Below are positions 1-64,000 of a stretch of 64,000 nt of DNA, piece by piece. The notes below the pieces were generated by a model that was not told where the DNA came from, searched no databases, and saw only the letters and a list, made by a program, of their open reading frames with translations. The stretch's first letter is position 1, and every line of letters starts with the position of its first letter. Source of the DNA: Lacticaseibacillus parakribbianus (lineage in GTDB: Bacteria; Bacillota; Bacilli; Lactobacillales; Lactobacillaceae); assembly GCF_025490915.1 (NCBI RefSeq), contig NZ_JANQBA010000002.1, positions 1-64,000 of the forward strand, written 5' to 3'. The translations under genes and the position numbers were made by a program.

Positions 1-461
1 AGCACAACAAACCGTTCCGGAGGCCCGGAAGGTGTGCTGGCTCAGGCGGCGTAACCCGTTTTAGAGCCAAAGCACGACCGCCTGCTCAGGCGTGTGGATG
101 TCACCGCACGGCGCAGTCCTGAGTTAGGAGGGTAAGACCCCAGCCCCGCGGCGCGTCCGCAGGTTCTGGGACGGCGGCACCGCGTGGCAGTTGCAGCTGC
201 CAGCTGGTGCCGGACAGGTGCGGGACCTGGTTTTGGCCCCAGCGCGGCGCTGCAGCGTCGCGGTGGGACAGGAACCGAGCCACCCAACGCCTTGTAGATA
301 CCCACGTGACCACAATGCCCAGATCCGCCGCCGGGGTACTTCCCGCCGGCGGATTTGGTGCGTCCTTTTGGCCGTTGGCAACCGCGCGGCTAAAAAAATA
401 TTTATCCCGTGAAACTAAATGGGCAATTCTGGCCACTAACTGGGCGAAAGGAGGGTCGCAC
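1..461. other. Gene-poor region upstream of the ECF sigma gene
   Basis: I see no convincing gene here. Open frames on both strands have Arg/Pro/Ala-rich, low-information composition and lack ribosome sites. A GC-rich hairpin at about 331-356 (ATCCGCCG pairing with CGGCGGAT) is followed by short T runs on the plus strand and could end a transcript that enters from the left or starts in this region. A weak promoter for the sigma gene may lie at 375-404. Confidence 0.5.
375..404 (+). promoter_or_regulatory. Candidate promoter of the sigma/anti-sigma operon
   Basis: TTGGCA at 375-380 and TATTTA at 399-404 are separated by 18 bases, about 58 bases before the sigma start. ECF operons are often autoregulated, so an ECF-type promoter could exist as well, but I cannot recognise one. 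Confidence 0.35.
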
Positions 462-992
462 ATGCCACTGAATGACCTTGAACTGAAGCTCGCCAGGCGA
501 GCTGTGCGTGGCGACCGCACCGCCCTGCTGCAACTGCTGGACGGCCGTAGCGCCTACCTGTACCGCACCGCCTACCTGTACGTCGGCAACGAGCAAGACG
601 CCTTGGAGGTGTTGCAGGAGGCGACGACACAGGCGGTGAGCGCCGTGCGTCAGTTGCGCGAGCCCCAACTGTTTTTCACCTGGTACACCCGCATCCTGAT
701 TCGCCAGGCCCAAAGCGTCTACGCGCTGCGGGCCAGCGAGGAACCCACGGCAGACGCCGGCGAGCCGCTGGCGGCGCCGCCCGTCAACACCACCGAGCAC
801 CTCGACCTGCTGGCCGCCTTCGCCCAACTGAAGGCGGAATACCGCCAAGCGCTGCAATTATTCTATTACCAAGACCTGCCGACACGAGAAATCGGGCGGC
901 TCCTCAACGTCCCGGAGGCCACCATCAAGACGCGCTTGCGCCGCGGCCGCCTCGCACTGCGCAACATTTTAGGAGGAGATTACTTTGGATGA
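462..992 (+). CDS. ECF-type RNA polymerase sigma factor
   Basis: A 176-residue sigma-70 family protein of the extracytoplasmic-function type. The sigma-2 region covers about residues 20-85 (aromatic-rich SAYLYRTAYLYVG and FFTWYTRILIRQ). The sigma-4 helix-turn-helix covers about residues 115-170 (LPTREIGRLLNVPEATIKTRLRRGR). The ATG at 462 is chosen because AAAGGAGG lies 6 bases upstream; longer in-frame extensions have no ribosome site. The gene overlaps the downstream membrane anti-sigma gene by 8 bases, so the two are co-translated. Such pairs answer cell-envelope stress in Firmicutes; the signal cannot be read from sequence. Confidence 0.88.
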   Translation: MPLNDLELKLARRAVRGDRTALLQLLDGRSAYLYRTAYLYVGNEQDALEVLQEATTQAVSAVRQLREPQLFFTWYTRILIRQAQSVYALRASEEPTADAGEPLAAPPVNTTEHLDLLAAFAQLKAEYRQALQLFYYQDLPTREIGRLLNVPEATIKTRLRRGRLALRNILGGDYFG

Positions 993-1995
993 ACAACGAG
1001 ACCGTCAGCTGCTGCACGACGAGTTCGACCAGATTCCGGTGCCAGAGGCGCTGGTTCACGACGCCCTGGCGCAAGGGGTGAAAAAGGCGCCGCGCCAACA
1101 CCGCGTTCGCAACGGGCTGCTTGCCGCAGCCGCCGCCTTGGCGCTGACCACCGCCGGTCTGGCCGCCTTCGTACCCCAAGTCGGCCAGGCCTTCGACAAC
1201 GTCGGCTGGTTGGCCGCTTTTTACCTGCGCAACGGCAACGACGTGAACGCCACCGCCTTTCACGTCAACGGCGTGGCCAAGAGCCTCAACCAAACCGCAA
1301 CCTCGCACGGCATCACGGTTCACTTGGTTGAAGCCTACTACGCCGGTAAAATCATCAGCGTCACCGGCGAAATCACCGGCATGACCGAGCGCCAGATTAA
1401 CATGAACGGCGAGCACGAGCTGTCTTACTACGCCGCAAGCACGGCCAAGCAGCACTTCTTCAACGACACCTACGACTTCCAGGAAACCAAATCCGGCTAC
1501 CGCTTCCGGCTGCTGTACCACGCCACCGCCAACACCGCGCCGACTTCAGTCACCCTGCCGATTCGCATCCAGGAGCTCGGCGGCGTCTTCGGCCGCTGGA
1601 ATTTCGACCTGAAGATGAGCCAACCGGCACCGGTCGTGACCAAGCTGGCTGGCGCAACCTACGACTTCGGGGTGCCCGGTCTCACTGTGGCGCCTGTGGC
1701 CTTGATCAAGTACGCCCACGGCGCCGAGTTGCAGTACCGTGCCACTGGCGACTCGCGATACGAGCACGGTGAGACGGGCGAAATCGGCATCATGAGCATT
1801 CAAGACGCGCAGGGGCACTCGCTGATCGACATGAGCGACGGGATGACGCTTGGTGGCCCCGACGGCAGCCTCACCGATTTGGCCCTGACCAAGCTGCCGG
1901 TGCGGGGCCAAGCCTACCGCGTGCAGGTGGACTACTTCGTCAAGGGTGAAAAAAGCGCCCGTGAGGTGACCAAGTCCATCGTGCTGTGGCCGTAG
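985..1995 (+). CDS. Membrane anti-sigma factor, DUF4179-like
   Basis: A 336-residue protein with a short cytoplasmic N-terminus (about 1-42), one membrane helix (about 45-64, Ala/Leu-rich) and a large extracytoplasmic domain. This is the layout of DUF4179/RsiV-like anti-sigma factors that bind the partner sigma factor. It starts with TTG at 985, with AGGAGGAG 6 bases upstream inside the sigma gene; the ATG nearby is out of frame. Coupling to the sigma gene is the strongest functional evidence. The outer domain probably senses an envelope signal. Family assignment is from general resemblance and is moderately certain. Confidence 0.75.
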   Translation: MDEQRDRQLLHDEFDQIPVPEALVHDALAQGVKKAPRQHRVRNGLLAAAAALALTTAGLAAFVPQVGQAFDNVGWLAAFYLRNGNDVNATAFHVNGVAKSLNQTATSHGITVHLVEAYYAGKIISVTGEITGMTERQINMNGEHELSYYAASTAKQHFFNDTYDFQETKSGYRFRLLYHATANTAPTSVTLPIRIQELGGVFGRWNFDLKMSQPAPVVTKLAGATYDFGVPGLTVAPVALIKYAHGAELQYRATGDSRYEHGETGEIGIMSIQDAQGHSLIDMSDGMTLGGPDGSLTDLALTKLPVRGQAYRVQVDYFVKGEKSAREVTKSIVLWP

Positions 1996-2002
1996 AACAC
2001 GC

Positions 2003-2052
2003 CACCCAAAAATCGCGCCGCCCGCTGACTGCGGGGGCGCGATTTTTGGGTG
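2003..2052. terminator. Bidirectional terminator between the anti-sigma gene and kup
   Basis: A long inverted repeat pairs CACCCAAAAATCGCGCC (2003-2019) with its complement (2036-2052). A and T tracts flank the GC core, so it can end transcripts from both sides. Confidence 0.85.
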
Positions 2053-4077
2053 TTACTTTGCCCTGGGCCGGGGGTGCAGGATCTTGTGGTCCGTGAAGTA
2101 CATCTCGCGCGGCTCGTGGATGAACAGCGGCACGGTTTCCTCCACCACGCTGCTGAACTCCAGGCCGTACCAGTCGGCGGGGCTGGTGGTGACGTTTTGC
2201 AGCCACAGGCGGCCGCCGATCAGGTAGCGGCGCCAGGCCGGGATGTTCTCGGTCGGCATCCCCTGCGGCCGCTCGCGGATGATGACGAACTTGAAGTCAC
2301 CGACTTGACGGTCCTCAAGCGTCGTGTAGTGCGGCCGCTGCGGGTCGATCACCCCGGCCGTCAGCAGGTCGTTGACGATTTGGCGAATGTACAAGTTGAC
2401 GTGCTGCGACGTCCGGAAGCCGAGGTACAGCTGCACCGAAATCACGTTGCGGGTGTGCATCATGTCGACGGTGTAGCGCATGTCGTAGGGCTTGTCCGTT
2501 TCGTTGACCGTGACGAACCAGTAGACGCTCGCGCGTTTGGGCTGCTTGTCCAAAATCGAGTACAGCGTGGTGCGTTTGAGTCGGTAGTCGGCCTTGACCT
2601 TGGTCATGTACACCAGGTTGGTGGTGAACAGCGGCTCGCGGTCGTCCTTGGACAGCGTGACCAGCTGCGAGACGTAATCGTTCAGGTGGACGTACTCGCT
2701 TTCGCCTTGGTAACGCTCGCGCGACTTGTTGCCGAAAAACCAGATGACCATCAACGCCAAAATCAGCAGCATGATGACCAGCGTGATGTAGCCGCCGTGC
2801 ATGAACTTAACGAGGCTAGCGACCAGAAACATCGCCTCAAGTACCCCGAAGAAGCCGGTGACAAGCCCAGCGCGAAGCCGCCCGATGCGGCCCGACAGGT
2901 ACTCGAACAACAAGAAGGTGGTCATCAGCATCGTGACGGTGATGGCCAGGCCGTAAGCGGCCTCCATCGCCTTAGAGGTGCGGAAGTACCAGACCACGCT
3001 CATCGTCACCAGGCACAAGAACCAGTTGACCCCGCCGATGTAGATCTGGCTTTTGGCCGTCGAGGGGTGGGTGATGTGCATCCGCGGCAGGAACTTCAGG
3101 CTGATTGCCTCGTGAACCAGCGTGTAGGAGCCGGTGATCAACGCCTGCGACGCGATGATCGCCGCGAAGGTCGCCAAGATAATGGCAAAAGGCCGCAGCT
3201 CGTGCGGTAGCATTTCGTAAAACGGGTTGATGGTGGTCAGATTCGCGTAGGCCGCGTCCTTGTAGTGGCTGATTAGCCACGCCCCTTGGCCGAAGTAGTT
3301 GAGCATCAGCATCACGTAGACGAACGGCCAGGTCAGGTAGATGTTGTACTTGCCGACGTGACCCATGTCCGAGTACAGCGCCTCGGCCCCGGTCGTCGCC
3401 AGGAAAATGCTACCGAGCAGGAAAAGCCCGACTTTGTTGGCCGGCGAGAACAGAATCGCCACGGCGTAACGCGGCGACAAGGCGCGAAGCACTTCGAGGT
3501 GGCCGCTCATGTGCGCCACCCCGGCGACCCCCAGAAACAGGAACCACACGAGCATCACCGGGCCAAAGGCGTTGCCCAGCTTGGCGGTGCCGAAGCGCTG
3601 AATCAAAAACAGCGCGAGCAGCACGGTGCTTGTGATCACCAGCACCACCAGCTGCGAGTCGGAGAACTGAAGCGGCCCGAAGTTTTGGCCCTTGAGTCCC
3701 TCCACCGCGCTGGTGACGGTGACCGCCGGCGTCAGCGTCCCGTCGGCCAACAGCGCGGCGCCACCGATCAGGGCCGGCACCGCCAACCACGCCCCGTGGT
3801 TGCGAACCAGCGCGTAAAGCGCAAAGATCCCGCCCTCACCGTTGTTGTCGGCTCGCATCGCGAGGATCACGTACTTGATGGTGGTCAAAAGCATCAGCGT
3901 CCAAAAAATCAAAGAGATCGCGCCGATGATGTACTCCGGCGTCAGCGCCGACACCTTGCCGGCGTCGGCGATCACGGCGTTCATCACGTACAGGGGCGAG
4001 GTCCCGATGTCCCCGTAGACGATGCCTAAGGTGACCAGCATCCCGATGGCGCTGATGTGTTTTTTCTTCGGTGACAT
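2053..4077 (-). CDS. kup: Kup-family potassium uptake protein
   Basis: A 674-residue member of the KUP/HAK/KT family, which imports K+ with protons across the cytoplasmic membrane. The family hallmark [10 protein letters not shown] is at residues 21-30, followed by about 12 hydrophobic segments up to about residue 465 and a hydrophilic cytosolic C-terminal part. Length matches the family. The start has AGGAGG 5 bases upstream. In lactic acid bacteria Kup proteins are known targets of c-di-AMP. A KimA-type importer and a CbpB-like c-di-AMP receptor also occur in this window, which suggests, but does not prove, common control. Confidence 0.95.
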
Positions 4078-4258
4078 AGTTTCCTCCTGTTGTTAACAAG
4101 ACGTCATGATAGACGCTTGAACCGGGTGCGTCAAGCGGTCCCGGCCCCTTGTCAGGCCAGGGTGGGCGACCGGGCAGCGCGGCCGGCCACGCTTGCGCCG
4201 CCTTCGCCCCAACGCCAGGCCAGTGGTCCCCACACCGACCGCCGTGAAGCCAAAACGG

Positions 4259-4280
4259 CGGTCTCCCCAAGGGGGAGACC
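4259..4280 (-). terminator. Terminator of rny
   Basis: On the minus strand GGTCTCCCC pairs with GGGGAGACC just after the rny stop. A GC-rich segment ending in a short T run follows. Confidence 0.6.
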
Positions 4281-4286
4281 GTCGCC

Positions 4287-5855
4287 TCACTTCGCGTACT
4301 CGACCGTTCGCTTCTCGCGAATGACGGTCACCTTGATGTGGCCTGGGTACTCGAGCTCTTTTTCAATCCGGTTGCGGATGTCTCGCGCCAAGACCACCGA
4401 CTCCTCGTCGGACAGGGCCTCGGGCTTGACGATCACCCGCACCTCACGCCCCGCCTGAATGGCGAAGCTGTGGTCGACGCCTTGGTAGCTGTTGGCGATG
4501 GCCTCGAGCTTCTCTAGGCGGTGCAGGTAGTTCTCCAGCGTCTCGGAACGGGCACCGGGCCGCGCCGCCGAAATGGCGTCGGCCGCGGCGACCAGCACCG
4601 CGATGACACTGGTTGGGGCCACGTCGCCGTGGTGCGACGCAATCGTGTTGACCACGATTTTCGGCTCCTTGTACTTGGTGGCCAGCTCGACCCCAATCTC
4701 CACGTGGGAGCCGTCGACTTCCCGGTCGATGGCCTTCCCGATGTCGTGCAGTAATCCTGCGCGTCTCGCCATGATCACGTCTTCGCCTAACTCGGCCGCC
4801 ATCACCCCGGCCAGCTTGGCCACCTGAATCGAGTGATCCAGGACGTTTTGGCCGTAGCTGGTCCGGAAGTGCAGCCGGCCCAACTTCTTGATCAAATCCG
4901 GGTGCATGTTGTGAATGCCGACGTCAAAAATGGCCTGCTCCCCGATTTCGCGGATGCGCTCGTCCATTTCCTTGCGTGCCTTGTCGACCATTTCCTCAAT
5001 CCGCGCCGGGTGGATGCGGCCGTCTTGAATCAGCTTCTCCAAGGCGATCCGCGCGATTTCCCGCCGGATCGGGTCGAAGCCAGACAAAACCACCGCTTCC
5101 GGCGTGTCATCGATAATCAAATCGATCCCCGTCAGCGTCTCCAACGTGCGAATGTTGCGCCCTTCCCGGCCGATGATTCGACCCTTCATGTCGTCATTCG
5201 GCAGGTTGACCACCGTGACCGTTGTTTCCGCCACGATGTCCGAGGCACTGCGCTGGATGGCGTCTGCGATCAGCGTCTTCGCCTCCCGGTCAGCCGTCTC
5301 CTTGGCCTCGTCTTCGCTTTCCTTGATCAGTTTTGCGCGTTCATGCGCAAGCTCAGTCTTTGTTTCGGTGAGGATTCGCTCTCGCGCCTGACTCTTGGTC
5401 ATTTCGGCGATGCGCTCGAGCTCTGTGTGTTGCTGCGTGATCGCGGCTTCGATGTCCTTTTCCCGGGCATCCAGCCGCGTTTGCCGTTCGTTCAGGTTTC
5501 CCTCTCGGTCCGACAGGCTCTGTTCCTTGCGGTCAAGCGTGTCGTCGCGGCGATCCAGTGTCTCCTCGCGCTGCAAGAGGCGGTGTTCCGATTGTTGAAC
5601 CTCGGAGCGTCGGTCCTTGAGCTCTTGTTCGACCTGGCTTTGGTAGCGGTGGGCTTCATCGCGTGCTTCAACCAGTTTTTCTTTCTTCAGGGTCGCGGCT
5701 TCTTTGTTGGCGGTCTCGAGGATCCCGGCCGCACTGGTGTGGGCCTGGTCGACCGCCTTGTTGTGACGGTTGGTTTGAATCTTGATCCCGAGGAGTACTC
5801 CCACGGCTAAGGCGATGACGGCGAGGATTAACGAGACCAGCATTTCTGCGCTCAT
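4287..5855 (-). CDS. rny: Ribonuclease Y
   Basis: A 522-residue membrane-anchored endoribonuclease that initiates mRNA decay in Firmicutes. It has an N-terminal membrane helix (about 4-23), a long Glu/Arg-rich coiled coil (about 25-200), a KH RNA-binding domain ([13 protein letters not shown]) and an HD metal-phosphohydrolase domain with HDIGKAID. The length of about 520 residues and the C-terminal ending EYAK are typical. It is monocistronic, with a strong promoter upstream and a terminator downstream. Confidence 0.97.
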
Positions 5856-5933
5856 CTTTTCACCTCCGCATCATCTCATCATGTGGTACCATGCATTGAT
5901 GCTGTGTTATTTAGTTCATTATGACACTCTCTG

Positions 5934-5962
5934 ATTGTAGCGGTTTGATGAACAAGTGTCAA
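5934..5962 (-). promoter_or_regulatory. Promoter of rny
   Basis: A near-consensus sigma-A promoter read on the minus strand: TTGACA at 5962-5957, a 17-base spacer, and TACAAT at 5939-5934. It gives a 5' leader of about 70 bases. Confidence 0.85.
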
Positions 5963-6061
5963 CTTGCGATGCGGTGTCAAGACGGCTGCGATTGGCCGGC
6001 CCCAGGCGCCAGCGCCTAGCAACACCGCCTCGCCGGGTTCGCCTGGGCCACCCTGGGCCAC

Positions 6062-6085
6062 AAAAAAACGGCCAAGTCGGCCGTT
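6062..6085 (-). terminator. Terminator after yajC
   Basis: On the minus strand ACGGCC pairs with GGCCGT, followed by a run of seven T. It closes the mutS-to-yajC group before the separately promoted rny. Confidence 0.88.
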
Positions 6086-6095
6086 ATGGGTGGTG

Positions 6096-6455
6096 CTACT
6101 TGTCGTCTTCGGAGTAACCCTTGTCGTCGTCTTTGGCGGCGTCTTCGGTTTCTTCCTTCTTGGCTGCAGGCTTGGCTGCGGCCGGCTTGCCGGCATCGTT
6201 GATGGTGCGGATGGCCGAGCGGTTGAAGGTCAAAAAGACCCCGTCGACGTCGAGATCGACGGTTTGGTCGGCCTCGTTAATGCTGTCGACCACGGCGTGA
6301 AGGCCGCCGATGGTCACGACCTTGTCACCCTTCTTCATGGCGTTGAGCATTGCCTGACGCTTTTGCTGCTGCTTTTTTTGTGGCCGCATCATGCCGAAGT
6401 ACATGAAGCCAAACATCAGCACCAGCACGATGATCATTGAAAAAGAACTTCTCAA
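6096..6455 (-). CDS. yajC: Preprotein translocase subunit YajC
   Basis: A small Sec-associated membrane protein with one N-terminal membrane helix (MIIVLVLMFGFMYFGMMRPQKK), the conserved RPQKKQQ junction and the YajC core (KGDKVVTIGGLHAVV). The tail is Lys/Asp/Glu-rich. The frame begins at TTG 6455 with GAGGTG 7 bases upstream (119 residues); an internal ATG at 6437 would give 113 residues and is possible. It is the last gene of the tgt-queA-ruvB-ruvA group, a classical lactobacillus order. Confidence 0.93.
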   Translation of the reverse strand: MRSSFSMIIVLVLMFGFMYFGMMRPQKKQQQKRQAMLNAMKKGDKVVTIGGLHAVVDSINEADQTVDLDVDGVFLTFNRSAIRTINDAGKPAAAKPAAKKEETEDAAKDDDKGYSEDDK

Positions 6456-6531
6456 ATTAAGGCACCTCGTTTTCTGTTTTAGTTCACTCTACACTGTACC
6501 AAATTCAAGGCGGTTTAACCACCGCCTGCGG

Positions 6532-7689
<1,158 letters not shown>

Positions 7690-8724
7690 TTACTTGTGAA
7701 TGAACATCGCGTCGCCGAAGCTGAAGAAGCGGTACCGCTCCTTGATGGCGTGTTCGTAGGCGTTCAAAATGTTCTCGCGGCCGGTGAACGACGCGACCAG
7801 CATCACCAGCGTCGACTTGGGCAGGTGGAAGTTCGTGATGAAGGTGTCGACGGCTCGCCACTGGTAGCCCGGCTTGATGAAAATGTCGGTCCAGCCGGAG
7901 TCGGCCTGCAGCTTCCCATCGAACTTGGTGCCGATGGTCTCAAGGGTGCGAATCGAGGTCGTACCGGTCGCGACGATGCGGCCGCCGTGAGCCCGGACGT
8001 CGTTGAGCGTGTCGGCCGCCTCCTGGGAGAAGCGGTAGAACTCGCTGTGCATCTTGTGGTCCTCGATGTTGGTCACCGACACCGGCCGGAACGTCCCGAG
8101 CCCGACGTGCAGCGTCAGGTAAACCAGCCGAACCCCCTTAGCCTGAGCCGCCGCCAGCAGCTCCTTGGTCCAGTGCAGCCCGGCGGTCGGCGCCGCGGCG
8201 GAGCCGACCTCCTTGGCGTAGACGGTCTGGTACATCTCGGGGTCGTCGAGCTTCTCCTTGATGTAAGGCGGCAGCGGCGTTTCGCCCAGCTGATCGAGAA
8301 TCTCCATGAAGATGCCCTGGTAGTGGAACTCGATGATGCGACCACCGTGTTCCAGCTCGGACACGACGGTGGCGGTCAAAAGGCCGTCGCCAAAATCGAT
8401 CACGGTCCCCACCGGCGCCTTTTTGGCCGGCTTCATCAGGGTCTCCCACTGATCGCCCGTCGTGTTGCGCAACAGCAGCACTTCCATGTGAGCCCCGGTG
8501 TCCGGCTTGACGCCGTACAGCCGCGCCGGCATCACGCGGGTGTCGTTCATCACCACGGCATCGCCCGGGTTCAGGTAATCCAAGATGTCGTAGAAGTGCT
8601 TGTCCTCAAGCGCCCCGGTTTCGGCGTTCATCACAAGCATGCGGCTGGCGTCGCGCTTCTCAAGCGGCGTCTGGGCAATCAGTTCCTGGGGCAGGTCGTA
8701 GTCGAAGTCTTCAGTCGTTAACAT
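7690..8724 (-). CDS. queA: S-adenosylmethionine:tRNA ribosyltransferase-isomerase
   Basis: A 344-residue protein of the QueA family, which transfers and isomerises the ribosyl group of SAM onto preQ1-tRNA to make epoxyqueuosine. The family start [25 protein letters not shown] and the C-terminal [26 protein letters not shown] motif are clear. It sits between ruvB (14 bases upstream) and tgt (15 bases downstream) in one minus-strand operon. Confidence 0.97.
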
Positions 8725-8737
8725 GTTTTCCTTCCAA

Positions 8738-9739
8738 TCATTGAATGGGGTACGGTTGTTCGAGGTGGGCGAAGCCGGCCGGGGTGACCATGCGCCCCCG
8801 CGGCGTCCGCTTCAAAAAGCCGATCTGCAGCAAATACGGTTCGTACATTTCCTCGATGGTGGCCGTTTCCTCGCCGATGTTGGCGGCAATCGTGGCCAGC
8901 CCGACCGGACCGCCTTGGTAGTCGCGAATCATCATCATCAACAGCTTGCGGTCGATTGAATCCAGGCCCTTTTGATCGACCTGCAGCTGATCCAGCGCGT
9001 GGTCGACAATCGGCACGGACACCGCCTGCCCGGCGACGTCGGCGAAGTCGCGGATGCGCCGCAGCAGCCGGTTGGCGATCCGCGGGGTGCCGCGCGACCG
9101 CCGCGCGATTTCAAGCGCGGAGTCCGCCGGCAGCGTCAGGTTGAAGATGTCGGCCGACCGCAGCACGATCTGCTGTAGCTCCTCTGCGGTGTAATACGCC
9201 ATGTGCTCGGTGATGCCGAAGCGGTCGCGCAACGGCGCCGACAGCATCCCCGCCCGGGTCGTCGCGCCGATCAGCGTGAACGGCGGCAGCGGAAAATGCA
9301 CGGGATGGGCGGTCGGCCCCTGCCCGACCACGATATCGATGTAAAAGTCCTCCATCGCAGAGTACAGCATCTCCTCGACGATCTTGGGCAGCCGGTGAAT
9401 CTCATCGATGAACAAGACGTCGCCGGGCTGCAGCTCATTGAGCAAGGCGACCAGGTCGCCGGGCTTTTCGATCGCCGGGCCGGAGGTGGTGCGAATCTGG
9501 ACGCTCAGCTCGTTGGCGATCACCAGGGCCAGGGTGGTTTTGCCCAAGCCGGGTGGACCGTAAAGCAGGACGTGATCCAGCGCCTCCTCGCGCTTTTGGG
9601 CCGCCTTGATGTAGACGGCCAGCTGGTTTTTCACCGCGGTCTGGCCGATGTAGCCGGCCAGGCGGTGCGGCCGAAGCGTTCGCTCGACCACGTCCTCCGC
9701 TTCCTCAGACCCGGTGCCTACAATTCTTTCGTCGGCCAC
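8738..9739 (-). CDS. ruvB: Holliday junction branch migration helicase RuvB
   Basis: A 333-residue AAA+ motor that drives Holliday junction branch migration with RuvA. Walker [10 protein letters not shown] is at residues 61-69, Walker B-type FIDEIHRL follows, and the C-terminal winged-helix ends with [16 protein letters not shown]. The start has AAAGGAGG upstream. It follows ruvA by about 20 bases, so the complex partners are co-expressed. Confidence 0.97.
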
Positions 9740-9761
9740 ATTGGCCCTCCTTTCTAATCCC

Positions 9762-10340
9762 TCAGCTCAACAGGCGCAGCCCTTCGCGCAGGTAAGCGTC
9801 GGTGGTTTTGGCGCCGCTTTTGGCCAGCTTGGTCGTCAGCTTCGCCACGGTTTTGTCCGGGTAACCCAAAGCGACCAGGGCCGCCAAGGCGTCGTTCAGG
9901 GCCGGGTCGGCCACCGGCGCGACCGGGGTGAAGAGGTCGCCGACCGGGGCGGCCAGCTTGCCCTTGAGATCCAAAATGATCTGCTGGGCCGTCTTCTTGC
10001 CGATACCCGGAAACTTCGTCAGGTACGTGACGTCGCCGGCCGCCACCGCGCCGGCCAGGCCGTCGGTGCTGGCGTTGGCCAAAATGGCGAGGGCCGACTT
10101 GGGTCCGATGCCGGTGACCGTCAAAAGCTGGTTGAAGGTCTGCTTCTCGCCGGCGCTGACGAAGCCGTACAGCGCCTGGTCGTTATCCCGAATGATCTGT
10201 TGAACGTAGACGGTGGCCGCCGCCCCCTCCTGATAGGCGTAAGGGTTGGTCACCAACAGCCGGTAGCCGACGCCTTGCACCTCAAGCACCAAGAAGCTCG
10301 GCGTGATGGCCGCCACCACGCCCTTGAGGTATTCGTACAT
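9762..10340 (-). CDS. ruvA: Holliday junction binding protein RuvA
   Basis: A 192-residue junction-recognition subunit. It begins [20 protein letters not shown] (OB-fold domain I), has two helix-hairpin-helix motifs ([16 protein letters not shown] and [19 protein letters not shown]) and a C-terminal UBA-like domain III that contacts RuvB. The start at 10340 is chosen because the family begins with M-Y-E-Y and AAAGGGG lies upstream; an in-frame extension upstream lacks support. Confidence 0.96.
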
Positions 10341-10434
10341 GAGTTGCCCCTTTCTGACTGTGCAGTACATGTGTTTGGTCCATTGTAGCACAGGCCAGGA
10401 ATTGGCGAAACCGACCGCGGCCGTCGCCTGGGGC

Positions 10435-12585
10435 TCAGCTGCGGTGATGCTCGCTTTCGTGGCTGTCTTGGATGCGCTTGAACATTTTCTCCAGGTCGGT
10501 GTTGCTGAAGTGAACCAAGACCGGCCGGCCGTGGGGGCAGTTGAACGGATTTTCGACCTGCGCAAGTTTTTCAATCAGCGCCTTGGCCTGCGGGGCATCC
10601 AGGTGGTGGTTGGCCTTGATTGCGCGTTTGCAGCTGATCATGATCGCGGCCTTCTCGCGAAACTGCGCGACGGTGACCTTGCCGTCCTTGAGCACCCAAT
10701 CGATCAGCTCGCGAATCGTCGCCTCCTCACGGCCGGCCTGCATCCACGTCGGGTGCTGCCGCACCTCGAAGGTGTTTTGGCCAAAATCCTCCAGGAACAC
10801 CCCGACGCCTTCAAGCACCGCGCGGTGAGCCCGAATCGCCACCGCGTCGGACGCCGGGTAATCCAGCACCAAAGGCACCAAAAGCGCCTGCTCGGCCGCG
10901 GCGACCTCGCCGATCTTGACGCGGTAGTACTCGTAGTTCACCCGTTCCTGGGCGGCGTGTTGATCCAGCAGGTACAGCCCGTCTTCGGCCTCGGCCAACA
11001 GGTACGTACCGTGAACCTGCGCCAGGTAGCGCAGGTCCGGGAAGCGCTTGGCCGGCGGCGTGACCGGCTTCAAGGCGACCGGTGCGGCGTCTGCCTCAGT
11101 GGCAACCGGTGCCGCCGGCTGGCTCGCGTACCGCGCGTCCCACGCGGCCAGGGCCTGCGGGTCGTCGAAAATCGGGGTGGCCGAAAGCGCCGTGATGGCC
11201 AGGCCGAAGCGGTCGCCGGCCTGAGGCGTCGGCGCCGCAGCCGGCGCTTGCGGGTTGACGCTCCCCGGCCGGCTTGCGGCAGTCGCTGAAGGCCCGGCGC
11301 TTGCGGTAGCCGGTGCCGCCGCGGTCGCAGGCCCGGTCACGCGAGGCGCGACGTCAGCGAAGGGCAGCCCCGAGGCGGTCGCGCCGGGAGCCGCGGTGCC
11401 GGGCCGCACCGCTTGGTCGGTCGGCGCCGCGGCCGAGCCAAACCCGGTACCGGACCGCGAATCGGCGCCGGGCCGCGGCGCGGTGCGACCGGGTTCGCCG
11501 ACCAGCTGGCCGGCCGACGCCGAGTTCAGCGCCATGGTCAGCTGCTCGAGGTTGACGCTTGAGTGCTTGGGCAGGTTGCCCAAGGCGTCTGGAATCAGGT
11601 TTTGCGCCCCCATTTGGCGCCGCACCGCCTGCTCCAGCAGCGCCGCCAGCTGGTCTTCCTTGCTCAGCCGCACCTCTTGCTTGGTCGGATGCACGTTGAC
11701 GTCGACCAACAGCGGGTCCATCGTGACGTCGATCACCGCCACCGGGTAGCGGCCGACCATCAGCTTGGAGCCGTAGCCGGCGATCAACGCCTTGGTCAGC
11801 CGGTAGTTTTTGATGTAGCGCCCGTTGATCATCAGGCTCAGGTAGTTGCGGCTGGCCCGGGTGGTGTCGGGCATGCTGGTGAAGCCCTGAATCCGAAAGT
11901 CGGCGTCCTCGGCCGCAACCTGCATCATCCGCTTGGCAACGCTCACGCCGTAGATGCCGGCGATGGTCTGCTGCAGGTCGTTGTGACCGGCGGTTTTGAG
12001 CATCAGGTTCTGGCCGTTTTTGAGGGAAAACGCGACCTCCGGGTGACCCAGCGCCAGGCGGTTGACGATGTCGGCGATGCGCGACAGCTCGGTGGCCTGC
12101 GACTTGACGTACTTGAGCCGCGCCGGGGTGTTGTAGAACACATCGTGAACGGTCAGCTGGGTGCCGCGCCGCGCCGCCGTGGTGTGCTGGTCCAACAGCT
12201 CGCCGCCGCGCAGGTGGGCGGTCGTACCCAGGCCGTTGTCGGTGGCGGTCACCAGCGTCACGTCGGCGATGGCCGCGATGCTGGCCAGCGCCTCGCCGCG
12301 AAAACCCAGGCTGTGAACATTGAACAGGTCGCGGGTGGTCAGGATTTTGGACGTCGCGTGGCGCAAAAAGGCCGTCGGGACGTCGGCGGCCTCGATGCCG
12401 GCCCCGTTATCGATCACCTGAACCGTGGCCAGCCCGGCCTCTTCGATTAAGACATCGACCTGGGTGGCCCCGGCGTCGATGCTGTTTTCGACCAGCTCCT
12501 TGACGATGCTGGCCGGGCGTTCGATCACTTCCCCGGCCGCAATCTGGTTGGCCAGGGTTTCCGGTAACTCGTGAATTTTAGGCAT
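10435..12585 (-). CDS. mutL: DNA mismatch repair endonuclease MutL
   Basis: A 716-residue MutL. The N-terminal GHKL ATPase shows IAAGEVIERPASIVKELVENS, DNGAGI and GFRGEALASI. Residues of about 370-470 form an Ala/Pro/Gly-rich linker far longer than usual. The C-terminal dimerisation domain carries the endonuclease motif DQHAAQERVNYE (DQHA-x2-E-x4-E) near residue 545 and a metal-site CPHGRP near the end. It should therefore nick DNA itself, as in bacteria without MutH. It is 32 bases downstream of mutS, a conserved pair. Confidence 0.97.
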   Translation of the reverse strand: MPKIHELPETLANQIAAGEVIERPASIVKELVENSIDAGATQVDVLIEEAGLATVQVIDNGAGIEAADVPTAFLRHATSKILTTRDLFNVHSLGFRGEALASIAAIADVTLVTATDNGLGTTAHLRGGELLDQHTTAARRGTQLTVHDVFYNTPARLKYVKSQATELSRIADIVNRLALGHPEVAFSLKNGQNLMLKTAGHNDLQQTIAGIYGVSVAKRMMQVAAEDADFRIQGFTSMPDTTRASRNYLSLMINGRYIKNYRLTKALIAGYGSKLMVGRYPVAVIDVTMDPLLVDVNVHPTKQEVRLSKEDQLAALLEQAVRRQMGAQNLIPDALGNLPKHSSVNLEQLTMALNSASAGQLVGEPGRTAPRPGADSRSGTGFGSAAAPTDQAVRPGTAAPGATASGLPFADVAPRVTGPATAAAPATASAGPSATAASRPGSVNPQAPAAAPTPQAGDRFGLAITALSATPIFDDPQALAAWDARYASQPAAPVATEADAAPVALKPVTPPAKRFPDLRYLAQVHGTYLLAEAEDGLYLLDQHAAQERVNYEYYRVKIGEVAAAEQALLVPLVLDYPASDAVAIRAHRAVLEGVGVFLEDFGQNTFEVRQHPTWMQAGREEATIRELIDWVLKDGKVTVAQFREKAAIMISCKRAIKANHHLDAPQAKALIEKLAQVENPFNCPHGRPVLVHFSNTDLEKMFKRIQDSHESEHHRS

Positions 12586-12617
12586 CTGCGTCTCCTTTCA
12601 CCGCCGGCGTCAACGAA

Positions 12618-15338
12618 TCAGCGCCGTTTCTTCAGCTGCTTTTGCAGCTCGTACAACAGGTTCATCGCGTCCATCGGCGTCGCGGCCATCAGGTCGAACT
12701 TGCCGAGCTTCTTGAGAATCGGGTCGGCCTTTGGGACGACGGGTTCCGGCTCGAACAAGGACAGCTGCGCGTCGACCGGTTCGGTAGGTGCCACGGCGGC
12801 CGGCTCTGCAACCAGCGCCGCGGCCCCGGACTGCGGGTCAGCAGGCTGCGGCGCCGGGCTCGGCGTCGCACCGGCCGCGGTGCCGGTGCTTGGCGCGGTC
12901 GTGGTGCCGGCCGCTTCGGGCGAGGCGGTGGCGGCGCCGCCGCTGGCCGCCGGTGCGTTGGCGCCTTGGGCCTCCAGCTGGCTCAGGATGTGGTCGGCCC
13001 GGGTCAGCAGGCTGGCCGGCAGCCCGGCCAGCTTGGCGACGTGAATCCCGTAGGACTTGTCGGCCGGCCCCGGCAGCATTTTGTGCAGGAACACCAGGTT
13101 GCCGTGCTCCTCCACGGCGCCGACGTGAACGTTTTGAAGCCGGGCCAGGTGGTCGCCCAGGGCGGTCAGCTCGTGGTAATGGGTCGAAAACAGCGTCTTG
13201 GCGTGAACGTGGTCGTGCAGGTGCTCGATGATTGCCTGGGCCAGCGCCATGCCGTCGTAAGTCGCGGTGCCGCGGCCAATTTCGTCGAACAGCACCAGTG
13301 AGCTGGCCGTCGCGTGGCTCAGGGCCGCGTTGGCCTCCATCATTTCAACCATGAACGTGCTTTGACCGTTGGCCAGGTCGTCGGCGGCGCCGATGCGGGT
13401 GAAAATCTGATCGAACACCGGCAGGCTCGCCGAATCGGCCGGCACGAACGAGCCGGCCTGGGCCATGATCACGGTCAAGGCGAGCTGGCGCATGTAGGTG
13501 CTTTTCCCCGACATGTTGGGGCCGGTGATCAACAAGATGTCGGTGCCGTCTTGCATCACCACGTCGTTGGGAATGTACTGGGCCTCGCCCAGCACGTGCT
13601 CGACCACCGGGTGGCGGCCGCCGTGAATCGCCAGGTCGTGGCGGCCGGCGTGGATCTCCGGGCGAATGTAGTGGTCGTTTTCCGCCGCGACCGCGAAGCT
13701 TTGCAGCACGTCAAGCGCCGCGACCTGGGCCGCCAGCGCCTGCAGCCGGCCGATCTGGGCCTTGACCTGCTCGCGAATGTCTTGAAACAGGTCGTACTCC
13801 AGATCCGTCGCGTGGGCCTTGGCCCCCAGAATCAGGGTCTCCTTCTCCTTGAGCTCGGGCGTGGAAAAGCGCTCGACATTGGTCAGCGTCTGGGTGCGTT
13901 CGTAACGGCCGGCCGGCACCTTGGCCAAGTTGCCCTTGGTCACCTCGATGTAGTAGCCGAACACGTTGTTGAAGCGGATGCGCAGATTGTGGATGCCGGT
14001 GGCCTCGCGTTCCTGGGCCTCAAGTTCGGCGATCCACTGCTTGGCGTTGGTCATCGCGTCGCGGTAGTCGTCGAGCTTTTGGTTGTAGCCGGCCAGGATG
14101 ACGCCACCTTCCGTGACGGCGATCGGCGGCTCCGGCTCGATGGCGCGGCGAATCAGGTTGGCGACGTCTTGCACCGGATCCAAGGCGGCCAGCAGGGGCT
14201 TGAAGCTGCCGTCGTCCAGCGCCTGCAAAATGCTTTGAAGCGCCGGTACCTGGTCCAGCGAGGTCTGCAGCTGAATCAAGTCGCGCCCGTTGACCGTGCC
14301 GTAAGCCACCCGGCCGGCCAACCGCTCCAGGTCGTACACCTTAGTCAGCCGCTCCTGCAGCTCGCTGCGTTCGAAGTAGTGATCCAGCAGGTCCTGCACC
14401 TGGTCTTGGCGCGTCTTGATCTGCGCCAGGTCCAGCAGCGGCCGGTCCAGCCACTGCTTGAGCAGGCGGCCGCCCATCGCCGTTTTGGTGCGGTCGAGCA
14501 CGTCCAGCAAGGTGTCGCCTTTGCGGCCGGTGCGGCTGTTTTTGAGGATGTCCAGGTTCACCCGGGCGTCTTGATCCATCTCGAGAAAGGCGGAGGGCTG
14601 GTAGGCCACCGCCTTTTGAATGTGGTCCAGGCTGCGCTTTTGGGTGGTCAACAGGTAGTTCATCAGCATGGCGACGACCTGCACCTGCAGCTCGTCGGTC
14701 AGGTCCTGGCTGACGTAGCTGGCCTCGGCCAACACCACGGCGTCGGTCGGGCTGAGCAGCCGCCCGGCCCCCAGCAGCTTGGCGTCGGCCTCACTGAGCT
14801 TGGTCGGCACCACCACCTCGCGGCTGTTCAGGGCGGCCAGCTCGTTTTGAAGCGTGAAGCGGTTGGCCAGCGTGGTCACCTTGAGCTCGCCGGTGGTCAG
14901 ATCCGCGTAGGCCAGCCCGTACTTGCCGGCGGCCGGCACCACCGCGGCCAGGTAATTGTTGGCCTTGGCGGCACCCGGTTTAATGTCCATCTTGGTGCCC
15001 GGGGTGACCAGCTGGATCACCTCGCGTTTGACCATGCCCACGGCCTTCTTCGGGTCCTCCATCTGCTCGCAGATGGCGACCTTGTAGCCCTGATCCACGA
15101 GGATGTCGACGTAGCTTTGCGCCGCGTGGTGCGGCACCCCGCACATCGGAATCGGGTCGGTCGCCGACTTGTTGCGAGCCGTCAGCGTCAGCTCCAAAAG
15201 CTGCGAGCCGCGGATGGCGTCATCGTAGAAGAGTTCGTAAAAATCCCCGATGCGGTAGAACAAAAAGGCGTCCGGATACTGGTCCTTGATCGCCTGGTAC
15301 TGCTGCATCATGGGCGTGTCTTGCGTTTTTTGCGGCAT
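12618..15338 (-). CDS. mutS: DNA mismatch recognition protein MutS
   Basis: A 906-residue MutS. The mismatch-binding N-terminal domain has [12 protein letters not shown] (Phe-x-Glu); the ABC ATPase has GPNMSGKST around residue 608 and a Walker [14 protein letters not shown]. Between the ATPase and the C-terminus is an Ala/Thr/Pro-rich insert followed by QLSLFEP, which fits the sliding-clamp binding motif known in MutS proteins. AGGAGC precedes the start. It is first in the mutS-mutL-ruvAB-queA-tgt-yajC group. Confidence 0.97.
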
Positions 15339-15520
15339 GGTCTAGCTCCTATTCTTGTGCTAGGACAATTCTAACATGATTTGACTCGCACCGGACCGCG
15401 GGTTTGAACGCCGCGGCTCCCGCCGGCCCGACCGCGGCGCCCCAGTCGGAGGCGGTGGTGCGGCCGACCCAGATTCTGGTTCCCAGGTTCGCCCTCGCAC
15501 CGGCCAACCCCGGCAACGCC

Positions 15521-15561
15521 AAAGCGACCCGGGCGCAAGCTGGGCTTGGCTCGGGTCGCTT
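15521..15561 (-). terminator. Possible terminator after the KimA-type gene
   Basis: A stem pairs AAAGCGACCCG (15521-15531) with CGGGTCGCTT (15552-15561). The following T tract on the minus strand is weak, so the call is tentative. Confidence 0.45.
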
Positions 15562-15578
15562 CGGTGAAGGCGCAGAGG

Positions 15579-17414
15579 CTAGCGCTTCAGGTGGTAGCTG
15601 TAAGTGGCGATGATGACATTCTCGCGGCTGGCGAACGCGGCGCGAAGGCGGAACGTCGTCTGGTTGTGCAGAATGTTTTGCCACGGTTTCTTCGGGATGA
15701 ACTGCGGAATCAACACGGTGGTCGTGAAGTTGCGCTTGGCGGCGTTTCTGGCCACGATGTCGACGAAGCGAATGGTCGGCGCCTCAACCGAGCGGTACGA
15801 GGAGTGAACGTCGACGAAGCGAACATCCGGGAAGTCCTGCTTGAACTCGGCCTGCGTCTCCTGCTCCTTGTTGGGGTTTTCGTCCATCGACACGTGCATC
15901 GCGATGACGTAATCGCCGATGGTCTGCGCGTAGTTCAGCGCCCCGCGGGTCACCCGCGTCACGTTGCCGACCAGCACGATCACCGTGGAGCCGGCGTAGT
16001 CGTGCAGCTCAATGTCTTGCGGCAAGCGCAACTGCATCGCGACTTCCTGGTAGTGGCCGTGGATTTTCCAAAAGACGAAGACCAAGGCCGGCATGATGAT
16101 GAAAAACGGCCAGATGTCCGGCAGCCGGTAGACGAACAGGATCACCAGGATGGCAAAGGAGATCAAGGCGCCGGAGAAGTTGGCAATGCTCTTGCCCAGC
16201 CAACCTTTTTCCGTCGTGTGGCGCTGCCACCAGTGACGAATCATCCCGGTCTGCGACAGCGTGAACGGAATGAACACGCCGACGGCATACAGCGGAATCA
16301 GCCGCTCGGTGGAGCCCTGGAACATGGTGATCAACAGCCCGGAGCCGATTGCCAGCGTCAAGATCCCGTTGGAGTAGCCCAGCCGGTCGCCGCGGTCCAT
16401 GTACATGTGCGGCATGTACTTGTCCTTGGCCATGTTGTAGGCCAAAACCGGGAACGCGGAGAAGCCAGTGTTGGCGGCGACGGCCAAGATCAGGGCCGTC
16501 GAGAACTGAATCACGTAGTACATCACGCCGGTGCCGCCGAAGGTCGCCTTGGCCACTTGGGACAAAACGGTCACCTTGGCCTCGGGCACGATACCGTACC
16601 AGTAGTTCAAAAAGGTGATGCCGGCAAAGAAGAAGCCGAGGATCGTGGCCATGATGGCCAGGGTGCTGGCCGCATTGTGTTCGCGCGGCTTCTTGAAGAA
16701 CGGCACGGCGTTAGAAATCGCCTCGACCCCGGTCAACGAGCTCGACCCGCTGGAAAAGGCGCGGAAGATCAAGGCCGCGGAGATGCCCGGCACGACGCCG
16801 CCGACCACCGCGGTGGCCTTGTAAGGAATCGCACCGGTCGCAATCTGGAACAGCCCCCAGACGATCATCGCGGTGATCGCCACAACGAACAGGTAAACCG
16901 GGATCATCAGGAAGTTCGCGGATTCGCTCAGGCCCCGCAGGTTCATCGCGGTCAGCAAGATGATGATCACCAAGGCGATGGCGACCTGGTGGCCGTACAG
17001 CGCCGGAATCGCCGAGGTAATCGCCTCGGCCCCCGCCGACGTCGACACCGCCACGGTCAGCATGTAGTCGATGAGCAGGCTCCCGCCGGCGGCCAGGCCG
17101 GCGTTTTGGCCCAGGTTCTCGGAGGCGACCAGGTAGGCCCCACCGCCGCTTGGGTAGGCGTGGATGATCTGCCGGTAAGACAGCGTCAAAGACAGCAGCA
17201 AGATCAGCACGAACGCGGCGATTGGCAGCGAGTACCAGATGGCCGCCGCCGACAGCGTGGTCAGGACCAGAACGATCTGCTCGGTCCCGTAAGCGACACT
17301 GGACAGCGCGTCGCTGGACAGCATGGCCAACGCTTTGAATTTTCCAAGCTTTTGTCCGCCTTCTTCAGAAGACTTCAAAGGCTTCCCCACCAAAAGGCGC
17401 TTGATATGATTCAT
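15579..17414 (-). CDS. kimA: KimA-type high-affinity potassium importer (APC superfamily)
   Basis: A 611-residue membrane protein with about 12 hydrophobic segments and a cytosolic C-terminal domain (about 460-611). The N-terminus GKPLKSSEEGGQKLGKFKAL followed by AMLSSDALSSVAYGTEQIV, and later YPSGGGAYLVASENLG, closely resemble Bacillus subtilis KimA (YdaO), a K+/H+ symporter inhibited by c-di-AMP. A generic label would be amino-acid permease, but this N-terminal signature favours KimA. The 5' leader is short, so the ydaO-type c-di-AMP riboswitch present in Bacillus is absent here. Substrate by homology only. Confidence 0.85.
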   Translation of the reverse strand: MNHIKRLLVGKPLKSSEEGGQKLGKFKALAMLSSDALSSVAYGTEQIVLVLTTLSAAAIWYSLPIAAFVLILLLSLTLSYRQIIHAYPSGGGAYLVASENLGQNAGLAAGGSLLIDYMLTVAVSTSAGAEAITSAIPALYGHQVAIALVIIILLTAMNLRGLSESANFLMIPVYLFVVAITAMIVWGLFQIATGAIPYKATAVVGGVVPGISAALIFRAFSSGSSSLTGVEAISNAVPFFKKPREHNAASTLAIMATILGFFFAGITFLNYWYGIVPEAKVTVLSQVAKATFGGTGVMYYVIQFSTALILAVAANTGFSAFPVLAYNMAKDKYMPHMYMDRGDRLGYSNGILTLAIGSGLLITMFQGSTERLIPLYAVGVFIPFTLSQTGMIRHWWQRHTTEKGWLGKSIANFSGALISFAILVILFVYRLPDIWPFFIIMPALVFVFWKIHGHYQEVAMQLRLPQDIELHDYAGSTVIVLVGNVTRVTRGALNYAQTIGDYVIAMHVSMDENPNKEQETQAEFKQDFPDVRFVDVHSSYRSVEAPTIRFVDIVARNAAKRNFTTTVLIPQFIPKKPWQNILHNQTTFRLRAAFASRENVIIATYSYHLKR

Positions 17415-17533
17415 TCGAATGCTCCATTCAAGATTGATCGGTTCGCCAAAGCAAACTCAGTTAGTTTAACGCGCAATTCACCGCAATACTATCAAAACTT
17501 TAACATTCCGTAAAGCGCGGCCGGGTCAACCAA

Positions 17534-17568
17534 CCAAAAAAGCGACCGCCGCAGCTTGCAGCAGGTCG
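17534..17568 (-). terminator. Terminator after the DUF1827-like gene
   Basis: On the minus strand an imperfect GC-rich hairpin (GCGACGACC pairing with GGTCGC) is followed by six T. Confidence 0.7.
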
Positions 17569-17582
17569 TCGCATGGTCCCGG

Positions 17583-17933
17583 TTAGGCCACCGGGTGTTC
17601 GATAATCACAAGGTCCTTGACCCGAATCTTGTGGTGCAGGTCCGATTCAATCTGGTTTTTGGCCGCGTGGTTGATGGTCAGCTCGGCGGCATCGACGTTC
17701 GGGAATAGCTTCGCGACGACAAAATCGATCTCTTCTTGCTTGATGTTGCGCTTCTCGTGGGTCATCACGACATCGTCTTTGGCAAAGCCTTCGATGTAAT
17801 GCACGTGAACCGATCCCAGGGTGTAAAGGCGAAAGGCCTTGACGGTGCTTTTGCCGTACAGGTAGCGCATGGTGTAGGGCAGCATCTTGTGCAGGCTGAG
17901 GTTCAGCCGGATCGGGTTGGCGATCAGTTTCAT
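17583..17933 (-). CDS. Small conserved protein, DUF1827-like
   Basis: A 116-residue soluble protein. The stretch VKAFRLYTLGSVHVHYIEG and the later EKRNIKQEEIDFVVAKLF resemble the small Lactobacillales family DUF1827, of unknown function. The ATG at 17933 is preferred over the one two codons upstream because AAGGAG then lies 8 bases away instead of 2. It has its own terminator and is probably monocistronic. Family assignment is from memory of the pattern and is only moderately secure. Confidence 0.7.
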   Translation of the reverse strand: MKLIANPIRLNLSLHKMLPYTMRYLYGKSTVKAFRLYTLGSVHVHYIEGFAKDDVVMTHEKRNIKQEEIDFVVAKLFPNVDAAELTINHAAKNQIESDLHHKIRVKDLVIIEHPVA

Positions 17934-18060
17934 GGTCATCACTCCTTTAGCTAAGTGTACCACGTTTGCCCCGCCCCAATAAATTCCGCCGGCCGATTTT
18001 TTTCGGTCCGGCCAGCCACCGACCAGGCGCTGTCAGGTGGCAGGACCCCGGCCAACCGCA

Positions 18061-18309
18061 CTAGGCCGGCGGCGCCTGCAACAGCGGCGCGAAGCAGGCC
18101 GCGATGGCCGCCTGCTGGGCAGGCTCAAGCAAAGGCGCCAGCTGCGGCCAGAAGCTGTATTCGTAATAGTCCTGGGTAAAGTCCTTGCCTTCAATCTTGC
18201 GAAACACCAGCGTCAACAGCGCGTTGACCCGCGCCGCCTGGGCGGCCGGGCTGGCGGCCAGCACCGCGTGGCGGACGGCCTGCAGCTCGTTCATCTCCCG
18301 CGTGTCCAC
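18061..18309 (-). CDS. Small hypothetical protein
   Basis: An 82-residue Ala-rich protein with predicted helices and no membrane segment or recognisable motif. It starts with GTG at 18309, with GGAGGTG 5 bases upstream, which is the main support that it is a gene. An internal ATG (sixth codon) is an alternative start. It stands alone, downstream of the phosphoesterase gene on the same strand. Confidence 0.6.
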   Translation of the reverse strand: MDTREMNELQAVRHAVLAASPAAQAARVNALLTLVFRKIEGKDFTQDYYEYSFWPQLAPLLEPAQQAAIAACFAPLLQAPPA

Positions 18310-18378
18310 CTCATCACCTCCATCGAATGTCTTAATGACATTCTACCGAGGCTCCGATTAAAAATCAATGTGAATCGT

Positions 18379-18981
18379 CTAATTTCTTTTATCTACCCAG
18401 GCCTTTTTGGCCGCCGCCAGCTGGTGAATCTCACCGGCAGTCAGCGGACTGCCCCACGGCAGCGGCGTCGCGAGCAGCTCTCGCTCCGGGGCGTCGACGC
18501 CGACGTTCAGGTTGGTCGCAATCGGCACCATACTGTGGTGGATGTGGCCGTGCAGGTTCAGCGTCTGCTTGGTGATGCCCAGTATCATCGGGTAATGCGA
18601 CAGGATGAACTGGGTGTGGTCGTCCTTGAGAATCGTGCCGACGCGGTGAAAGCTGAATTTTGGCTGGTCGTGCCAGCCCGGGTCATGCGCCGCCAGGAAC
18701 TTGAACAGCGCCTGGTAGTCGTGGTTGCCCTTGATGAACACGATGCGTCCGGGCAAGTCCTGCAACAGCGCCAGCACCCGGGCGTTGGTCGGCACGTGTT
18801 CGGGGTTCATCGCGATGTCGCCGAGGTGGTAGACCACGTCGTTGTCGTCGACGCGAGCGGCCCAAGCGTCAAGCATCGCCGCGTTCATCGCCGCAACGCT
18901 TGGGAATGGCCGCGGCGCAAAGTCGTTGTTGCCCAGCAAGTCGGCGTGGTCAAAATGGGTATCCGCAATGAAAAAGTTCAA
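18379..18981 (-). CDS. Metallophosphoesterase (calcineurin-like)
   Basis: A 200-residue phosphoesterase. Metal-binding motifs are in order: IADTHFDH (residues 4-11), HLGDIAMNP, KGNHDY and LHGHIHH. The substrate is unknown; small proteins of this type act on phosphodiesters or nucleotides. The start is taken as TTG at 18981 because it overlaps the upstream YibE/F stop codon as TTGA and AGGAGG lies 9 bases before it, and because the first metal motif then falls at the normal distance from the N-terminus. It ends the four-gene group that begins at 21086. Confidence 0.85.
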   Translation of the reverse strand: MNFFIADTHFDHADLLGNNDFAPRPFPSVAAMNAAMLDAWAARVDDNDVVYHLGDIAMNPEHVPTNARVLALLQDLPGRIVFIKGNHDYQALFKFLAAHDPGWHDQPKFSFHRVGTILKDDHTQFILSHYPMILGITKQTLNLHGHIHHSMVPIATNLNVGVDAPERELLATPLPWGSPLTAGEIHQLAAAKKAWVDKRN

Positions 18982-19715
18982 GATGGGCGTCCTCCTTTGG
19001 CGCGGGTCAACACGACCCACATGGTGATCGGCACCGTCAGCGTGACGGCGATCACCGCAAACAGCACCTGAATCAGCTCCCCGGCAAAAATCTGGTTGTT
19101 CAGGATTTCCCAAAACGGGTAGTGCAGCTGGGCGAACCAGACGAACAGGCCGGCAAAACCGCCGAAGAAGCCGAAGAACAACGTGTTCAGCCCGGTGCCG
19201 ATGATCGCCCCGGCCATGCGCCGGCGAGCGGCGAGCGTCGCCGCCGCCCCGAGCTCGGTCATGCCGGCGGCAACCGCCACCGCCGCCTCGGCGATCGCCC
19301 CCAGGGTGCTGAGCAGCCCGGTGGCGATTAGAAGGCTCTGGAAGCTGATGCCGATGTACAAGGAAAAGCCTTCAAGCTCCTCTGAATCCTCCTGGCCAAA
19401 GCCGGCGGTGTGGCTGAGGATGACCGCGGTGACCACCACCGCCAGCACCAACCCCATCACGGCAAGCGACGCGACGAAGGCGGCGCCTGCGACCGAAGCG
19501 TCCTTGGTCGACAGGAAAATCACCGCGGCCAGCACGAACAGGCCGGCCACCACCGCAACGGCGATTGGGTTGAACCCCCCGGCCATCAGCACGACGGCCA
19601 GAATCATCACCACCGCGTTGATCACAAGCGCCAGGAAGTTGGCCAGCCCCTGCTTGCCACCGACCAACAGCAAAAGCCCCAAAAGCGCCAGGCCCAAGGC
19701 CGTGATCGTGCTCAT
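18978..19715 (-). CDS. YibE/F family membrane protein (second copy)
   Basis: A 245-residue membrane protein with about seven hydrophobic segments and a short acidic loop (GQEDSEELEG). It matches the YibE/F family of unknown function, which is often encoded as adjacent paralogues in lactobacilli. Its ATG overlaps the stop of the preceding YibE/F gene (ATGA at 19715-19712) and its own stop overlaps the phosphoesterase start. Translation of the whole group is therefore coupled. The two YibE/F proteins probably act together. Confidence 0.88.
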   Translation of the reverse strand: MSTITALGLALLGLLLLVGGKQGLANFLALVINAVVMILAVVLMAGGFNPIAVAVVAGLFVLAAVIFLSTKDASVAGAAFVASLAVMGLVLAVVVTAVILSHTAGFGQEDSEELEGFSLYIGISFQSLLIATGLLSTLGAIAEAAVAVAAGMTELGAAATLAARRRMAGAIIGTGLNTLFFGFFGGFAGLFVWFAQLHYPFWEILNNQIFAGELIQVLFAVIAVTLTVPITMWVVLTRAKGGRPS

Positions 19716-20776
19716 GCGACCACCTCCTTAGGCGCCGCCCAGGCCGCCAGTGCGGCGGTCAAAGGCACCGCCAGCACGATGCCAAAGGCCGACACCAGCG
19801 ACTGCGCAAAGCCCAGCCCCATCACCCAGATCACCGTCTGGCTGATCGAATTGCCGTTGCGCAGCCACAGCACGCTTTCGGTGAAGGTGTCGGCGATGAA
19901 AATCATGAACAGCACCGCGATCAGCGGCCCCATGATGTTGCGGCCGATCGCCATGCCGGCGCGAAACCGCGCCGCGCCACCGGCCGCAAGCTCCGACACC
20001 GCAGCGGTGATGTCCGTGCATTCGTCGAACACCGCCCCCAAGGCGCCGATGATGATCTGAACGTAAAACAGCAGCTGCGGCGCCTGCGTCACGTACTTCA
20101 CCGACTCCAGGTGCAGGTTCTTGTAGCCGGTCAGCGTGAAGATCAGGTACCCCAGCGCGACCCCGGCGGCGGTGGCGCCGATGGTCGCCAGTCCGGCGAC
20201 GGCGGCCTGGCGGTTGAAGCCGACGACCAGCACCGTGGTCACCGCGGTGAACAGCACCGCCAGGCCGGTGAACAGCCACCAGGCCAGCGTCTGGTGGTTT
20301 TGAATCTCCACGTGAAGCGCCACCAACAACAGCCCGACGTTGGCCAGGATGCTGACCGCCGACAGCACAAAGCGCCGCCGCATCACCAAGATCAGCAGCG
20401 CCACGGCGAAGCCGAACAAGCCGATGATCACGCCGTCGCGCTTGCGGTCGTGCAGCTGATAGCCGCCGCTGGTGCGGCTGACGAAGACCTGGCTGCCTTG
20501 ACTCAGGCGGCTGTCCATCGCCCCGGAGTAGGAGTAGACGTTGGTGAAGTGAATCAGCTCGCCCCGCCGCGCGGTGTTGAGCAGCCTGGCGGACACCTTT
20601 TGCGTGGTCAGCCGGTCATTATTTCCCAGGTTATCTTTTTGCGGCGCGGTGTGGGACACGCGAACCGCGGTCACCTGGGCGATCGGCTGGCGGTACAGGC
20701 CGGCGTCCAGCCGCGCCAGGCCGAACCCCAGCGCAAACACCAGCACCGGCAGCAGGTAGCGCCACTTACGCCACAT
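19712..20776 (-). CDS. YibE/F family membrane protein (first copy, with extracytoplasmic domain)
   Basis: A 354-residue protein. An N-terminal signal-anchor (about 8-22) leads into a soluble stretch of about 100 residues that should lie outside the membrane, then about seven membrane helices with the family pattern (VFDECTDITAAVSEL; GRNIMGPLIAVLFM). The function of YibE/F is not established. It overlaps the upstream small gene by 11 bases and the downstream paralogue by 4. Confidence 0.88.
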   Translation of the reverse strand: MWRKWRYLLPVLVFALGFGLARLDAGLYRQPIAQVTAVRVSHTAPQKDNLGNNDRLTTQKVSARLLNTARRGELIHFTNVYSYSGAMDSRLSQGSQVFVSRTSGGYQLHDRKRDGVIIGLFGFAVALLILVMRRRFVLSAVSILANVGLLLVALHVEIQNHQTLAWWLFTGLAVLFTAVTTVLVVGFNRQAAVAGLATIGATAAGVALGYLIFTLTGYKNLHLESVKYVTQAPQLLFYVQIIIGALGAVFDECTDITAAVSELAAGGAARFRAGMAIGRNIMGPLIAVLFMIFIADTFTESVLWLRNGNSISQTVIWVMGLGFAQSLVSAFGIVLAVPLTAALAAWAAPKEVVA

Positions 20777-21086
20777 GGTTTTCCTTCATAATCTGGTTGT
20801 AGGCCGCAAGAACCGGCCCCTCGGGCTTGGCCCAGACGTCCCACTGCTTGACGTCGACCGGCGGGAACTGGTAGTGGGTGTTGACGTACTGCTCGTAAAC
20901 CCGCACCGAGGTGGAGTGGGGAATGTTCAGCTGCACGATTCGCACCTGCTGGATCAGCCCGTTCAAGGCGGCGCGTTCGGCACGGCCGTTCATCATGATG
21001 TTGCCCAACTCGGCGTACTTGGTGCCGTCGTTGAGCGTGATTTCCTGAATCAGATCGAAGGTTTCGAACTTCTGCTTGTCTGCCAT
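20766..21086 (-). CDS. Hypothetical protein leading the YibE/F operon
   Basis: A 106-residue soluble protein that I do not recognise. It has mixed composition (not low complexity), with QVRIVQLNIPHSTSVRVYEQYVN in the middle. The ATG at 21086 has GGAGGG about 4 bases upstream. Its end overlaps the first YibE/F gene by 11 bases, which marks it as part of the same transcription unit and hints at a shared process. Confidence 0.75.
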   Translation of the reverse strand: MADKQKFETFDLIQEITLNDGTKYAELGNIMMNGRAERAALNGLIQQVRIVQLNIPHSTSVRVYEQYVNTHYQFPPVDVKQWDVWAKPEGPVLAAYNQIMKENHVA

Positions 21087-21130
21087 TGTACCCTCCAGCG
21101 ATTGCGTTGACTTGGGCCGCTGCGGCATTT

Positions 21131-21140
21131 GTGGTATGGT
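21131..21140 (+). promoter_or_regulatory. Candidate extended -10 promoter of the glycerophosphodiesterase gene
   Basis: TATGGT at 21135-21140 is preceded by TG in the extended -10 position, 24 bases before the ATG. No good -35 is placed at the right distance. The intergenic space (77 bases) is shared with the divergent small-protein operon. Confidence 0.35.
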
Positions 21141-21163
21141 CGAGGCACCACCGAGGAGGACCT

Positions 21164-22468
21164 ATGCGAAACGCAATCTTGTTGTCATTAATTGGAATTT
21201 ATCTGTGCTGCACCGCCTTCACCGTGGTCGGCCACCGCGGCGATCCGACCAAGGCCCCCGAAGAGACGCTGCAAAGCGACGATCTGGCCCTGGCCAGCGG
21301 CGCCGACGCGGTGGAGCTTGACGTGCAGGAAAGCGCAGACGGGGTGCTGGTGGTGCAGCACGACCCGACGATCATGCGCATGACCGGGGCTGACCTGGCG
21401 ATTGCCACCACGCCTTTCGCCACGCTTCACGCCTATCATACCAAAAATGGCGAGCCCGTTCACAGCCTTGATGAAGTCTTAACCCATTACCAACACCGCC
21501 CGGGCCGCCTGTTGATTGAGACCAAGATTGAGCCGGGCATCCCCCACCCCCACCTGGAGGCCAAGATTGCCGCGGCGCTGGCTCGCACCCACATGACCGA
21601 CCGGGTGATGTTCCACTCCTTTTCCAAAAAAAGCCTGAAGCGCCTGCAAAAGCTGCTGCCGCAGGTGCCACGCCTCCTGATTGTCGGGTCGCTGCACCGC
21701 ATCACCTTCGCCGTCTTCAAGTACGCCTCGGGTATCGACGTCGCCGCCGACCTGGTGACCCCGGACATGGTCAAGTCGCTTCACGCGATGCACCAGCTGG
21801 TGTACGTCTGGGACGAGATGAACGAGACCACCGCCAAGTGGCGCTGGCTGGCCAACCTGAACCTCGACGGCGTGGTCACCAACTACCCGCAGGTCGCAAG
21901 CACCTACGCGAGACTGCGGCGCAAGGCCAGCCGGCGCAGCGTCGACGCGCGACTGATCAACACCACCACCGCGGCCTTGCCGATCTACGAGAACCCCTAC
22001 ACCCAGGCCGCCACGGGCCACACGCTGGCCAGCGGCCAGGGCTTTGCCACCAAGGCAGAGGTGCGCTCCAACGGGGTGTGGTACGCCCAGCTGAGCCAAA
22101 ACCGCTACGTGCCAACCGCGGGGCTGACCAAGGCGCCGGCCGCCGGCTGGGCCACCGCCTTGCTCAACCGCCGCGTGAGGGCTATGCCCCGCGGCCTGCG
22201 CCTCTGGCTACACAACGGTCCAAGCGTCGCCAGCGGTCGCAGCGGCTTTTTGTCCCGCAACGCAAGCGCCAAGATCTTGGCCGTGGTGCGACGCCACGGC
22301 CACACCTGGGTCCAGCTCACCGCCGGCTGGGTGCGGCTGCAGCGGCTGGGCATGGCCCAGGCGCTGGTGCCGCGACCGCTCAACTGCGGCGCCTTGCCCG
22401 AGGCCCCGCAGCGCCTGTGGTTTCACGGGCCGCTCCTGGATACGGCGCTGTGGTCAACCGCCCCGTGA
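21164..22468 (+). CDS. Secreted or anchored glycerophosphodiester phosphodiesterase with C-terminal repeat domains
   Basis: A 434-residue protein. A hydrophobic N-terminus (about 3-19) acts as signal or anchor. The GDPD domain (about 22-265) shows GHRGDPTKAPEET, ELDVQESADGVLVVQHDPT and IETKIEP, the catalytic and metal-binding set that hydrolyses glycerophosphodiesters. Residues of about 280-434 contain two or three repeats resembling SH3-like/GW wall-binding modules (GVWYAQLSQNRYV; HTWVQLTAGWVRL). This suggests action at the wall, perhaps on deacylated lipids or teichoic acid, which is an inference. GAGGAGG lies 7 bases before the ATG. Confidence 0.85.
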   Translation: MRNAILLSLIGIYLCCTAFTVVGHRGDPTKAPEETLQSDDLALASGADAVELDVQESADGVLVVQHDPTIMRMTGADLAIATTPFATLHAYHTKNGEPVHSLDEVLTHYQHRPGRLLIETKIEPGIPHPHLEAKIAAALARTHMTDRVMFHSFSKKSLKRLQKLLPQVPRLLIVGSLHRITFAVFKYASGIDVAADLVTPDMVKSLHAMHQLVYVWDEMNETTAKWRWLANLNLDGVVTNYPQVASTYARLRRKASRRSVDARLINTTTAALPIYENPYTQAATGHTLASGQGFATKAEVRSNGVWYAQLSQNRYVPTAGLTKAPAAGWATALLNRRVRAMPRGLRLWLHNGPSVASGRSGFLSRNASAKILAVVRRHGHTWVQLTAGWVRLQRLGMAQALVPRPLNCGALPEAPQRLWFHGPLLDTALWSTAP

Positions 22469-22476
22469 CGGCGGCA

Positions 22477-22505
22477 TTGTTCGCACCGCGAATACCGGGT
22501 ACAAT
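22477..22505 (+). promoter_or_regulatory. Promoter of pepV
   Basis: TTGTTC at 22477-22482, a 17-base spacer, and TACAAT at 22500-22505. Between it and the gene lies a tandem 11-base repeat (GCCGGCTATCA twice, about 22521-22542), which is a possible regulator site or chance duplication. Confidence 0.7.
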
Positions 22506-22560
22506 GGAAGTGGCGATAACGCCGGCTATCAGCCGGCTATCAATAGAAAGCAGGGATAAG

Positions 22561-23967
22561 ATGACGATCGATTGGCAAAAAGAAGCCGAGAACTACCGAG
22601 ACGACTTACTGCAAGACCTCACCACGCTGCTGCGCATCGACTCCGCACGAGACGTTGCCCACGGTACCCAAGACGAGCCGCTGGGCCCGGGCCCGGCCAA
22701 GGCGCTTCGCGCGATGCTGGCCTTGGCCGAGCGCGACGGGTTCAAGACCCTGAACGTCGACAACGTGGCCGGCCGCATCGAGTACGGCGATGGCGACGAG
22801 ATTTTCGGGCTGTTCGGCCACATGGACGTGGTGCCGGCCGGCCCCGGCTGGGACACCGACCCCTTCGAACCGGTGATCAAGGACGGCAAGCTCTTCGCCC
22901 GCGGCTCATCCGATGACAAGGGGCCAAGCATCGCGGCCTACTACGCACTGCGCTTGATTCGCGACCTCAAGCTGCCGGTCAACAAGAAGATCCACTTCAT
23001 CATCGGCACCGACGAGGAATCCGAGTGGGTCGGCCTCAACCGCTACCTGGAAAGCCAGCCGGCCCCGGATTTTGGCTTCTCACCGGACGCGGAGTTCCCG
23101 ATTATCAACGGTGAAAAGGGCATCGCGACCTTCAAGGTGACCTTCAAGCCGGTGGCCGCGCATTCCGCCGCCCTCACCCTGACCAGCTTCACCGCCGGCA
23201 TTCGCACCAACATGGTGCCCCAAACCGCCACGGCAACATTGACCGGTGACGTCCCGGCCGCACTGCGCGAGGCGCTGACCACCTTCGGCCCGGCCAACGG
23301 CGTGACCGTGGCCAGCCAAGACACCGCAAGCGGCCTGACCATCACGCTGACCGGCAAGGGCGCCCACGCCCAGGAGCCGCGCGGTGGCGTCAACGCCGCG
23401 ACCTACCTGGCGGTGCTGCTCGCGCCGTTTGGGTTTGATCCCGCCGGCAAGCAGTACCTCACGGCCATCGCGGACCTGATGCACGACGACTCCCGCGGCC
23501 ACAAACTGGGCATCGCCTACACCGACAAGCTGATGGGCGATCTGACGGCCAGCCCCGACCTCTTCAGCTTCGGCCAGGACGCGGAACAGTCCGTCATGAT
23601 CAACGTGCGTTACCCGCAAGGCACCGACGCCGAGGCGATTCGCGACCGGATCGAAACCACCATCGGCCCAGACCGAGTCGACGTGGCCATCGACGGCCAC
23701 GCCCAGGGGCCGCACTACGTCTCAGGCGACGACCCGCTGGTGCAAACGCTGCTTGACACCTTCCACGACCACACCGGCCTGCCGGCTCACGAGCAGGTGA
23801 TCGGCGGTGGCACGTACGGCCGCATCATCACACGCGGCGTCGCGTTCGGCGCCCAGATGCCCGACCAAGAAAACGTGATGCACCAGGCCAACGAGTACAT
23901 GCCGGTGGCCGACATCATCCGCGCCGTCGCCATCTACGCCGACGCGATCGCGCGGTTGGTCAAGTAA
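22561..23967 (+). CDS. pepV: Dipeptidase PepV (M20 family)
   Basis: A 468-residue zinc dipeptidase that cleaves a broad range of dipeptides, a core step of casein peptide use in lactobacilli. Metal and catalytic motifs are GHMDVVPAG, RGSSDDKGP and GTDEESEW; the lid domain follows, and GGGTYGRIITRGVAFG is near the C-terminus. The start begins MTIDWQKEAE, as in known PepV. The ribosome site is weak (AAGCAGGG). It has its own promoter and a terminator downstream. Confidence 0.96.
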   Translation: MTIDWQKEAENYRDDLLQDLTTLLRIDSARDVAHGTQDEPLGPGPAKALRAMLALAERDGFKTLNVDNVAGRIEYGDGDEIFGLFGHMDVVPAGPGWDTDPFEPVIKDGKLFARGSSDDKGPSIAAYYALRLIRDLKLPVNKKIHFIIGTDEESEWVGLNRYLESQPAPDFGFSPDAEFPIINGEKGIATFKVTFKPVAAHSAALTLTSFTAGIRTNMVPQTATATLTGDVPAALREALTTFGPANGVTVASQDTASGLTITLTGKGAHAQEPRGGVNAATYLAVLLAPFGFDPAGKQYLTAIADLMHDDSRGHKLGIAYTDKLMGDLTASPDLFSFGQDAEQSVMINVRYPQGTDAEAIRDRIETTIGPDRVDVAIDGHAQGPHYVSGDDPLVQTLLDTFHDHTGLPAHEQVIGGGTYGRIITRGVAFGAQMPDQENVMHQANEYMPVADIIRAVAIYADAIARLVK

Positions 23968-23991
23968 CCGCACCACAGTTCACGGTTTCGA

Positions 23992-24020
23992 GGACCCGGG
24001 CCAAGCGCCTGGGTCTTTTG
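23992..24020 (+). terminator. Terminator after pepV
   Basis: GGACCCGG pairs with CCTGGGTC, followed by TTTTG, just before the birA ribosome site. Confidence 0.65.
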
Positions 24021-24036
24021 ACCTGTAAGGAGGACC

Positions 24037-24792
24037 ATGCTTGACGTCGCACTGATTCAAGACCGCACCAGCGGCTGGCCGGGGCTGACCATTCAGGCCG
24101 CGGCCACGCGCGATTCCACGCAACTGGCGGCCACGCGCGAGCTGGCGACCACGGCGCTACCCTTCGTCGTGCTGGCGGAGGCCCAAACCGCCGGGATCGG
24201 CCGCACGGGCCACACCTTCAGCTCGCCGGCCGCAGCCGGGCTGTACCTCAGTCTGGCCTTCGCCCCGCCGGCCGCCCTGCCGCTGGCGCTGGTCACCCCG
24301 GCGGCCGGGGTCGCCCTGCAAGAGGCGATTGCGGCGGAGCTGGACGTGACCACGCAGATCAAGTGGGTCAACGACCTGCTTTGGCACGAGCGCAAGGTGG
24401 CCGGCATCCTGGCCACCGCGGTGCCGTCTCCCACCGGCGGCGCCTTGCGCGTCATCTTGGGCGTCGGCGTCAACCTGCGGCCCCGGCCGGCGGTGCCACT
24501 GGCCGCGATGGCGCTTCCCATCGGGTGGCTGCAAGACGCCAAGGCACCGGATTGCCGCGCCAGCTTGGCCGCCGCCTTCCTCAGCCGCCTGGCGGCCCGG
24601 CTGGCGGCGCCGGCCGGCATCATGCCGGCCTACCGGCAACACGCCGCCTGGCTGGGGGCAACCGTCACGCTGACCGGTGCCGGACCGGTGCAGACCGGCA
24701 CCATCGCCGGCTTCGCCAACGACGGCAGCCTGCAGCTGGCCACGACAAAGGGGCTGGTGACCGCGGCCACCGGCTCAATTCGCCGGCGGTGA
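24037..24792 (+). CDS. birA: Biotin--[acetyl-CoA-carboxylase] ligase
   Basis: A 251-residue biotin protein ligase of the short type, without the N-terminal DNA-binding domain, so it should not act as a repressor. The biotin-adenylate loop appears as AGIGRTGHTF (GRGRxGR-like, with substitutions) and the catalytic Lys region as IKWVNDLLWHERKVAGIL. A C-terminal SH3-like domain ends the protein. AAGGAGG lies just before the ATG. It attaches biotin to carboxylases such as acetyl-CoA carboxylase. Confidence 0.9.
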   Translation: MLDVALIQDRTSGWPGLTIQAAATRDSTQLAATRELATTALPFVVLAEAQTAGIGRTGHTFSSPAAAGLYLSLAFAPPAALPLALVTPAAGVALQEAIAAELDVTTQIKWVNDLLWHERKVAGILATAVPSPTGGALRVILGVGVNLRPRPAVPLAAMALPIGWLQDAKAPDCRASLAAAFLSRLAARLAAPAGIMPAYRQHAAWLGATVTLTGAGPVQTGTIAGFANDGSLQLATTKGLVTAATGSIRRR

Positions 24793-24941
24793 CGCCGGAC
24801 CCGCGACGTAGGCAAAACCCGACCCAGACGTGACCGCGCCGGCTCACGGCCGCGGTGGCCGATCAACGGGCGGCCACCGCAACGCGGTGACCACCAGGAT
24901 GGGCTCACGTCGCCACCGTCACTCCCCCACCCGCCGCTGCC

Positions 24942-25004
24942 AAAAAGCCTCGCCTTGTCGCGACCAACCATCTCGGTTGACCGGCGCTTCAGGCGAGGCT
25001 TTTT
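24942..25004. terminator. Bidirectional terminator between birA and the HAD gene
   Basis: AAAAAGCCTCGCCT pairs with its complement 36 bases later, and the A/T tracts serve both converging genes. The loop can form a small inner hairpin. Confidence 0.85.
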
Positions 25005-25689
25005 ACTTGGTGCGGTGGACCACCGCCGGCAGGTCGGCCAAGCGGTTCAGGGTATACACCGGGCGAATGGCGGAGCGGTTGGGAACGAAGTGCGGGTTGA
25101 ACCACACCGAGTCCAGATGCGCGTTTTGGCCCCCTTGTATGTCCGAGGTCAGCGAATCGCCGATGATCAGCGTGGTCGCCGGGTCGAAGGCAGGAATCTT
25201 GGCCGCGACGTAATCAAAAAAGGTTGTGGTCGGCTTGGGAGCCCCGATCGCATCGGAGACGAACAGCGCGGCGAAGCGGTCGCGGATGCCGGCCTTGGTC
25301 AGCCGGGCCTGCTGCACCGGCGCGATGCCGTTGGACACGATGTAGCAACGGGCGGTCTTCAGCTGGTCCAAAACCGCCTCAACCCCCGGCAACAAAATCG
25401 CCTGCTGGTCCAAAAGCGCGTGGTAGGTGTGCTCGGCCTCGATGCCGTCGAGCGCCAGGCCGTGCTTTTCAAACAGCGCGGTGAAGCGGGTGGTGAAGAT
25501 CTGCTCGCGGGGAATCTGGCCGGCCTCGTACTGCCGCCAAAGGCTCGCGTTCAGCTTCAGGTAATCGGCCTCAAGCGCCGCCGTGTCGGTCAGCTTGTAG
25601 CTAGCGAAGGTCTGGCGCAGGCTCGCCAGCTCGCCGGCCTTGAAGTCCAGCAGTGTGTCGTCAACATCGAATAGTAGCGTTTGGTACAT
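25003..25689 (-). CDS. HAD-family nucleotidase, YjjG/YfnB type
   Basis: A 228-residue haloacid-dehalogenase phosphatase. Motif I DVDDTLLDF is at residues 8-16, motif II is in YIVSNGI, motif III is in GAPKPTTTFFD and motif IV in IIGDSLTSDIQGG. The pattern matches the YjjG/YfnB group that removes phosphate from (non-canonical) pyrimidine nucleoside monophosphates. GGAGG lies 5 bases upstream of the ATG at 25689. Substrate by family only. Confidence 0.88.
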   Translation of the reverse strand: MYQTLLFDVDDTLLDFKAGELASLRQTFASYKLTDTAALEADYLKLNASLWRQYEAGQIPREQIFTTRFTALFEKHGLALDGIEAEHTYHALLDQQAILLPGVEAVLDQLKTARCYIVSNGIAPVQQARLTKAGIRDRFAALFVSDAIGAPKPTTTFFDYVAAKIPAFDPATTLIIGDSLTSDIQGGQNAHLDSVWFNPHFVPNRSAIRPVYTLNRLADLPAVVHRTK

Positions 25690-25775
25690 GGGAGCCTCCA
25701 TTGCGTCTTTTCAGACCAGCGTAGCACAAACGCGGCGGCTTCGCACATCCGCAAGCAGGCCACCGGGTTTTGGGT

Positions 25776-25781
25776 TATAAT
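25776..25781 (+). promoter_or_regulatory. -10 element of the PBP gene
   Basis: A perfect TATAAT at 25776-25781 lies about 40 bases before the TTG start. No clear -35 hexamer is seen. The position argues against the upstream TTG at 25790 as start. Confidence 0.45.
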
Positions 25782-25819
25782 AACTGATATTGTGCGACCA
25801 ACACGAAGGTGGGAACGAC

Positions 25820-28480
25820 TTGAAAACCGGATTCAAACATCAATGGGCACATTTTCGCGGCGACGCGGCGCCCAAACCCAAGAAGGCGCGGCCCGAGCCG
25901 CTGCCGAAGTTATCGAAAACAACCTGGCCCCTGTACGTGGACGTGACCCTGCAAACCCTGCGTTCGCTTCTTTACTACGCGATCGGCACCCTGATTGTCT
26001 TGGGGGCGCTGGGCGTCGGCGTCCTCGGCGGCTACTTCGCCGAGATCATCAACGAAACCAAGGTCCCGTCCAAGGCGGTGATGACCCGCACCCTGGACAA
26101 CGTGGACAAGGCGACGTCCCTGTACTTCGCCCACAATGTCTCATTCGGCCACATGAAAAACGACCTGTTGCGCGAAACCGTCGACCTCGATGGCATCTCG
26201 CCTTGGCTCCAAAAGGCGCTGGTCGCCACCGAGGATGAGGACTTCTACGACAACCCCGGCGTCGTGCCCAAGGCGCTGGTTCGCGCGGTGTTCTCCGATC
26301 TGACCGGCCTGGGTAGCCAAACCGGCGGGTCGACTTTGACCCAGCAGGTCGTCAAGCTGCAGTTTCTGAGCTCGGAGACCACGTTCAAGCGCAAGGCCGT
26401 CGAAATCATGTACGCCCTGCGGCTGAACCACTACTACCCCAAGCAAAAAATCCTGGAGACGTACCTGAACATCGTCACCCTGGGCCGCAACAACAAGGGC
26501 CAAAACATCGCCGGGGTGCAGACGGCGGCCAAGGGGCTGTTCGGCAAGGGCGCCAAGGACCTCAACCTCGCCCAGGCCGCCTACATCGCCGGCCTGCCAC
26601 AAAGCCCGTCGGTTTACACGCCCTACACCATCACCGGCGCCTTGAAGCCCAAGGCCGAGCTTGACATCGGCCTCAACCGCCAAAAAACCGTGCTGTTTCG
26701 CATGTACCGCGCCGGCACGATCACCAGCAAGCAGTACCAGGAGGCCAAGGCCTACGATCTGAAGGCCGACTTCCTGCCCCGCGCCGAGGCCACCAGCGCC
26801 TCGCAGAAGTACAGCTACGTCTACGAAATGGTGACCAGCGAGGCCACCACGGTGTTGGCCCAGCAGCTGGCCAAAAAGGATGGGCACACCGCCGCCGAAC
26901 TGAAGCAAAACACGGCGCTGGCCAACCAGTACCAAACCGACGCCAAATCGCTTTTGGCCACCAAGGGCTACGCGATTCACTCGACTATCAACAAGGCGGC
27001 CTACGACGGGATGCAAACCGTCGTCGCCGAGAACAAGGGGGCGCTGGGGCAGACCTACACCACCACCAGCACCGACTCGATCACCGGCAAGACCACCGTC
27101 TCCTCGGAACCGGTTCAAACCGGCGCCGTCCTGATGAACAACAGCACCGGCGCGATCGTCAGCTTCGTCGGCGGTACGTCCGGTCAGGTCAACCACATCA
27201 ACACCAAGCGCTCGCCCGGCAGCTCGATCAAACCGACGCTGGTGTACGGCCCGGCGATCGAAAACAAGATCATCGGCTCCGGCACCATGCTGGCCGATTT
27301 CCCGCATGATTTTGGCGGCTACTCCGTCACCGACTACGGCGGCGTGGTCCAAAACAAGTTCGTCAGCGCCACCACCGCACTGAAGTTTTCCTATAATATT
27401 CCCACCGTGCAGCTCTACTCAAGGCTGCGCCAAAGCGTCGACGTGAAGTCCTACATGGTCAAGAACGGCATCGACACGCTGACCAAAAACGACTACAGCC
27501 AGCTGGGCCTGGCCTTGGGCGGGACCGACTACGGCGTGACCGTGCGGCAGGCCGCCGGCGCCTTTGCCACCTTCGAGCGCGGCGGCACCCACGTCACCCC
27601 GTACGTGATCGACAAAATCGTCGACCCGCTGGGCAACGTCGTCTACCAGCACAAGACCAAGCCCAACCGCGTCTTCTCCCCGGCCACCAGCTACATCATG
27701 CAGCAGATGCTCCACGAGGTCGTGGCCTCCGGGACCGCGTCGACCGTGCCTTACCTGGTCAACTTCGACACGTCCAACCTGATTGGGAAAACCGGGACCT
27801 CCAACGACTACAAGGACGTCTGGTTCCTGGCCTCGACGCCGGGCATGACCATGGCCAGCTGGATGGGCTACGACAACAACGCCGGCGCCAACCACACGCT
27901 GAGCTCCGAGGGCTCCGTTGTCAACCAGCGCCTTTGGGCCAAGCTGGTCAACGCCGCCTACCGGGTGATGCCGGACCGCTTCGACCTCACCCGCCAGATG
28001 CAGCGGCCAAGCGGCGTCAAGTCGGTCGCCGTCAACGCCGAGACCGGGCAAAAGGCCGGCAGCGTCCTGTACAACGGCAGCACGTATAACGTCGGCGGCG
28101 AGACGCTGACCAGCCTGTACAACAACTGGACGCCGACCACCACCCAGGCGAAGTTCGCCATCGGCGGCACCGACAGCAACTACGCCCTGTTTTGGGAGCA
28201 CTTCATCGGCATGAGCAACGGCTACGGCGTCAAGTCAGACGGCAAGGACGAGCCCAAGACCGCGGCCGAAATGCGCCAGGCGCAAAGCAGCACCACAAGC
28301 AGCGCCGACAACACCGGCGACGCGACGGCCGGCAACGACACCAGCGGCGACGAGACGACCACGGACGCGGCGACCGCCGACGCTGAAACCGCGACGCAGG
28401 CGGAACAGGCGAGCGGTGACACCGGTGCGGCGACCGAGAGCGGTGGCGCCGGCACTGAGTCCGCGCAATCCGAACAGTGA
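25820..28480 (+). CDS. Class A penicillin-binding protein (glycosyltransferase/transpeptidase)
   Basis: An 886-residue bifunctional peptidoglycan synthase. A basic N-terminus and a membrane helix (about 50-72) lead into the GT51 domain (ATEDEDFYDNPGVV; GGSTLTQQVVKL) and a transpeptidase domain with SSIK near residue 466, SYN after it and KTGTS near 655. An Ala/Thr/Asp-rich tail of about 75 residues follows. The TTG start at 25820 has AAGGTGGG at good spacing; the earlier TTG at 25790 lies too close to the -10 element. It resembles the lactobacillus Pbp2A/1A group; I do not assign a letter. Confidence 0.92.
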   Translation: MKTGFKHQWAHFRGDAAPKPKKARPEPLPKLSKTTWPLYVDVTLQTLRSLLYYAIGTLIVLGALGVGVLGGYFAEIINETKVPSKAVMTRTLDNVDKATSLYFAHNVSFGHMKNDLLRETVDLDGISPWLQKALVATEDEDFYDNPGVVPKALVRAVFSDLTGLGSQTGGSTLTQQVVKLQFLSSETTFKRKAVEIMYALRLNHYYPKQKILETYLNIVTLGRNNKGQNIAGVQTAAKGLFGKGAKDLNLAQAAYIAGLPQSPSVYTPYTITGALKPKAELDIGLNRQKTVLFRMYRAGTITSKQYQEAKAYDLKADFLPRAEATSASQKYSYVYEMVTSEATTVLAQQLAKKDGHTAAELKQNTALANQYQTDAKSLLATKGYAIHSTINKAAYDGMQTVVAENKGALGQTYTTTSTDSITGKTTVSSEPVQTGAVLMNNSTGAIVSFVGGTSGQVNHINTKRSPGSSIKPTLVYGPAIENKIIGSGTMLADFPHDFGGYSVTDYGGVVQNKFVSATTALKFSYNIPTVQLYSRLRQSVDVKSYMVKNGIDTLTKNDYSQLGLALGGTDYGVTVRQAAGAFATFERGGTHVTPYVIDKIVDPLGNVVYQHKTKPNRVFSPATSYIMQQMLHEVVASGTASTVPYLVNFDTSNLIGKTGTSNDYKDVWFLASTPGMTMASWMGYDNNAGANHTLSSEGSVVNQRLWAKLVNAAYRVMPDRFDLTRQMQRPSGVKSVAVNAETGQKAGSVLYNGSTYNVGGETLTSLYNNWTPTTTQAKFAIGGTDSNYALFWEHFIGMSNGYGVKSDGKDEPKTAAEMRQAQSSTTSSADNTGDATAGNDTSGDETTTDAATADAETATQAEQASGDTGAATESGGAGTESAQSEQ

Positions 28481-28489
28481 TGAACACTC

Positions 28490-28530
28490 AAACGCCCCTG
28501 ACCAGCGACTGGCTGATCAGGGGCGTTTTG
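28490..28530 (+). terminator. Terminator of the PBP gene
   Basis: AAACGCCCCTGA pairs with ATCAGGGGCGTTT and a T run ends the structure. It separates the PBP gene from the ncRNA promoter 30 bases downstream. Confidence 0.88.
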
Positions 28531-28558
28531 GCGCCGTGCCACCGCGTGAGCGTCAAAG

Positions 28559-28587
28559 TTGACGGCCAAAATGGCAAGGTTTACACT
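28559..28587 (+). promoter_or_regulatory. Promoter of ncRNA copy 1
   Basis: TTGACG at 28559-28564, a 17-base spacer, and TACACT at 28582-28587. The -35 element, spacer length and flanks (AAGTTGACGGC; TCAGATGATT after the -10) are shared with the second copy at 56262-56290. The promoter is therefore conserved along with the transcript. Confidence 0.8.
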
Positions 28588-28593
28588 AACTTC

Positions 28594-29008
28594 AGATGAT
28601 TATCTTAGGACGGGGCGGCGGCTTTGATCACAGCCGCAGCACGGCCACCGTCTATGGGGAACGGTCCGGGACATAAGCATTCCCAGTACCCCACTCATGC
28701 CATGCCGAACCAGGCAACAACGCCGACGTTTTCGCGCAACGGTCCCCTCCGATTGGGACCGACCACCAGGGTGTGGACCACCACCCACCGGCCGCGTTTT
28801 GTCCCGCCTACTCGCACTGCGAGGTAGCTGCGGCGGGGCATTGACCGGTGGCTTGTACCACTTGTTTCAAGCGGCATCGCGACTGGCACCAGAACTGGCT
28901 TGCGACCGCCGCGTCACCGCATCAACCAGCAAGAACACCGAGGCCGCCGCGTGTTCCCCCCGCGGTGGCTTCGGCGCGTCCGGCGCAGCCTGTGCCGGAC
29001 TTTTTTGC
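28594..29008 (+). ncRNA. Unidentified structured RNA of about 410 nt, copy 1
   Basis: A free-standing unit between the PBP gene and clpL with its own promoter and an intrinsic terminator (GTCCGGC 28978-28984 pairing with GCCGGAC 28994-29000, then six T). It holds no credible ORF. Nucleotides 28663-28782 match copy 2 (56187-56067, opposite strand) with only about three differences. A second conserved block lies near the 3' end (ACCGAGGCCGCCGCGTG; GGTGGCTTCGGCGCG). Conserved hairpins include GGTCCC/GGGACC and one whose arms CTACTCG and CGAGGTAG stay fixed while the loop differs. It lacks the tmRNA, RNase P and SRP RNA signatures that I know. Function unknown. Confidence 0.75.
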
Positions 29009-29023
29009 GGCGGCGGACGCAAA

Positions 29024-29051
29024 CAGGGCCCTTGCTTGCGCAAGGGCCCTG
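29024..29051 (-). terminator. Terminator of clpL
   Basis: CAGGGCCCTTG pairs with CAAGGGCCCTG just after the clpL stop, followed by TTTG on the minus strand. It lies 20 bases from the ncRNA terminator of the converging unit. Confidence 0.75.
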
Positions 29052-29063
29052 CTGGTCTCACGG

Positions 29064-31178
29064 TCAGGCCGCGGTGTGCGGTTCAGCCGCGCTGATGACG
29101 ATGTGACCGTCTTTCAAGTCGGCGACCAGGTCGGTGGCGTCCTGGTGATCCAGGTAGTAATCCGTGACCGTGTCGCGGATGTTGGCCTCGATCACGCGGC
29201 GCAGCGGCCGCGCCCCCATCGCCTCGTCGTAGCCTTGGGTGATCAGCCACTCACGCGCCTGCTTGTTGACCGTCAGCGTCAGGCCCTTTTTGGCCAAAGT
29301 GCGGTTGACGTCATCGAGCATCAGGCCGACGATCTTGTCCAGGTCCGCTCGGGTCAGGTGGCTGAATTCCACGATGCCGTTGAAGCGGTTGAGGAACTCC
29401 GGGCGGAAGTACGGCGCCAGGCGCGTCATCAGGTCGCGGTCCTTGGCCTGGTCACCGGACAGCGCGGTGTCCCCGAAGCCGGCGTTGGAGGTCGCGATGA
29501 TCACGGTGTTCTTGAAGTTGACCACGTTGCCCTGGCCATCGGTCAGCCGCCCGTCGTCCAGCACCTGCAACAGCAGGGTCAGCACTTGCGGGTCGGCCTT
29601 TTCGATTTCATCGAGCAGGACAATCGCGTAAGGGTCGCGGCGAACCCGCTCGGTCAGCGTGTTGCCGTTGTCCGAATAGCCGACGTAACCGGCGGTGGTG
29701 CCGATCAGCTTGGAAACCGCGGTGCGGTCGCTGTACTCGGACATGTCGAGGCGAATGATCGCGTTCTTGTCGCCAAAGAGATCCAAGGCCAGCTGCTTGG
29801 CCAGCTCGGTTTTACCCACGCCAGTCGGGCCGACGAACAAGAAGCTCCCGATCGGGCGACTGCCTTCGTCAAAGCCGGCGCGGTTCCGGCGAATCGCCCG
29901 GGCGACCATGTCGACCGCCTCGTCTTGACCGATCACCTTGCCCTTGAGCCGGGTGCCGATGGTCTTGAGCCGCTCAATGTCGCTGGCACCCATCTGCGCC
30001 ACCGGAATGCCGGTCAGCCGCTCGACGGACTGGGCGACGTCGTCCGGCGTCGCCACCACCGGCTTGGCGGTGGCGTCAGGCGCCGCCAGCTGTGCCTGGA
30101 CGGCCTCAAGCTCGGTCTTGAGCTTTGCGGCCTGCTCGAAGTCCTCGGCCTTGGCCGCCTGGTCCTTTTGGGCCGTGAGGTCGGCCTGGCGCTTCTCCAG
30201 CGCCACCTTGTCGACCACCGGGTGCTTGGCCGCCAGATGCGCCGCGGTCATGTCCAGCAGGTCAATCGCCTTGTCGGGCAACGTCCGCTGCGGCAGGTAC
30301 TGCACGGAATAATCCACGCAGGCCTGCAGCACGTCATCCGGCAGTTGCACGTGGTGGTGTTGTTCGTAGAGCTTGCGGATGCCTTTCAAAATGGTGACCG
30401 TGTCCTTGGCGCTTGGCTCAAGCACCGTCACGGCGTTGAACCGCCGCGCCAAGGCGCTGTCTTTCATGATCGTGTTGCGATACTCGTCTTGGGTCGTGGC
30501 GCCGATGACCGTCAGCTCGCCGCGCGACAACGCCGGCTTGATGATGTCGGCCAGGCCCTTGCCGCCGCTTTCCTCGCCGCCGGTCGCACCGGCCCCGAGG
30601 ATTTGGTGAATCTCATCGAAGAACAAGATGACGTTGCCGGCCTTTTGAACCGCCTTGATCAGGTCCTGAATGTTTTGCTCGAAGCTGCCGCGGTACTGGG
30701 TGCCGGCCTCGAGGTTGGCCAAGTCGATCGAGTAGATCTGCTTGTCCTTGACCGCCGCCGGCACGTTGCCTTGCACGATCGCCTGGGCGAGCCCTTCGAC
30801 CACGGCGGTTTTGCCGACACCGGCATCCCCGACCAAAAGCGGGTTGTTCTTGGTGCGGCGACTCAGGATCTCGGCGGTTTCTTGAATTTCCTTGTCGCGG
30901 CCGATCACCGGATCGAGCGTCTTGGCCTTGGCCTCCGCCGTCAGGTTGCGCCCGAGCTTCTCGAGAATGCCGCCTGCGGGCTTGGCCTGGGCGCCGGCGT
31001 CTTGGACCGGAATCGCCCCGCTGGCCTGGCCCTGCTGAAGCTTCGCCACCTCTTCTGGGGTCAGCTCGTGGCCGTTGACCACGTAGCGGCGGTTTTGACC
31101 GTCGCCCATGCGCCGCAGCACATCACTGAAAAAGTCGTCCATGTCGTTGTTAAAAAACGGATCGTTGAAACTTGCCAT
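29064..31178 (-). CDS. clpL: ATP-dependent Clp chaperone ClpL
   Basis: A 704-residue HSP100 chaperone. The short N-terminus ([17 protein letters not shown], then [14 protein letters not shown]) is typical of ClpL and replaces the Clp-N repeats of ClpC/E. Two AAA+ modules carry GDAGVGKT and GPTGVGKT, separated by a short coiled coil (about residues 340-390). ClpL disaggregates proteins in heat and acid stress and is known to act largely without ClpP. The ATG at 31178 has AAGGGGG 7 bases away. A CIRCE operator at the promoter predicts HrcA control. The 5' leader is about 170 bases, unusually long. Confidence 0.94.
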
Positions 31179-31362
31179 CATGATTCCCCCTTGTCGCCGG
31201 TAAGCCCGGTCGCTACTTGTCGTCCCCTCCATTAAACGCGGGTGACGCCTGGTGCCGCAAGCCATCTGCTCACGGCGCGGTGCAAGCAAAAAGACATCCC
31301 GATGCGCGATGCCTTCAACGTGTTCGATTCTGCTGGGTGACGCCTTCTTGTTTACATAAATC

Positions 31363-31391
31363 ATGATACCACGTCGTTAGCACTCTGTCAA
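31363..31391 (-). promoter_or_regulatory. Promoter of clpL
   Basis: On the minus strand, TTGACA at 31391-31386, a 17-base spacer, and TATCAT at 31368-31363. The CIRCE element spans the -35 region. Confidence 0.85.
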
Positions 31392-31403
31392 CGAGAGTGC
31401 TAA
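31377..31403. promoter_or_regulatory. CIRCE operator (HrcA binding site)
   Basis: A perfect TTAGCACTC, nine-base gap, GAGTGCTAA inverted repeat, identical to the CIRCE consensus. Its overlap with the -35 element of clpL predicts repression by HrcA and heat induction. Confidence 0.95.
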
Positions 31404-31472
31404 TTGCTGCCAAAATAAACAGCCGCGCGGCCAATTGGCCAGCGCGCCCTGCTAGGTGAATGGGCGTTGCGG

Positions 31473-32993
31473 TCACGCCTCGCGGTCTTGGGCCAGCGCG
31501 TAGAGCACCCCGGCCAGTTCGCCGAACAGGTCGCTTGCGGCGTTCATGTTCCAGCGAAAGCGAACTTGCGGCTTGGTGGCCGCCAGGTCGAGCGGCAAAG
31601 ACGAGGCCTGAATCACCAAGTCGGCCGTCTCGTAGTGGTCGTGCAGCAGCTCGACGAAGGGTTGCTGCTGCATGAAAATGATCAGGTCGGCAAACCCCAG
31701 CATCGTCGGCTCGAGCATCAGCGCCACCAACACCTTGTGCCGCGGCCGGGCGAAGCGCTGCACCGGCAGCAGGTTGGCGTACAGCGCCTGGGCGACGGCG
31801 GCCAGGTCGTGATCGCCCAGCCAGGTCAAGCGCTGCTGAATCGCCACGGCCTCCACCGTCTGGTGAACCAGCGTCTCAAGCCTCGGATCGGCCACCCCCC
31901 GGGCCACGCGTTGGTTGAAGGCGTAGGCGACGCTTGCGCCGAGGTCCAGCCCGAACGTCGCGACGCTGGTCACCACCGCCAACAAGTCGGCTTGAATCAT
32001 CGCCAGCTGCGCGGCACTCAAGTGATCGGGATCCAGCACGGCGTCGGGCAGCTTGCGCATGAAGTGGTCGACGAACTGGTAGAGATCGGCGCTGTAGCGG
32101 CGGAAGGTCGCGATGGTCGCCGCCACGTCCGGATCCTCGGCCACCGCATACAGCGGCAGCAGGAAGTTGAGCTGATACATGTGCTGCGACTCGTTGAACT
32201 GCGCGATGCGGCTGAGGCCGGCCTGATCGGCAAACAGGTTGGGCACCGGGTAGCTCAGCGGGGCACTGGGCTTGTCGACCACGTGCCCGTGGCTCAGCCT
32301 GGCGGCGGTGACGGCGTTGTAGTAGGCCAGCACCTCGCGGATGACCGGGCTTTGGTAGTCGCGCTCGAAGGCCGCCCCGATGGCGGTCACCTGCTGAAGC
32401 GCCGTGTCGCGAGTGGTCGCCGCAAAGGGCCAGGCCGCCCCGTCGGTCGCCAACCAAAAGGCGGCGGTCAGAAAAATCCGGATCCGCGCCTCGTCGCCGC
32501 TCAGGTGCATTTTCTCGTACACGATCCGCACCCCCAGCTGCTTGGCCATGTCCCGCAGCGGCCGCAGGTAGCGCAGGCAGGTCACCCGCGACGCGTCGCT
32601 GGCGGCTACGAAGGCCTCAAAATGCGGCAGGTCCTCGGCCAGCACGTGGCGCAGGAACTGGTACGGCACCCCCTGGGCAACCAGCGCCATGCGCAGCTCG
32701 CCGTCGGGCAGTGCAAACAGCGTCGCGGTGTCGGCCTCGGGGGTCTTGGCCAGCGCCCGCAGCTGCTCCAGCAGCTGGTTGTAGGTGTAGTACAACGTCC
32801 CGTAGTTCTTGCCCGTCAGGTTGGCCACGCGGCGCAAGTTGACCTCTTCGATGACGCGCGGCGTGCCGGCCAGCTGCTCCCGAACGCGGGTCGCCACCGG
32901 CAGCTCGGTGCGTTTGAGGTGCTGAATGGTGCGATACAGGCTGAGCTTCTCCCAGGCGCTTTTTTGCAAGAACAGGTCGACGGACTCTTTCAC
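31473..32993 (-). CDS. Putative Mga-like transcriptional regulator
   Basis: A 506-residue soluble protein with an N-terminal helix-turn-helix-like region (about 35-100; RVIEEVNLRRVANLTGKNYGTLYYTYNQLL) and a long alpha-helical remainder. Size and layout resemble stand-alone Mga/RofA-type regulators, which often carry PTS-regulatory-like domains. I see no strong signature beyond the N-terminus. It starts with GTG at 32993, with GGAGG 7 bases upstream. It has its own promoter with a cre-like sequence next to it. The target genes are not evident. It could also be a hypothetical of another family. Confidence 0.6.
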   Translation of the reverse strand: MKESVDLFLQKSAWEKLSLYRTIQHLKRTELPVATRVREQLAGTPRVIEEVNLRRVANLTGKNYGTLYYTYNQLLEQLRALAKTPEADTATLFALPDGELRMALVAQGVPYQFLRHVLAEDLPHFEAFVAASDASRVTCLRYLRPLRDMAKQLGVRIVYEKMHLSGDEARIRIFLTAAFWLATDGAAWPFAATTRDTALQQVTAIGAAFERDYQSPVIREVLAYYNAVTAARLSHGHVVDKPSAPLSYPVPNLFADQAGLSRIAQFNESQHMYQLNFLLPLYAVAEDPDVAATIATFRRYSADLYQFVDHFMRKLPDAVLDPDHLSAAQLAMIQADLLAVVTSVATFGLDLGASVAYAFNQRVARGVADPRLETLVHQTVEAVAIQQRLTWLGDHDLAAVAQALYANLLPVQRFARPRHKVLVALMLEPTMLGFADLIIFMQQQPFVELLHDHYETADLVIQASSLPLDLAATKPQVRFRWNMNAASDLFGELAGVLYALAQDREA

Positions 32994-33024
32994 AAGGCTT
33001 CCTCCAGATTGCGCAGTGGCGCAG

Positions 33025-33067
33025 ACTAATCGCTTTCATTATACCGAATGAAGCCGCGAGCCGACAA
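33025..33067 (-). promoter_or_regulatory. Promoter of the putative regulator, with cre-like site
   Basis: TTGTCG at 33067-33062, an 18-base spacer, and TATAAT at 33043-33038 on the minus strand. The sequence TGAAAGCGATTAGT (33038-33025), directly after the -10, resembles a CcpA cre site but deviates in the second half. Confidence 0.5.
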
Positions 33068-33192
33068 GTCAATTGTTGTTTAATGTCGGCGGCTCGGTTG
33101 AAAAAGTTGATCAAAGCGCGGCCTTATCGCAACGCGTCTCGTGCCGCCCCCGACCGCCGCGTTATTTGATTAGGGCCTATCCAATTCGGTAC

Positions 33193-33223
33193 CAAAAAAC
33201 CGCCGGGTGGCATTCCCGACGGT
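33193..33223 (-). terminator. Terminator of the aromatic ABC transporter operon
   Basis: On the minus strand ACCGTCGGG pairs with CCCGGCGGT (one G-U pair) and is followed by six T, about 20 bases after the ATPase stop. Confidence 0.85.
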
Positions 33224-33244
33224 TCACAGGCTGATTCGATTGTA

Positions 33245-34048
33245 CTAGCTCAAAAGCACCGCGTCGTCGCTCAGCTCCGCGCCGCTTTGGGCCTTGAACA
33301 GGCGCATCAGGTCGGCGACGGTCAGGCCCTCCTTTTCGGGGCCCTTGAGATCCACGGCGATTTGGCCGTGGTCGAGCATGATCAGGCGGTTGCCGTAGCG
33401 CAGCGCGTCTTGCATGTTGTGGGTGATCATCAGCGTGGTGATGTGCTGCGCGGCGACCAGCTGCTCGGTCAGCGCCATCACCGTCGCGCTGGTCTGCGGA
33501 TCAAGCGCCGCGGTGTGTTCGTCCAACAGCAGCAGCTCCGGTGCCTGCAGCGTCGCCATCAAAAGCGTCACCGCCTGGCGCTGACCGCCGGACAGCAGGC
33601 CGATTTCGGCGGTCAGCCGGTCCTCCAGCCCCAGGCCCAGGCTGGCGAGTTTTTGCCGGAACAAGTCGCGGTCGCGCCGCTTGACGCCGCCGGCCCAGAA
33701 ATTGCGCCACTGACCGCGCTTGAGGGCCAAGGACAGGTTCTCCTCGACGGTCAGCCGCGGGGCCGTGCCGGCCTTGGGATCTTGAAAGACCCGGGCGATC
33801 AGCTTGGCGCGTTTGGCCACGCCTTGGTAGGTGACGTCCTTGCCGGCGATGCGCACCTGGCCGTGGGTGACGGGAATGGAGCCGGCCACCGAGTTGAGGA
33901 GCGTCGACTTGCCGGCCCCGTTGCCGCCGATGATCGCGACGAAATCGCCGGGGTCAAGCGTCAGGTCGATGCCCTTCAGCGCGTGGTTCTCGTTGACCGT
34001 TCCCTTTTCGAAGTACTGGTGCAGCTGCTTGACTTCTAAGGCTTTCAT
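33245..34048 (-). CDS. ABC transporter ATP-binding protein, TrpZ-like
   Basis: A 267-residue ATPase with Walker A GGNGAGKST (about residue 39), signature LSGGQRQAV, Walker B LLLLDEHTAALDP and switch His in LMITHNMQDALRYG. It is encoded one base after the permease gene and energises import by the permease with the binding protein encoded upstream. The family (COG1101-like) accompanies TrpX-type binding proteins. It is the only ATPase for the two binding proteins found in this locus. Confidence 0.92.
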   Translation of the reverse strand: MKALEVKQLHQYFEKGTVNENHALKGIDLTLDPGDFVAIIGGNGAGKSTLLNSVAGSIPVTHGQVRIAGKDVTYQGVAKRAKLIARVFQDPKAGTAPRLTVEENLSLALKRGQWRNFWAGGVKRRDRDLFRQKLASLGLGLEDRLTAEIGLLSGGQRQAVTLLMATLQAPELLLLDEHTAALDPQTSATVMALTEQLVAAQHITTLMITHNMQDALRYGNRLIMLDHGQIAVDLKGPEKEGLTVADLMRLFKAQSGAELSDDAVLLS

Positions 34049-34049
34049 G

Positions 34050-34955
34050 CTAATCCTCCTTGGCCATCCGGGCCTTGTTTTCGCGCCGTTCGCGCCACTG
34101 CACCAGGCCCTTTTGGACCAGCGGCAGGGCCAGGAACACGGCCAGCATCAGGGCGTAGAACAGGCGCAAGGCGTTCGGGTCGACGCCCATGTCGAGCACC
34201 CAGGCGATGATCAGGCGGTAGATGACGGCGCCGACGATGATGGTGACCAGCCGGGCCCCGAAGCTGAGGTTACGCACCAGGATCTCGGCGATGATGATGG
34301 CGGCCAGCGCGATCACCAAGGTGCCGATCCCCATTGAGATATCCGCGTAGCCGTTGGTCTGGGCCATCAGGCTGCCGCTCAGCGCGATCAAGGCGTTGGA
34401 CACCATGTAGACGATGATCTTCATCGTGTCGTTGTTGATGCCGTTGGCCGCACTCATCGCCTGGTTGTCCCCCACCGCCCGGGCGGCCAGGCCCATTTCG
34501 GTGTTGAAGAAGTAGACCAAGGCCACAATCACGATGGCGACCACCACGGCCCCCACCAGAATCGTGTCCCAAGTGCTGTCGCCGAGGTCAACCAGGGAGA
34601 AGGCCGTCTTGACGTTGGCGAGCAGCGACACGTTGGCCCGCCCCATGACGAACAGGTTGACGGAGTACAGCCCGGTCATGGTCAAAATCCCGGTCAACAG
34701 GTCTGGAATCTTGAACTTGGTGTGCAAGATGCCGGACACCAGGCCGGCCAAGGCGCCGCCACCGGCGCCGAGCAGCGTGGCGGCGATCGGGCCGACCCCC
34801 GACACCAACGCATGGGCGGTGATGGCGGCCCCCAGCGGGAAGCTCCCTTCGGCGGTCATGTCGGCGATGTCCAGAATGCGAAACGTCAGGTAAACGCCGA
34901 TGGCCATGACGGACCACAGCAGGCCTTGCGAAACACTTGAGATCAAAATATCCAT
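34050..34955 (-). CDS. ABC transporter permease, TrpY-like
   Basis: A 301-residue integral membrane protein with about eight hydrophobic segments, of the branched-chain-amino-acid-type permease group that pairs with TrpX-like binding proteins. Typical features are the FRILDIADMTAEGSFPLGAAI start region and the GLAARAVGDNQAMSAANGI coupling loop for the ATPase. GGAGGACAAGG lies upstream of the ATG. It follows the Phe-linked binding protein gene by 109 bases without a visible terminator, so one operon is likely. Confidence 0.9.
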   Translation of the reverse strand: MDILISSVSQGLLWSVMAIGVYLTFRILDIADMTAEGSFPLGAAITAHALVSGVGPIAATLLGAGGGALAGLVSGILHTKFKIPDLLTGILTMTGLYSVNLFVMGRANVSLLANVKTAFSLVDLGDSTWDTILVGAVVVAIVIVALVYFFNTEMGLAARAVGDNQAMSAANGINNDTMKIIVYMVSNALIALSGSLMAQTNGYADISMGIGTLVIALAAIIIAEILVRNLSFGARLVTIIVGAVIYRLIIAWVLDMGVDPNALRLFYALMLAVFLALPLVQKGLVQWRERRENKARMAKED

Positions 34956-35064
34956 TGTGCCTTGTCCTCCAATAATGGGCCGGCGCAGTGCTGCACCGGG
35001 TGAGTAGCGTTGTGTGTGGTACGAATGCGACCCAGTCGCCGTCTCAGCGCTGAAAGCCGCAACC

Positions 35065-36030
35065 TTACTTGGCGGCGTCGGCCGCGTCTTGAGCGGTGAT
35101 GCCGAACGCCTTCATCATCTTCTCGTTTTTAATCACGGTGACCTTGGCCGGCGCCTCGACGGCCAGCTGCTTGACCTTTTGGCCGCGCAGGATCTTCACG
35201 GCCAGCCGCCCGGTTTGCCGCCCCAGCTCCTTGTAATCGATGCCGATGTTGGCGACGCCGCCGTCTTCAACCATAGTCGAGGCCGCCGGCACTACCGGCA
35301 CCTTTTTGGCCAAGGACACCTTGCCGACCGTGGCCATCGCCGCGGCGACGGTGTTGTCCGTCGGCGCGTAGATCACGTCGCTTGAGCCGGCCAGGGACTC
35401 CATCGCCTGCTGCACGTCGTTGGTCGAGGCGACGGTTCGCTTGGTCACCTTGAGCCCCAGCTGCTTTGCGGCCTTCTCGGCGGCCTGGACCTGGACGATC
35501 GAGTTTTGCTCGGCGGCGTTGTAGATCATGCCGACCGTCTTGGCCTTGGGGAAGAGCTTGTGCATGTAGCTGACCTGGGCGGGGATGTCGACCAGGTCGA
35601 CGACGCCGGTGACGTTCTTGTCCGGGGCCTTGAGGTCATCGACCAGCCCGGCCGCCTTGGGGTCGGTGACGGCGGTGAAGACCATCGGCGTCTGGTTGTC
35701 TTCCTTGAGCAGCGCCTGGGCCGCCGGGGTGGCAATCGCCAAGTTGACGTCGTTGTCATCCTTGGCCAAGCGTTCGCTCATCGTCTTCAAGTTGGCCTGG
35801 TCGCCTTGCGCGTTGACGTAATCGATCTGGACCTTCTTGCCCTTGTAGCCAGCCTTGGCCAGCGCCTGGGTGAAGCCCTGCCGCGCGTCGGTCAAGGCGG
35901 TTTGGTCGATCAGCTGCAGCACCCCGATACGCACGGTGCCGTCGTCGGCCTGGGCCTTCTTGCCGCAAGCGGCGAGGGTCAACAGCATCGCGGCGGCTGC
36001 CACGCCGGTCAAAACTTTGGTCATCTTCAT
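35065..36030 (-). CDS. TrpX-family lipoprotein substrate-binding protein, Phe-attenuated copy
   Basis: A 321-residue lipoprotein. The signal peptide ends in LTLAAC (lipidated Cys about 22) followed by GKK. The binding domain begins VRIGVLQLIDQTALTDAR and contains QIDYVNAQGDQANL and FTAVTDPKAAGLV, as in the TrpX family (COG2984). The ATG at 36030 has AGGAGG 10 bases upstream; an apparent longer frame only runs into the leader. The mRNA leader carries a Phe-rich peptide and attenuator, so phenylalanine is the predicted ligand. This is inference from regulation, not from the binding pocket. Permease and ATPase genes follow. Confidence 0.9.
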   Translation of the reverse strand: MKMTKVLTGVAAAAMLLTLAACGKKAQADDGTVRIGVLQLIDQTALTDARQGFTQALAKAGYKGKKVQIDYVNAQGDQANLKTMSERLAKDDNDVNLAIATPAAQALLKEDNQTPMVFTAVTDPKAAGLVDDLKAPDKNVTGVVDLVDIPAQVSYMHKLFPKAKTVGMIYNAAEQNSIVQVQAAEKAAKQLGLKVTKRTVASTNDVQQAMESLAGSSDVIYAPTDNTVAAAMATVGKVSLAKKVPVVPAASTMVEDGGVANIGIDYKELGRQTGRLAVKILRGQKVKQLAVEAPAKVTVIKNEKMMKAFGITAQDAADAAK

Positions 36031-36061
36031 GATATTTCTTCCTCCTGAGTTGTCTGACTGA

Positions 36062-36105
36062 CAAAAAACGGCCAGCCACGGGGACACAATTCCACGTGGC
36101 TGGCC
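36062..36105 (-). terminator. Attenuator terminator (hairpin 3) before the Phe-linked binding protein
   Basis: GGCCAGCCACG (36070-36080) pairs with CGTGGCTGGCC (36095-36105), followed by six T on the minus strand, 32 bases before the start codon. It precedes rather than follows the gene, which marks it as a conditional terminator. Confidence 0.88.
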
Positions 36106-36218
36106 ATCGATTTTTTCCGGAAAAAGAAAGGCCACATGGATTGTGTTAATCCATGTGGCGGTTGATTGCACATTTAACTGCGCCGGCCTCATGGATGTGA
36201 ACCGCGGTTCACATCCAT
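36062..36218 (-). promoter_or_regulatory. Attenuator region with three alternating hairpins (Phe)
   Basis: After the leader ORF stop come hairpin 1 (36218-36191, a perfect 28-base palindrome), hairpin 2 (36158-36132, CCACATGGATT with AATCCATGTGG, then a T-rich tail) and hairpin 3 (the terminator). The second arm of hairpin 1 (ATCCAT) can instead pair with ATGGAT of hairpin 2. The second arm of hairpin 2 (CCATGTGG) can pair with CCACGTGG at the start of hairpin 3. Ribosome stalling on Phe codons would favour these alternatives and so transcription into the transporter genes. Confidence 0.8.
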
Positions 36219-36233
36219 TGGGGATGCGGACCG

Positions 36234-36296
36234 CTATCCGAAGAAAAAGCCGGCGAAAAAGGCGCGATTCAGTTGTGTTGGCATTGCTTGGTTCAT
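36234..36296 (-). CDS. Phe-rich leader peptide
   Basis: A 20-residue ORF, MNQAMPTQLNRAFFAGFFFG, ending in TAG. Five of its seven codons 13-19 are Phe. AAGGAG lies 8 bases before the ATG and a near-consensus promoter 45 bases before it. It is followed by an attenuator and then by the binding protein gene. The size, Phe run near the end and following hairpins are those of an amino-acid leader peptide such as PheL or TrpL. The segment PTQLN is shared with the Tyr-rich leader upstream of the paralogous gene. Confidence 0.88.
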   Translation of the reverse strand: MNQAMPTQLNRAFFAGFFFG

Positions 36297-36341
36297 GGTC
36301 AACACTCCTTTGACATTACCAGTTGTTCTGGTATGTTTACG

Positions 36342-36370
36342 AGAATACACTCATAATTTTCTCATGTCAA
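36342..36370 (-). promoter_or_regulatory. Promoter of the Phe leader and transporter operon
   Basis: On the minus strand TTGACA at 36370-36365, a 17-base spacer, and TATTCT at 36347-36342. It lies between the stop of the Tyr-linked binding protein and the Phe leader, so the permease and ATPase genes have their own promoter. Confidence 0.88.
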
Positions 36371-36420
36371 GGTCAAATCTTTCGCACGGTGCTTCGGATC
36401 AGGAGAAACGGGATTCAGGG

Positions 36421-37386
36421 TTACTTGGCGGCCGCCTCGACCTGCGCTTGGGTCAGGTTGAACAGCTGCATCCGGTGCTTGTTGGTGACCAAAGACGTCT
36501 TGGCCGGAGCCTCAACGGCGAGGTCCTTCACCTTCTTGCCCTTGATGATCTTGATGGCCAGCTTGGCCGCCTGCCGCCCGAGGTCCTCGTAGTTGATGCC
36601 CTGCGTCGCCACGCCGCCGGTTTTGATCATCGTCGCGTCGGCGTTGACCACCGGCACCTTGGCCGCCTCGGAGACCTTGCCGATGGTCGGCATCGCCGCC
36701 GCGGCCACGTTGTCGGTTGGGATGTAAATCGCGTCGGCCTGCTTGGCCAGCGCCTCTGCGGCCTGCTGCACGTCGTTGGTCGTCGCCGCGGTCTTGACCA
36801 CCGCCTTGAGCCCCAGCTTCTTCAGCTCCTTTTTGGCCTGGGCAATCTGGACCACCGAGTTCTCCTCGGCGGCGTTGTAGAGCAGCCCGATGCGCTTGGC
36901 CTGCGGGAACAGCTTGTGGGTGAAATCGATTTGGCCGGCGACATCCACGGCGTCGGTGACGCCGGTCGCGTTCAGGTCCGGCGCGTCAACGTCTGAGACC
37001 AACCCCGCGGCCTTGGGGTCGGTGACGGCGGTGAAGAGCATCGGCGTCTTGGCGTCCTCTTTTTGCAGCGCCTGGGCCGCCGGGGTCGCAATCGCCAGGT
37101 TCAAGACGTTGCCGTCCTTGGCCAGCTGCTGGCTCATCGATTTCAGGTTGGCCTGATCGCCTTGCGCGTTGACGTAATCGATCTGCACCTTCTTGCCCTT
37201 GTAGCCGGCGGCGGCGAGCTCCTCGGTGAAGCCCTTCCGCGCGGCGTTCAAGGCGCTTTGGTCGATCAGCTGCAGGATGCCAATCTTGACGGTGTTCTTG
37301 TCTGCGGCCTGCTTCTTGCCGCAGGCGGCAAGGCTCAAGACGGCGGCGACGGTGGCGAGACTCAGTGCGATTTTCTTCAGCTTCAT
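36421..37386 (-). CDS. TrpX-family lipoprotein substrate-binding protein, Tyr-attenuated copy
   Basis: A 321-residue lipoprotein of exactly the same length as its neighbour at 35065 and closely similar throughout (VKIGILQLIDQSALNAAR; QIDYVNAQGDQANLKSM; FTAVTDPKAAGLV). The lipobox is LSLAAC. GAGGAG lies 7 bases before the ATG. Its leader carries a Tyr-rich peptide and attenuator, so tyrosine is the predicted ligand. No permease or ATPase of its own follows; it probably uses those at 33245-34955. No terminator is visible between it and the Phe promoter, so readthrough could also feed the downstream operon. Confidence 0.9.
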   Translation of the reverse strand: MKLKKIALSLATVAAVLSLAACGKKQAADKNTVKIGILQLIDQSALNAARKGFTEELAAAGYKGKKVQIDYVNAQGDQANLKSMSQQLAKDGNVLNLAIATPAAQALQKEDAKTPMLFTAVTDPKAAGLVSDVDAPDLNATGVTDAVDVAGQIDFTHKLFPQAKRIGLLYNAAEENSVVQIAQAKKELKKLGLKAVVKTAATTNDVQQAAEALAKQADAIYIPTDNVAAAAMPTIGKVSEAAKVPVVNADATMIKTGGVATQGINYEDLGRQAAKLAIKIIKGKKVKDLAVEAPAKTSLVTNKHRMQLFNLTQAQVEAAAK

Positions 37387-37409
37387 GATAAAACTCCTCT
37401 TCTTTGCCC

Positions 37410-37448
37410 AAAATAAAACGGCCACGGGATGAACACTCCCCGTGACCG
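37410..37448 (-). terminator. Attenuator terminator (hairpin 3) before the Tyr-linked binding protein
   Basis: CGGTCACGGG pairs with CCCGTGGCCG (one G-U pair) on the minus strand, followed by TTTTATTTT, just upstream of the ribosome site of the binding protein gene. Confidence 0.85.
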
Positions 37449-37566
37449 CAGACTTTTCCGGAAAAGAAAGGGCCACCTGGAGAGTATTCGCTCATCCACG
37501 TGGCCATCGCTTGCATGTTGAAATGCTACGACCATATGGATGCAAACCTGCGCGCGGTTTGCATCC
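37410..37566 (-). promoter_or_regulatory. Attenuator region with three alternating hairpins (Tyr)
   Basis: Hairpin 1 (37566-37538, GGATGCAAACC with GGTTTGCATCC), hairpin 2 (37505-37471, GGCCAC with GTGGCC, then a T-rich tail) and hairpin 3 (terminator) occupy the same positions as in the Phe attenuator. Alternative pairings again exist: CATCCA of hairpin 1 with TGGATG of hairpin 2, and GTGGCC of hairpin 2 with GGTCAC of hairpin 3. The sequence has diverged from the Phe copy but the pairing plan is kept. Confidence 0.78.
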
Positions 37567-37580
37567 CCAGACACAAACCG

Positions 37581-37640
37581 CTATCCGTAATAGCCGTAGT
37601 AATACGCGTTATTCAGTTGTGTTGGAATTAATCTTGTCAT
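37581..37640 (-). CDS. Tyr-rich leader peptide
   Basis: A 19-residue ORF, MTRLIPTQLNNAYYYGYYG, ending in TAG; five of residues 13-18 are Tyr. AAGGAG lies 8 bases before the ATG, the same spacing as in the Phe leader. An ATG one codon earlier is possible but too close to the ribosome site. Same position of the aromatic run, same PTQLN-x-A segment and same terminal Gly as the Phe peptide, with Phe replaced by Tyr. Confidence 0.88.
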   Translation of the reverse strand: MTRLIPTQLNNAYYYGYYG

Positions 37641-37671
37641 CATCAACACTCCTTGAACTGGTATGGTGAGA

Positions 37672-37700
37672 ACAATACGCGCATTAGAAAAAAATGTCAA
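37672..37700 (-). promoter_or_regulatory. Promoter of the Tyr leader and binding protein
   Basis: On the minus strand TTGACA at 37700-37695, a 17-base spacer (beginning with seven T), and TATTGT at 37677-37672. Confidence 0.85.
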
Positions 37701-37800
37701 CCCTTAGCGAAAAACTAATTTGGCCGCCGCGGTGACTGGCACCAGCTGCGCCGGCCGCTAGTCGCTCGCCAGTGGCCGCCGCCTAGCCTGCCGCCGCGCC

Positions 37801-38421
37801 TCAGCGGTCGCGGTAAACCTCGGTGAAATCCTGGCCGTTTCGCGTCACCAGCTTGGTCACCGTCGCGTTTTGCAGGATGCGCTGCTGACGCGCCGCACTC
37901 AGCGGCCGGTTCATCAGCGCGTTCAGCAACAACAGGAACACGATGCCGTGTCCCACCACCAAGATGCGCCCGGTCGGATGCGCCGCAAAGGCCGTGGCGA
38001 TCACCGTTTGGGTGCGGTGGCGAACGCTTGCGTAGCGCTCGGCGTGAATGCGGTCGGCGACCGTCTCGTCGAAGGCCAGCGGGTCGTGGAAGTAAGTGGC
38101 GATGTCTTGGGGGGCGGCGATGTCTTCGCCGGTGCGGCCGTCCCAATCACCGAGCACCATCTCCCGCAGCGCCGCCACCGGCTGCACCGGCGTCGTCAAG
38201 GCAAAGGCGTTGGCCGCCATGATCAAGTCGGTCGTGGCCAGCGCCCGCGGCATGCTGGAGGTCAAAACCTGCGTGAAGCGGTGCTGAGCCAGCCTGGCCC
38301 CAACCGCCTGGGCCCCGGCGACCCCGGCGGCCGTCAGCGGCCCGTCGGACAGGCCGCCGTTGAACTGATGCGCCTGATTGACTGTGGTTTCCCCGTGCCG
38401 CACCAAGTAAAATTCCGTCAT
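37801..38421 (-). CDS. Histidine phosphatase family protein (phosphoglycerate mutase-like)
   Basis: A 206-residue histidine phosphatase. The catalytic LVRHGETTVN is at residues 6-15 (His 9), the second Arg region is TSSMPRALATTDLI, and the second catalytic His is in VVGHGIVFL. Members act on small phosphorylated metabolites or as cofactor-dependent mutases; the short length and missing mutase signatures favour a phosphatase. AAAGGA precedes the ATG. Substrate unknown. Confidence 0.88.
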   Translation of the reverse strand: MTEFYLVRHGETTVNQAHQFNGGLSDGPLTAAGVAGAQAVGARLAQHRFTQVLTSSMPRALATTDLIMAANAFALTTPVQPVAALREMVLGDWDGRTGEDIAAPQDIATYFHDPLAFDETVADRIHAERYASVRHRTQTVIATAFAAHPTGRILVVGHGIVFLLLLNALMNRPLSAARQQRILQNATVTKLVTRNGQDFTEVYRDR

Positions 38422-38493
38422 GTCGCTGTCCTTTCGAGCCGCCGTCGCAAGGCGTGGCTCAGTTTCTTGTCTGCGCAGTCGTACCGGCCGCCA

Positions 38494-39846
38494 TCACACC
38501 GGCCGCTCGTCGCCGCGGCCGAAGTACTGGTGGCCCGGCAAGAGCCGGCCCCCGAGCAGTTCGCTGACCGTCACGAAGCGATAGCCCTGGCCGCGAAGCG
38601 TTCGAATCACGTTAGGCAGCGCCTGGGCGGTGGCCGGCTGAATGTCGTGCATCAGCACGATGCCGCCGGCGTAGGCCGTCGACCGAATGCGGTTCAAAAT
38701 GGCGCCGGCGTTTTTGGACTCCCAGTCCTGCGAGTCGGTGGTCCACTGAATCGCCGGCAGGTCCTCGGCGGCGGCCAGCTGCTTGCCGATCGCCCCGTAC
38801 GGCGGCCTAAGCAGCGTCGGCAGGGTGCCGAAGGTGTGGTAGTAGGTCTGGGTCATTTTGCCGTAAACCTGATCCAGCCCGGCCGTCACGCTCAGGCCCG
38901 GCAGGTACTGGTGGTCGTAGGTGTGAATGCCGATTTCGTTGCCGCTTTCGGCCACCGCCTTGGCCGCCTGTGGGTAGTCGTGAATGCCCGATCCCAGCAT
39001 GAAAAACGTCGCCTTGGCGCCGGCCTGATGAAGCGCCGCGAGAATCTGCGGCGTCAGCGTCGGGTTGGGACCGTCATCGAAGGTCAACGCGATCACCTTG
39101 CCCGGCTGCTCCTTGGCGCGACCACCCTTCATGAACTGGGCGATGCGCGTCAGCGGCACCGCGGCCACCGGCCGGCTTTGGGCATCCAAAATGGTCAGGG
39201 TTGTGGGCGTCAGCGTGAAGTTTTGCGCGTTGAGGTCGGCCAACAGGGGCTGGGTCAACACCGCCGCAAGCGCCGCGTCGCTCAGCTTCTTGTTGTCGGC
39301 CAGCACCTGTCTGGCCTGGTAGTTGATCGCACGACGCGCCGGGTCGGTGTCGACCAGCTGGTGCAGCGTCGCCGGCTGGCCGGTGGCCATGGTCACCGTC
39401 GCCAGGCCCGTGGCCTTTTTCGCCACCGCGGCGAGCCGGTGGGCCACCACCCCGTAGCCCTGACCGGCCACGTCGAGGCTGGCCAGGCCGTACGGCACCC
39501 CACGCAGGGTCACCGTCACCACCGCGGTTTTGGTCGTCGCGCCTTTGGGCAGCGCCGCCAACGTCTTCGCGGCGGCCTGCACCACCGCCGGCGCCGGTTT
39601 CTCAATTCCGTCCGGCATCAGGTAGACCACCTTGCCGGCCTTGGTCTGGCGCGTCACCACGCTGCCGCGATGCGCCTTTTTGGCCGCCGCGACCGCCGCG
39701 TTCAACTGCCGCGGCGCCTTGGCGTTGCGCTGCTCACGCCACAGCCAAAAGCCGCCGGTCGCCGCGACCGCCGCCACCAAAACTGTCACAATGCCAATCA
39801 CCCAACCCATGTGACGCCGCCGTCGCTGGTACTTTAACTGTCTCAT
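38494..39846 (-). CDS. Membrane-anchored polysaccharide deacetylase (PgdA-like)
   Basis: A 450-residue protein with a basic N-terminus, one membrane helix (about 14-34), an extracytoplasmic domain of about 200 residues and a C-terminal NodB domain (about 245-435). Catalytic motifs are ALTFDDGPN, GIHTYDH (metal-binding His) and LRPPYGAI. Such enzymes remove acetyl groups from peptidoglycan N-acetylglucosamine and give lysozyme resistance; the exact substrate here is an inference. GGAGAAG lies just before the ATG. It is downstream of efp but behind the efp terminator. Confidence 0.9.
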   Translation of the reverse strand: MRQLKYQRRRRHMGWVIGIVTVLVAAVAATGGFWLWREQRNAKAPRQLNAAVAAAKKAHRGSVVTRQTKAGKVVYLMPDGIEKPAPAVVQAAAKTLAALPKGATTKTAVVTVTLRGVPYGLASLDVAGQGYGVVAHRLAAVAKKATGLATVTMATGQPATLHQLVDTDPARRAINYQARQVLADNKKLSDAALAAVLTQPLLADLNAQNFTLTPTTLTILDAQSRPVAAVPLTRIAQFMKGGRAKEQPGKVIALTFDDGPNPTLTPQILAALHQAGAKATFFMLGSGIHDYPQAAKAVAESGNEIGIHTYDHQYLPGLSVTAGLDQVYGKMTQTYYHTFGTLPTLLRPPYGAIGKQLAAAEDLPAIQWTTDSQDWESKNAGAILNRIRSTAYAGGIVLMHDIQPATAQALPNVIRTLRGQGYRFVTVSELLGGRLLPGHQYFGRGDERPV

Positions 39847-39978
39847 TCACTTCTCCGTTCCGGGCCCGGGCCCTAAGCTTCTCCACCTTTAGTATACAGG
39901 AATTGGTCGGCGCAAACATAACGTTGCTGTAAGACCTGATTAGGATTCAATGAGACCGACGCTGCCGGCCGCTGGCCG

Positions 39979-40012
39979 CACAAAAACGGCCGTCCCCGCA
40001 GGGCCGACCGTT
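39979..40012 (-). terminator. Terminator of efp
   Basis: On the minus strand AACGGTCGG pairs with the GGCCGTT region, followed by TTTTTG, about 25 bases after the efp stop. Confidence 0.75.
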
Positions 40013-40033
40013 GATAAAATCACAAGGATTCGC

Positions 40034-40591
40034 TTAGGCGCGTTTTTGGTACGTGCCGTTTTGCGTGTTGATGATCAGCTTCTCACCGTTTTGGATGAAG
40101 TCCGGCACGTTGACCACCAGGCCGGTTTCAAGCGTCGCCGGCTTGCCGCCGCCGGTCACGGAGCCGCCCTTGATGGAAGGTTGGGTCTCGGTGACGGTCA
40201 GCTCAACGGTGGTCGGCAGCGTGATGCCGATCACTTCGCTGCCGTAGAACTCGATGTTGACCTGGGTGTTTTCAAGCAGGTACTTGAGCTCCTCTTCGAT
40301 GCTTTCGGTCGGCAGCTCGTACTGCTCATAAGTCGCCAGGTCCATGAAGTAGGCCAAGGTGTCTTGGGTGTAAAGGTACTGAGCCGGCTTGTCTTCGAGC
40401 ACGGCCAGCTCGATTTTTTCACTCGGCCGCTTGGTGGTCTGAACGGTGCTGCCGGCGCGAACGTCGTACAGCTTGAGCTGCATCAGGGTGTTGCCCTTGC
40501 CCGGCTTGTGGTGGTTGGATTCAAGCACCTTGATCAGCTTACCGTCTTCAACGAATGTCATCCCTGCACGTAAATCAACTGCTTCGGTCAT
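40034..40591 (-). CDS. efp: Translation elongation factor P
   Basis: A 185-residue EF-P with the three beta-barrel domains. It enters ribosomes stalled at consecutive prolines and promotes peptide bond formation. Domain I carries the modified-residue loop [10 protein letters not shown], with Lys at the tip, followed by [15 protein letters not shown]. The C-terminal domain has [23 protein letters not shown]. The ATG at 40591 has AAGGAG 7 bases upstream. About 70 bases earlier lies a short ORF with a PLPPP run, which may sense EF-P activity. Confidence 0.97.
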
Positions 40592-40661
40592 TGGAATACT
40601 CCTTATTGTGTGTGTGAGCCGCACGGGCTCGGTCATGCCCGACAACGGGCGAACAATTGTG

Positions 40662-40696
40662 GCTACCGCCGAATCGCTGATGCCGGTGGCGGCAGC
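40662..40696 (-). promoter_or_regulatory. Hairpin over the polyproline codons of the efp leader ORF
   Basis: GCTGCCGCC (40696-40688, the Pro-Leu-Pro-Pro codons) can pair with GGCGGTAGC (40670-40662, the last sense codons and stop) over nine base pairs with one G-U. A ribosome halted on the prolines would open it. Downstream short stems (GCCCG/CGGGC, CGGGC/GCCCG, GAGCC/GGCTC) are mutually exclusive in part and lead up to the efp ribosome site. No T-rich terminator is seen. Confidence 0.5.
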
Positions 40697-40740
40697 GGCA
40701 TGACCAGCGCATGGCCAAGCGCGGAAAAGAAAATAAACAT
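40663..40740 (-). CDS. Short polyproline ORF upstream of efp (putative leader peptide)
   Basis: A 25-residue ORF beginning [13 protein letters not shown] and continuing with [12 protein letters not shown] before TAG. AAGGAG lies 9 bases before its ATG. It lies 71 bases upstream of the efp start on the same strand. Pro-Leu-Pro-Pro-Pro is a strong EF-P-dependent stalling context from known ribosome biochemistry. A stalling peptide just before efp suggests feedback: low EF-P, stalled ribosome, altered leader structure, more EF-P. The gene call rests on ribosome site and location; the mechanism is inference. Confidence 0.62.
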
Positions 40741-40783
40741 GCGGGTCAGCTCCTTAGTGCCTATCGGCGAACGTCCTTTGCTC

Positions 40784-40789
40784 ATTCTA
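40784..40789 (-). promoter_or_regulatory. Candidate -10 element of efp
   Basis: TAGAAT on the minus strand, 44 bases before the short ORF. The -35 region (AGTCAA or TAGTCA) is poor, so the promoter is tentative. Confidence 0.35.
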
Positions 40790-40991
40790 CCGTAAAGCTC
40801 GGAGCTTGACTAGGGGCAGAGGGCGCAGCGGCGCGTTTAGCGGAACGCCTAGCGTGGGGCTGGTGCTTGGGGCCGGCCCTTGGCCCCACCATCAGTCCCT
40901 GCGTTGCCATCGGTATGGCGGCTTTGGCAGTGATGGTTGCGCAAACAAATGATTATTTTTTCGGCTAGACGCACGGTGTCTACGCAAAGGG

Positions 40992-41015
40992 TAAAATAAA
41001 CTTAGCAGAAGTTTA
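40992..41015 (+). promoter_or_regulatory. -10 element and palindromic operator candidate before the WYL regulator
   Basis: TAAAAT at 40992-40997 could be a -10 element. It runs directly into a perfect inverted repeat TAAACTT-AGCAG-AAGTTTA (40997-41015). The palindrome lies at the expected transcription start and could be the site of the regulator encoded 40 bases downstream. Confidence 0.5.
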
Positions 41016-41054
41016 CTCTTATTGACGTGTCTTACGGATCAGGGGGAATGATTG

Positions 41055-42041
41055 ATGGCGAACAGTGCCTACCGTCAGGTCTACATTTTACTGCACCTGG
41101 TTCGTCACGTGCCGCTGAACAAGCAGCAGCTCAGCAAACACTTTGCGGTGACGGAGCGCTCGATCCAGCGTGATATCAGCCAGCTCAACGCCTTATTCGA
41201 CCACGAGGAGGTCGCCTTTGAGGTTCAGTACAACCAGCGAACCCACGCCTTTGAGCTTCAGTCCGGTGCCAGCGAGCTGAACTCCGCGCAGCTGGTGGTT
41301 TTGATCAAAATCCTGCTGGCCAGTCGCGCCTTGAACGCGGAAGAGGCCAAGGCCTTGATCGCCAACCTGCTTCAGACGGCGCTGCCAAGCGAACGGCGCG
41401 TGATCAACCGCGTGATTCAAAACGAGGTGTTCAACTACCTGCCGCTGCACCACAACCAGCCGCTGACCGGCCTGATTTGGCAGTTCAGCCTGATCATCAC
41501 CCGCGGCCAGACCGTGCTGCTCAGCTACCGCTCACGCAACGGCAAGGAATCAAGCGTTCTGGTCGCACCCAAGGCGATTTTTTTCTCCGACCACTACTTC
41601 TACCTGATCGCTGTCGACCAGGAACGCGGCCTCGAGCGGTTCTACCGCTTCGACCGGATTCAAGACTACCGGCTGCGCTCGGAAGACGGGCAGGCCAACG
41701 GCTACACCAGCCGCTACCCGGAAGGCGAGCTGCGGCGCTACTTGCCGATCATGGCGGGGGGACCGCGGGTGACGGTGACCTTCGACTTCTGGGGGCGCCC
41801 GGACGCGGCGCTTGATTGGCTGCCCACCGCGAGCATCATCACCCAAGACGCGCCGCACCACAAGGTCACGATTCAGGCCACGGTGTACACCGAGGCCTTC
41901 AAAATGTGGTTGCTCAGCCAGGGCAACATGGCCAAGCTGCTGACGCCGCCGAGCCTTGTCGCCGAGCTGACCCGCACGGTCGGCGAGATGAACGACCTCT
42001 ACCACGACACGCTGGCGGGCGACCCGCACTTCGAAATCTGA
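41055..42041 (+). CDS. WYL-domain transcriptional regulator (YafY type)
   Basis: A 328-residue regulator. An N-terminal winged helix-turn-helix (about 1-65; LNKQQLSKHFAVTERSIQRDISQLNAL) binds DNA, a WYL ligand-sensing domain (about 130-205; LLSYRSRNGKESSVLVAPKAIFFSDHYFYLIAVD) follows, and a WCX-type C-terminal domain ends the protein. The first W-Y-L residues are replaced here by related ones (HYFYLIA). The ATG at 41055 is preferred over the TTG one codon earlier because of spacing from AGGGGGA. A palindrome at the promoter suggests autoregulation. Confidence 0.88.
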   Translation: MANSAYRQVYILLHLVRHVPLNKQQLSKHFAVTERSIQRDISQLNALFDHEEVAFEVQYNQRTHAFELQSGASELNSAQLVVLIKILLASRALNAEEAKALIANLLQTALPSERRVINRVIQNEVFNYLPLHHNQPLTGLIWQFSLIITRGQTVLLSYRSRNGKESSVLVAPKAIFFSDHYFYLIAVDQERGLERFYRFDRIQDYRLRSEDGQANGYTSRYPEGELRRYLPIMAGGPRVTVTFDFWGRPDAALDWLPTASIITQDAPHHKVTIQATVYTEAFKMWLLSQGNMAKLLTPPSLVAELTRTVGEMNDLYHDTLAGDPHFEI

Positions 42042-42143
42042 CGGCGGCGAGGCGACGCGGAACCCATTGGGGCGAGGGTCCGCGTGGCCGGTGCAACAGG
42101 ACGCGATTGCCGCCCGTTGACCCGAGGATGCACAAAGACCATA

Positions 42144-42171
42144 GACGCACCGGTCACCCGGTGCGTTTTTT
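42144..42171 (+). terminator. Terminator of the WYL regulator gene
   Basis: GACGCACCGG pairs with CCGGTGCGT, followed by six T. Confidence 0.85.
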
Positions 42172-42183
42172 GTGGCGATGAAT

Positions 42184-42197
42184 TGAAAGCGATTGCT
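42184..42197 (+). promoter_or_regulatory. cre-like sequence before the D-hydroxyacid dehydrogenase gene
   Basis: TGAAAGCGATTGCT matches the CcpA cre consensus in the first half but misses two positions in the second. Carbon control of a lactate-type dehydrogenase would be sensible, yet the match is weak. Confidence 0.3.
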
Positions 42198-42280
42198 TAA
42201 ATTTGCGGAAAGCGGTGCCATTTTTGGCGGGGAAGTGGTAAGCTTAGGGTTCTATCTCCCGATCGAAAGGACTTGACCAG

Positions 42281-43276
42281 ATGAGAATCGCCGCTTTCGG
42301 CGTTCGCCCGTCGGAACGCCCCTACTTCGCCAAGTGGGCCGCCCAAACAGGCGACGCGCTTGACCTGCACCCCGAGCTTCTCACAACCGAGACGGTTGGC
42401 TGGGCCCAAGGCGCCCAGGCCGTCACCTGTTTTCAAACCGTGCCTTACGTCCCCGGCGTCTTTGCGGGGCTGAAGGCGCAAGGCATCACGACCCTAGCGC
42501 TGCGCAACACCGGCACCGACAATGTGGACTTCGCCGCGGCTGCCCAGCACGGCGTCGCCATCACCAATGTGCCGGCCTACTCCCCGGCCGCCATCGCCGA
42601 GTTCGCCATCGCCGACATGCTGTACCTGCTGCGCCACACCGGATTGGTGCAACAAGACCTGCAGGCCGACCGCTACCAGCAGGCAACCACCCACCTCGGT
42701 CGCGAGCTCAACAGCTGCACCGTCGGCGTCGTCGGCACCGGTCGCATCGGCCGCAAGCTGATCGGCCTGCTCAACGGTTTTGGCGCTAAGGTGCTGACCC
42801 ATGACACCCACGACGCCCAACTGCCCGGGCTCACCCACACGCCGGTGCCGCTTTCGCAGCTGCTGGCCCAAAGCGACATCGTGAGCCTGCACGTGCCGGG
42901 CACCGCCGCCAACCACCACCTGATCGATGCGGCGGCGCTTGCGACCATGCGCCCCGGCGCGATTTTGATCAACACCGGTCGGCCCAACCTGGTCGACACT
43001 AAGGCGCTGGTGGCGGCCTTGGCCAGCGGCCAACTCGGTGGCGCCGGCATCGACACCTACGAGAACGAGACGCAAGACCTGCTGGCGCTAAGCCACCGCG
43101 GCCACTTCCGCGACCCGCAGTGGCAGGCCCTGTTGGCCCAGCCGAACGTCTTGCTGTCGCCCCACATCGCCTATTACACCCAGACCGCCGTGCAAAGCAT
43201 GGTGGACACCGCGCTGGCTTGCCTCCACGAGCTGGCCGACCGCGGAACCAGCGCCCTGCTGGTGAGCGGCGATTAA
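42281..43276 (+). CDS. D-2-hydroxyacid dehydrogenase (D-lactate dehydrogenase-like)
   Basis: A 331-residue NAD-dependent dehydrogenase. The NAD-binding loop is GVVGTGRIGRK (about residues 148-158). Catalytic residues fall in INTGRPNLVDT (Arg), GIDTYENET (Glu) and LSPHIAYYT (His). The pattern ALRNTGTDNVD and PAYSPAAIAEFAI is that of the D-LDH/D-hydroxyisocaproate dehydrogenase family, so it reduces pyruvate or related 2-oxoacids to the D form. Which substrate is favoured cannot be told. GAAAGGA precedes the ATG. Confidence 0.9.
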   Translation: MRIAAFGVRPSERPYFAKWAAQTGDALDLHPELLTTETVGWAQGAQAVTCFQTVPYVPGVFAGLKAQGITTLALRNTGTDNVDFAAAAQHGVAITNVPAYSPAAIAEFAIADMLYLLRHTGLVQQDLQADRYQQATTHLGRELNSCTVGVVGTGRIGRKLIGLLNGFGAKVLTHDTHDAQLPGLTHTPVPLSQLLAQSDIVSLHVPGTAANHHLIDAAALATMRPGAILINTGRPNLVDTKALVAALASGQLGGAGIDTYENETQDLLALSHRGHFRDPQWQALLAQPNVLLSPHIAYYTQTAVQSMVDTALACLHELADRGTSALLVSGD

Positions 43277-43278
43277 GC

Positions 43279-43319
43279 GCAAAAAACCGTGCGGAAAAAT
43301 GAGTCCGCACGGTTTTTTC
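43279..43319. terminator. Bidirectional terminator after the D-hydroxyacid dehydrogenase gene
   Basis: AAAAAACCGTGCGGA pairs with TCCGCACGGTTTTTT, giving T tracts in both directions. Confidence 0.9.
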
Positions 43320-43328
43320 GTCGATGCA

Positions 43329-43637
43329 CTAGTGCCGCGTCAGCGTCACCACGTCAAGGTCGGCGGCCACCAGCCGGTACTGGGTCAGCACGGCCACCAC
43401 GGCGGCCGCCCCCCAGCCCCGCAGCAGGACATAGCGCCACAGGGGCCCGACGCCGCTTTGGGCCAGCAGCTGGCCGACGTTCGCCTCAGTGCAGCTTGCC
43501 GCCGCTGGACCCTGCACCCCTACCAACACGGCGAGTTCCGGCACGGCCTGGGCATCGACCAAAAGGCGCGGCGCCTGAGCGGCCACGGCTGCGATCACGG
43601 CCTCGCGACTGGCCACCAGCGTCTGTGTCTGTGTCAT
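43329..43637 (-). CDS. Small hypothetical protein
   Basis: A 102-residue Ala/Val-rich protein, weakly amphipathic, with no membrane segment that I trust and no known motif. The ATG at 43637 has AAAGGGGGGAG upstream and a good distance; earlier in-frame starts lack this. It is convergent with the dehydrogenase gene and shares its terminator. Coding is likely but not certain. Confidence 0.6.
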   Translation of the reverse strand: MTQTQTLVASREAVIAAVAAQAPRLLVDAQAVPELAVLVGVQGPAAASCTEANVGQLLAQSGVGPLWRYVLLRGWGAAAVVAVLTQYRLVAADLDVVTLTRH

Positions 43638-43711
43638 TCGACTCCCCCCTTTGGTCACGCAACGATTCATTACGCTTATGGTACCAAAAGTGAGTCGTGA
43701 ACCCATCGGTC

Positions 43712-44542
43712 TTAGGATTGAGTTGCGCCACCGTCGGCCCCTGGATGGGCGGCATACCAGGCGGTCAACCGCTCCTGGTTGACCGTGTCGTAGGTGTGAA
43801 TGCGCCCCGTCGTCAGCTGATCCAGGTACAGTTCGAGGTAAGGCAGGTTGACCTGCCTGGCCAGCGCCGCCTCCTGCGCGATGTCGTAGTCAACCTTGCG
43901 CAGCGTCAGTTGGTCGATCATCCCGTCGGCGACTGTGAGCAGCGCGTATTGGGCCCGGTGATCGAAGGGGTGGTGCGGCCAGTTGAACACCGGCATGCCC
44001 ACGGTGCCGGGATTGAGCACCAACTGCTCGCGGCTGGTGTAGCGAATAATCTGGTGGTGGGTGTGGCCGTACAGCGCCACGTCGGCCGCATCCGGCACCA
44101 GCGCGTCAAAATTGGCCTGCGAACCGGCTGGCACCAGCGCCTGCCCGTCGTTTTTGCCCGGCTGGTTGTGCGTCAGGCTGAAGGTCAACCCACCCAGCTG
44201 GGCCGTTGCCTGCATCGGCAGCGCCGGCAGGACGGCGAGCTCTGCCGCATTCAGCCGGGCCGCGATGTGGCGAGCCAACCCCGTGAAGTAGCGGTGCTTG
44301 GCGGTGTCTTGGTAATGAGCGGTCAGCCCCTTGAGAAAAATATCCTCCCAGTTGCCTCGTACGGCGTATCGCACGTGGTGCTGCGCCAGTAGCGCAAACA
44401 GTCCGGCAGCGCCGGGCCCCGGCAACAAGAGGTCCCCCAACAACCAGATTTGCGTTGCGCCTTGCGCTTTGGCGTCTTGCAGCACCGCGGCAAGCGCCGT
44501 CTGGTTGCCATGCACATCCGAAATCACCGCCAATGTCGTCAT
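43712..44542 (-). CDS. Metallophosphoesterase (YfcE/MJ0936-like fold)
   Basis: A 276-residue phosphoesterase with metal-binding motifs ISDVHGNQTAL (residues 7-17), LLGDLLLPGPG, RGNWED, THNQPG and YGHTHHQ. The GNW in place of GNHD and the extra C-terminal 90 residues mark a subgroup whose substrate is not known. AGGAGG lies 6 bases before the ATG. Confidence 0.87.
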   Translation of the reverse strand: MTTLAVISDVHGNQTALAAVLQDAKAQGATQIWLLGDLLLPGPGAAGLFALLAQHHVRYAVRGNWEDIFLKGLTAHYQDTAKHRYFTGLARHIAARLNAAELAVLPALPMQATAQLGGLTFSLTHNQPGKNDGQALVPAGSQANFDALVPDAADVALYGHTHHQIIRYTSREQLVLNPGTVGMPVFNWPHHPFDHRAQYALLTVADGMIDQLTLRKVDYDIAQEAALARQVNLPYLELYLDQLTTGRIHTYDTVNQERLTAWYAAHPGADGGATQS

Positions 44543-44651
44543 GTTCGTCCTCCTATCTCACCGCGACCCGAACCGGAGCACCGCCCCACTACGCTCTGGG
44601 TACCAAAAAGCCACCGTCGGCTTCGCCGCGGTGGCCACTGCGTGTACGCGC

Positions 44652-45143
44652 TTAGTCTTTTGAATCTTCGTCTGCGGCTGGTTCAGCCGCGTCAACCGGA
44701 GTGTCCGGCTCGTCTGCGGCCTGCATCTCCGGCCCCTCGGCGTCGGCCACCGGGGCATCCGCCTGGTCCTTGGCCTGGGCGAAGGCGCTCTTGCCGTCCA
44801 GCACGATGTCGTCGAAGTCATCGTTGCCACCGACTTCCGGCACCGCCGTCAGCTGGTCCTTCAAAGAGGCCGTTGCCTGGTCGTAGTTGGCCACCGCATC
44901 CTCGGGCTTTTGGGCCTTGGCCTTCAGGTCAGCCACCAGGGCCGTGGCGGAATCGCGCCACTCGGCCGTCGCATCCTTGGCGTAATCGTAGTAATCCGCC
45001 GCCCGGTCGGCCAAGTCATCCTTGGTCGTCGCGAACTTCTTCTTCAAATCCGAACTGGTCTGCGGGGTCAGCAGGTAGGTGGCGGCCAGCGAGCTGGCGG
45101 CGCCAAGCACAAACCCTAACAAAAAGTGACTCTTCTTTGACAT
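44652..45143 (-). CDS. YtxH-domain protein
   Basis: A 163-residue protein with an N-terminal hydrophobic segment (FLLGFVLGAASSLAATYLL, about 7-25), a coiled-coil-forming stretch and an acidic Ala/Asp/Glu/Pro-rich tail. This is the YtxH layout, general-stress-associated in Bacillus, of unknown mechanism. AGGAGG precedes the ATG. It is encoded 22 bases after a DUF948 protein, a common pair in Firmicutes, and the two likely act together at the membrane. Confidence 0.85.
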   Translation of the reverse strand: MSKKSHFLLGFVLGAASSLAATYLLTPQTSSDLKKKFATTKDDLADRAADYYDYAKDATAEWRDSATALVADLKAKAQKPEDAVANYDQATASLKDQLTAVPEVGGNDDFDDIVLDGKSAFAQAKDQADAPVADAEGPEMQAADEPDTPVDAAEPAADEDSKD

Positions 45144-45165
45144 GTGGAACCCTCCTTATTGGTGA

Positions 45166-45594
45166 CTAATCCTTCTTGGACTCTTTTTTCTTCAGCATCG
45201 ACATCGCCATCTTGCCAACCTTGGCGGCGGCGGTGACCTTCGCGGTGTTTTGGACGCCCCCTGCGACTTTTTCGGTCAGGTTGCGCGTGGCCGAGTTCAG
45301 GTCGGACACAGATTCGCCGAGCTCGCCGATCGCGGTGAACACCGGATCGACCGCGGCCACCTTGCCGTTCACGTCGTTGAGCAGCGTGTTGGATTTCGTT
45401 AGCAATGCTTCGACTTCATTGGTCAGCGGCTTGATTTCCCCGTTGACCGTGGCGAGCGTCTGGTTGACCTCTGCCACCGTATTTTTGATTTCCTTGGTGA
45501 CCGCCGACAGCCGGATTGCGACGATCGCGATGGCCAGCGCGATGACCAGCAACGCAACGGCCGCAATCACGCCGGCAACTTCTGCTCCTGACAT
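45166..45594 (-). CDS. DUF948 family membrane protein
   Basis: A 142-residue protein with an N-terminal membrane helix (about 6-29) followed by a long coiled coil (EIKNTVAEVNQTLATVNGEIKPLTNEVEALL) and a basic tail. It fits DUF948, which usually precedes a YtxH gene, as here. GAGGAGG lies before the ATG. Function is not established. Confidence 0.85.
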   Translation of the reverse strand: MSGAEVAGVIAAVALLVIALAIAIVAIRLSAVTKEIKNTVAEVNQTLATVNGEIKPLTNEVEALLTKSNTLLNDVNGKVAAVDPVFTAIGELGESVSDLNSATRNLTEKVAGGVQNTAKVTAAAKVGKMAMSMLKKKESKKD

Positions 45595-45634
45595 GCAACA
45601 CCCTCCTCACTGGCTTTAAGCCCGATACCCTAAG

Positions 45635-45670
45635 AATATCATCATTACTATACCGCCGCAAACGCTTGCG
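45635..45670 (-). promoter_or_regulatory. Promoter of the DUF948-ytxH pair
   Basis: On the minus strand TTGCGG, a 17-base spacer, and TATTCT. The -35 element lies in an inverted repeat CCGCAAGCGTTTGCGG, a possible operator. Confidence 0.5.
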
Positions 45671-45718
45671 GGATTTTCCCAAGATTTCCTTTGGTCAGTG
45701 GCCGTCAACTGCCCGGTT

Positions 45719-45727
45719 TGGTACACT
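45719..45727 (+). promoter_or_regulatory. Extended -10 promoter of the MscS-type gene
   Basis: TGGTACACT provides TG plus a -10 hexamer TACACT (45722-45727), 25 bases before the GTG start. The short distance supports the GTG at 45752 over the earlier ATG at 45698. Confidence 0.5.
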
Positions 45728-45751
45728 AAGGAAAGATTGGAGCGATTAATT

Positions 45752-46630
45752 GTGATTTTTCTAGCTCAGGCCAAAGACCTCACGCAGCAGACCAACCTCT
45801 TCCTGCGCTATGTTCAAAACATCAACTGGGACGGCGTCTTAGACCGCGTCGTGTCCGTGGTGGTTCAGCTGGTGCTGTTCACCCTGCTGTTTTGGCTGAT
45901 CAACAGCCTCGGCAAGCGACTGGTCAACCGCGGCTTCGCCACCTACAAGGACCGCAGTCGGCTGACCCCGACGCGCGTTGACACCATGCACACGCTGACG
46001 CGCAACGCCTTCTCGTACCTGGTGCTGTTCTTCTACCTATATGCCGTCTTATCCACCCTCGGCGTTCCCGTCGGCACCTTGATCGCCGGCGCCGGCGTGG
46101 TCGGCATCGCCTTGGGCCTGGGGGCACAGGGCTTCGTGTCCGACGTGGTGACCGGCATTTTCATCATCCTCGAGGGCCAGTTCGACGTCGGCGATTCCGT
46201 CACGCTCGGCGCGATTTCGGGCAAAGTGACCAGCGTCGGGCTGCGAACCACCATCGTGCAAAGCTTCAACGGCACAATCAACTACATCCCCAACCGCAAC
46301 ATCAGCATTGTCTCTAACCTGTCGCGAAGCAACATGCAGGCCTTAGTCAGGCTGCCGATGCGGCCGGACACCGACTTTGCCAAGGTCGACGCGGTGATCG
46401 ATGCGGTCAACCGCAAACTGGTGCCGACCCACAAGGAAATCAAGAGCGGCCCGGATGTCTTGGGGCTGACCGACAACGGCGACGGCACCTTCTCCTACCA
46501 AGTCCTGATGTTCGTCCAAAACGGGCAGCAACTGGCGGTTCAGCGCGACTTTTTGGCCGCCTACAGCCAGGCCTTAACCGACGCCGGCATTGTGCTGCCG
46601 ACCGCGACGGTGCCACACCCGCAGCAGTAG
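45752..46630 (+). CDS. Small-conductance mechanosensitive channel, MscS family
   Basis: A 292-residue channel that releases solutes on hypo-osmotic shock. Three membrane helices are followed by the pore helix IAGAGVVGIALGLGAQGFVSD and a cytosolic beta and alpha/beta domain (FDVGDSVTLGAISGKVTSVGLRTT; NYIPNRNI). The GTG at 45752 is chosen since GGAG lies 9 bases upstream and a -10 element sits shortly before it. Confidence 0.93.
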   Translation: MIFLAQAKDLTQQTNLFLRYVQNINWDGVLDRVVSVVVQLVLFTLLFWLINSLGKRLVNRGFATYKDRSRLTPTRVDTMHTLTRNAFSYLVLFFYLYAVLSTLGVPVGTLIAGAGVVGIALGLGAQGFVSDVVTGIFIILEGQFDVGDSVTLGAISGKVTSVGLRTTIVQSFNGTINYIPNRNISIVSNLSRSNMQALVRLPMRPDTDFAKVDAVIDAVNRKLVPTHKEIKSGPDVLGLTDNGDGTFSYQVLMFVQNGQQLAVQRDFLAAYSQALTDAGIVLPTATVPHPQQ

Positions 46631-46769
46631 CACCTACCGCACCGGGGCCAGCGGCCGCGCCACCCCTGAATTCGCCGTGGCACCGTGGCATCAGGCCGCT
46701 GTCCCCGGCGCGGTGAACCACCCGCTTTTTTGTCGCCCTTCCCTCGCCAACCCCCGTGAAAGGACAACT

Positions 46770-47657
46770 ATGCGTAACCTGATCAAAGGTGCCTTCATCG
46801 GCATCGCCCTGGTGATTCCCGGTCTCTCCGGCAGCATTTTTGCCGTCGTGGTCGGTTTGTACGACCGCCTGCTCGCCGCCCTCAACCACTTCCGCGAGGA
46901 CCCGCGGCGCCACCTGCGATTGCTCATACCGGTGGGGCTGGGGGCGGCCTTGGGCATTCTCCTATCGACCAAGGCCATCCTCGCCGCCACCGCGGCGTGG
47001 CCGCTTCTGGCCTACGCCTTCTTCACCGGGCTGGTGCTGGGCATCGCGCCGTTCGTGTGGCGCAAGTGCCGGCAGGTCGCCTTTGCGCCCTGGCACCCGC
47101 TGCTTGCGGTCGCCGGCTTTGCGGTGATCTACGGGCTGGCGCGGCTGGGCGAAGGCGACGCGACGACCCTGATTGCGATTCCCACGCTACGCGGCGCCGG
47201 GGACTTCTTCACGATGCTTTGGGCCGGCGCCTTTTCGGTGGCGCTGATGGCCATTCCCGGCATTTCCGGGTCGATCATGCTGATGGTGATCGACCAGTAC
47301 GGCACCGTCTACAACGCGGTTGGGCAGCTGGGGACTGCGGCTCGCGCCGCGGTCGCCGGCGACTGGGCAGGCTTTGGCCAGGCCGCCGCCAGCGTCGCGC
47401 TGCTTTTGCCCTTTGCCCTCGGCGCCGCCGTCGGCCTGCTGGCGGTGGCGCGGCTGATGGCCTGGCTGCTCGCCCGGTTCGAGGCGCTGGTCTACTGGGC
47501 GGTATCGGGCATCGTCTGCGCCGCCGTCGTGATTCTGGTGCAAACCGGCATTGCCCCGGCCTGGCCGCCCTACTGGCTGGCCGCCGCGCTTCAGTGCGGC
47601 GTGGCCGGGGCCTTGGGCATCGTCGCCACCATGTTTTTGGACCGGCCGGACGCGTGA
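46770..47657 (+). CDS. DUF368 membrane protein, putative undecaprenyl phosphate translocase
   Basis: A 295-residue protein with about eight membrane helices. The duplicated family signature appears as IPGLSGSIFAVVVGLYDRLL (about 17-36) and IPGISGSIMLMVIDQYGTVY. DUF368 proteins (PopT) have been shown to recycle undecaprenyl phosphate across the membrane for wall synthesis. AAAGGAC lies just before the ATG. It follows the MscS gene by 139 bases; a shared transcript is possible. Confidence 0.9.
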   Translation: MRNLIKGAFIGIALVIPGLSGSIFAVVVGLYDRLLAALNHFREDPRRHLRLLIPVGLGAALGILLSTKAILAATAAWPLLAYAFFTGLVLGIAPFVWRKCRQVAFAPWHPLLAVAGFAVIYGLARLGEGDATTLIAIPTLRGAGDFFTMLWAGAFSVALMAIPGISGSIMLMVIDQYGTVYNAVGQLGTAARAAVAGDWAGFGQAAASVALLLPFALGAAVGLLAVARLMAWLLARFEALVYWAVSGIVCAAVVILVQTGIAPAWPPYWLAAALQCGVAGALGIVATMFLDRPDA

Positions 47658-47664
47658 CGATCAG

Positions 47665-47720
47665 ACCAAAACAGCGACCCCCTGACGCGCAAGTCGGCGT
47701 TGGCGGGTCGCTGTTTTGGT
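47665..47720. terminator. Bidirectional terminator between the DUF368 and CBS genes
   Basis: ACCAAAACAGCGACCC is perfectly complementary to GGGTCGCTGTTTTGGT 24 bases later; A/T tracts serve both converging genes. Confidence 0.9.
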
Positions 47721-47754
47721 ATTTGGTGAAGTTGATTGTCTCTGGGGCAGCTGA

Positions 47755-48240
47755 TCAGGGCTTGGCAACCGGTTGCTCAAGCGGGGTCACCGCGTATTGC
47801 TTGTCGATGTTGTGGCCAATGTAGTTGATGCCCTTCATGACTTCGCGGCGCGTCACGATGCCGGTGAAGGTGCCATCGGCCTGGACCACCGGTAGGAACG
47901 GGCTATCGACCAGCAGGTGCAGCACGTTTTCCACATCGTACGGGTCCTCAACGGTCACCAGGTCGGTTTCCATTACGTCCCGGACGCATAGGCGGTCCAG
48001 CGGGTCGATGTTCAGGTCATCGAGGCCGAGCATCGTGTTGGTGATCATGGGCAAAGACAACAGCCCCTTCAGGTGGTCGTCGTGGTCCAAAACCGGAATC
48101 TTGGCGTAACGCACCTTGGTCAGAACCAAAAACGCGTGGCGCAGCGAGTTGTCCTCGTTCACGCTGGCCACCACCTCGCCGGGGATCATGAAGTGCTGGC
48201 GATTCTCTATCATCATGTGATCGATCACTTTGTTGATCAT
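47755..48240 (-). CDS. cbpB: CBS-domain protein, CbpB/DarB-like c-di-AMP receptor
   Basis: A 161-residue protein made of two CBS domains (about 12-75 and 88-150). The pattern FMIPGEVVASVNEDNSLRHAFLVLTK, then RYAKIPVLD and TGIVTRREVMKGIN, resembles DarB (YkuL) of Bacillus and CbpB of Listeria, which bind c-di-AMP and, when free of it, activate Rel and pyruvate carboxylase. The ATG at 48240 has GAGGAG 7 bases upstream; a GTG two codons earlier is too close. Function by homology. Confidence 0.82.
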   Translation of the reverse strand: MINKVIDHMMIENRQHFMIPGEVVASVNEDNSLRHAFLVLTKVRYAKIPVLDHDDHLKGLLSLPMITNTMLGLDDLNIDPLDRLCVRDVMETDLVTVEDPYDVENVLHLLVDSPFLPVVQADGTFTGIVTRREVMKGINYIGHNIDKQYAVTPLEQPVAKP

Positions 48241-48314
48241 TTGCACACTCCTCTTTGTGGGTACCCCCTTATTTTACCGGAATTGACCGGGCGATGCACC
48301 CGTGAGCAAAAAGC

Positions 48315-48343
48315 TTTACGTCTTCGTTAATCTTGCCTATAAT
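48315..48343 (+). promoter_or_regulatory. Promoter of the glycerol facilitator gene
   Basis: TTTACG at 48315-48320, a 17-base spacer, and a perfect TATAAT at 48338-48343, giving a leader of about 60 bases. Confidence 0.78.
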
Positions 48344-48408
48344 TCCATAAATTGGTAGAATATGTGCATTACGGATTTTCAGAAAGTCCGGGTAAAGGGA
48401 GAGACGAA

Positions 48409-49143
48409 ATGACATACGATTTAGGAGTTCGGCTGATTGCTGAATTCATGGGCACCGCGATCATGGTTGCCCTGGGCAACGGATCCGTGGCCAACGTGGA
48501 CCTGAAAGGGACGAAGGGGAACGGCTCCGACTGGATGCTGATTGCCGTGGGTTACGGCGCCGGGGTCATGATCCCCGCGATGATCATCGGCGGCATCTCG
48601 GGCAACCACATCAACCCCGCCTTCACCATCGGCCTGGCGGTGGCCGGCATGTTCCCGTGGCAAGAAGTGTTGCCGTACCTGGTCGTCCAGTTCCTGGGCG
48701 CGATGTTCGGTCAGCTGTGGGTGGTCGCCGCCTACAAGCCGCATTACGACCTGACCACCAACACCCAGCACATCCTGGGGACCTTCAGCACCATCAACGC
48801 CACGAAGAGCAAGCTCAACGGCTTCATCAACGAATTCATCGGTTCCTTCATTCTCTTCTTCGGGGCACTGGGCATCACCAAGGCGCCGTTTTTCCAAGAC
48901 AACCTCGGCACCGCCCACATGGCGCTGGGCTTTCTGGTCGCCACGCTGGTTGCCAGCTTCGGCGGCCCGACCGGCCCGGCCCTGAACCCGGCGCGTGACC
49001 TCGGTCCCCGCCTGTTGCACCAGCTGCTGCCGCTGCGCCACAAGGGCAGCTCGGACTGGGGCTACGCCTGGGTGCCAGTGGTGGCGCCGATCGCCGCGGC
49101 CATCACCGCCATCCTGCTGTACAAGACCGTGTTCATGAAGTAG
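48409..49143 (+). CDS. glpF: Glycerol uptake facilitator / aquaglyceroporin
   Basis: A 244-residue MIP-family channel with six membrane helices and both NPA boxes: HINPAFTIGLAV (about 64) and ALNPARDLGPRL (about 191). The Asp after the second NPAR is a mark of glycerol-conducting rather than water-only channels. It is monocistronic, with its own promoter and terminator, and not next to glpK or glpD, so it may serve glycerol, lactic acid or osmotic flow. The ATG at 48409 is chosen by family start and distance from the promoter. Confidence 0.92.
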   Translation: MTYDLGVRLIAEFMGTAIMVALGNGSVANVDLKGTKGNGSDWMLIAVGYGAGVMIPAMIIGGISGNHINPAFTIGLAVAGMFPWQEVLPYLVVQFLGAMFGQLWVVAAYKPHYDLTTNTQHILGTFSTINATKSKLNGFINEFIGSFILFFGALGITKAPFFQDNLGTAHMALGFLVATLVASFGGPTGPALNPARDLGPRLLHQLLPLRHKGSSDWGYAWVPVVAPIAAAITAILLYKTVFMK

Positions 49144-49179
49144 CCGGCCACGCCGAGCGAACGTCTCACTCGGCCAAAT

Positions 49180-49230
49180 CAAAAGCGCCGTCACCTCGCA
49201 GCAACTGCGAAGGTGGCGGCGCCTTTTTTC
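49180..49230. terminator. Bidirectional terminator between glpF and the phosphoesterase gene
   Basis: AAAAGCGCCGTCACCT pairs imperfectly with GGTGGCGGCGCCTTTTTT around a small loop, with T tracts on both sides. Confidence 0.85.
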
Positions 49231-49237
49231 TGGTGGC

Positions 49238-49759
49238 TCAGCGCTGGCGCGTGAAGCGCCGCTGAAGGCCCGGGGCCGGCTGGCCGTCGCGCAAGTAATA
49301 AGTGACCGTGAAGGCCGCTTCGGTCACGTCAATCACGGCGTAGGTGCCGCGCAGGCTGGCGAACTGGCCGCGGGGCTGGGAGATGCTGCCGGGGTTGACC
49401 AGCAGGATGCCGTCGTGAACCTCGCAGCCCAGTTGGTGGGTGTGACCGAACAACGCCACCTGGGCCTTGGCCGCCTGGGCGGCCTCAATCAGCTGACCGA
49501 GGCCGAAGTTGACGCCGAAGCGGTGGCCGTGGGTCTCAAACACGGTGAGACCCTGAATCGTCGCGCTCACCGTCAGCGGAAAGTCCGGATCAAAATCCAT
49601 GTTGCCGGCCACGGCGCGGAACGTGTCAAACAGCGGATCGGCCGCCGCAAGCTCCGAGTCGCCGGCGTAAAAATAACCGGCGGCACCGGGCTGCTGGCGC
49701 AAAATCGCCTCGAGAATCGCGCGATCCCCGTGGGTGTCGCTCACTACGACTAGTTTCAC
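49238..49759 (-). CDS. YfcE/YsnB-family metallophosphoesterase
   Basis: A 173-residue phosphodiesterase with KLVVVSDTHGDRAIL (2-16), YAGDSE, VAGNMDFD, THGHRFGV and FGHTHQLG, the compact YfcE set. It starts with GTG at 49759, with GAGGAGGTC upstream. It lies 10 bases after the glutamate racemase-RdgB gene on the same strand; this trio (racE, rdgB, ysnB) is a conserved neighbourhood in Firmicutes. Confidence 0.9.
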   Translation of the reverse strand: MKLVVVSDTHGDRAILEAILRQQPGAAGYFYAGDSELAAADPLFDTFRAVAGNMDFDPDFPLTVSATIQGLTVFETHGHRFGVNFGLGQLIEAAQAAKAQVALFGHTHQLGCEVHDGILLVNPGSISQPRGQFASLRGTYAVIDVTEAAFTVTYYLRDGQPAPGLQRRFTRQR

Positions 49760-49769
49760 AGCGACCTCC

Positions 49770-51206
49770 TCAGTCCTGGTACCAGGAACGCCATTTTTGC
49801 TCCAAGGCTCGCATCGCGTTGCCGCGGTGGCTGATCGCATTCTTCTCAGCCGCCGTCAGCTCCGCCATGGTTTTGCCTAGGTCCGGCAGCAAGAAGTACG
49901 GATCGTAGCCAAAACCGTTCGCGCCGCGCGGCACCCCGGTGATCAACCCGGCCACAGATCCCGTCACCACCAGGTCCTCCGCCGGCCGGTTGGGCTTGGC
50001 GAACACCAAGGTGGCGTAGAAGGTGGCGGTGCGATCTGCCGGCGCGACATCGGCCAGCTCGGCAATCAGCTTCGCGTTGTTGGCCGCGTCGTTGTGGCCG
50101 CGCCCGGCGAACCGGGCCGAGAACACGCCGGGCCGGCCGTCCAGCGCATCGACCGCAAGCCCGGAATCGTCGGCGAGCACCGGCAGCTCAAGCGCCTTGG
50201 CGTAGCCGTCGGCCTTCAGCCGCGCGTTCTCCTCGAAGGTCGCGCCACTTTCGGCGACCTCCGGGACCTCCGGAAAATCGCGCAGGCTCAGGACCTTAAT
50301 GCCGTCTTGGGCGAACATCGCGGCCAACTCCTTGACCTTGCCGGCGTTGTTGGAGGCCACCACGACGGTGCGGGTCGGCTCCTGTTTGGGGCCGGTGGTG
50401 GCAAGCTGGTCGATGGCCACATGCGTCGCCTTGACCGTCATGTTCAGCCAGTTGCCGGCGATCACGTCGAACAGATCGGCGTTGCCGGTGGTGTAAAAAT
50501 CACGCTGCGGCGCCGCGGTCGGGGCGTCGTTGGCGATGTCGAAGTAATCCAGCAGCGTGGACACCTCGCTGACGGTTTCGGCACCGGAGTCGATCAACGT
50601 CACGCCGTCGCCCATCACGTTTTGAATCAGCGGCCGCAGCAGCGGGTAGTGGGTGCAGCCGAGCACCAAGGTGTCGAGGCCGAGGTGCAGCAGCGGCTGC
50701 AGCGTCTCGGCCACCACGCGCTTGGCCGTCGGGGTGGTCATTTCGTTGCTTTCCACCAGCGGCACGAACTTCGGGGCGGCGAGCTCCGTCACCTTCAGCC
50801 CCTCCGCCTTGGCGTGGATGGTGTCGGCGTAGGCGTGGCTGGCCACGGTGCCTTCCGTGCCGATGACGCCGATGTGGGCCTTTTGAGTCGCCTTGATCGC
50901 CGCCCGAGAGCCCGGGACGATCACGCCGATGACCGGGATGTTCAGCTTGGCCTTGAGATCCGGCAGGGCCGCGGCGGTCGCCGTGTTGCAGGCCACGACC
51001 AGCATCTTGATGTCTTGGTCGAGCAGGAAGTTGACCATCTGCCAGGTGAACTCACGCACCTGTGCCGCCGGCCGCGGCCCGTAAGGCAGGCGAGCCTGAT
51101 CGCCGAGGAACACGACGCCTTCGTTGGGCAGCTGCCGCAGCGCCTCCTTGACCACGGTCAGGCCGCCGACGCCTGAGTCGATAAAACCGATTGGTTGCGT
51201 CTTCAT
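49770..51206 (-). CDS. Glutamate racemase fused to XTP/dITP diphosphatase (RdgB/HAM1)
   Basis: A 478-residue fusion. Residues of about 1-268 are glutamate racemase (IDSGVGGLTVVKE; catalytic Cys in VVACNTATAA and in LVLGCTHYPLL), supplying D-glutamate for peptidoglycan. From about residue 277 the protein is RdgB/HAM1 (VVVASNNAGKVKEL; LADDSGLAVDALDGRPGVFSARFAG; GFGYDPYF; SHRGNAM), which destroys non-canonical purine nucleotides. The genes are adjacent in many Firmicutes; here one frame covers both with no stop or internal start signal. Both active sites look intact. Confidence 0.93.
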   Translation of the reverse strand: MKTQPIGFIDSGVGGLTVVKEALRQLPNEGVVFLGDQARLPYGPRPAAQVREFTWQMVNFLLDQDIKMLVVACNTATAAALPDLKAKLNIPVIGVIVPGSRAAIKATQKAHIGVIGTEGTVASHAYADTIHAKAEGLKVTELAAPKFVPLVESNEMTTPTAKRVVAETLQPLLHLGLDTLVLGCTHYPLLRPLIQNVMGDGVTLIDSGAETVSEVSTLLDYFDIANDAPTAAPQRDFYTTGNADLFDVIAGNWLNMTVKATHVAIDQLATTGPKQEPTRTVVVASNNAGKVKELAAMFAQDGIKVLSLRDFPEVPEVAESGATFEENARLKADGYAKALELPVLADDSGLAVDALDGRPGVFSARFAGRGHNDAANNAKLIAELADVAPADRTATFYATLVFAKPNRPAEDLVVTGSVAGLITGVPRGANGFGYDPYFLLPDLGKTMAELTAAEKNAISHRGNAMRALEQKWRSWYQD

Positions 51207-51347
51207 AGCAAACGCCTCTTTCGTTTAGTCTGAACCTTCATTGTGGGCGCTTCCGCCGCCAAAATCAAGTGGGGCCGGCCGGGCTTCGGTGCTGATTTTT
51301 GCCGCGGATTCCAGTATACTAGGAGTAACGTTCACGAGGAGGCCGTC

Positions 51348-51815
51348 ATGGCAAAAGCAAGTTATCAAGATCTACTCACCCTTCCAGCAACCGGGCCGCT
51401 GTTCGGCCAGCTGGCCATTCGCGACCTGTTGCTGCCAGATCTGCTAGGGGTCGAAACCTCCAACATCCTGTACTGGGCCGGCCGCGCCTTGGCGGCCAAG
51501 CTGCCGGTCGCCGAACCGGACATCCCCGCCTTGTTCGAGAAGGTCGGTCTCGGCACCCTGACGCCCGAGGCGGCCAAACGCGCCGAGCGGTCGTACCTGC
51601 TGGCCGGCGCCGTGGTGGAGACGCGCATCCAAAACTTCGACGACCCCGATTTTCGCCTGGAGGCCGGCTTCTTGGCCCAGAGCCTGCAGCAAGTGCTGGG
51701 CGTCGTGGTCGAGGCCAACCCAACGATCGACCGGCGCAAGAAAACCGTCACCCTGACCGTCGTGCTGGACCCCAAGACCGAACAGCCGACCGCCGATAAG
51801 CCCATCGCGTTGTAG
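51348..51815 (+). CDS. YslB family protein (DUF2507)
   Basis: A 155-residue soluble protein of the YslB/DUF2507 family (RDLLLPDLLGVETSNILYWAGRALA; LEAGFLAQSLQQVLG). The family is found near racE in Firmicutes and has no established function. It is divergent from the racemase fusion. The ATG at 51348 has GAGGAGG 6 bases before it; TATACT about 30 bases upstream may be the -10 element. Confidence 0.85.
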   Translation: MAKASYQDLLTLPATGPLFGQLAIRDLLLPDLLGVETSNILYWAGRALAAKLPVAEPDIPALFEKVGLGTLTPEAAKRAERSYLLAGAVVETRIQNFDDPDFRLEAGFLAQSLQQVLGVVVEANPTIDRRKKTVTLTVVLDPKTEQPTADKPIAL

Positions 51816-51838
51816 TCGCACCACGCAATCGCACCACG

Positions 51839-51898
51839 CAAAAACCCGCCGCTTCCCGGCCAGCCATGACGACTGAACCGGAGAGCGACGGGTTTTTG
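51839..51898. terminator. Bidirectional terminator between yslB and trxA
   Basis: AAAAACCCG pairs with CGGGTTTTT at the ends of a 60-base structure, with A/T tracts for both converging genes. Confidence 0.75.
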
Positions 51899-51901
51899 GT
51901 G

Positions 51902-52213
51902 CTAGTTGGTGTACTTGTTGAGGACTTCTTCGAGCTGGTCCTTGGTGTGGTAGCCGACGATCTTTTCAACCGGCTTGCCGTCCTTTTTGACCAGCAGCGT
52001 CGGAATCGCCATGATACCGAAGCTCGACGGGGTGTCCGGGTTCGCGTCGACGTCCATCTTCACGAACTTCACGTCCTTGCGGCTTTCGGCCAGGGATTCG
52101 ATCACCGGGCTTTGCATCTTGCAGGGGCCACACCAGGTTGCCCAAAAGTCGGTCAGCGTCACGCCGGTGGCAGTTTCTGTCTCAAAGTTCTGGTCGGTTA
52201 CAACTTGTACCAT
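51902..52213 (-). CDS. trxA: Thioredoxin
   Basis: A 103-residue thioredoxin with the redox site WCGPC (Cys 28 and 31) and the cis-Pro loop IPTLLV. It reduces protein disulphides with electrons from thioredoxin reductase. The ATG at 52213 has AAGGAG 8 bases upstream. It has its own promoter (TTGCTT at 52286-52281, 17 bases, TATGCT at 52263-52258). Confidence 0.96.
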   Translation of the reverse strand: MVQVVTDQNFETETATGVTLTDFWATWCGPCKMQSPVIESLAESRKDVKFVKMDVDANPDTPSSFGIMAIPTLLVKKDGKPVEKIVGYHTKDQLEEVLNKYTN

Positions 52214-52257
52214 CACGATCACTCCTTATGCTATGCTTACTTTTCGTAACTAACCAT

Positions 52258-52286
52258 AGCATACCGCACCGCCGAGCCAAAAGCAA
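52258..52286 (-). promoter_or_regulatory. Promoter of trxA
   Basis: On the minus strand TTGCTT, a 17-base spacer, and TATGCT. The leader is about 40 bases. Confidence 0.65.
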
Positions 52287-52294
52287 GCGTTCCC

Positions 52295-52551
52295 CTATTC
52301 GGTTAACACCCGATACCACAGGCTGTGAGCCCGGGTCACCGCCTGCCAATCGTCGTCGTGAGCAAAGGTCATCACCCGCGCCGCGGCCGAAAACAATCCG
52401 GGTCATTAACCGCACAATAAATTAGGGGGTTGCCCAAAGCGTGACAGGTTGCGGCGGCTGAGTCCGTCACACCGGCACCGGACTCAGCCGCGCCGTTGAC
52501 CAGAAAAAAGGGCACAAAAAGCGCCAGCGGCTGAGCTGGCGCTTGGGTGCT
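52295..52551. other. Intergenic stretch between trxA and mutS2 with a possible gene remnant
   Basis: Reading the minus strand, 52372-52295 encodes MTFAHDDDWQAVTRAHS followed by LWYRVLTE and a stop. The residue mix looks protein-like but no ribosome site precedes it and a stop lies 13 codons upstream of its ATG, so it may be the tail of a decayed gene. A strong stem (GGCTGAGTCCG with CGGACTCAGCC, 52457-52490) has no T run. Confidence 0.3.
52519..52546 (-). terminator. Terminator of mutS2
   Basis: On the minus strand AGCGCCAGC pairs with GCTGGCGCT, followed by TTTTG, right after the mutS2 stop. Confidence 0.85.
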
Positions 52552-54909
52552 TCACTTGAACTCGACAATCGTGGCGCCGGAGCCGCCGGCGTTTTGCGGG
52601 GCGAAGCCGAACTTCTTGACCTGCCGGTTGCGGCGTAGGTACTGGGTCACGCCGTTGCGAATCGCGCCGGTGCCCAGGCCGTGAATGATGGTGACCTGCT
52701 GGTAATTGGCCAAAAGCGCCGAGTCGATGTAGCTATCGAGGTTGGCCATCGCCTCATCGTAGCGTTGGCCCCGCAGGTCCAAGGTGGTGCTCGGGCCGGT
52801 CATGCCGCCGCCCTTGACGCCGGCGATGCGGCGCTTGGGCTCGGGCTCCGGGTCGTCTCTGACCTTCTCGATGTCGCTGGTGGCGATGCGCATGCGCATG
52901 ATCCCGATCTGAACGTCCCAGTGCTTGGCGTCGACCTGCTCCAACAAGTCGCCGGTTTGACCGTAGCTCAGGACGCGAACGCGGTCGCCGGCGGCTAGCG
53001 CCTGCTTGCGCTTCTCGCGGCGCAGGACGCGGTTGGGCTGCTTTTTCTCCTGGTGCAGGTGCGACAGCTCGCTTTTGGCCTCGATCAACTGGTTCTCCTT
53101 GACGGTGCCGGGATTGGTCAGCTGCATCTGGCGCAGGTTCTTGATGATCTTATCCGCCTTCTCCTGGGCCTTGTCGACAATCGCGTTGGCCTGGTCCTTG
53201 GCGGCGTTGAGCTGCCGCTCCCGCTCGTTGAAGAACTCGGTGTAGGCGCCTTGGAGGTCCCGGTGGAGCTTTTCGGCCTCGTCCAGCTCGTGGCGTGTGG
53301 CCTTGTACTCGGTTTCGGCGGCCTTGCGCTGGCTTTCCAGATCGGCAATCATGTTGTTCAGGTCGTGGGAGTCGTCGGCGATCAACAGCTTGGCGCGGTC
53401 GACAATGGTCGCGTCAAGCCCCAGGCGAAGCGAGATGTCAAAGGCGTTACTGCGCCCCGGCACCCCGATCAAAAGCTTGTAGGTCGGCTGCAGCGTCGCC
53501 ACGTCGAACTCCATGGAGGCGTTGATCGTGTTGGGCGTATTGTAGCCATACAGCTTGAGTTCCGGGTAGTGGGTGGTGGCGACGACATCCGCGCCGATCA
53601 CGCCGACCTCATCGAGAATGGCGATGGCCAGGGCCGCGCCTTCCTGCGGGTCGGTACCGGCGCCCAGCTCATCGAACAGCACCAAGGCGTCCGAATCCAG
53701 GTGGTCGAGAATCGTGATGATGTTGCTCATGTGAGCCGAGAACGTGCTGAGGTTTTGCTCGATGGACTGCTCGTCGCCGATGTCGGCAAACACGTCAGAG
53801 AACACGCCAATCTGGCTGTTGGCCGCGGCTGGAATGAACAGGCCGGACTGGCCCATCAGCTGCAAAAGCCCCAGGGTTTTGAGCGTGATGGTTTTACCAC
53901 CGGTATTCGGGCCGGTGACCACAATCGCCTGGTAGTCCTCACCCAGGGTGATGCGGTTGGGCACGACCTTGTGCGGGTCGAGCAAGGGGTGCCGCGCCGC
54001 CAGCAGGTCGACGTGGTTCTCGCGCGACACGGTCGGCTCGGTGGCCTTGATCAGCCGCGCGTACTTGGCCTTGGCGTTGATGAAGTCCAGGTGGCCGATC
54101 ACGTCGGCGTTGGCGGCCAGCGCCGTCGCGTTGGGCGCGACTTCATCGGACAGCTCGGCTAACACGCGCTCGATTTCGGTGGCCTCGGCGATCTGCGCCT
54201 CGCGCAGCCGGTTGTTCATCTCGACGATCGCCTGGGGTTCGATGAACAGGGTCTGACCGCTGGCGCTTTGGTCATGCACGACGCCGCCGAACTGGCCGCG
54301 GTACTGGGCCAGCACCGGAATCACGTAGCGGTCGTCGCGAATGGTGACGATCGGGTCCGACAGGTACTTGGCCGACGCGCCGCGGGTGTAGTTCTCCATC
54401 CGCGAGCGGATGTCGCCTTCCAGGCGCTTGATCGACTGGCGGATGCGACCGAGCTCCGGGCTGGCCTCATCGGTCAGGTTGCCCTCCTCATCCACCGCGG
54501 TGGTCAGGCGCCGCTCCAGCTGCGGCAGCGTGGTCAGGGCCTGCTGCAGGTCGTACACCACCCGCAGGTCGACGTTATCGGCCAGGTCGGTCAAGAAGCG
54601 GTCGACGGTGCTGACGGTTCGCAGCACCCGCGAAAGTGCCGCAAGCTCCGTGCCGTTGAGCACCGAGCCGATGCGAACGCGCTTGAGCGATGGGCCGATG
54701 TTGCCCAGCGTGGGAATCGGAATGCCACCCTTGAGGCGCAGAATCGTGGCGCCATCGGCGGTTTCGTCAAGCCCCGCCTGAACGGCGTCGGCGTCGGCCG
54801 TCGGGAGCAGCGCCGAGACGCGCTGCTGGCCGGCCGCCGTGGCGACCTCCTGACTCAGCGCCGCCGTGACGCGGTCGTACGCCAGGGTTTGCAGTATTTT
54901 AGAATTCAT
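52552..54909 (-). CDS. mutS2: Endonuclease MutS2
   Basis: A 785-residue MutS2 with the MutS core and clamp domains, ATPase Walker A TGPNTGGKT near residue 335, Walker B FDELGAGTDPQEG, a long coiled coil (about 500-640) and a C-terminal Smr nuclease domain (about 705-785; LDLRGQRYDEAMANLD and HGLGTGAIR). It lacks the mismatch-reading domain of MutS. MutS2 is known to limit homologous recombination and, in Bacillus, to rescue collided ribosomes. It follows cvpA by 73 bases. Confidence 0.96.
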   Translation of the reverse strand: MNSKILQTLAYDRVTAALSQEVATAAGQQRVSALLPTADADAVQAGLDETADGATILRLKGGIPIPTLGNIGPSLKRVRIGSVLNGTELAALSRVLRTVSTVDRFLTDLADNVDLRVVYDLQQALTTLPQLERRLTTAVDEEGNLTDEASPELGRIRQSIKRLEGDIRSRMENYTRGASAKYLSDPIVTIRDDRYVIPVLAQYRGQFGGVVHDQSASGQTLFIEPQAIVEMNNRLREAQIAEATEIERVLAELSDEVAPNATALAANADVIGHLDFINAKAKYARLIKATEPTVSRENHVDLLAARHPLLDPHKVVPNRITLGEDYQAIVVTGPNTGGKTITLKTLGLLQLMGQSGLFIPAAANSQIGVFSDVFADIGDEQSIEQNLSTFSAHMSNIITILDHLDSDALVLFDELGAGTDPQEGAALAIAILDEVGVIGADVVATTHYPELKLYGYNTPNTINASMEFDVATLQPTYKLLIGVPGRSNAFDISLRLGLDATIVDRAKLLIADDSHDLNNMIADLESQRKAAETEYKATRHELDEAEKLHRDLQGAYTEFFNERERQLNAAKDQANAIVDKAQEKADKIIKNLRQMQLTNPGTVKENQLIEAKSELSHLHQEKKQPNRVLRREKRKQALAAGDRVRVLSYGQTGDLLEQVDAKHWDVQIGIMRMRIATSDIEKVRDDPEPEPKRRIAGVKGGGMTGPSTTLDLRGQRYDEAMANLDSYIDSALLANYQQVTIIHGLGTGAIRNGVTQYLRRNRQVKKFGFAPQNAGGSGATIVEFK

Positions 54910-54982
54910 ATCGGGAATTTCCTTTCACAGTTCCGAGCAGTCAAAAGGCGAGGTCACCCTCGCCTTGGCCGCACATTCAGTT

Positions 54983-55522
54983 TTAGCCGACCACCCACAG
55001 CTTGGTGAACAGGTTGGTCAACCCCAGGGAGTAACGCACCATGGACTTGCCCAAAAGCGAGTGTTCAAGCATGTCCTGCAGGCCGCCGATCGGCACCAGC
55101 GCCACCAGGTACAGCAGCAAGAAGATGAAGAGGTAGCCCATCGCCAGGTTAAGGAACCCGCCAGCCAGCCAATCGAGGTGGGTGTCAAGCGTCCGGTACT
55201 TGAGGTCGTGCAGCCACAGCGCAACAAAGCGCGTGACCAGCCACCCCAAGGCCAGCAGCGTGACGAAGGCGACGCCGCGGTAGAACGCGTCGTCCAGCGT
55301 CAGCCCCACTTGGTTATCAAAGAACACAAAGCGGCTTTGCTCCGTCGCCGAGGGGTACGGAATCAAAAGCGTGATTTTGGCGGCCAGCCCCTTGTACCAG
55401 GCCGCGGCCAAAAGCAGGGACAGCACGTAGCCGGCCACATGCACCAGCTGCAACAGCAGCCCCCGCCGGGCCCCGGCGTAAAAGAAATACGCCAGCGCCA
55501 GGATAATCAAAAAACTCAGCAT
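54983..55522 (-). CDS. CvpA family membrane protein
   Basis: A 179-residue protein with four hydrophobic segments and the CvpA pattern (LLSFLIILALAYFFYAGARRGLLLQLVHVAGYVLSL start; DWLAGGFLNLAMGYLFIFLLLY). Members affect cell-surface processes; the biochemical role is unclear. The start lies 2 bases after the zapA stop. The zapA-cvpA-mutS2 order is conserved in Firmicutes. Confidence 0.88.
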   Translation of the reverse strand: MLSFLIILALAYFFYAGARRGLLLQLVHVAGYVLSLLLAAAWYKGLAAKITLLIPYPSATEQSRFVFFDNQVGLTLDDAFYRGVAFVTLLALGWLVTRFVALWLHDLKYRTLDTHLDWLAGGFLNLAMGYLFIFLLLYLVALVPIGGLQDMLEHSLLGKSMVRYSLGLTNLFTKLWVVG

Positions 55523-55524
55523 AA

Positions 55525-55764
55525 TTACTCCTGCGTGTCCTGCTGCGCCTGCGCTTGGATCTTGACCGCGTCGGACAACGCGTTGAAGGCCAACAGAATA
55601 GCAGCATCCTCTGAACTGAGCGTTGGCGCCAGCGTCTTGATCTGGTCCAGCCGCTCGTTGAGCATGGCCGTGACCGCCTCAAAATGTGCCGCGCTGCCGG
55701 GCCCGACGATTGTGTAAGGTTTGCCATTGATTACGGCCTTGAACCGTCTTTTTTGTTCTTGCAA
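55525..55764 (-). CDS. zapA: Cell division protein ZapA
   Basis: A 79-residue protein that cross-links FtsZ filaments. KRRFKAVINGKPYTIVG at the N-terminus and the helical C-terminal half (LSSEDAAILLAFNALSDAVKIQ) are typical. It starts with TTG at 55764, with AAAAGGAG 9 bases upstream. It is the first gene of the zapA-cvpA-mutS2 group. Confidence 0.87.
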   Translation of the reverse strand: MQEQKRRFKAVINGKPYTIVGPGSAAHFEAVTAMLNERLDQIKTLAPTLSSEDAAILLAFNALSDAVKIQAQAQQDTQE

Positions 55765-55847
55765 CCGACACCGCTCCTTTTCGTATACTGATTTATTCTA
55801 CCATGAATGCCACAACCGCGCTACCGCCCTGCCAACGCGACGCCACG

Positions 55848-56255
55848 CCAAAAGCCGCCGCAGTATCACCACTGCGGCGGCCGCGCCGAAGCCACCACGC
55901 GTTCGCACACGCGGCGGCCTCGGTCAACTTCTTGATGCGTTGCGCTAATCGGCGTTGCCACGAGGCGGCAAAGGCTTCTCAAGGCGACGCAAGAACTGGC
56001 CCCCTGTCAGCGACTCGCCGCAGCTACCTCGACACGAGTAGGCAAGCCGCTGTGCGGCAGGAAGATGGTGGTCCACACCCTGGTGGTCGGTCCCAATCGG
56101 AGGGGACCGTTGCGCGAAAACGTCGGCGTTGTTGCCTGGTACGGCATGGCATGGGTGGGGGTACTGGGAATGCTTATGTCCCGGACCTTCCCCCTAAGCA
56201 ACAGAAGTGCAAGCGCTGCGGCCGCGGCGCTTTCTTTGCCCGTTGACAATCATCT
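55848..56255 (-). ncRNA. Unidentified structured RNA of about 410 nt, copy 2
   Basis: The minus-strand paralogue of the RNA at 28594. The core at 56187-56067 is nearly identical to 28663-28782, including GTCCGGGACATAAGCATTCC, the GGTCCC/GGGACC hairpin and GGTGTGGACCACC. Flanks are diverged, but the CTACTCG/CGAGGTAG hairpin and the 3' block (ACCGAGGCCGCCGCGTG) persist. It ends in ACTGCGGCGGC (55871-55881 complement) pairing with GCCGCCGCAGT, then TTTT. Length, promoter and terminator layout equal those of copy 1. No credible ORF. Confidence 0.75.
55850..55881 (-). terminator. Intrinsic terminator of ncRNA copy 2
   Basis: An eleven-base-pair perfect stem (GCCGCCGCAGT with ACTGCGGCGGC, loop GGTGAT on the minus strand) followed by TTTT. 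Confidence 0.8.
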
Positions 56256-56261
56256 GATTAT

Positions 56262-56290
56262 AATGTAAGCCCTGCCACGGCTGCCGTCAA
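56262..56290 (-). promoter_or_regulatory. Promoter of ncRNA copy 2
   Basis: On the minus strand TTGACG at 56290-56285, a 17-base spacer, and TACATT at 56267-56262. It is similar to the copy 1 promoter in both hexamers and flanks, while the spacer bases differ. Confidence 0.8.
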
Positions 56291-56321
56291 CTTTTAAGCT
56301 CACGTCGTGGAATCACAAAAC

Positions 56322-56346
56322 CCCGGTCGCCAGTGGCGGCCGGGGC
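56322..56346 (-). terminator. Terminator of adhE
   Basis: On the minus strand CCCCGGCCGCCA pairs with the GCGACCGGGG region, followed by TTTTG, about 20 bases after the adhE stop. Confidence 0.75.
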
Positions 56347-56366
56347 ATGTGAAAGGTTGGTGAAAC

Positions 56367-58982
56367 TTAGATGCGAACGGATGGATCGGAGTCGGTGCCT
56401 TCGTATTCATCAAGCACAATCTGCTTCATGTCTGCGATCAAAGGCTCTACCGGGTTGGTGACCGTGCAGTTATCCTCGTAAGCCAGCTCGGCAAGGCGAT
56501 CAACGCTTGCCAAAACGTCTTCCTTGGAGATGCCCTGGTCCTTCAGGCTCAGCTTGACGCCGACGCGGTGAGCCAGGTCGATGATGGCCTGAACGTAGGC
56601 CTCAACCAGCTCTTCAGTGGTGTTGCCCTTCAGGCCCAAAGCCCGCGCGATGTCGGCGTAGTCTTCAGCGGCCTGGAAGTAGCTGTACTTCGCCCAGATG
56701 GCCCGCTTCTTCGGGGTCTTGGCGTTGTAGCGGATGACGTGCGGCATCGTGATGGCGATGCAACGCCCGTGAGGCAGGTGGAAGGTCTGGCCGAGCTTGT
56801 GGGCGATACTGTGGTTGATGCCCAGCAAGGCGTTGGCGAAGGCCATCCCGGCGATCGTGGAGGCGTCGTGCATCTTGGCCTTGGCGTCGAGGTCACCGTT
56901 GTAGCTGTTTTCGAGGTTGGCGAAAACAGACTTGATGGCTTGCATCGACAGGCCCTTGGTGTAGTCCGTGGCCATCGTAGAGACGTAGCTTTCGGTGGCG
57001 TGGCAGAGCACATCCAGCCCGGTGTCGGCGACAACCTTCGGCGGCACGGTTTCGATGAACTGGCTGTCAACCAACGCAACGTCTGGGGTCAGCGCGTAGT
57101 CGGCCAGTGGGTACTTGATGCCGGTGTCGGAGTCCGTGATGACCGCAAACGGGGTCACTTCGGAGCCGGTACCGGACGTGGTCGGGATGCAGACCAGCTT
57201 GGACTTGGTCGGCTTCGGGAACTTGTAGGTCCGCTTGCGGATGTCCAGGAACTTCTGCTTGGCGCCGAAGAAGTCGCCGTCGCCATCGTAGAACAGCCAG
57301 ATGCCCTTGGCCGCGTCCATGACGGAGCCGCCGCCGATCGCAACGATTGCGTCGGGCTTGAAGGACTTGGCAATTTCCGTGCCTTTGTAAACGGTGTTGG
57401 AGGAAGGATCCGGTTCAACATCGACGAAGGTCTGGATCTGCACGTCGTTGGTGCGTTGGTTCAGCACGTCCTCAACGATCTTGACGTAGCCGAGCTTTTC
57501 CATCCCGCGGTCGCCGACAATCAAAACGCGGTCCAGGCCGTCCATCTTTTCGAGGTAACGGACCGAGTTACGCTCGAAGTAGATCTTGGGGGGGAGCTTC
57601 ACCCACTGCATGTTGTTGCGGCGCTTGGTGAGGGTCTTCACGTTCAACAGGTCGATGGTGCCGACGTTGTGGGAGATCGAGTTGCCGCCGTAAGAGCCGC
57701 AGCCCAGGGTCAGCGATGGAATCATTTCGTTGTACAGATCCCCGATGCCGCCCATGGTGGAAGGACTGTTGACCAGAATCCGGCAGGCGTTCATGCGATC
57801 GGCGTATTCAAGCGCCAGGTCTTCGTCGGCGGTGTGGATGACCGCGGTGTGGCCGAGGCCGCCGTTGTCGAGCATCCCTTCGGCCTTGGCGAAGCCATCG
57901 GCGTGGTCTTCGGCCTTGATCATGGCCAGAACCGGGCTGAGCTTTTCACGAGACAGCGGGAACTTCGGGCCAACGCCCTTGAGTTCGGCAATCAAGATTG
58001 GCGCGTCTTCTGGAATCTCGATGCCGGCCCAATCCGCAATCGTGTGGGCGCTTTGGCCGACGATCGGTGGGTTAACGGAGCCCTTCTCCAGGTTGATGAC
58101 GGTCTTGCTCAAAGCCGGGATGTCCTTTTGCTTGGCAAAAGCGGCGCCTTGGGCGATGAATTCGGCCTTCACTTGGTCGTAGATGGCGGCATCGACGATG
58201 ACCGCCTGCTCGGACGCGCAGACCATGCCGTTATCGAAGCTCTTGGACAAGATGACATCGTTGACCGCCTGCTTGATGTTGGCGGATGCTTCGATGTAGG
58301 CTGGCACGTTGCCGGCCCCGACGCCCAGCGCCGGCTTGCCGGTGGAGTAGGCCGCCTTGACCATGCCAGGGCCGCCGGTGGCCAGAACCGTGGCGATGCC
58401 TGGGTGGTTCATCAGCTTCTGGCAGGCTTCGATGCTTGGCACCGGAATGTACTGAAGGGCGCCCTTTGGCAGGCCGGCCTTTTCCGCTTCCTCGCGAATC
58501 ACTTCAAGCGCCTTGGCCGAGGACTTTTGCGCCCCTGGGTGGAAGGAGAAGATGATTGGGTTGCGGGTCTTGATCGCGATTTCGGACTTGAACATCGTGG
58601 TCGACGTCGGGTTGGTGACAGGCGTTACGCCGGCGATCACCCCGATTGGTTCCGCGATGGAAACCAGGCCGCGCTGCTTGTCTTCGGCGATCACGCCGAC
58701 GGTCTTGTTGTCCTTGATGGCGTGCCAAATCTCTTCGGTCGCGAACATGTTCTTGATCGCCTTGTCTTCGTACACACCACGGCCGGTTTCTTCAACCGCC
58801 AGCTTGGCCAGCTCCATGTGGTGGTCAAGCCCGGCAATCGCCATGCGGTGAACGATGTGGTCAATCTTGGCCTGGTCGAAGGTCTTCATGACCTTCAGCG
58901 CTTCATGGGCGTTGGCGACGAGTTCGTCGATCATCTTGTCAACATCGACGGGCGCTTCAGTTTTAGGTGTCTCTTTAAGCAT
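56367..58982 (-). CDS. adhE: Bifunctional acetaldehyde-CoA/alcohol dehydrogenase
   Basis: An 871-residue fusion that reduces acetyl-CoA to acetaldehyde and then ethanol and so regenerates NAD+. The N-terminal aldehyde dehydrogenase half (about 1-440) has the catalytic Cys in MVCASEQAV near residue 253. The C-terminal iron-dependent alcohol dehydrogenase half (about 450-871) has GGGSVMDAAK and the iron-site region NHSIAHKLGQTFHLPHGRC. GGAGGGATCC precedes the ATG. Rex-like palindromes at the promoter predict control by NADH/NAD+ ratio. Confidence 0.97.
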   Translation of the reverse strand: MLKETPKTEAPVDVDKMIDELVANAHEALKVMKTFDQAKIDHIVHRMAIAGLDHHMELAKLAVEETGRGVYEDKAIKNMFATEEIWHAIKDNKTVGVIAEDKQRGLVSIAEPIGVIAGVTPVTNPTSTTMFKSEIAIKTRNPIIFSFHPGAQKSSAKALEVIREEAEKAGLPKGALQYIPVPSIEACQKLMNHPGIATVLATGGPGMVKAAYSTGKPALGVGAGNVPAYIEASANIKQAVNDVILSKSFDNGMVCASEQAVIVDAAIYDQVKAEFIAQGAAFAKQKDIPALSKTVINLEKGSVNPPIVGQSAHTIADWAGIEIPEDAPILIAELKGVGPKFPLSREKLSPVLAMIKAEDHADGFAKAEGMLDNGGLGHTAVIHTADEDLALEYADRMNACRILVNSPSTMGGIGDLYNEMIPSLTLGCGSYGGNSISHNVGTIDLLNVKTLTKRRNNMQWVKLPPKIYFERNSVRYLEKMDGLDRVLIVGDRGMEKLGYVKIVEDVLNQRTNDVQIQTFVDVEPDPSSNTVYKGTEIAKSFKPDAIVAIGGGSVMDAAKGIWLFYDGDGDFFGAKQKFLDIRKRTYKFPKPTKSKLVCIPTTSGTGSEVTPFAVITDSDTGIKYPLADYALTPDVALVDSQFIETVPPKVVADTGLDVLCHATESYVSTMATDYTKGLSMQAIKSVFANLENSYNGDLDAKAKMHDASTIAGMAFANALLGINHSIAHKLGQTFHLPHGRCIAITMPHVIRYNAKTPKKRAIWAKYSYFQAAEDYADIARALGLKGNTTEELVEAYVQAIIDLAHRVGVKLSLKDQGISKEDVLASVDRLAELAYEDNCTVTNPVEPLIADMKQIVLDEYEGTDSDPSVRI

Positions 58983-59012
58983 CTGGATCCCTCCACTTTT
59001 GTTTGCAAGTTT

Positions 59013-59087
59013 TCGTTAACCATTTCACAAACAATAATATAGCAAGGTTTTGTGAATTTGTAAACAAGTTTCGGTGAATTTTTTCAC
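59013..59087 (-). promoter_or_regulatory. adhE promoter with Rex-like operators
   Basis: On the minus strand TTTACA at 59064-59059, a 17-base spacer, and TATATT at 59041-59036. Three dyads surround it: GTGAA-TTTT-TTCAC at 59074-59087 (perfect), TTGTGAA-TTTG-TAAACAA at 59050-59067 (imperfect, over the -35) and TCGTTAA-CCAT-TTCACAA at 59013-59030. These resemble the Rex consensus TTGTGAAnnnnTTCACAA; Rex repression of adhE is well known in Firmicutes. Confidence 0.75.
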
Positions 59088-59318
59088 GGAGATTTTGAAT
59101 TGCTGTTACACCAACGATTTTCAGCTGTCACAAGGTGTGACTGGATGAGCGTAACCGGCTTCATTTCGCGGTCTTCACCTGTACTGAAGCGCAGTCGCAA
59201 CTGTCTACTTTTTCACACACTGCCGGTTCAAAAAAACTTGGCCGCGTCAGGCAAAAAAATTGCCCGGCGGCGGGTGACCGCGTAAAGTGAAAGGTGAAGC
59301 CAACAATGGAGGTGCATC

Positions 59319-60095
59319 ATGGCACAACTGATCGCTACCGATGTGTTTTACGCCGAGGGGCTGGGGCTGACCACCGACTTGTACCAGCCGGCCGGCCACG
59401 CGCGAGGGGGCATCATCCTGATTCACGGCGGCGGGTGGTTCCAGGGTGACAAGCACAAGGACGCCGATTGGGCCGAGGCGCTGGCCGCCGCCGGCTACTT
59501 CGTGATGGTTCCCAACTACCGGCTGGCCAAGGTGGCCCCGTTCCCGGCGCCGCTGAGCGACATGGCGACCTTGATGGGCTGGTGCAAACGCCACGACCTA
59601 CCCTTCCCCAGCGAGCACATGGCGGCGGTCGGGGCCAGCGCCGGCGGCAACATGGCCGTCGAGCTCGCGATTCGCTTCGGCATCCCCGCGGTGTCTTTGT
59701 CCGGCATCCTGGACATCGCGCCGTGGCTGGCCGAGCACGAGAACGTGGTGCCCGTGCCGCGCGAACCGGGGGCCAGCGTCGCGTCAAGCGCCATCGACCA
59801 AGGCGGCGCCGACCCCGGCTTTTACAAGTGGTTCGTCACCAACTACCTGCCGGATCAGGCGCAGTACGCGGCGGCGACCCCGGCGCCGCGGGTGACCCAC
59901 GCAACCGGCCCCCTGTTTTTGGCCAACTCGCTGCAGGAGTTCGTGCCGATGAGCGGGGTCTTGCAGGTGGCGGCGGCCGCCAGCACCGCCGCAGTGCCGT
60001 TCACCGTCCGGGCACTGGCCGGCACCGCGCATGGCAAGGGCTATCTCGACGCTGTTCACGAAGACGTCCTGAGCTTTTTGGCCGCCACGATCTGA
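59319..60095 (+). CDS. Alpha/beta hydrolase, esterase of the hormone-sensitive-lipase type
   Basis: A 258-residue hydrolase. The oxyanion motif HGGGW is at residues 36-40 and the nucleophile elbow GASAGG at about 103-108 (Ser 105). The last His of the triad is probably in GTAHGKGYLD near the C-terminus. No signal peptide. Such enzymes cleave short-chain esters; the substrate is unknown. GGAGGTG lies before the ATG. It is monocistronic, with a bidirectional terminator after it. Confidence 0.88.
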   Translation: MAQLIATDVFYAEGLGLTTDLYQPAGHARGGIILIHGGGWFQGDKHKDADWAEALAAAGYFVMVPNYRLAKVAPFPAPLSDMATLMGWCKRHDLPFPSEHMAAVGASAGGNMAVELAIRFGIPAVSLSGILDIAPWLAEHENVVPVPREPGASVASSAIDQGGADPGFYKWFVTNYLPDQAQYAAATPAPRVTHATGPLFLANSLQEFVPMSGVLQVAAAASTAAVPFTVRALAGTAHGKGYLDAVHEDVLSFLAATI

Positions 60096-60163
60096 CCGGC
60101 CGGCGGACCCGCGCTTGGCCGACTGCTAGAAAGCTTCGGGCCGGCGCCATCGCCCAAACGCCA

Positions 60164-60199
60164 AAACAGCGCGACCCCCCAAGCGGGGTCGCGCTGTTG
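60164..60199. terminator. Bidirectional terminator between the esterase and glycosyltransferase genes
   Basis: AACAGCGCGACCCC pairs with GGGGTCGCGCTGTT around a short loop. The flanking T and A tracts are weak, but the stem is strong and lies between converging genes. Confidence 0.7.
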
Positions 60200-60204
60200 A
60201 CGTG

Positions 60205-61212
60205 TCAGTTGAACTGATAAACGTGCCGTGCCATGCGGTAGGCGGTCACGGTCAGGGCCCGGCCGGTGTGGCCGGGCAGGTTCATCACCCGCCCGACCAG
60301 GCCGTGGCGCATCTGGGTGTAGAGTGCCGGCGCGGTTTGGGCCATGTAGGCCCAAAGCTCGCGCTTTTTGGCCAGAGCCTGCGGGGTCTTGGCTCGCAGC
60401 AGGAGAATCGACGAGATGCCGGTCACGATGGTCACGTAGCTTCTCATGTACCGCGCAAGCGCCGGGTCGTGCAACGGGGTGGTCGCGTAGTAATCGATCA
60501 TCGCCTTGTTGACGAAAATCTGCTGGTCGATGCGCCCGATCATCACTTGCTCGTTGACGGACTGATCCGCCCGGCCGATGAAGTAGTGGTAAAGATCCAA
60601 GTCCAAGTAGCGCATCGCGGTCACGTAAGGCAGCGGGTAGAAGACGTAGAGGTTGTCTTCATAGAAGGTGTGTGCCGGCAGGCTCAGGTGGGCCTCCTGC
60701 AGACACGCGGTGCGGTAGATCACCGTGTGCATCAAGAGGTACTTCCCCACCGGCAGCTTCACGTCCCGCCAGGTGAACGCGCGGTCCGTTGGCAGCAGAT
60801 GGCGGAACTGAATCACCTTCTTGTGGTTTTGCGCCACTTTGTCGTAGATGTAATTGCAGATCAGCATGTCCAGCCCGGCGGTGAAGGTCGCATGGGCCAA
60901 GTGAGCCATCAGCGCCTTGAGGGCCGCGGGGTCCAGCCAGTCGTCCGAGTCCACCACCTTGAAAAAACGCCCGGTGGCCTCGGCCAGCCCGTAGTTAATC
61001 GCCTGCCCGTGGCCGCCGTTGGCCTCGTGCAGCGCCCGGACCTGCGGGTAGTCTTGGGCATAGCGGTCGGCGATGGCCCCGGTGTCGTCCTTGGAGCCGT
61101 CGTCGACAATCAGGATCTCAAGCTCCGGGCCGCCGGTGAGCAGCGCATCGATGCAGCGGGCCATGTAATCGGCGGAGTTGTAGCATGGCACGACGACGCT
61201 TAAGAGTTTCAC
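60205..61212 (-). CDS. Family 2 glycosyltransferase
   Basis: A 335-residue glycosyltransferase of the GT-A fold. The N-terminal nucleotide-sugar binding part shows SVVVPCYNSADYMARC, ILIVDDGSKDDTG and the DxD-type VDSDDWLDP (about residue 90). It has no clear membrane helix, so it is probably cytosolic and membrane-associated, and may act on exopolysaccharide, teichoic acid or glycolipid precursors. It starts with GTG at 61212 with a weak ribosome site. No other sugar genes are adjacent, so the role is open. Confidence 0.88.
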   Translation of the reverse strand: MKLLSVVVPCYNSADYMARCIDALLTGGPELEILIVDDGSKDDTGAIADRYAQDYPQVRALHEANGGHGQAINYGLAEATGRFFKVVDSDDWLDPAALKALMAHLAHATFTAGLDMLICNYIYDKVAQNHKKVIQFRHLLPTDRAFTWRDVKLPVGKYLLMHTVIYRTACLQEAHLSLPAHTFYEDNLYVFYPLPYVTAMRYLDLDLYHYFIGRADQSVNEQVMIGRIDQQIFVNKAMIDYYATTPLHDPALARYMRSYVTIVTGISSILLLRAKTPQALAKKRELWAYMAQTAPALYTQMRHGLVGRVMNLPGHTGRALTVTAYRMARHVYQFN

Positions 61213-61319
61213 ATGATCACAACTTTCTTTATAGTCACTGCCCTTATCATATCAGAAGTGTTCGGCAAACGCGCCTAAAACAGGTAAAATAAGCCTGACC
61301 ACGAAAGGAAGTTATGCTC

Positions 61320-63131
61320 ATGTCTACCACCCCGATGACCCGCAGCCAGGCCCCGCTCAACCAGACTTGGGACCTGACCGCGCTGTACCCCACCGATGCC
61401 GCCTTTGAGGCCGACATCGTCAAGCTCAAGGAACTGACCGCCGACTTCACCCGCATGTACCAGGGCCGCCTGACCCAGCCGGCGGTGATTCAAGACGCCT
61501 TGGAGGACTACGCCAACATCCAAGACATCGCAGACCGCGTGATGCACTACGGCTTCCTGCCGGCCGCCGCCGACACCAGCGACGCCCAAGCAACGGCACG
61601 CAACAACCGCGTTGAGGCCCTGATGGCCCAGCTCGACGGCGCCTTGACCTTCCTGGCCGCCGAGCTGCAACAGCAGCCGACGGCGACGCTTGACGCCGTG
61701 GCGGCGGCCGACGCCGAGCTGGCCCCGTACATCCGCCACGTGCTGCAAGACAAGAAGCAGGCGCTCGATCCCGCCGCCGAAAAGGCCCTGGCCGAGCTCG
61801 CCCCGGCGCTTGACGCCCCCAACGCGATTCGCAGCCAAAGCCTTTTTGGCGACGCGGATTTCGGCACCTTCACCGCCAACGGCAAGACCTACCCGCTGTC
61901 GTTCGTCGACTACGAGGAGACCTACCAAAAGCACCCGGACACCGCGGTTCGCCGCGCCGCCTACCGCCAGTTCAGCAAGACCCTGGCCAAGTACCAAAAC
62001 GGCATGGCCGCCGGCTACTACGCCCAGGTCGCCAAGGAGAAAACGCTGGCCACCATGCGCGGCTACGACTCCGTAATCGACTACCTGCTGGCCGACCAGG
62101 AAGTCACCCGCGAGATGTTCGACCGCCAGATCGACGTGATTATGACCGAGCTGGCCCCGGTCATGCGCCGCTACATCGGCCACATCCAAAAGCTCTGGGG
62201 CCTAGATCACATCGGCTACACCGACCTGCAAATCGACCTGGATCCGACCTACACGCCCAAGGTCACGCTAGATCAGGCCCCGCAGTACATCAAAGACGCG
62301 GTGGCGCCGATGGGTCAGGCCTACCAAGACCTGATCATGCGGGCCTTTCCGGAACGCTGGGTCGACTTTGCCCCCAACGTCGGTAAGGAATCCGGTGCCT
62401 TCGCCTCGGCCCCGTACTCGGCGCATCCCTACATCCTGATGAGCTGGAGCGACACGCTGCCGGCGATTTACACATTGGTTCACGAGCTCGGCCACGCCGG
62501 GCAGATGACGCTTGCGGCCCAGGCTCACGGGATTTTGGCCGCCAACCCGTCGACCTACATTGTGGAGGGGCCCTCGACCTTCCACGAATTACTGTTGACC
62601 CACAGTCTGGTGCAGCAGGCCGAGTCGCCGCGGTTGCGTCGCTTCGCCCTGAGCCGCCTGCTGTCTGATACCTACTTCCACAACTGCGTCACCCACCTGC
62701 TGGAGGCTGCCTTCCAGCGCAAAGTCTACAAGCTGATCGACGCCGGTGAGTCCTTCACCGCCACCGACCTCAACCGCATCAAAAAAGGCGTCTTGCACCA
62801 GTTCTGGGGCGACGCCGTCGATCTGGACGACGGGGCCCCGGAGCTCACGTGGATGCGCCAGTCGCACTACTACATGGGGCTGTACTCTTACACCTACTCC
62901 GCGTCCATGGTGGTCTCGACCGGCGCCTACCTGCGGGTGCAAAAAGAGGGCCAGCCGGCGATTGCCGATTGGCAGCGCTTCTTGGCCCTGGGCGACAGCC
63001 TGGATCCGATCCACTCGGCCCAGGTGGCCGGCGTCGACATCACAAGCGACGGGGCCTTGCGCGACATGATTCACTTCCTGGACGACACCGAGCGCCAGAT
63101 TGAGGCGCTTTCCGCCGAAATCGGCGACTAG
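61320..63131 (+). CDS. pepF: Oligoendopeptidase F
   Basis: A 603-residue M3-family zinc endopeptidase that cleaves peptides of about 7-17 residues inside the cell. The zinc motif is HELGH near residue 387 (VHELGHAG), with the third ligand Glu in GPSTFHELLL. The N-terminal TWDLTALYPTDAAFE is typical of PepF. ATG codons at 61314 and 61320 are both possible; the second has the better distance from AAAGGAAG. It complements PepV, also in this window, in peptide use. Confidence 0.95.
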   Translation: MSTTPMTRSQAPLNQTWDLTALYPTDAAFEADIVKLKELTADFTRMYQGRLTQPAVIQDALEDYANIQDIADRVMHYGFLPAAADTSDAQATARNNRVEALMAQLDGALTFLAAELQQQPTATLDAVAAADAELAPYIRHVLQDKKQALDPAAEKALAELAPALDAPNAIRSQSLFGDADFGTFTANGKTYPLSFVDYEETYQKHPDTAVRRAAYRQFSKTLAKYQNGMAAGYYAQVAKEKTLATMRGYDSVIDYLLADQEVTREMFDRQIDVIMTELAPVMRRYIGHIQKLWGLDHIGYTDLQIDLDPTYTPKVTLDQAPQYIKDAVAPMGQAYQDLIMRAFPERWVDFAPNVGKESGAFASAPYSAHPYILMSWSDTLPAIYTLVHELGHAGQMTLAAQAHGILAANPSTYIVEGPSTFHELLLTHSLVQQAESPRLRRFALSRLLSDTYFHNCVTHLLEAAFQRKVYKLIDAGESFTATDLNRIKKGVLHQFWGDAVDLDDGAPELTWMRQSHYYMGLYSYTYSASMVVSTGAYLRVQKEGQPAIADWQRFLALGDSLDPIHSAQVAGVDITSDGALRDMIHFLDDTERQIEALSAEIGD

Positions 63132-63218
63132 GCGACCGGCCGCATCAAGCAAAATTTGGCCGTCACGCCACCTGGCCGCAACACGTTCGGCCGCCGTGTC
63201 AGCCGGCAGAAATCGATC

Positions 63219-63253
63219 AAACCCCCGCCAGCGGCCGCTGGCGGGGGTTTGGC
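63219..63253. terminator. Bidirectional terminator after pepF
   Basis: AAACCCCCGCCAGC pairs with GCTGGCGGGGGTTT around GGCC, between two converging genes. Confidence 0.88.
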
Positions 63254-63259
63254 GTCGGG

Positions 63260-63766
63260 TCAGTCACCTTCCAATAGGCCGAGGTCGTCCAGCTGCGTGG
63301 CGGCGACCAGAAGCGGCGTGATCGAGGCGGCATTCGGCGGCTGCGGCGCCGTGGCCGAGGCGAAGTACTGCGTCCAGTGAAACACCAGCCGCAGCCGCAC
63401 CGGCAAGGCCTTGGGGTCGACTTGGCCGCGGAAGTAGAAGAACTGCGGTGCCACGGTGCAGCCGGCGAAGCTGTGGGCCCAGACCCGGTCGAGGTCCAGC
63501 TCGCTTTGCGCAAGCATCCCGGTGCCAAACACCAACAGGTGCTCGGGCAAGACCTCCGCATACCGGCGGTAAAAGCGCGAGAAGCCGCTGACCTTCCGCC
63601 CCCACAGCAGGTGGCCGCCGTAGACCACCAGCCGGGCGTTTTGCAGCTCGGTTCGCGTAATGAACTTGCTATCGACGACCTCGCAGTGCAGCTGCCGCGC
63701 AATCCACAGCGCGTACTGCTGGGTGAACCCGGTCTGTGAGGTGTACACGATCAAACACTTGGCCAT
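63260..63766 (-). CDS. Flavodoxin-domain protein (HemG/MiaE-like group)
   Basis: A 168-residue protein with a flavodoxin-like start (MAKCLIVYTSQTGFTQQYALWIA), where the loop TSQTGFT would hold the FMN phosphate. GGHLLWGRKVSGFSRF and VFGTGM follow in the positions of later loops. It resembles the flavodoxin-fold group that includes protoporphyrinogen oxidase HemG, but its partner is unknown. The ATG at 63766 follows AGGGAGC; upstream in-frame codons lie beyond the promoter (extended -10 TGTTACAAT, 63805-63797). Confidence 0.8.
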   Translation of the reverse strand: MAKCLIVYTSQTGFTQQYALWIARQLHCEVVDSKFITRTELQNARLVVYGGHLLWGRKVSGFSRFYRRYAEVLPEHLLVFGTGMLAQSELDLDRVWAHSFAGCTVAPQFFYFRGQVDPKALPVRLRLVFHWTQYFASATAPQPPNAASITPLLVAATQLDDLGLLEGD

Positions 63767-63796
63767 CCGTCCCGCTCCCTTCGTCTCTCTTTCTGT

Positions 63797-63805
63797 ATTG
63801 TAACA
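63797..63805 (-). promoter_or_regulatory. Extended -10 promoter of the flavodoxin-like gene
   Basis: TG-T-TACAAT on the minus strand, about 30 bases upstream of the start. No good -35 is seen. Confidence 0.5.
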
Positions 63806-63901
63806 GCCTGCTTTGACACCTTGCCACCCTTGCACACAACTGTCATCAAAATGTTGCTTTTTTGAAATTAAATTGTTCACAATTCGTCACCGGCAGGATT
63901 G

Positions 63902-63910
63902 TGTTATACT
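63902..63910 (+). promoter_or_regulatory. Extended -10 promoter of tpx
   Basis: TG-T-TATACT on the plus strand, about 30 bases before the ATG at 63941. Confidence 0.55.
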
Positions 63911-63940
63911 GAAGGTAACGTCACCCATAGGAGGCTAATC

Positions 63941-64000
63941 ATGCAAATCACACGTCATGGCACCCCACTTCAGACCACCGGCGAACCGCTTGGCATCGGC
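63941..64000 (+). CDS. tpx: Thiol peroxidase, N-terminal fragment cut by the window end
   Basis: Only 20 codons are visible: MQITRHGTPLQTTGEPLGIG. This matches the start of Tpx peroxiredoxins (M-x-I/V-T-R-x-G-x-P/A-L-x-T-x-G). TAGGAGG lies 6 bases before the ATG and an extended -10 promoter about 30 bases before it. The catalytic Cys lies outside the window, so the call rests on the N-terminus alone. Confidence 0.7.
   Translation, partial: MQITRHGTPLQTTGEPLGIG

Follow-up and report, generated by a model that had tools for sequence, protein, structure and literature searches.

Putative ribosome-mediated attenuators with interchangeable aromatic codons precede importer genes in Lacticaseibacillus and other Lactobacillales

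A tyrosine-rich leader ORF ahead of a binding-protein gene in Lacticaseibacillus parakribbianus very probably belongs to a ribosome-mediated transcription attenuator with an extra step, by which a tyrosine importer would be switched on by Tyr shortage. The leader, MTRLIPTQLNNAYYYGYYG followed by a stop codon, occupies positions 37581..37640 of the minus strand and is kept in relatives. Its AAGGAG Shine-Dalgarno (SD) sequence is followed by ATG ATG ACA; 19 codons are counted from the second ATG, and translation could possibly start one ATG earlier. A promoter-like site (TTGACA-17-TATTGT, 10 of 12 consensus letters) lies upstream at 37672..37700 on the same strand, and four such sites were found in 36000-37800 as compared with 0.4 in shuffled sequences. 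Within the window, by which we mean the whole analysed stretch of 64,000 nucleotides (GC = 63%), this ORF and a phenylalanine-rich counterpart are the only two SD-led ORFs of 10-35 codons with at least 5 aromatic residues per 8 codons, and the same scan of dinucleotide shuffles returned none in 19 of 20 shuffles and one in the other. The first-pass annotation had described a 19-codon Tyr-rich leader before the second binding-protein gene and held the replacement of one aromatic residue by another at an equivalent place to be hard to explain by chance; the ORF was found with the ending claimed. It had also set YYYGYY in place of FFAGFFF, of which the aromatic exchange stood but the residue-for-residue match proved inexact, owing to Ala-Gly and an extra Phe in the Phe leader. 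Phe and Tyr leaders differ by a one-codon indel in alignment A1 (see below). The Tyr leader of the window has five Tyr and zero Phe, and reads as a translatable ORF rich in its cognate codon.

The leader heads an operon-like row on the minus strand, comprising Tyr leader, SBP2, Phe leader, SBP1, permease and ATPase. SBP2 (36421..37386), a PF04392 substrate-binding lipoprotein with Asp at the position of CD0873 Glu263, is predicted to bind Tyr, and its best relative among 11 named loci is from L. kribbianus (91%). It is followed by a second promoter-like site detected in the promoter scan (TTGACA-17-TATTCT, 36342..36370), the Phe leader MNQAMPTQLNRAFFAGFFFG with its stop codon (36234..36296), which is also kept in relatives, and a Phe attenuator region (36061..36233) whose segments 1-7 and two terminator-like hairpins are supported by a match to model R1 and by covariation. 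SBP1 (35065..36030), another PF04392 binding protein, has Ala at the contact position and is predicted to bind Phe. The permease (PF02653, 34050..34955) and the ABC ATPase (PF00005, 33245..34048) were assigned by domain matches. PF04392 scores of the two binding proteins were 226.3 and 255.6 bits, with a curated cut-off of 25.9. Behind each leader lie about 200 nucleotides with two hairpins resembling terminators, of which a strict terminator scan lists one per leader (the first in the case of the Phe leader); terminator-like sites in 36000-37800 were not above shuffles (3 versus 2.8). A third PF04392 gene in the same genome (L004; G000:C31:62300-64300) stands behind the leader MTQLSTVIKSWQSQQ, again ending in a stop codon, with a Trp codon.

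Comparison of relatives divides the RNA behind the Tyr leader, all on the minus strand, into segments with alternative partners. Segment A (CUACGGC, 37593..37599) lies in the Tyr and Gly codons and pairs by covariation with segment X (GGUCGUAG, 37526..37533), the complement of the codon stretch, which is backed by covariation and a swap test. Segment 1 (37570..37580), immediately 3' of the stop codon, was defined by covariation and partial folds, and segments 2 (37555..37566) and 3 (37538..37548) by covariation, the 3' side of segment 3, to 37532, pairing with segment 4 too. Segments 4 (37494..37505) and 5 (37471..37483), likewise from covariation, form the 5' and 3' arms of hairpin 4:5 (terminator 1), which is followed by a U-rich tract at 37470-37461. 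Segment 6 (37431..37447; folding and swap test) can pair with 5 and is the 5' arm of terminator 2, completed by segment 7 and its U-tract (37410..37430; swap test and terminator scan). In the mechanism that we infer, a ribosome would translate the leader while the RNA is still being transcribed. With ample Tyr-tRNA it would get to the stop codon and mask segment 1, upon which 2:3 would pair, leaving 4 for terminator 1, and 6:7 would form terminator 2, keeping the importer off. With scarce Tyr-tRNA the ribosome would halt on the Tyr codons, masking segment A and exposing segment 1; 1:2 would pair, 3 and X would capture 4, and the released segment 5 could capture 6, so that polymerase would proceed into the gene of the Tyr-binding protein. 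In an untranslated leader, A:X closing over 2:3 may keep the switch off, a state that folding of the window Tyr leader does not predict (predicted ON, with 1:2 and 3:4 at 0.99 and A:X at 0.01).

Merging of two stretches that do not differ within the aligned region gave 56 folding rows, and further merging resulted in alignment A1 with 52 sequences. Mutual information among the 56 leaders, calculated for column pairs at least 80% complementary, ranked a 6:7 pair at the top, followed by two codon-stretch:X pairs, in a list that includes non-helix pairs mirroring relatedness. On A1, the OFF structure (A:X, 2:3, h and 4:5) had 95.4% of cells paired, compared with 31-36% in slid versions, and both-side changes in 15 of 30 pairs. 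For A:X, 92.6% of cells were paired and both sides had changed in 6 of 7 pairs, giving the partners CUACGGC/GUCGUAG, CUUCGGC/GCCGAAG, CGCCGGC/GCCGGCG and GACGGC/GCCGUC, with ten rows mispaired at two positions. This pairing could explain why a Gly codon is conserved amid the aromatic run. Within the ON structure, both-side changes were seen in 7 of 10 pairs of 1:2 and in 1 of 11 pairs of 3:4, which is nearly invariant. Swap tests favoured the own partner in 46 (A:X), 48 (1:2), 47 (2:3), 44 (4:5), 50 (5:6) and 54 (6:7) of 56 rows, as compared with 27, 15 and 15 of 56 for the unrelated control pairings A-3, A-4 and X-6, while 3:4 failed the test (22/56). Antiterminator and intrinsic terminator are mutually exclusive in this arrangement and, given the invariance of 3:4, the antiterminator is supported by complementarity rather than covariation. 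A candidate helix between GUGUUG near the leader SD and CAACAC in the Thr-Gln codons fits the window, is missing in several relatives by eye and was rejected.

Full-length equilibrium folding predicted terminators in nearly all rows at any ribosome position, the main exceptions being the leader of L015 and the Tyr leader of the window, in the latter of which terminators fell from 0.77 with the ribosome at the stop codon to 0.47 with a stalled ribosome while 5:6 rose from 0.23 to 0.53. Since this equilibrium is mostly insensitive to the ribosome, the switch would have to be kinetic in most rows, and because the full-length test fails in most rows a partial-transcript test was used. With RNA folded up to segment 4 and a ribosome at the stop codon, 2:3 appeared in 56 of 56 rows (some 3:4 pair also exceeded 0.5 in 24 of them). 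Stalling at the first or second aromatic codon resulted in 1:2 together with 3:4 in 41 and 43 rows, respectively, both window leaders being among the rows that switch and 13-15 of the 56 showing no switch. Untranslated partial RNA gave a mixed picture, with 2:3 in 26, 1:2 in 30 and A:X in 18 of 56 rows.

The third exchange involves hairpins 4:5 and 6:7, both of which are terminator-like in the genus, where segment 5 is able to pair with 6 and the U-tract of terminator 1 pairs, by eye, with an A-rich stretch within 5:6. Eleven leaders from outside the genus (eight FAFSFFFR and three pre-MFS-like) have no clear U-tract after 4:5, their terminator being 6:7. With the last hairpin alone terminator-like in some branches, a relay would be needed there. 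Compared with shuffles, 5:6 reached z<-2 in 9 of these 11 leaders (the misses being L101, at -2.0, and L106, for which the wrong terminator was picked) and at 19 of 20 sRNA_2410-type loci; it did so in only 30 of 56 genus rows, no terminator having been found in 2 of 58. Within the window, the Phe leader scored -2.8 and the Tyr leader a weak -1.4. The pattern fits a relay of fixed parity, in which 2:3, 4:5 and 6:7 would constitute the off state and 1:2, 3:4 and 5:6 the on state.

PF04392 genes are present in 30 of 30 Lacticaseibacillus genomes, own genome included. We analysed 41 stretches from the genus, which cover a minority of the third, Trp-type copies and, of the other matches, all but a few mostly broken ones, and dropped ten broken or partial pieces below 290 amino acids. 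The resulting tree of 67 proteins carried 33 Tyr, 25 Phe and 8 Trp leader labels and one scored '?' (L042), with seven leaders missed by the script added by eye (second genes of L016 and L022, and L035, L037, L040, L041 and L043). The leader label changed four times on this tree (minimum three), and three times without the '?' row, whereas shuffled labels required a mean of 27.6 changes and were as low in 0 of 200 trials. As drawn, Phe types are paraphyletic to Tyr types in a tree that is unrooted and has some long-branched rows. The Phe/Tyr split represents few evolutionary events and not 58 independent ones. Gene orders were YF in 13 cases, YYF in 2, FY in 9 and, in the eight stretches with a single intact gene, Y in 7 and F in 1, and the occurrence of both orders indicates that the leader label tracks the binding protein rather than position. 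Comparing leader residue with binding-protein phylogeny, as the first-pass annotation had proposed, thus showed that Phe and Tyr types co-segregate with clade in either gene order. The random residues in relatives' leaders that would have spoken against it were not found among the 58 Phe/Tyr-clade proteins of at least 290 amino acids, taken from analysed stretches of 29 other genomes and the own one, all 58 of which have a Phe- or Tyr-rich leader. An intact leader ORF stands ahead of some broken binding-protein genes, as seen at L009, L020 and L030.

CD0873, VC_1101 and SP1069 are all sequence relatives of SBP2. CD0873 binds Tyr and contacts its hydroxyl with Glu263, the equivalent of which is Ala in the Phe-binder VC_1101 and the Trp-binder SP1069, and at a second position SP1069 has Gln, the other two sharing Tyr (PMC6816091). 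The Glu263-equivalent in the genus was Asp in 32 of 33 Tyr-leader proteins (Thr in 1), Ala in 25 of 25 Phe-leader proteins, and Val in 6 and Ala in 2 Trp-leader proteins. At the second position, the site of the SP1069 Gln, Trp-leader proteins have Gln (8/8), Phe-leader proteins Tyr (25/25) and Tyr-leader proteins Tyr (28) or Phe (5). In the genus, the predicted ligand-contact residue agrees with the leader residue and, by homology, the cognate amino acid of the leader is predicted to be transported by the products of the genes under its control. Of the 44 hits outside the genus, 29 could be used, nine preceding other genes and six having no usable downstream ORF. Here the Glu263-equivalent was Asp 2, Thr 3 and Ser 1 behind Tyr-only leaders, Ala 2, Val 2 and Ser 8 behind Phe leaders, and Ala 2 and Ser 3 behind mixed Phe/Tyr leaders, while all 6 proteins behind Trp leaders had Gln at the second position. 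Outside the genus Ser thus accompanies all three of the other leader types, and the residue fails to separate the two tandem genes of L090.

Model R1 matched 117 of 397 Lactobacillaceae genomes in 21 of 40 genera (E up to 0.001), the two window copies being the only strong matches in the own genome. The out-of-genus sample consisted of 40 stretches chosen from various genera, which contain 44 hits. The script found an SD-led leader at 42 of the 44; that of L114 (Trp) was found by eye, and L107 has none. Phe, Tyr or Trp leaders precede PF04392-like genes, YYYYWF-like leaders precede shikimate dehydrogenase (aroE; L092, L095) and transketolase (L102, L105, L110), YYYGFYYF-like leaders lie ahead of MFS proteins and an AFAFSLF leader lies ahead of an amino acid permease (L111). 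The domain content of L092, L102, L108, L111, L088 and L112 was tested, and other genes were called by likeness of protein starts. As far as it can be read from sequence, leader make-up fits the downstream gene in the 44 hits. The leaders of L092, L095, L102, L105 and L110 have Tyr, Trp and Phe codons together, as if any aromatic shortage were sensed. At L108, the gene behind a mixed Tyr/Phe leader joins an MFS transporter to a chorismate mutase domain of type II.

Relatives of these leaders carry two Rfam names. RF04312 (trpB motif, SRC-39-1) has over 900 described representatives, which are found in Firmicutes and Fusobacteria and mostly precede an uncharacterised ABC transporter; its authors considered it a strong candidate for a riboswitch and left an attenuator possible (PMC11109978). 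Leader 1 of the window matched RF04312 from segment 2 to terminator 1 with 33.2 bits, below the gathering score of 59; no match was listed for leader 2, and none was found in the own genome at E<=0.001. The family was found in 97 of 295 genomes of the order sample at 1e-5 (52 above cut-off) and in 2 of 398 genomes of the phylum sample, one of which belongs to the order. We checked the best-scoring 40 loci of longer lists, 33 above and 7 below cut-off; many of the genomes are related, so the 40 are not independent. At 39 of them (33/33 above and 6/7 below cut-off) there is an SD-led ORF that has Trp among its nine C-terminal residues, with endings such as WQSR, WQSWRR and WQNWRR and a stop codon starting 12-30 nucleotides 5' of the motif, as compared with 0-3 of 40 in nine shifted controls. 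The codon stretch favoured its own X at 32 of these 39 Trp leaders in the swap test. The Trp leaders of L004, L085 and L112 had no RF04312 match at gathering score. The sole locus without a Trp leader, L157, is outside the order. This weak match (G1004) has a Phe leader-like ORF, KIQIFFNNHFR, before a transporter-like gene, which could be due to chance or distant relationship.

RF02863 (sRNA_2410) is an sRNA of E. faecium from a daptomycin-response study, with two transcripts in Northern blots (PMC5593968). Scores above its cut-off were obtained for two sites in L090 and for 71 of the 295 order genomes. By script, PTQLNNFFFSYFR-type leaders were found at 19 of the best 20 RF02863 loci (none at L161) and in none of six shifted controls. 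These leaders, presumptively termed enterococcal-type, carry Phe/Tyr codons ahead of PF04392-like binding proteins. In 36000-37800, a search up to E=1 found nothing for RF02863 (gathering score 61 bits). From these sequence comparisons we conclude that RF04312 and RF02863 are apparently parts of the same attenuator class, with the window leaders below both cut-offs. We lean toward one old Lactobacillales aromatic attenuator, a relay of three hairpin exchanges that has been re-aimed often, at Tyr, Phe, Trp or combinations of them, by codon exchange with compensation in X and that would include RF04312 and sRNA_2410.

An attenuator might be real and yet respond, in the Tyr copy, to aromatic amino acids generally. 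The unique Tyr-leader ORFs of the genus contain five Phe codons in total, Phe and Tyr are mixed in enterococcal-type and some lactobacillar leaders, and both binding proteins have the permease and ATPase in common; we consider this broader response unlikely in view of a window leader with five Tyr and no Phe and of the Tyr-type contact residue in SBP2. TnaC provides a precedent for nascent-chain arrest in response to Trp. By analogy, a nascent chain with QLN could stall at the stop codon on free Tyr and hold segment 1, keeping termination on. This would suit the finding that 50 of 52 unique ORFs of the genus match T[QH][LFI][NI] (Q in 46, L in 48 and N in 49 of these), that five Leu codons are used in the motif, pointing to conservation at the peptide level, that QLN is also found in enterococcal-type and several Trp leaders, and that no RNA pairing partner for T-Q-L-N was found. 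However, tandem cognate codons exchanged with transporter type, and mixed aromatic runs before common-pathway genes, suit codon starvation better, making arrest an improbable account of the switch. Thr is encoded by ACA in 49 of 50 ORFs, and T-Q-L-N conservation may therefore partly be at the RNA level; Thr-Gln-Leu-Asn may act within the nascent chain. In the window it is encoded at 37611-37622, and it is kept in Phe and Tyr leaders of relatives.

A riboswitch, in which the structured RNA itself would bind the aromatic amino acid and the ORF would be incidental, has been proposed for RF04312 (PMC11109978), the family that leader 1 matches weakly at 33.2 bits. It is very improbable given the Trp-codon ORFs at RF04312 loci (39/40, controls 0-3/40), the covariation of codon stretch with X, and a leader residue that shifts with the predicted ligand while Phe and Tyr rows resemble each other in segments 2-5. 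A tRNA-sensing T-box would resemble trpXYZ of Streptococcus suis, a homologous Trp transporter under T-box control (PMC9382623). Covariance-model searches detected no T-box in the window at gathering score and none up to E=1 in 36000-37800, and this extremely improbable reading was rejected.

The his, trp and pheA operons of enterobacteria are controlled by ribosome-mediated attenuators. The proposed Tyr attenuator resembles them in its leader ORF with tandem cognate codons, its alternating hairpins and its intrinsic terminator, and differs in serving uptake genes, in one extra alternation (5:6/6:7), in the two serial terminator-like hairpins of Lacticaseibacillus and in a codon stretch that pairs with X past segment 3. 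The RF04312 model covers part of this layout, namely 2:3, X and the 4:5 terminator, with Trp-codon leaders just upstream, although it was published as a riboswitch candidate, the leader ORF being unmentioned in the available part of that paper (PMC11109978). Similarly, sRNA_2410 shares leaders of the PTQLNNFFFSYFR type before PF04392-like binding proteins, but was published as an sRNA (PMC5593968), and the window has no match to its model up to E=1. Leader-peptide attenuators for His and Leu exist in Firmicutes (PMC2965389, PMC9413887, PMC5794164) and apply the same principle to other amino acids and genes. The uORF motif uORFC-13-1 of Acholeplasma aroF places Phe codon(s) before a terminator and an aromatic-pathway gene (PMC8632094) in a different organism and gene, and a common layout was not seen. 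S. suis trpXYZ has the transporter family in common and is induced by scarcity of its amino acid, but uses a tRNA-binding RNA without a leader peptide (PMC9382623). Our literature search, which covered few subscription papers, returned no description of leader attenuators for Phe or Tyr from lactobacilli, and the Northern blot of sRNA_2410 was the sole experiment found on such leaders. A ribosome-profiling experiment has been reported for L. rhamnosus (PMC8656396). Aromatic regulation in low-GC Gram-positives was reportedly treated by Panina et al. in 2003.

New relative to the first-pass annotation are the putative RNA switch, the Trp-type paralogue as a third copy (L004) and the Rfam names of relatives. 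The attenuator reading would supply a mechanism both for an orphan riboswitch candidate, of which over 900 representatives have been published, and for an enterococcal sRNA detected by Northern blotting, and a nearby leader peptide might allow a guess at what unnamed importers and permeases for amino acids transport. The adjacent Tyr and Phe copies, together with the Trp copy elsewhere in the genome, represent natural matched pairs that would allow study of how ribosome position is relayed along several alternating hairpins. The Trp copy (L004) is trpX-like, with a pocket Gln, a Trp-codon leader (SWQSQQ) and hairpins of similar style. At L118, an ORF resembling a group II intron maturase by eye (about 1600-2500) lies directly behind the terminator of a Trp leader.
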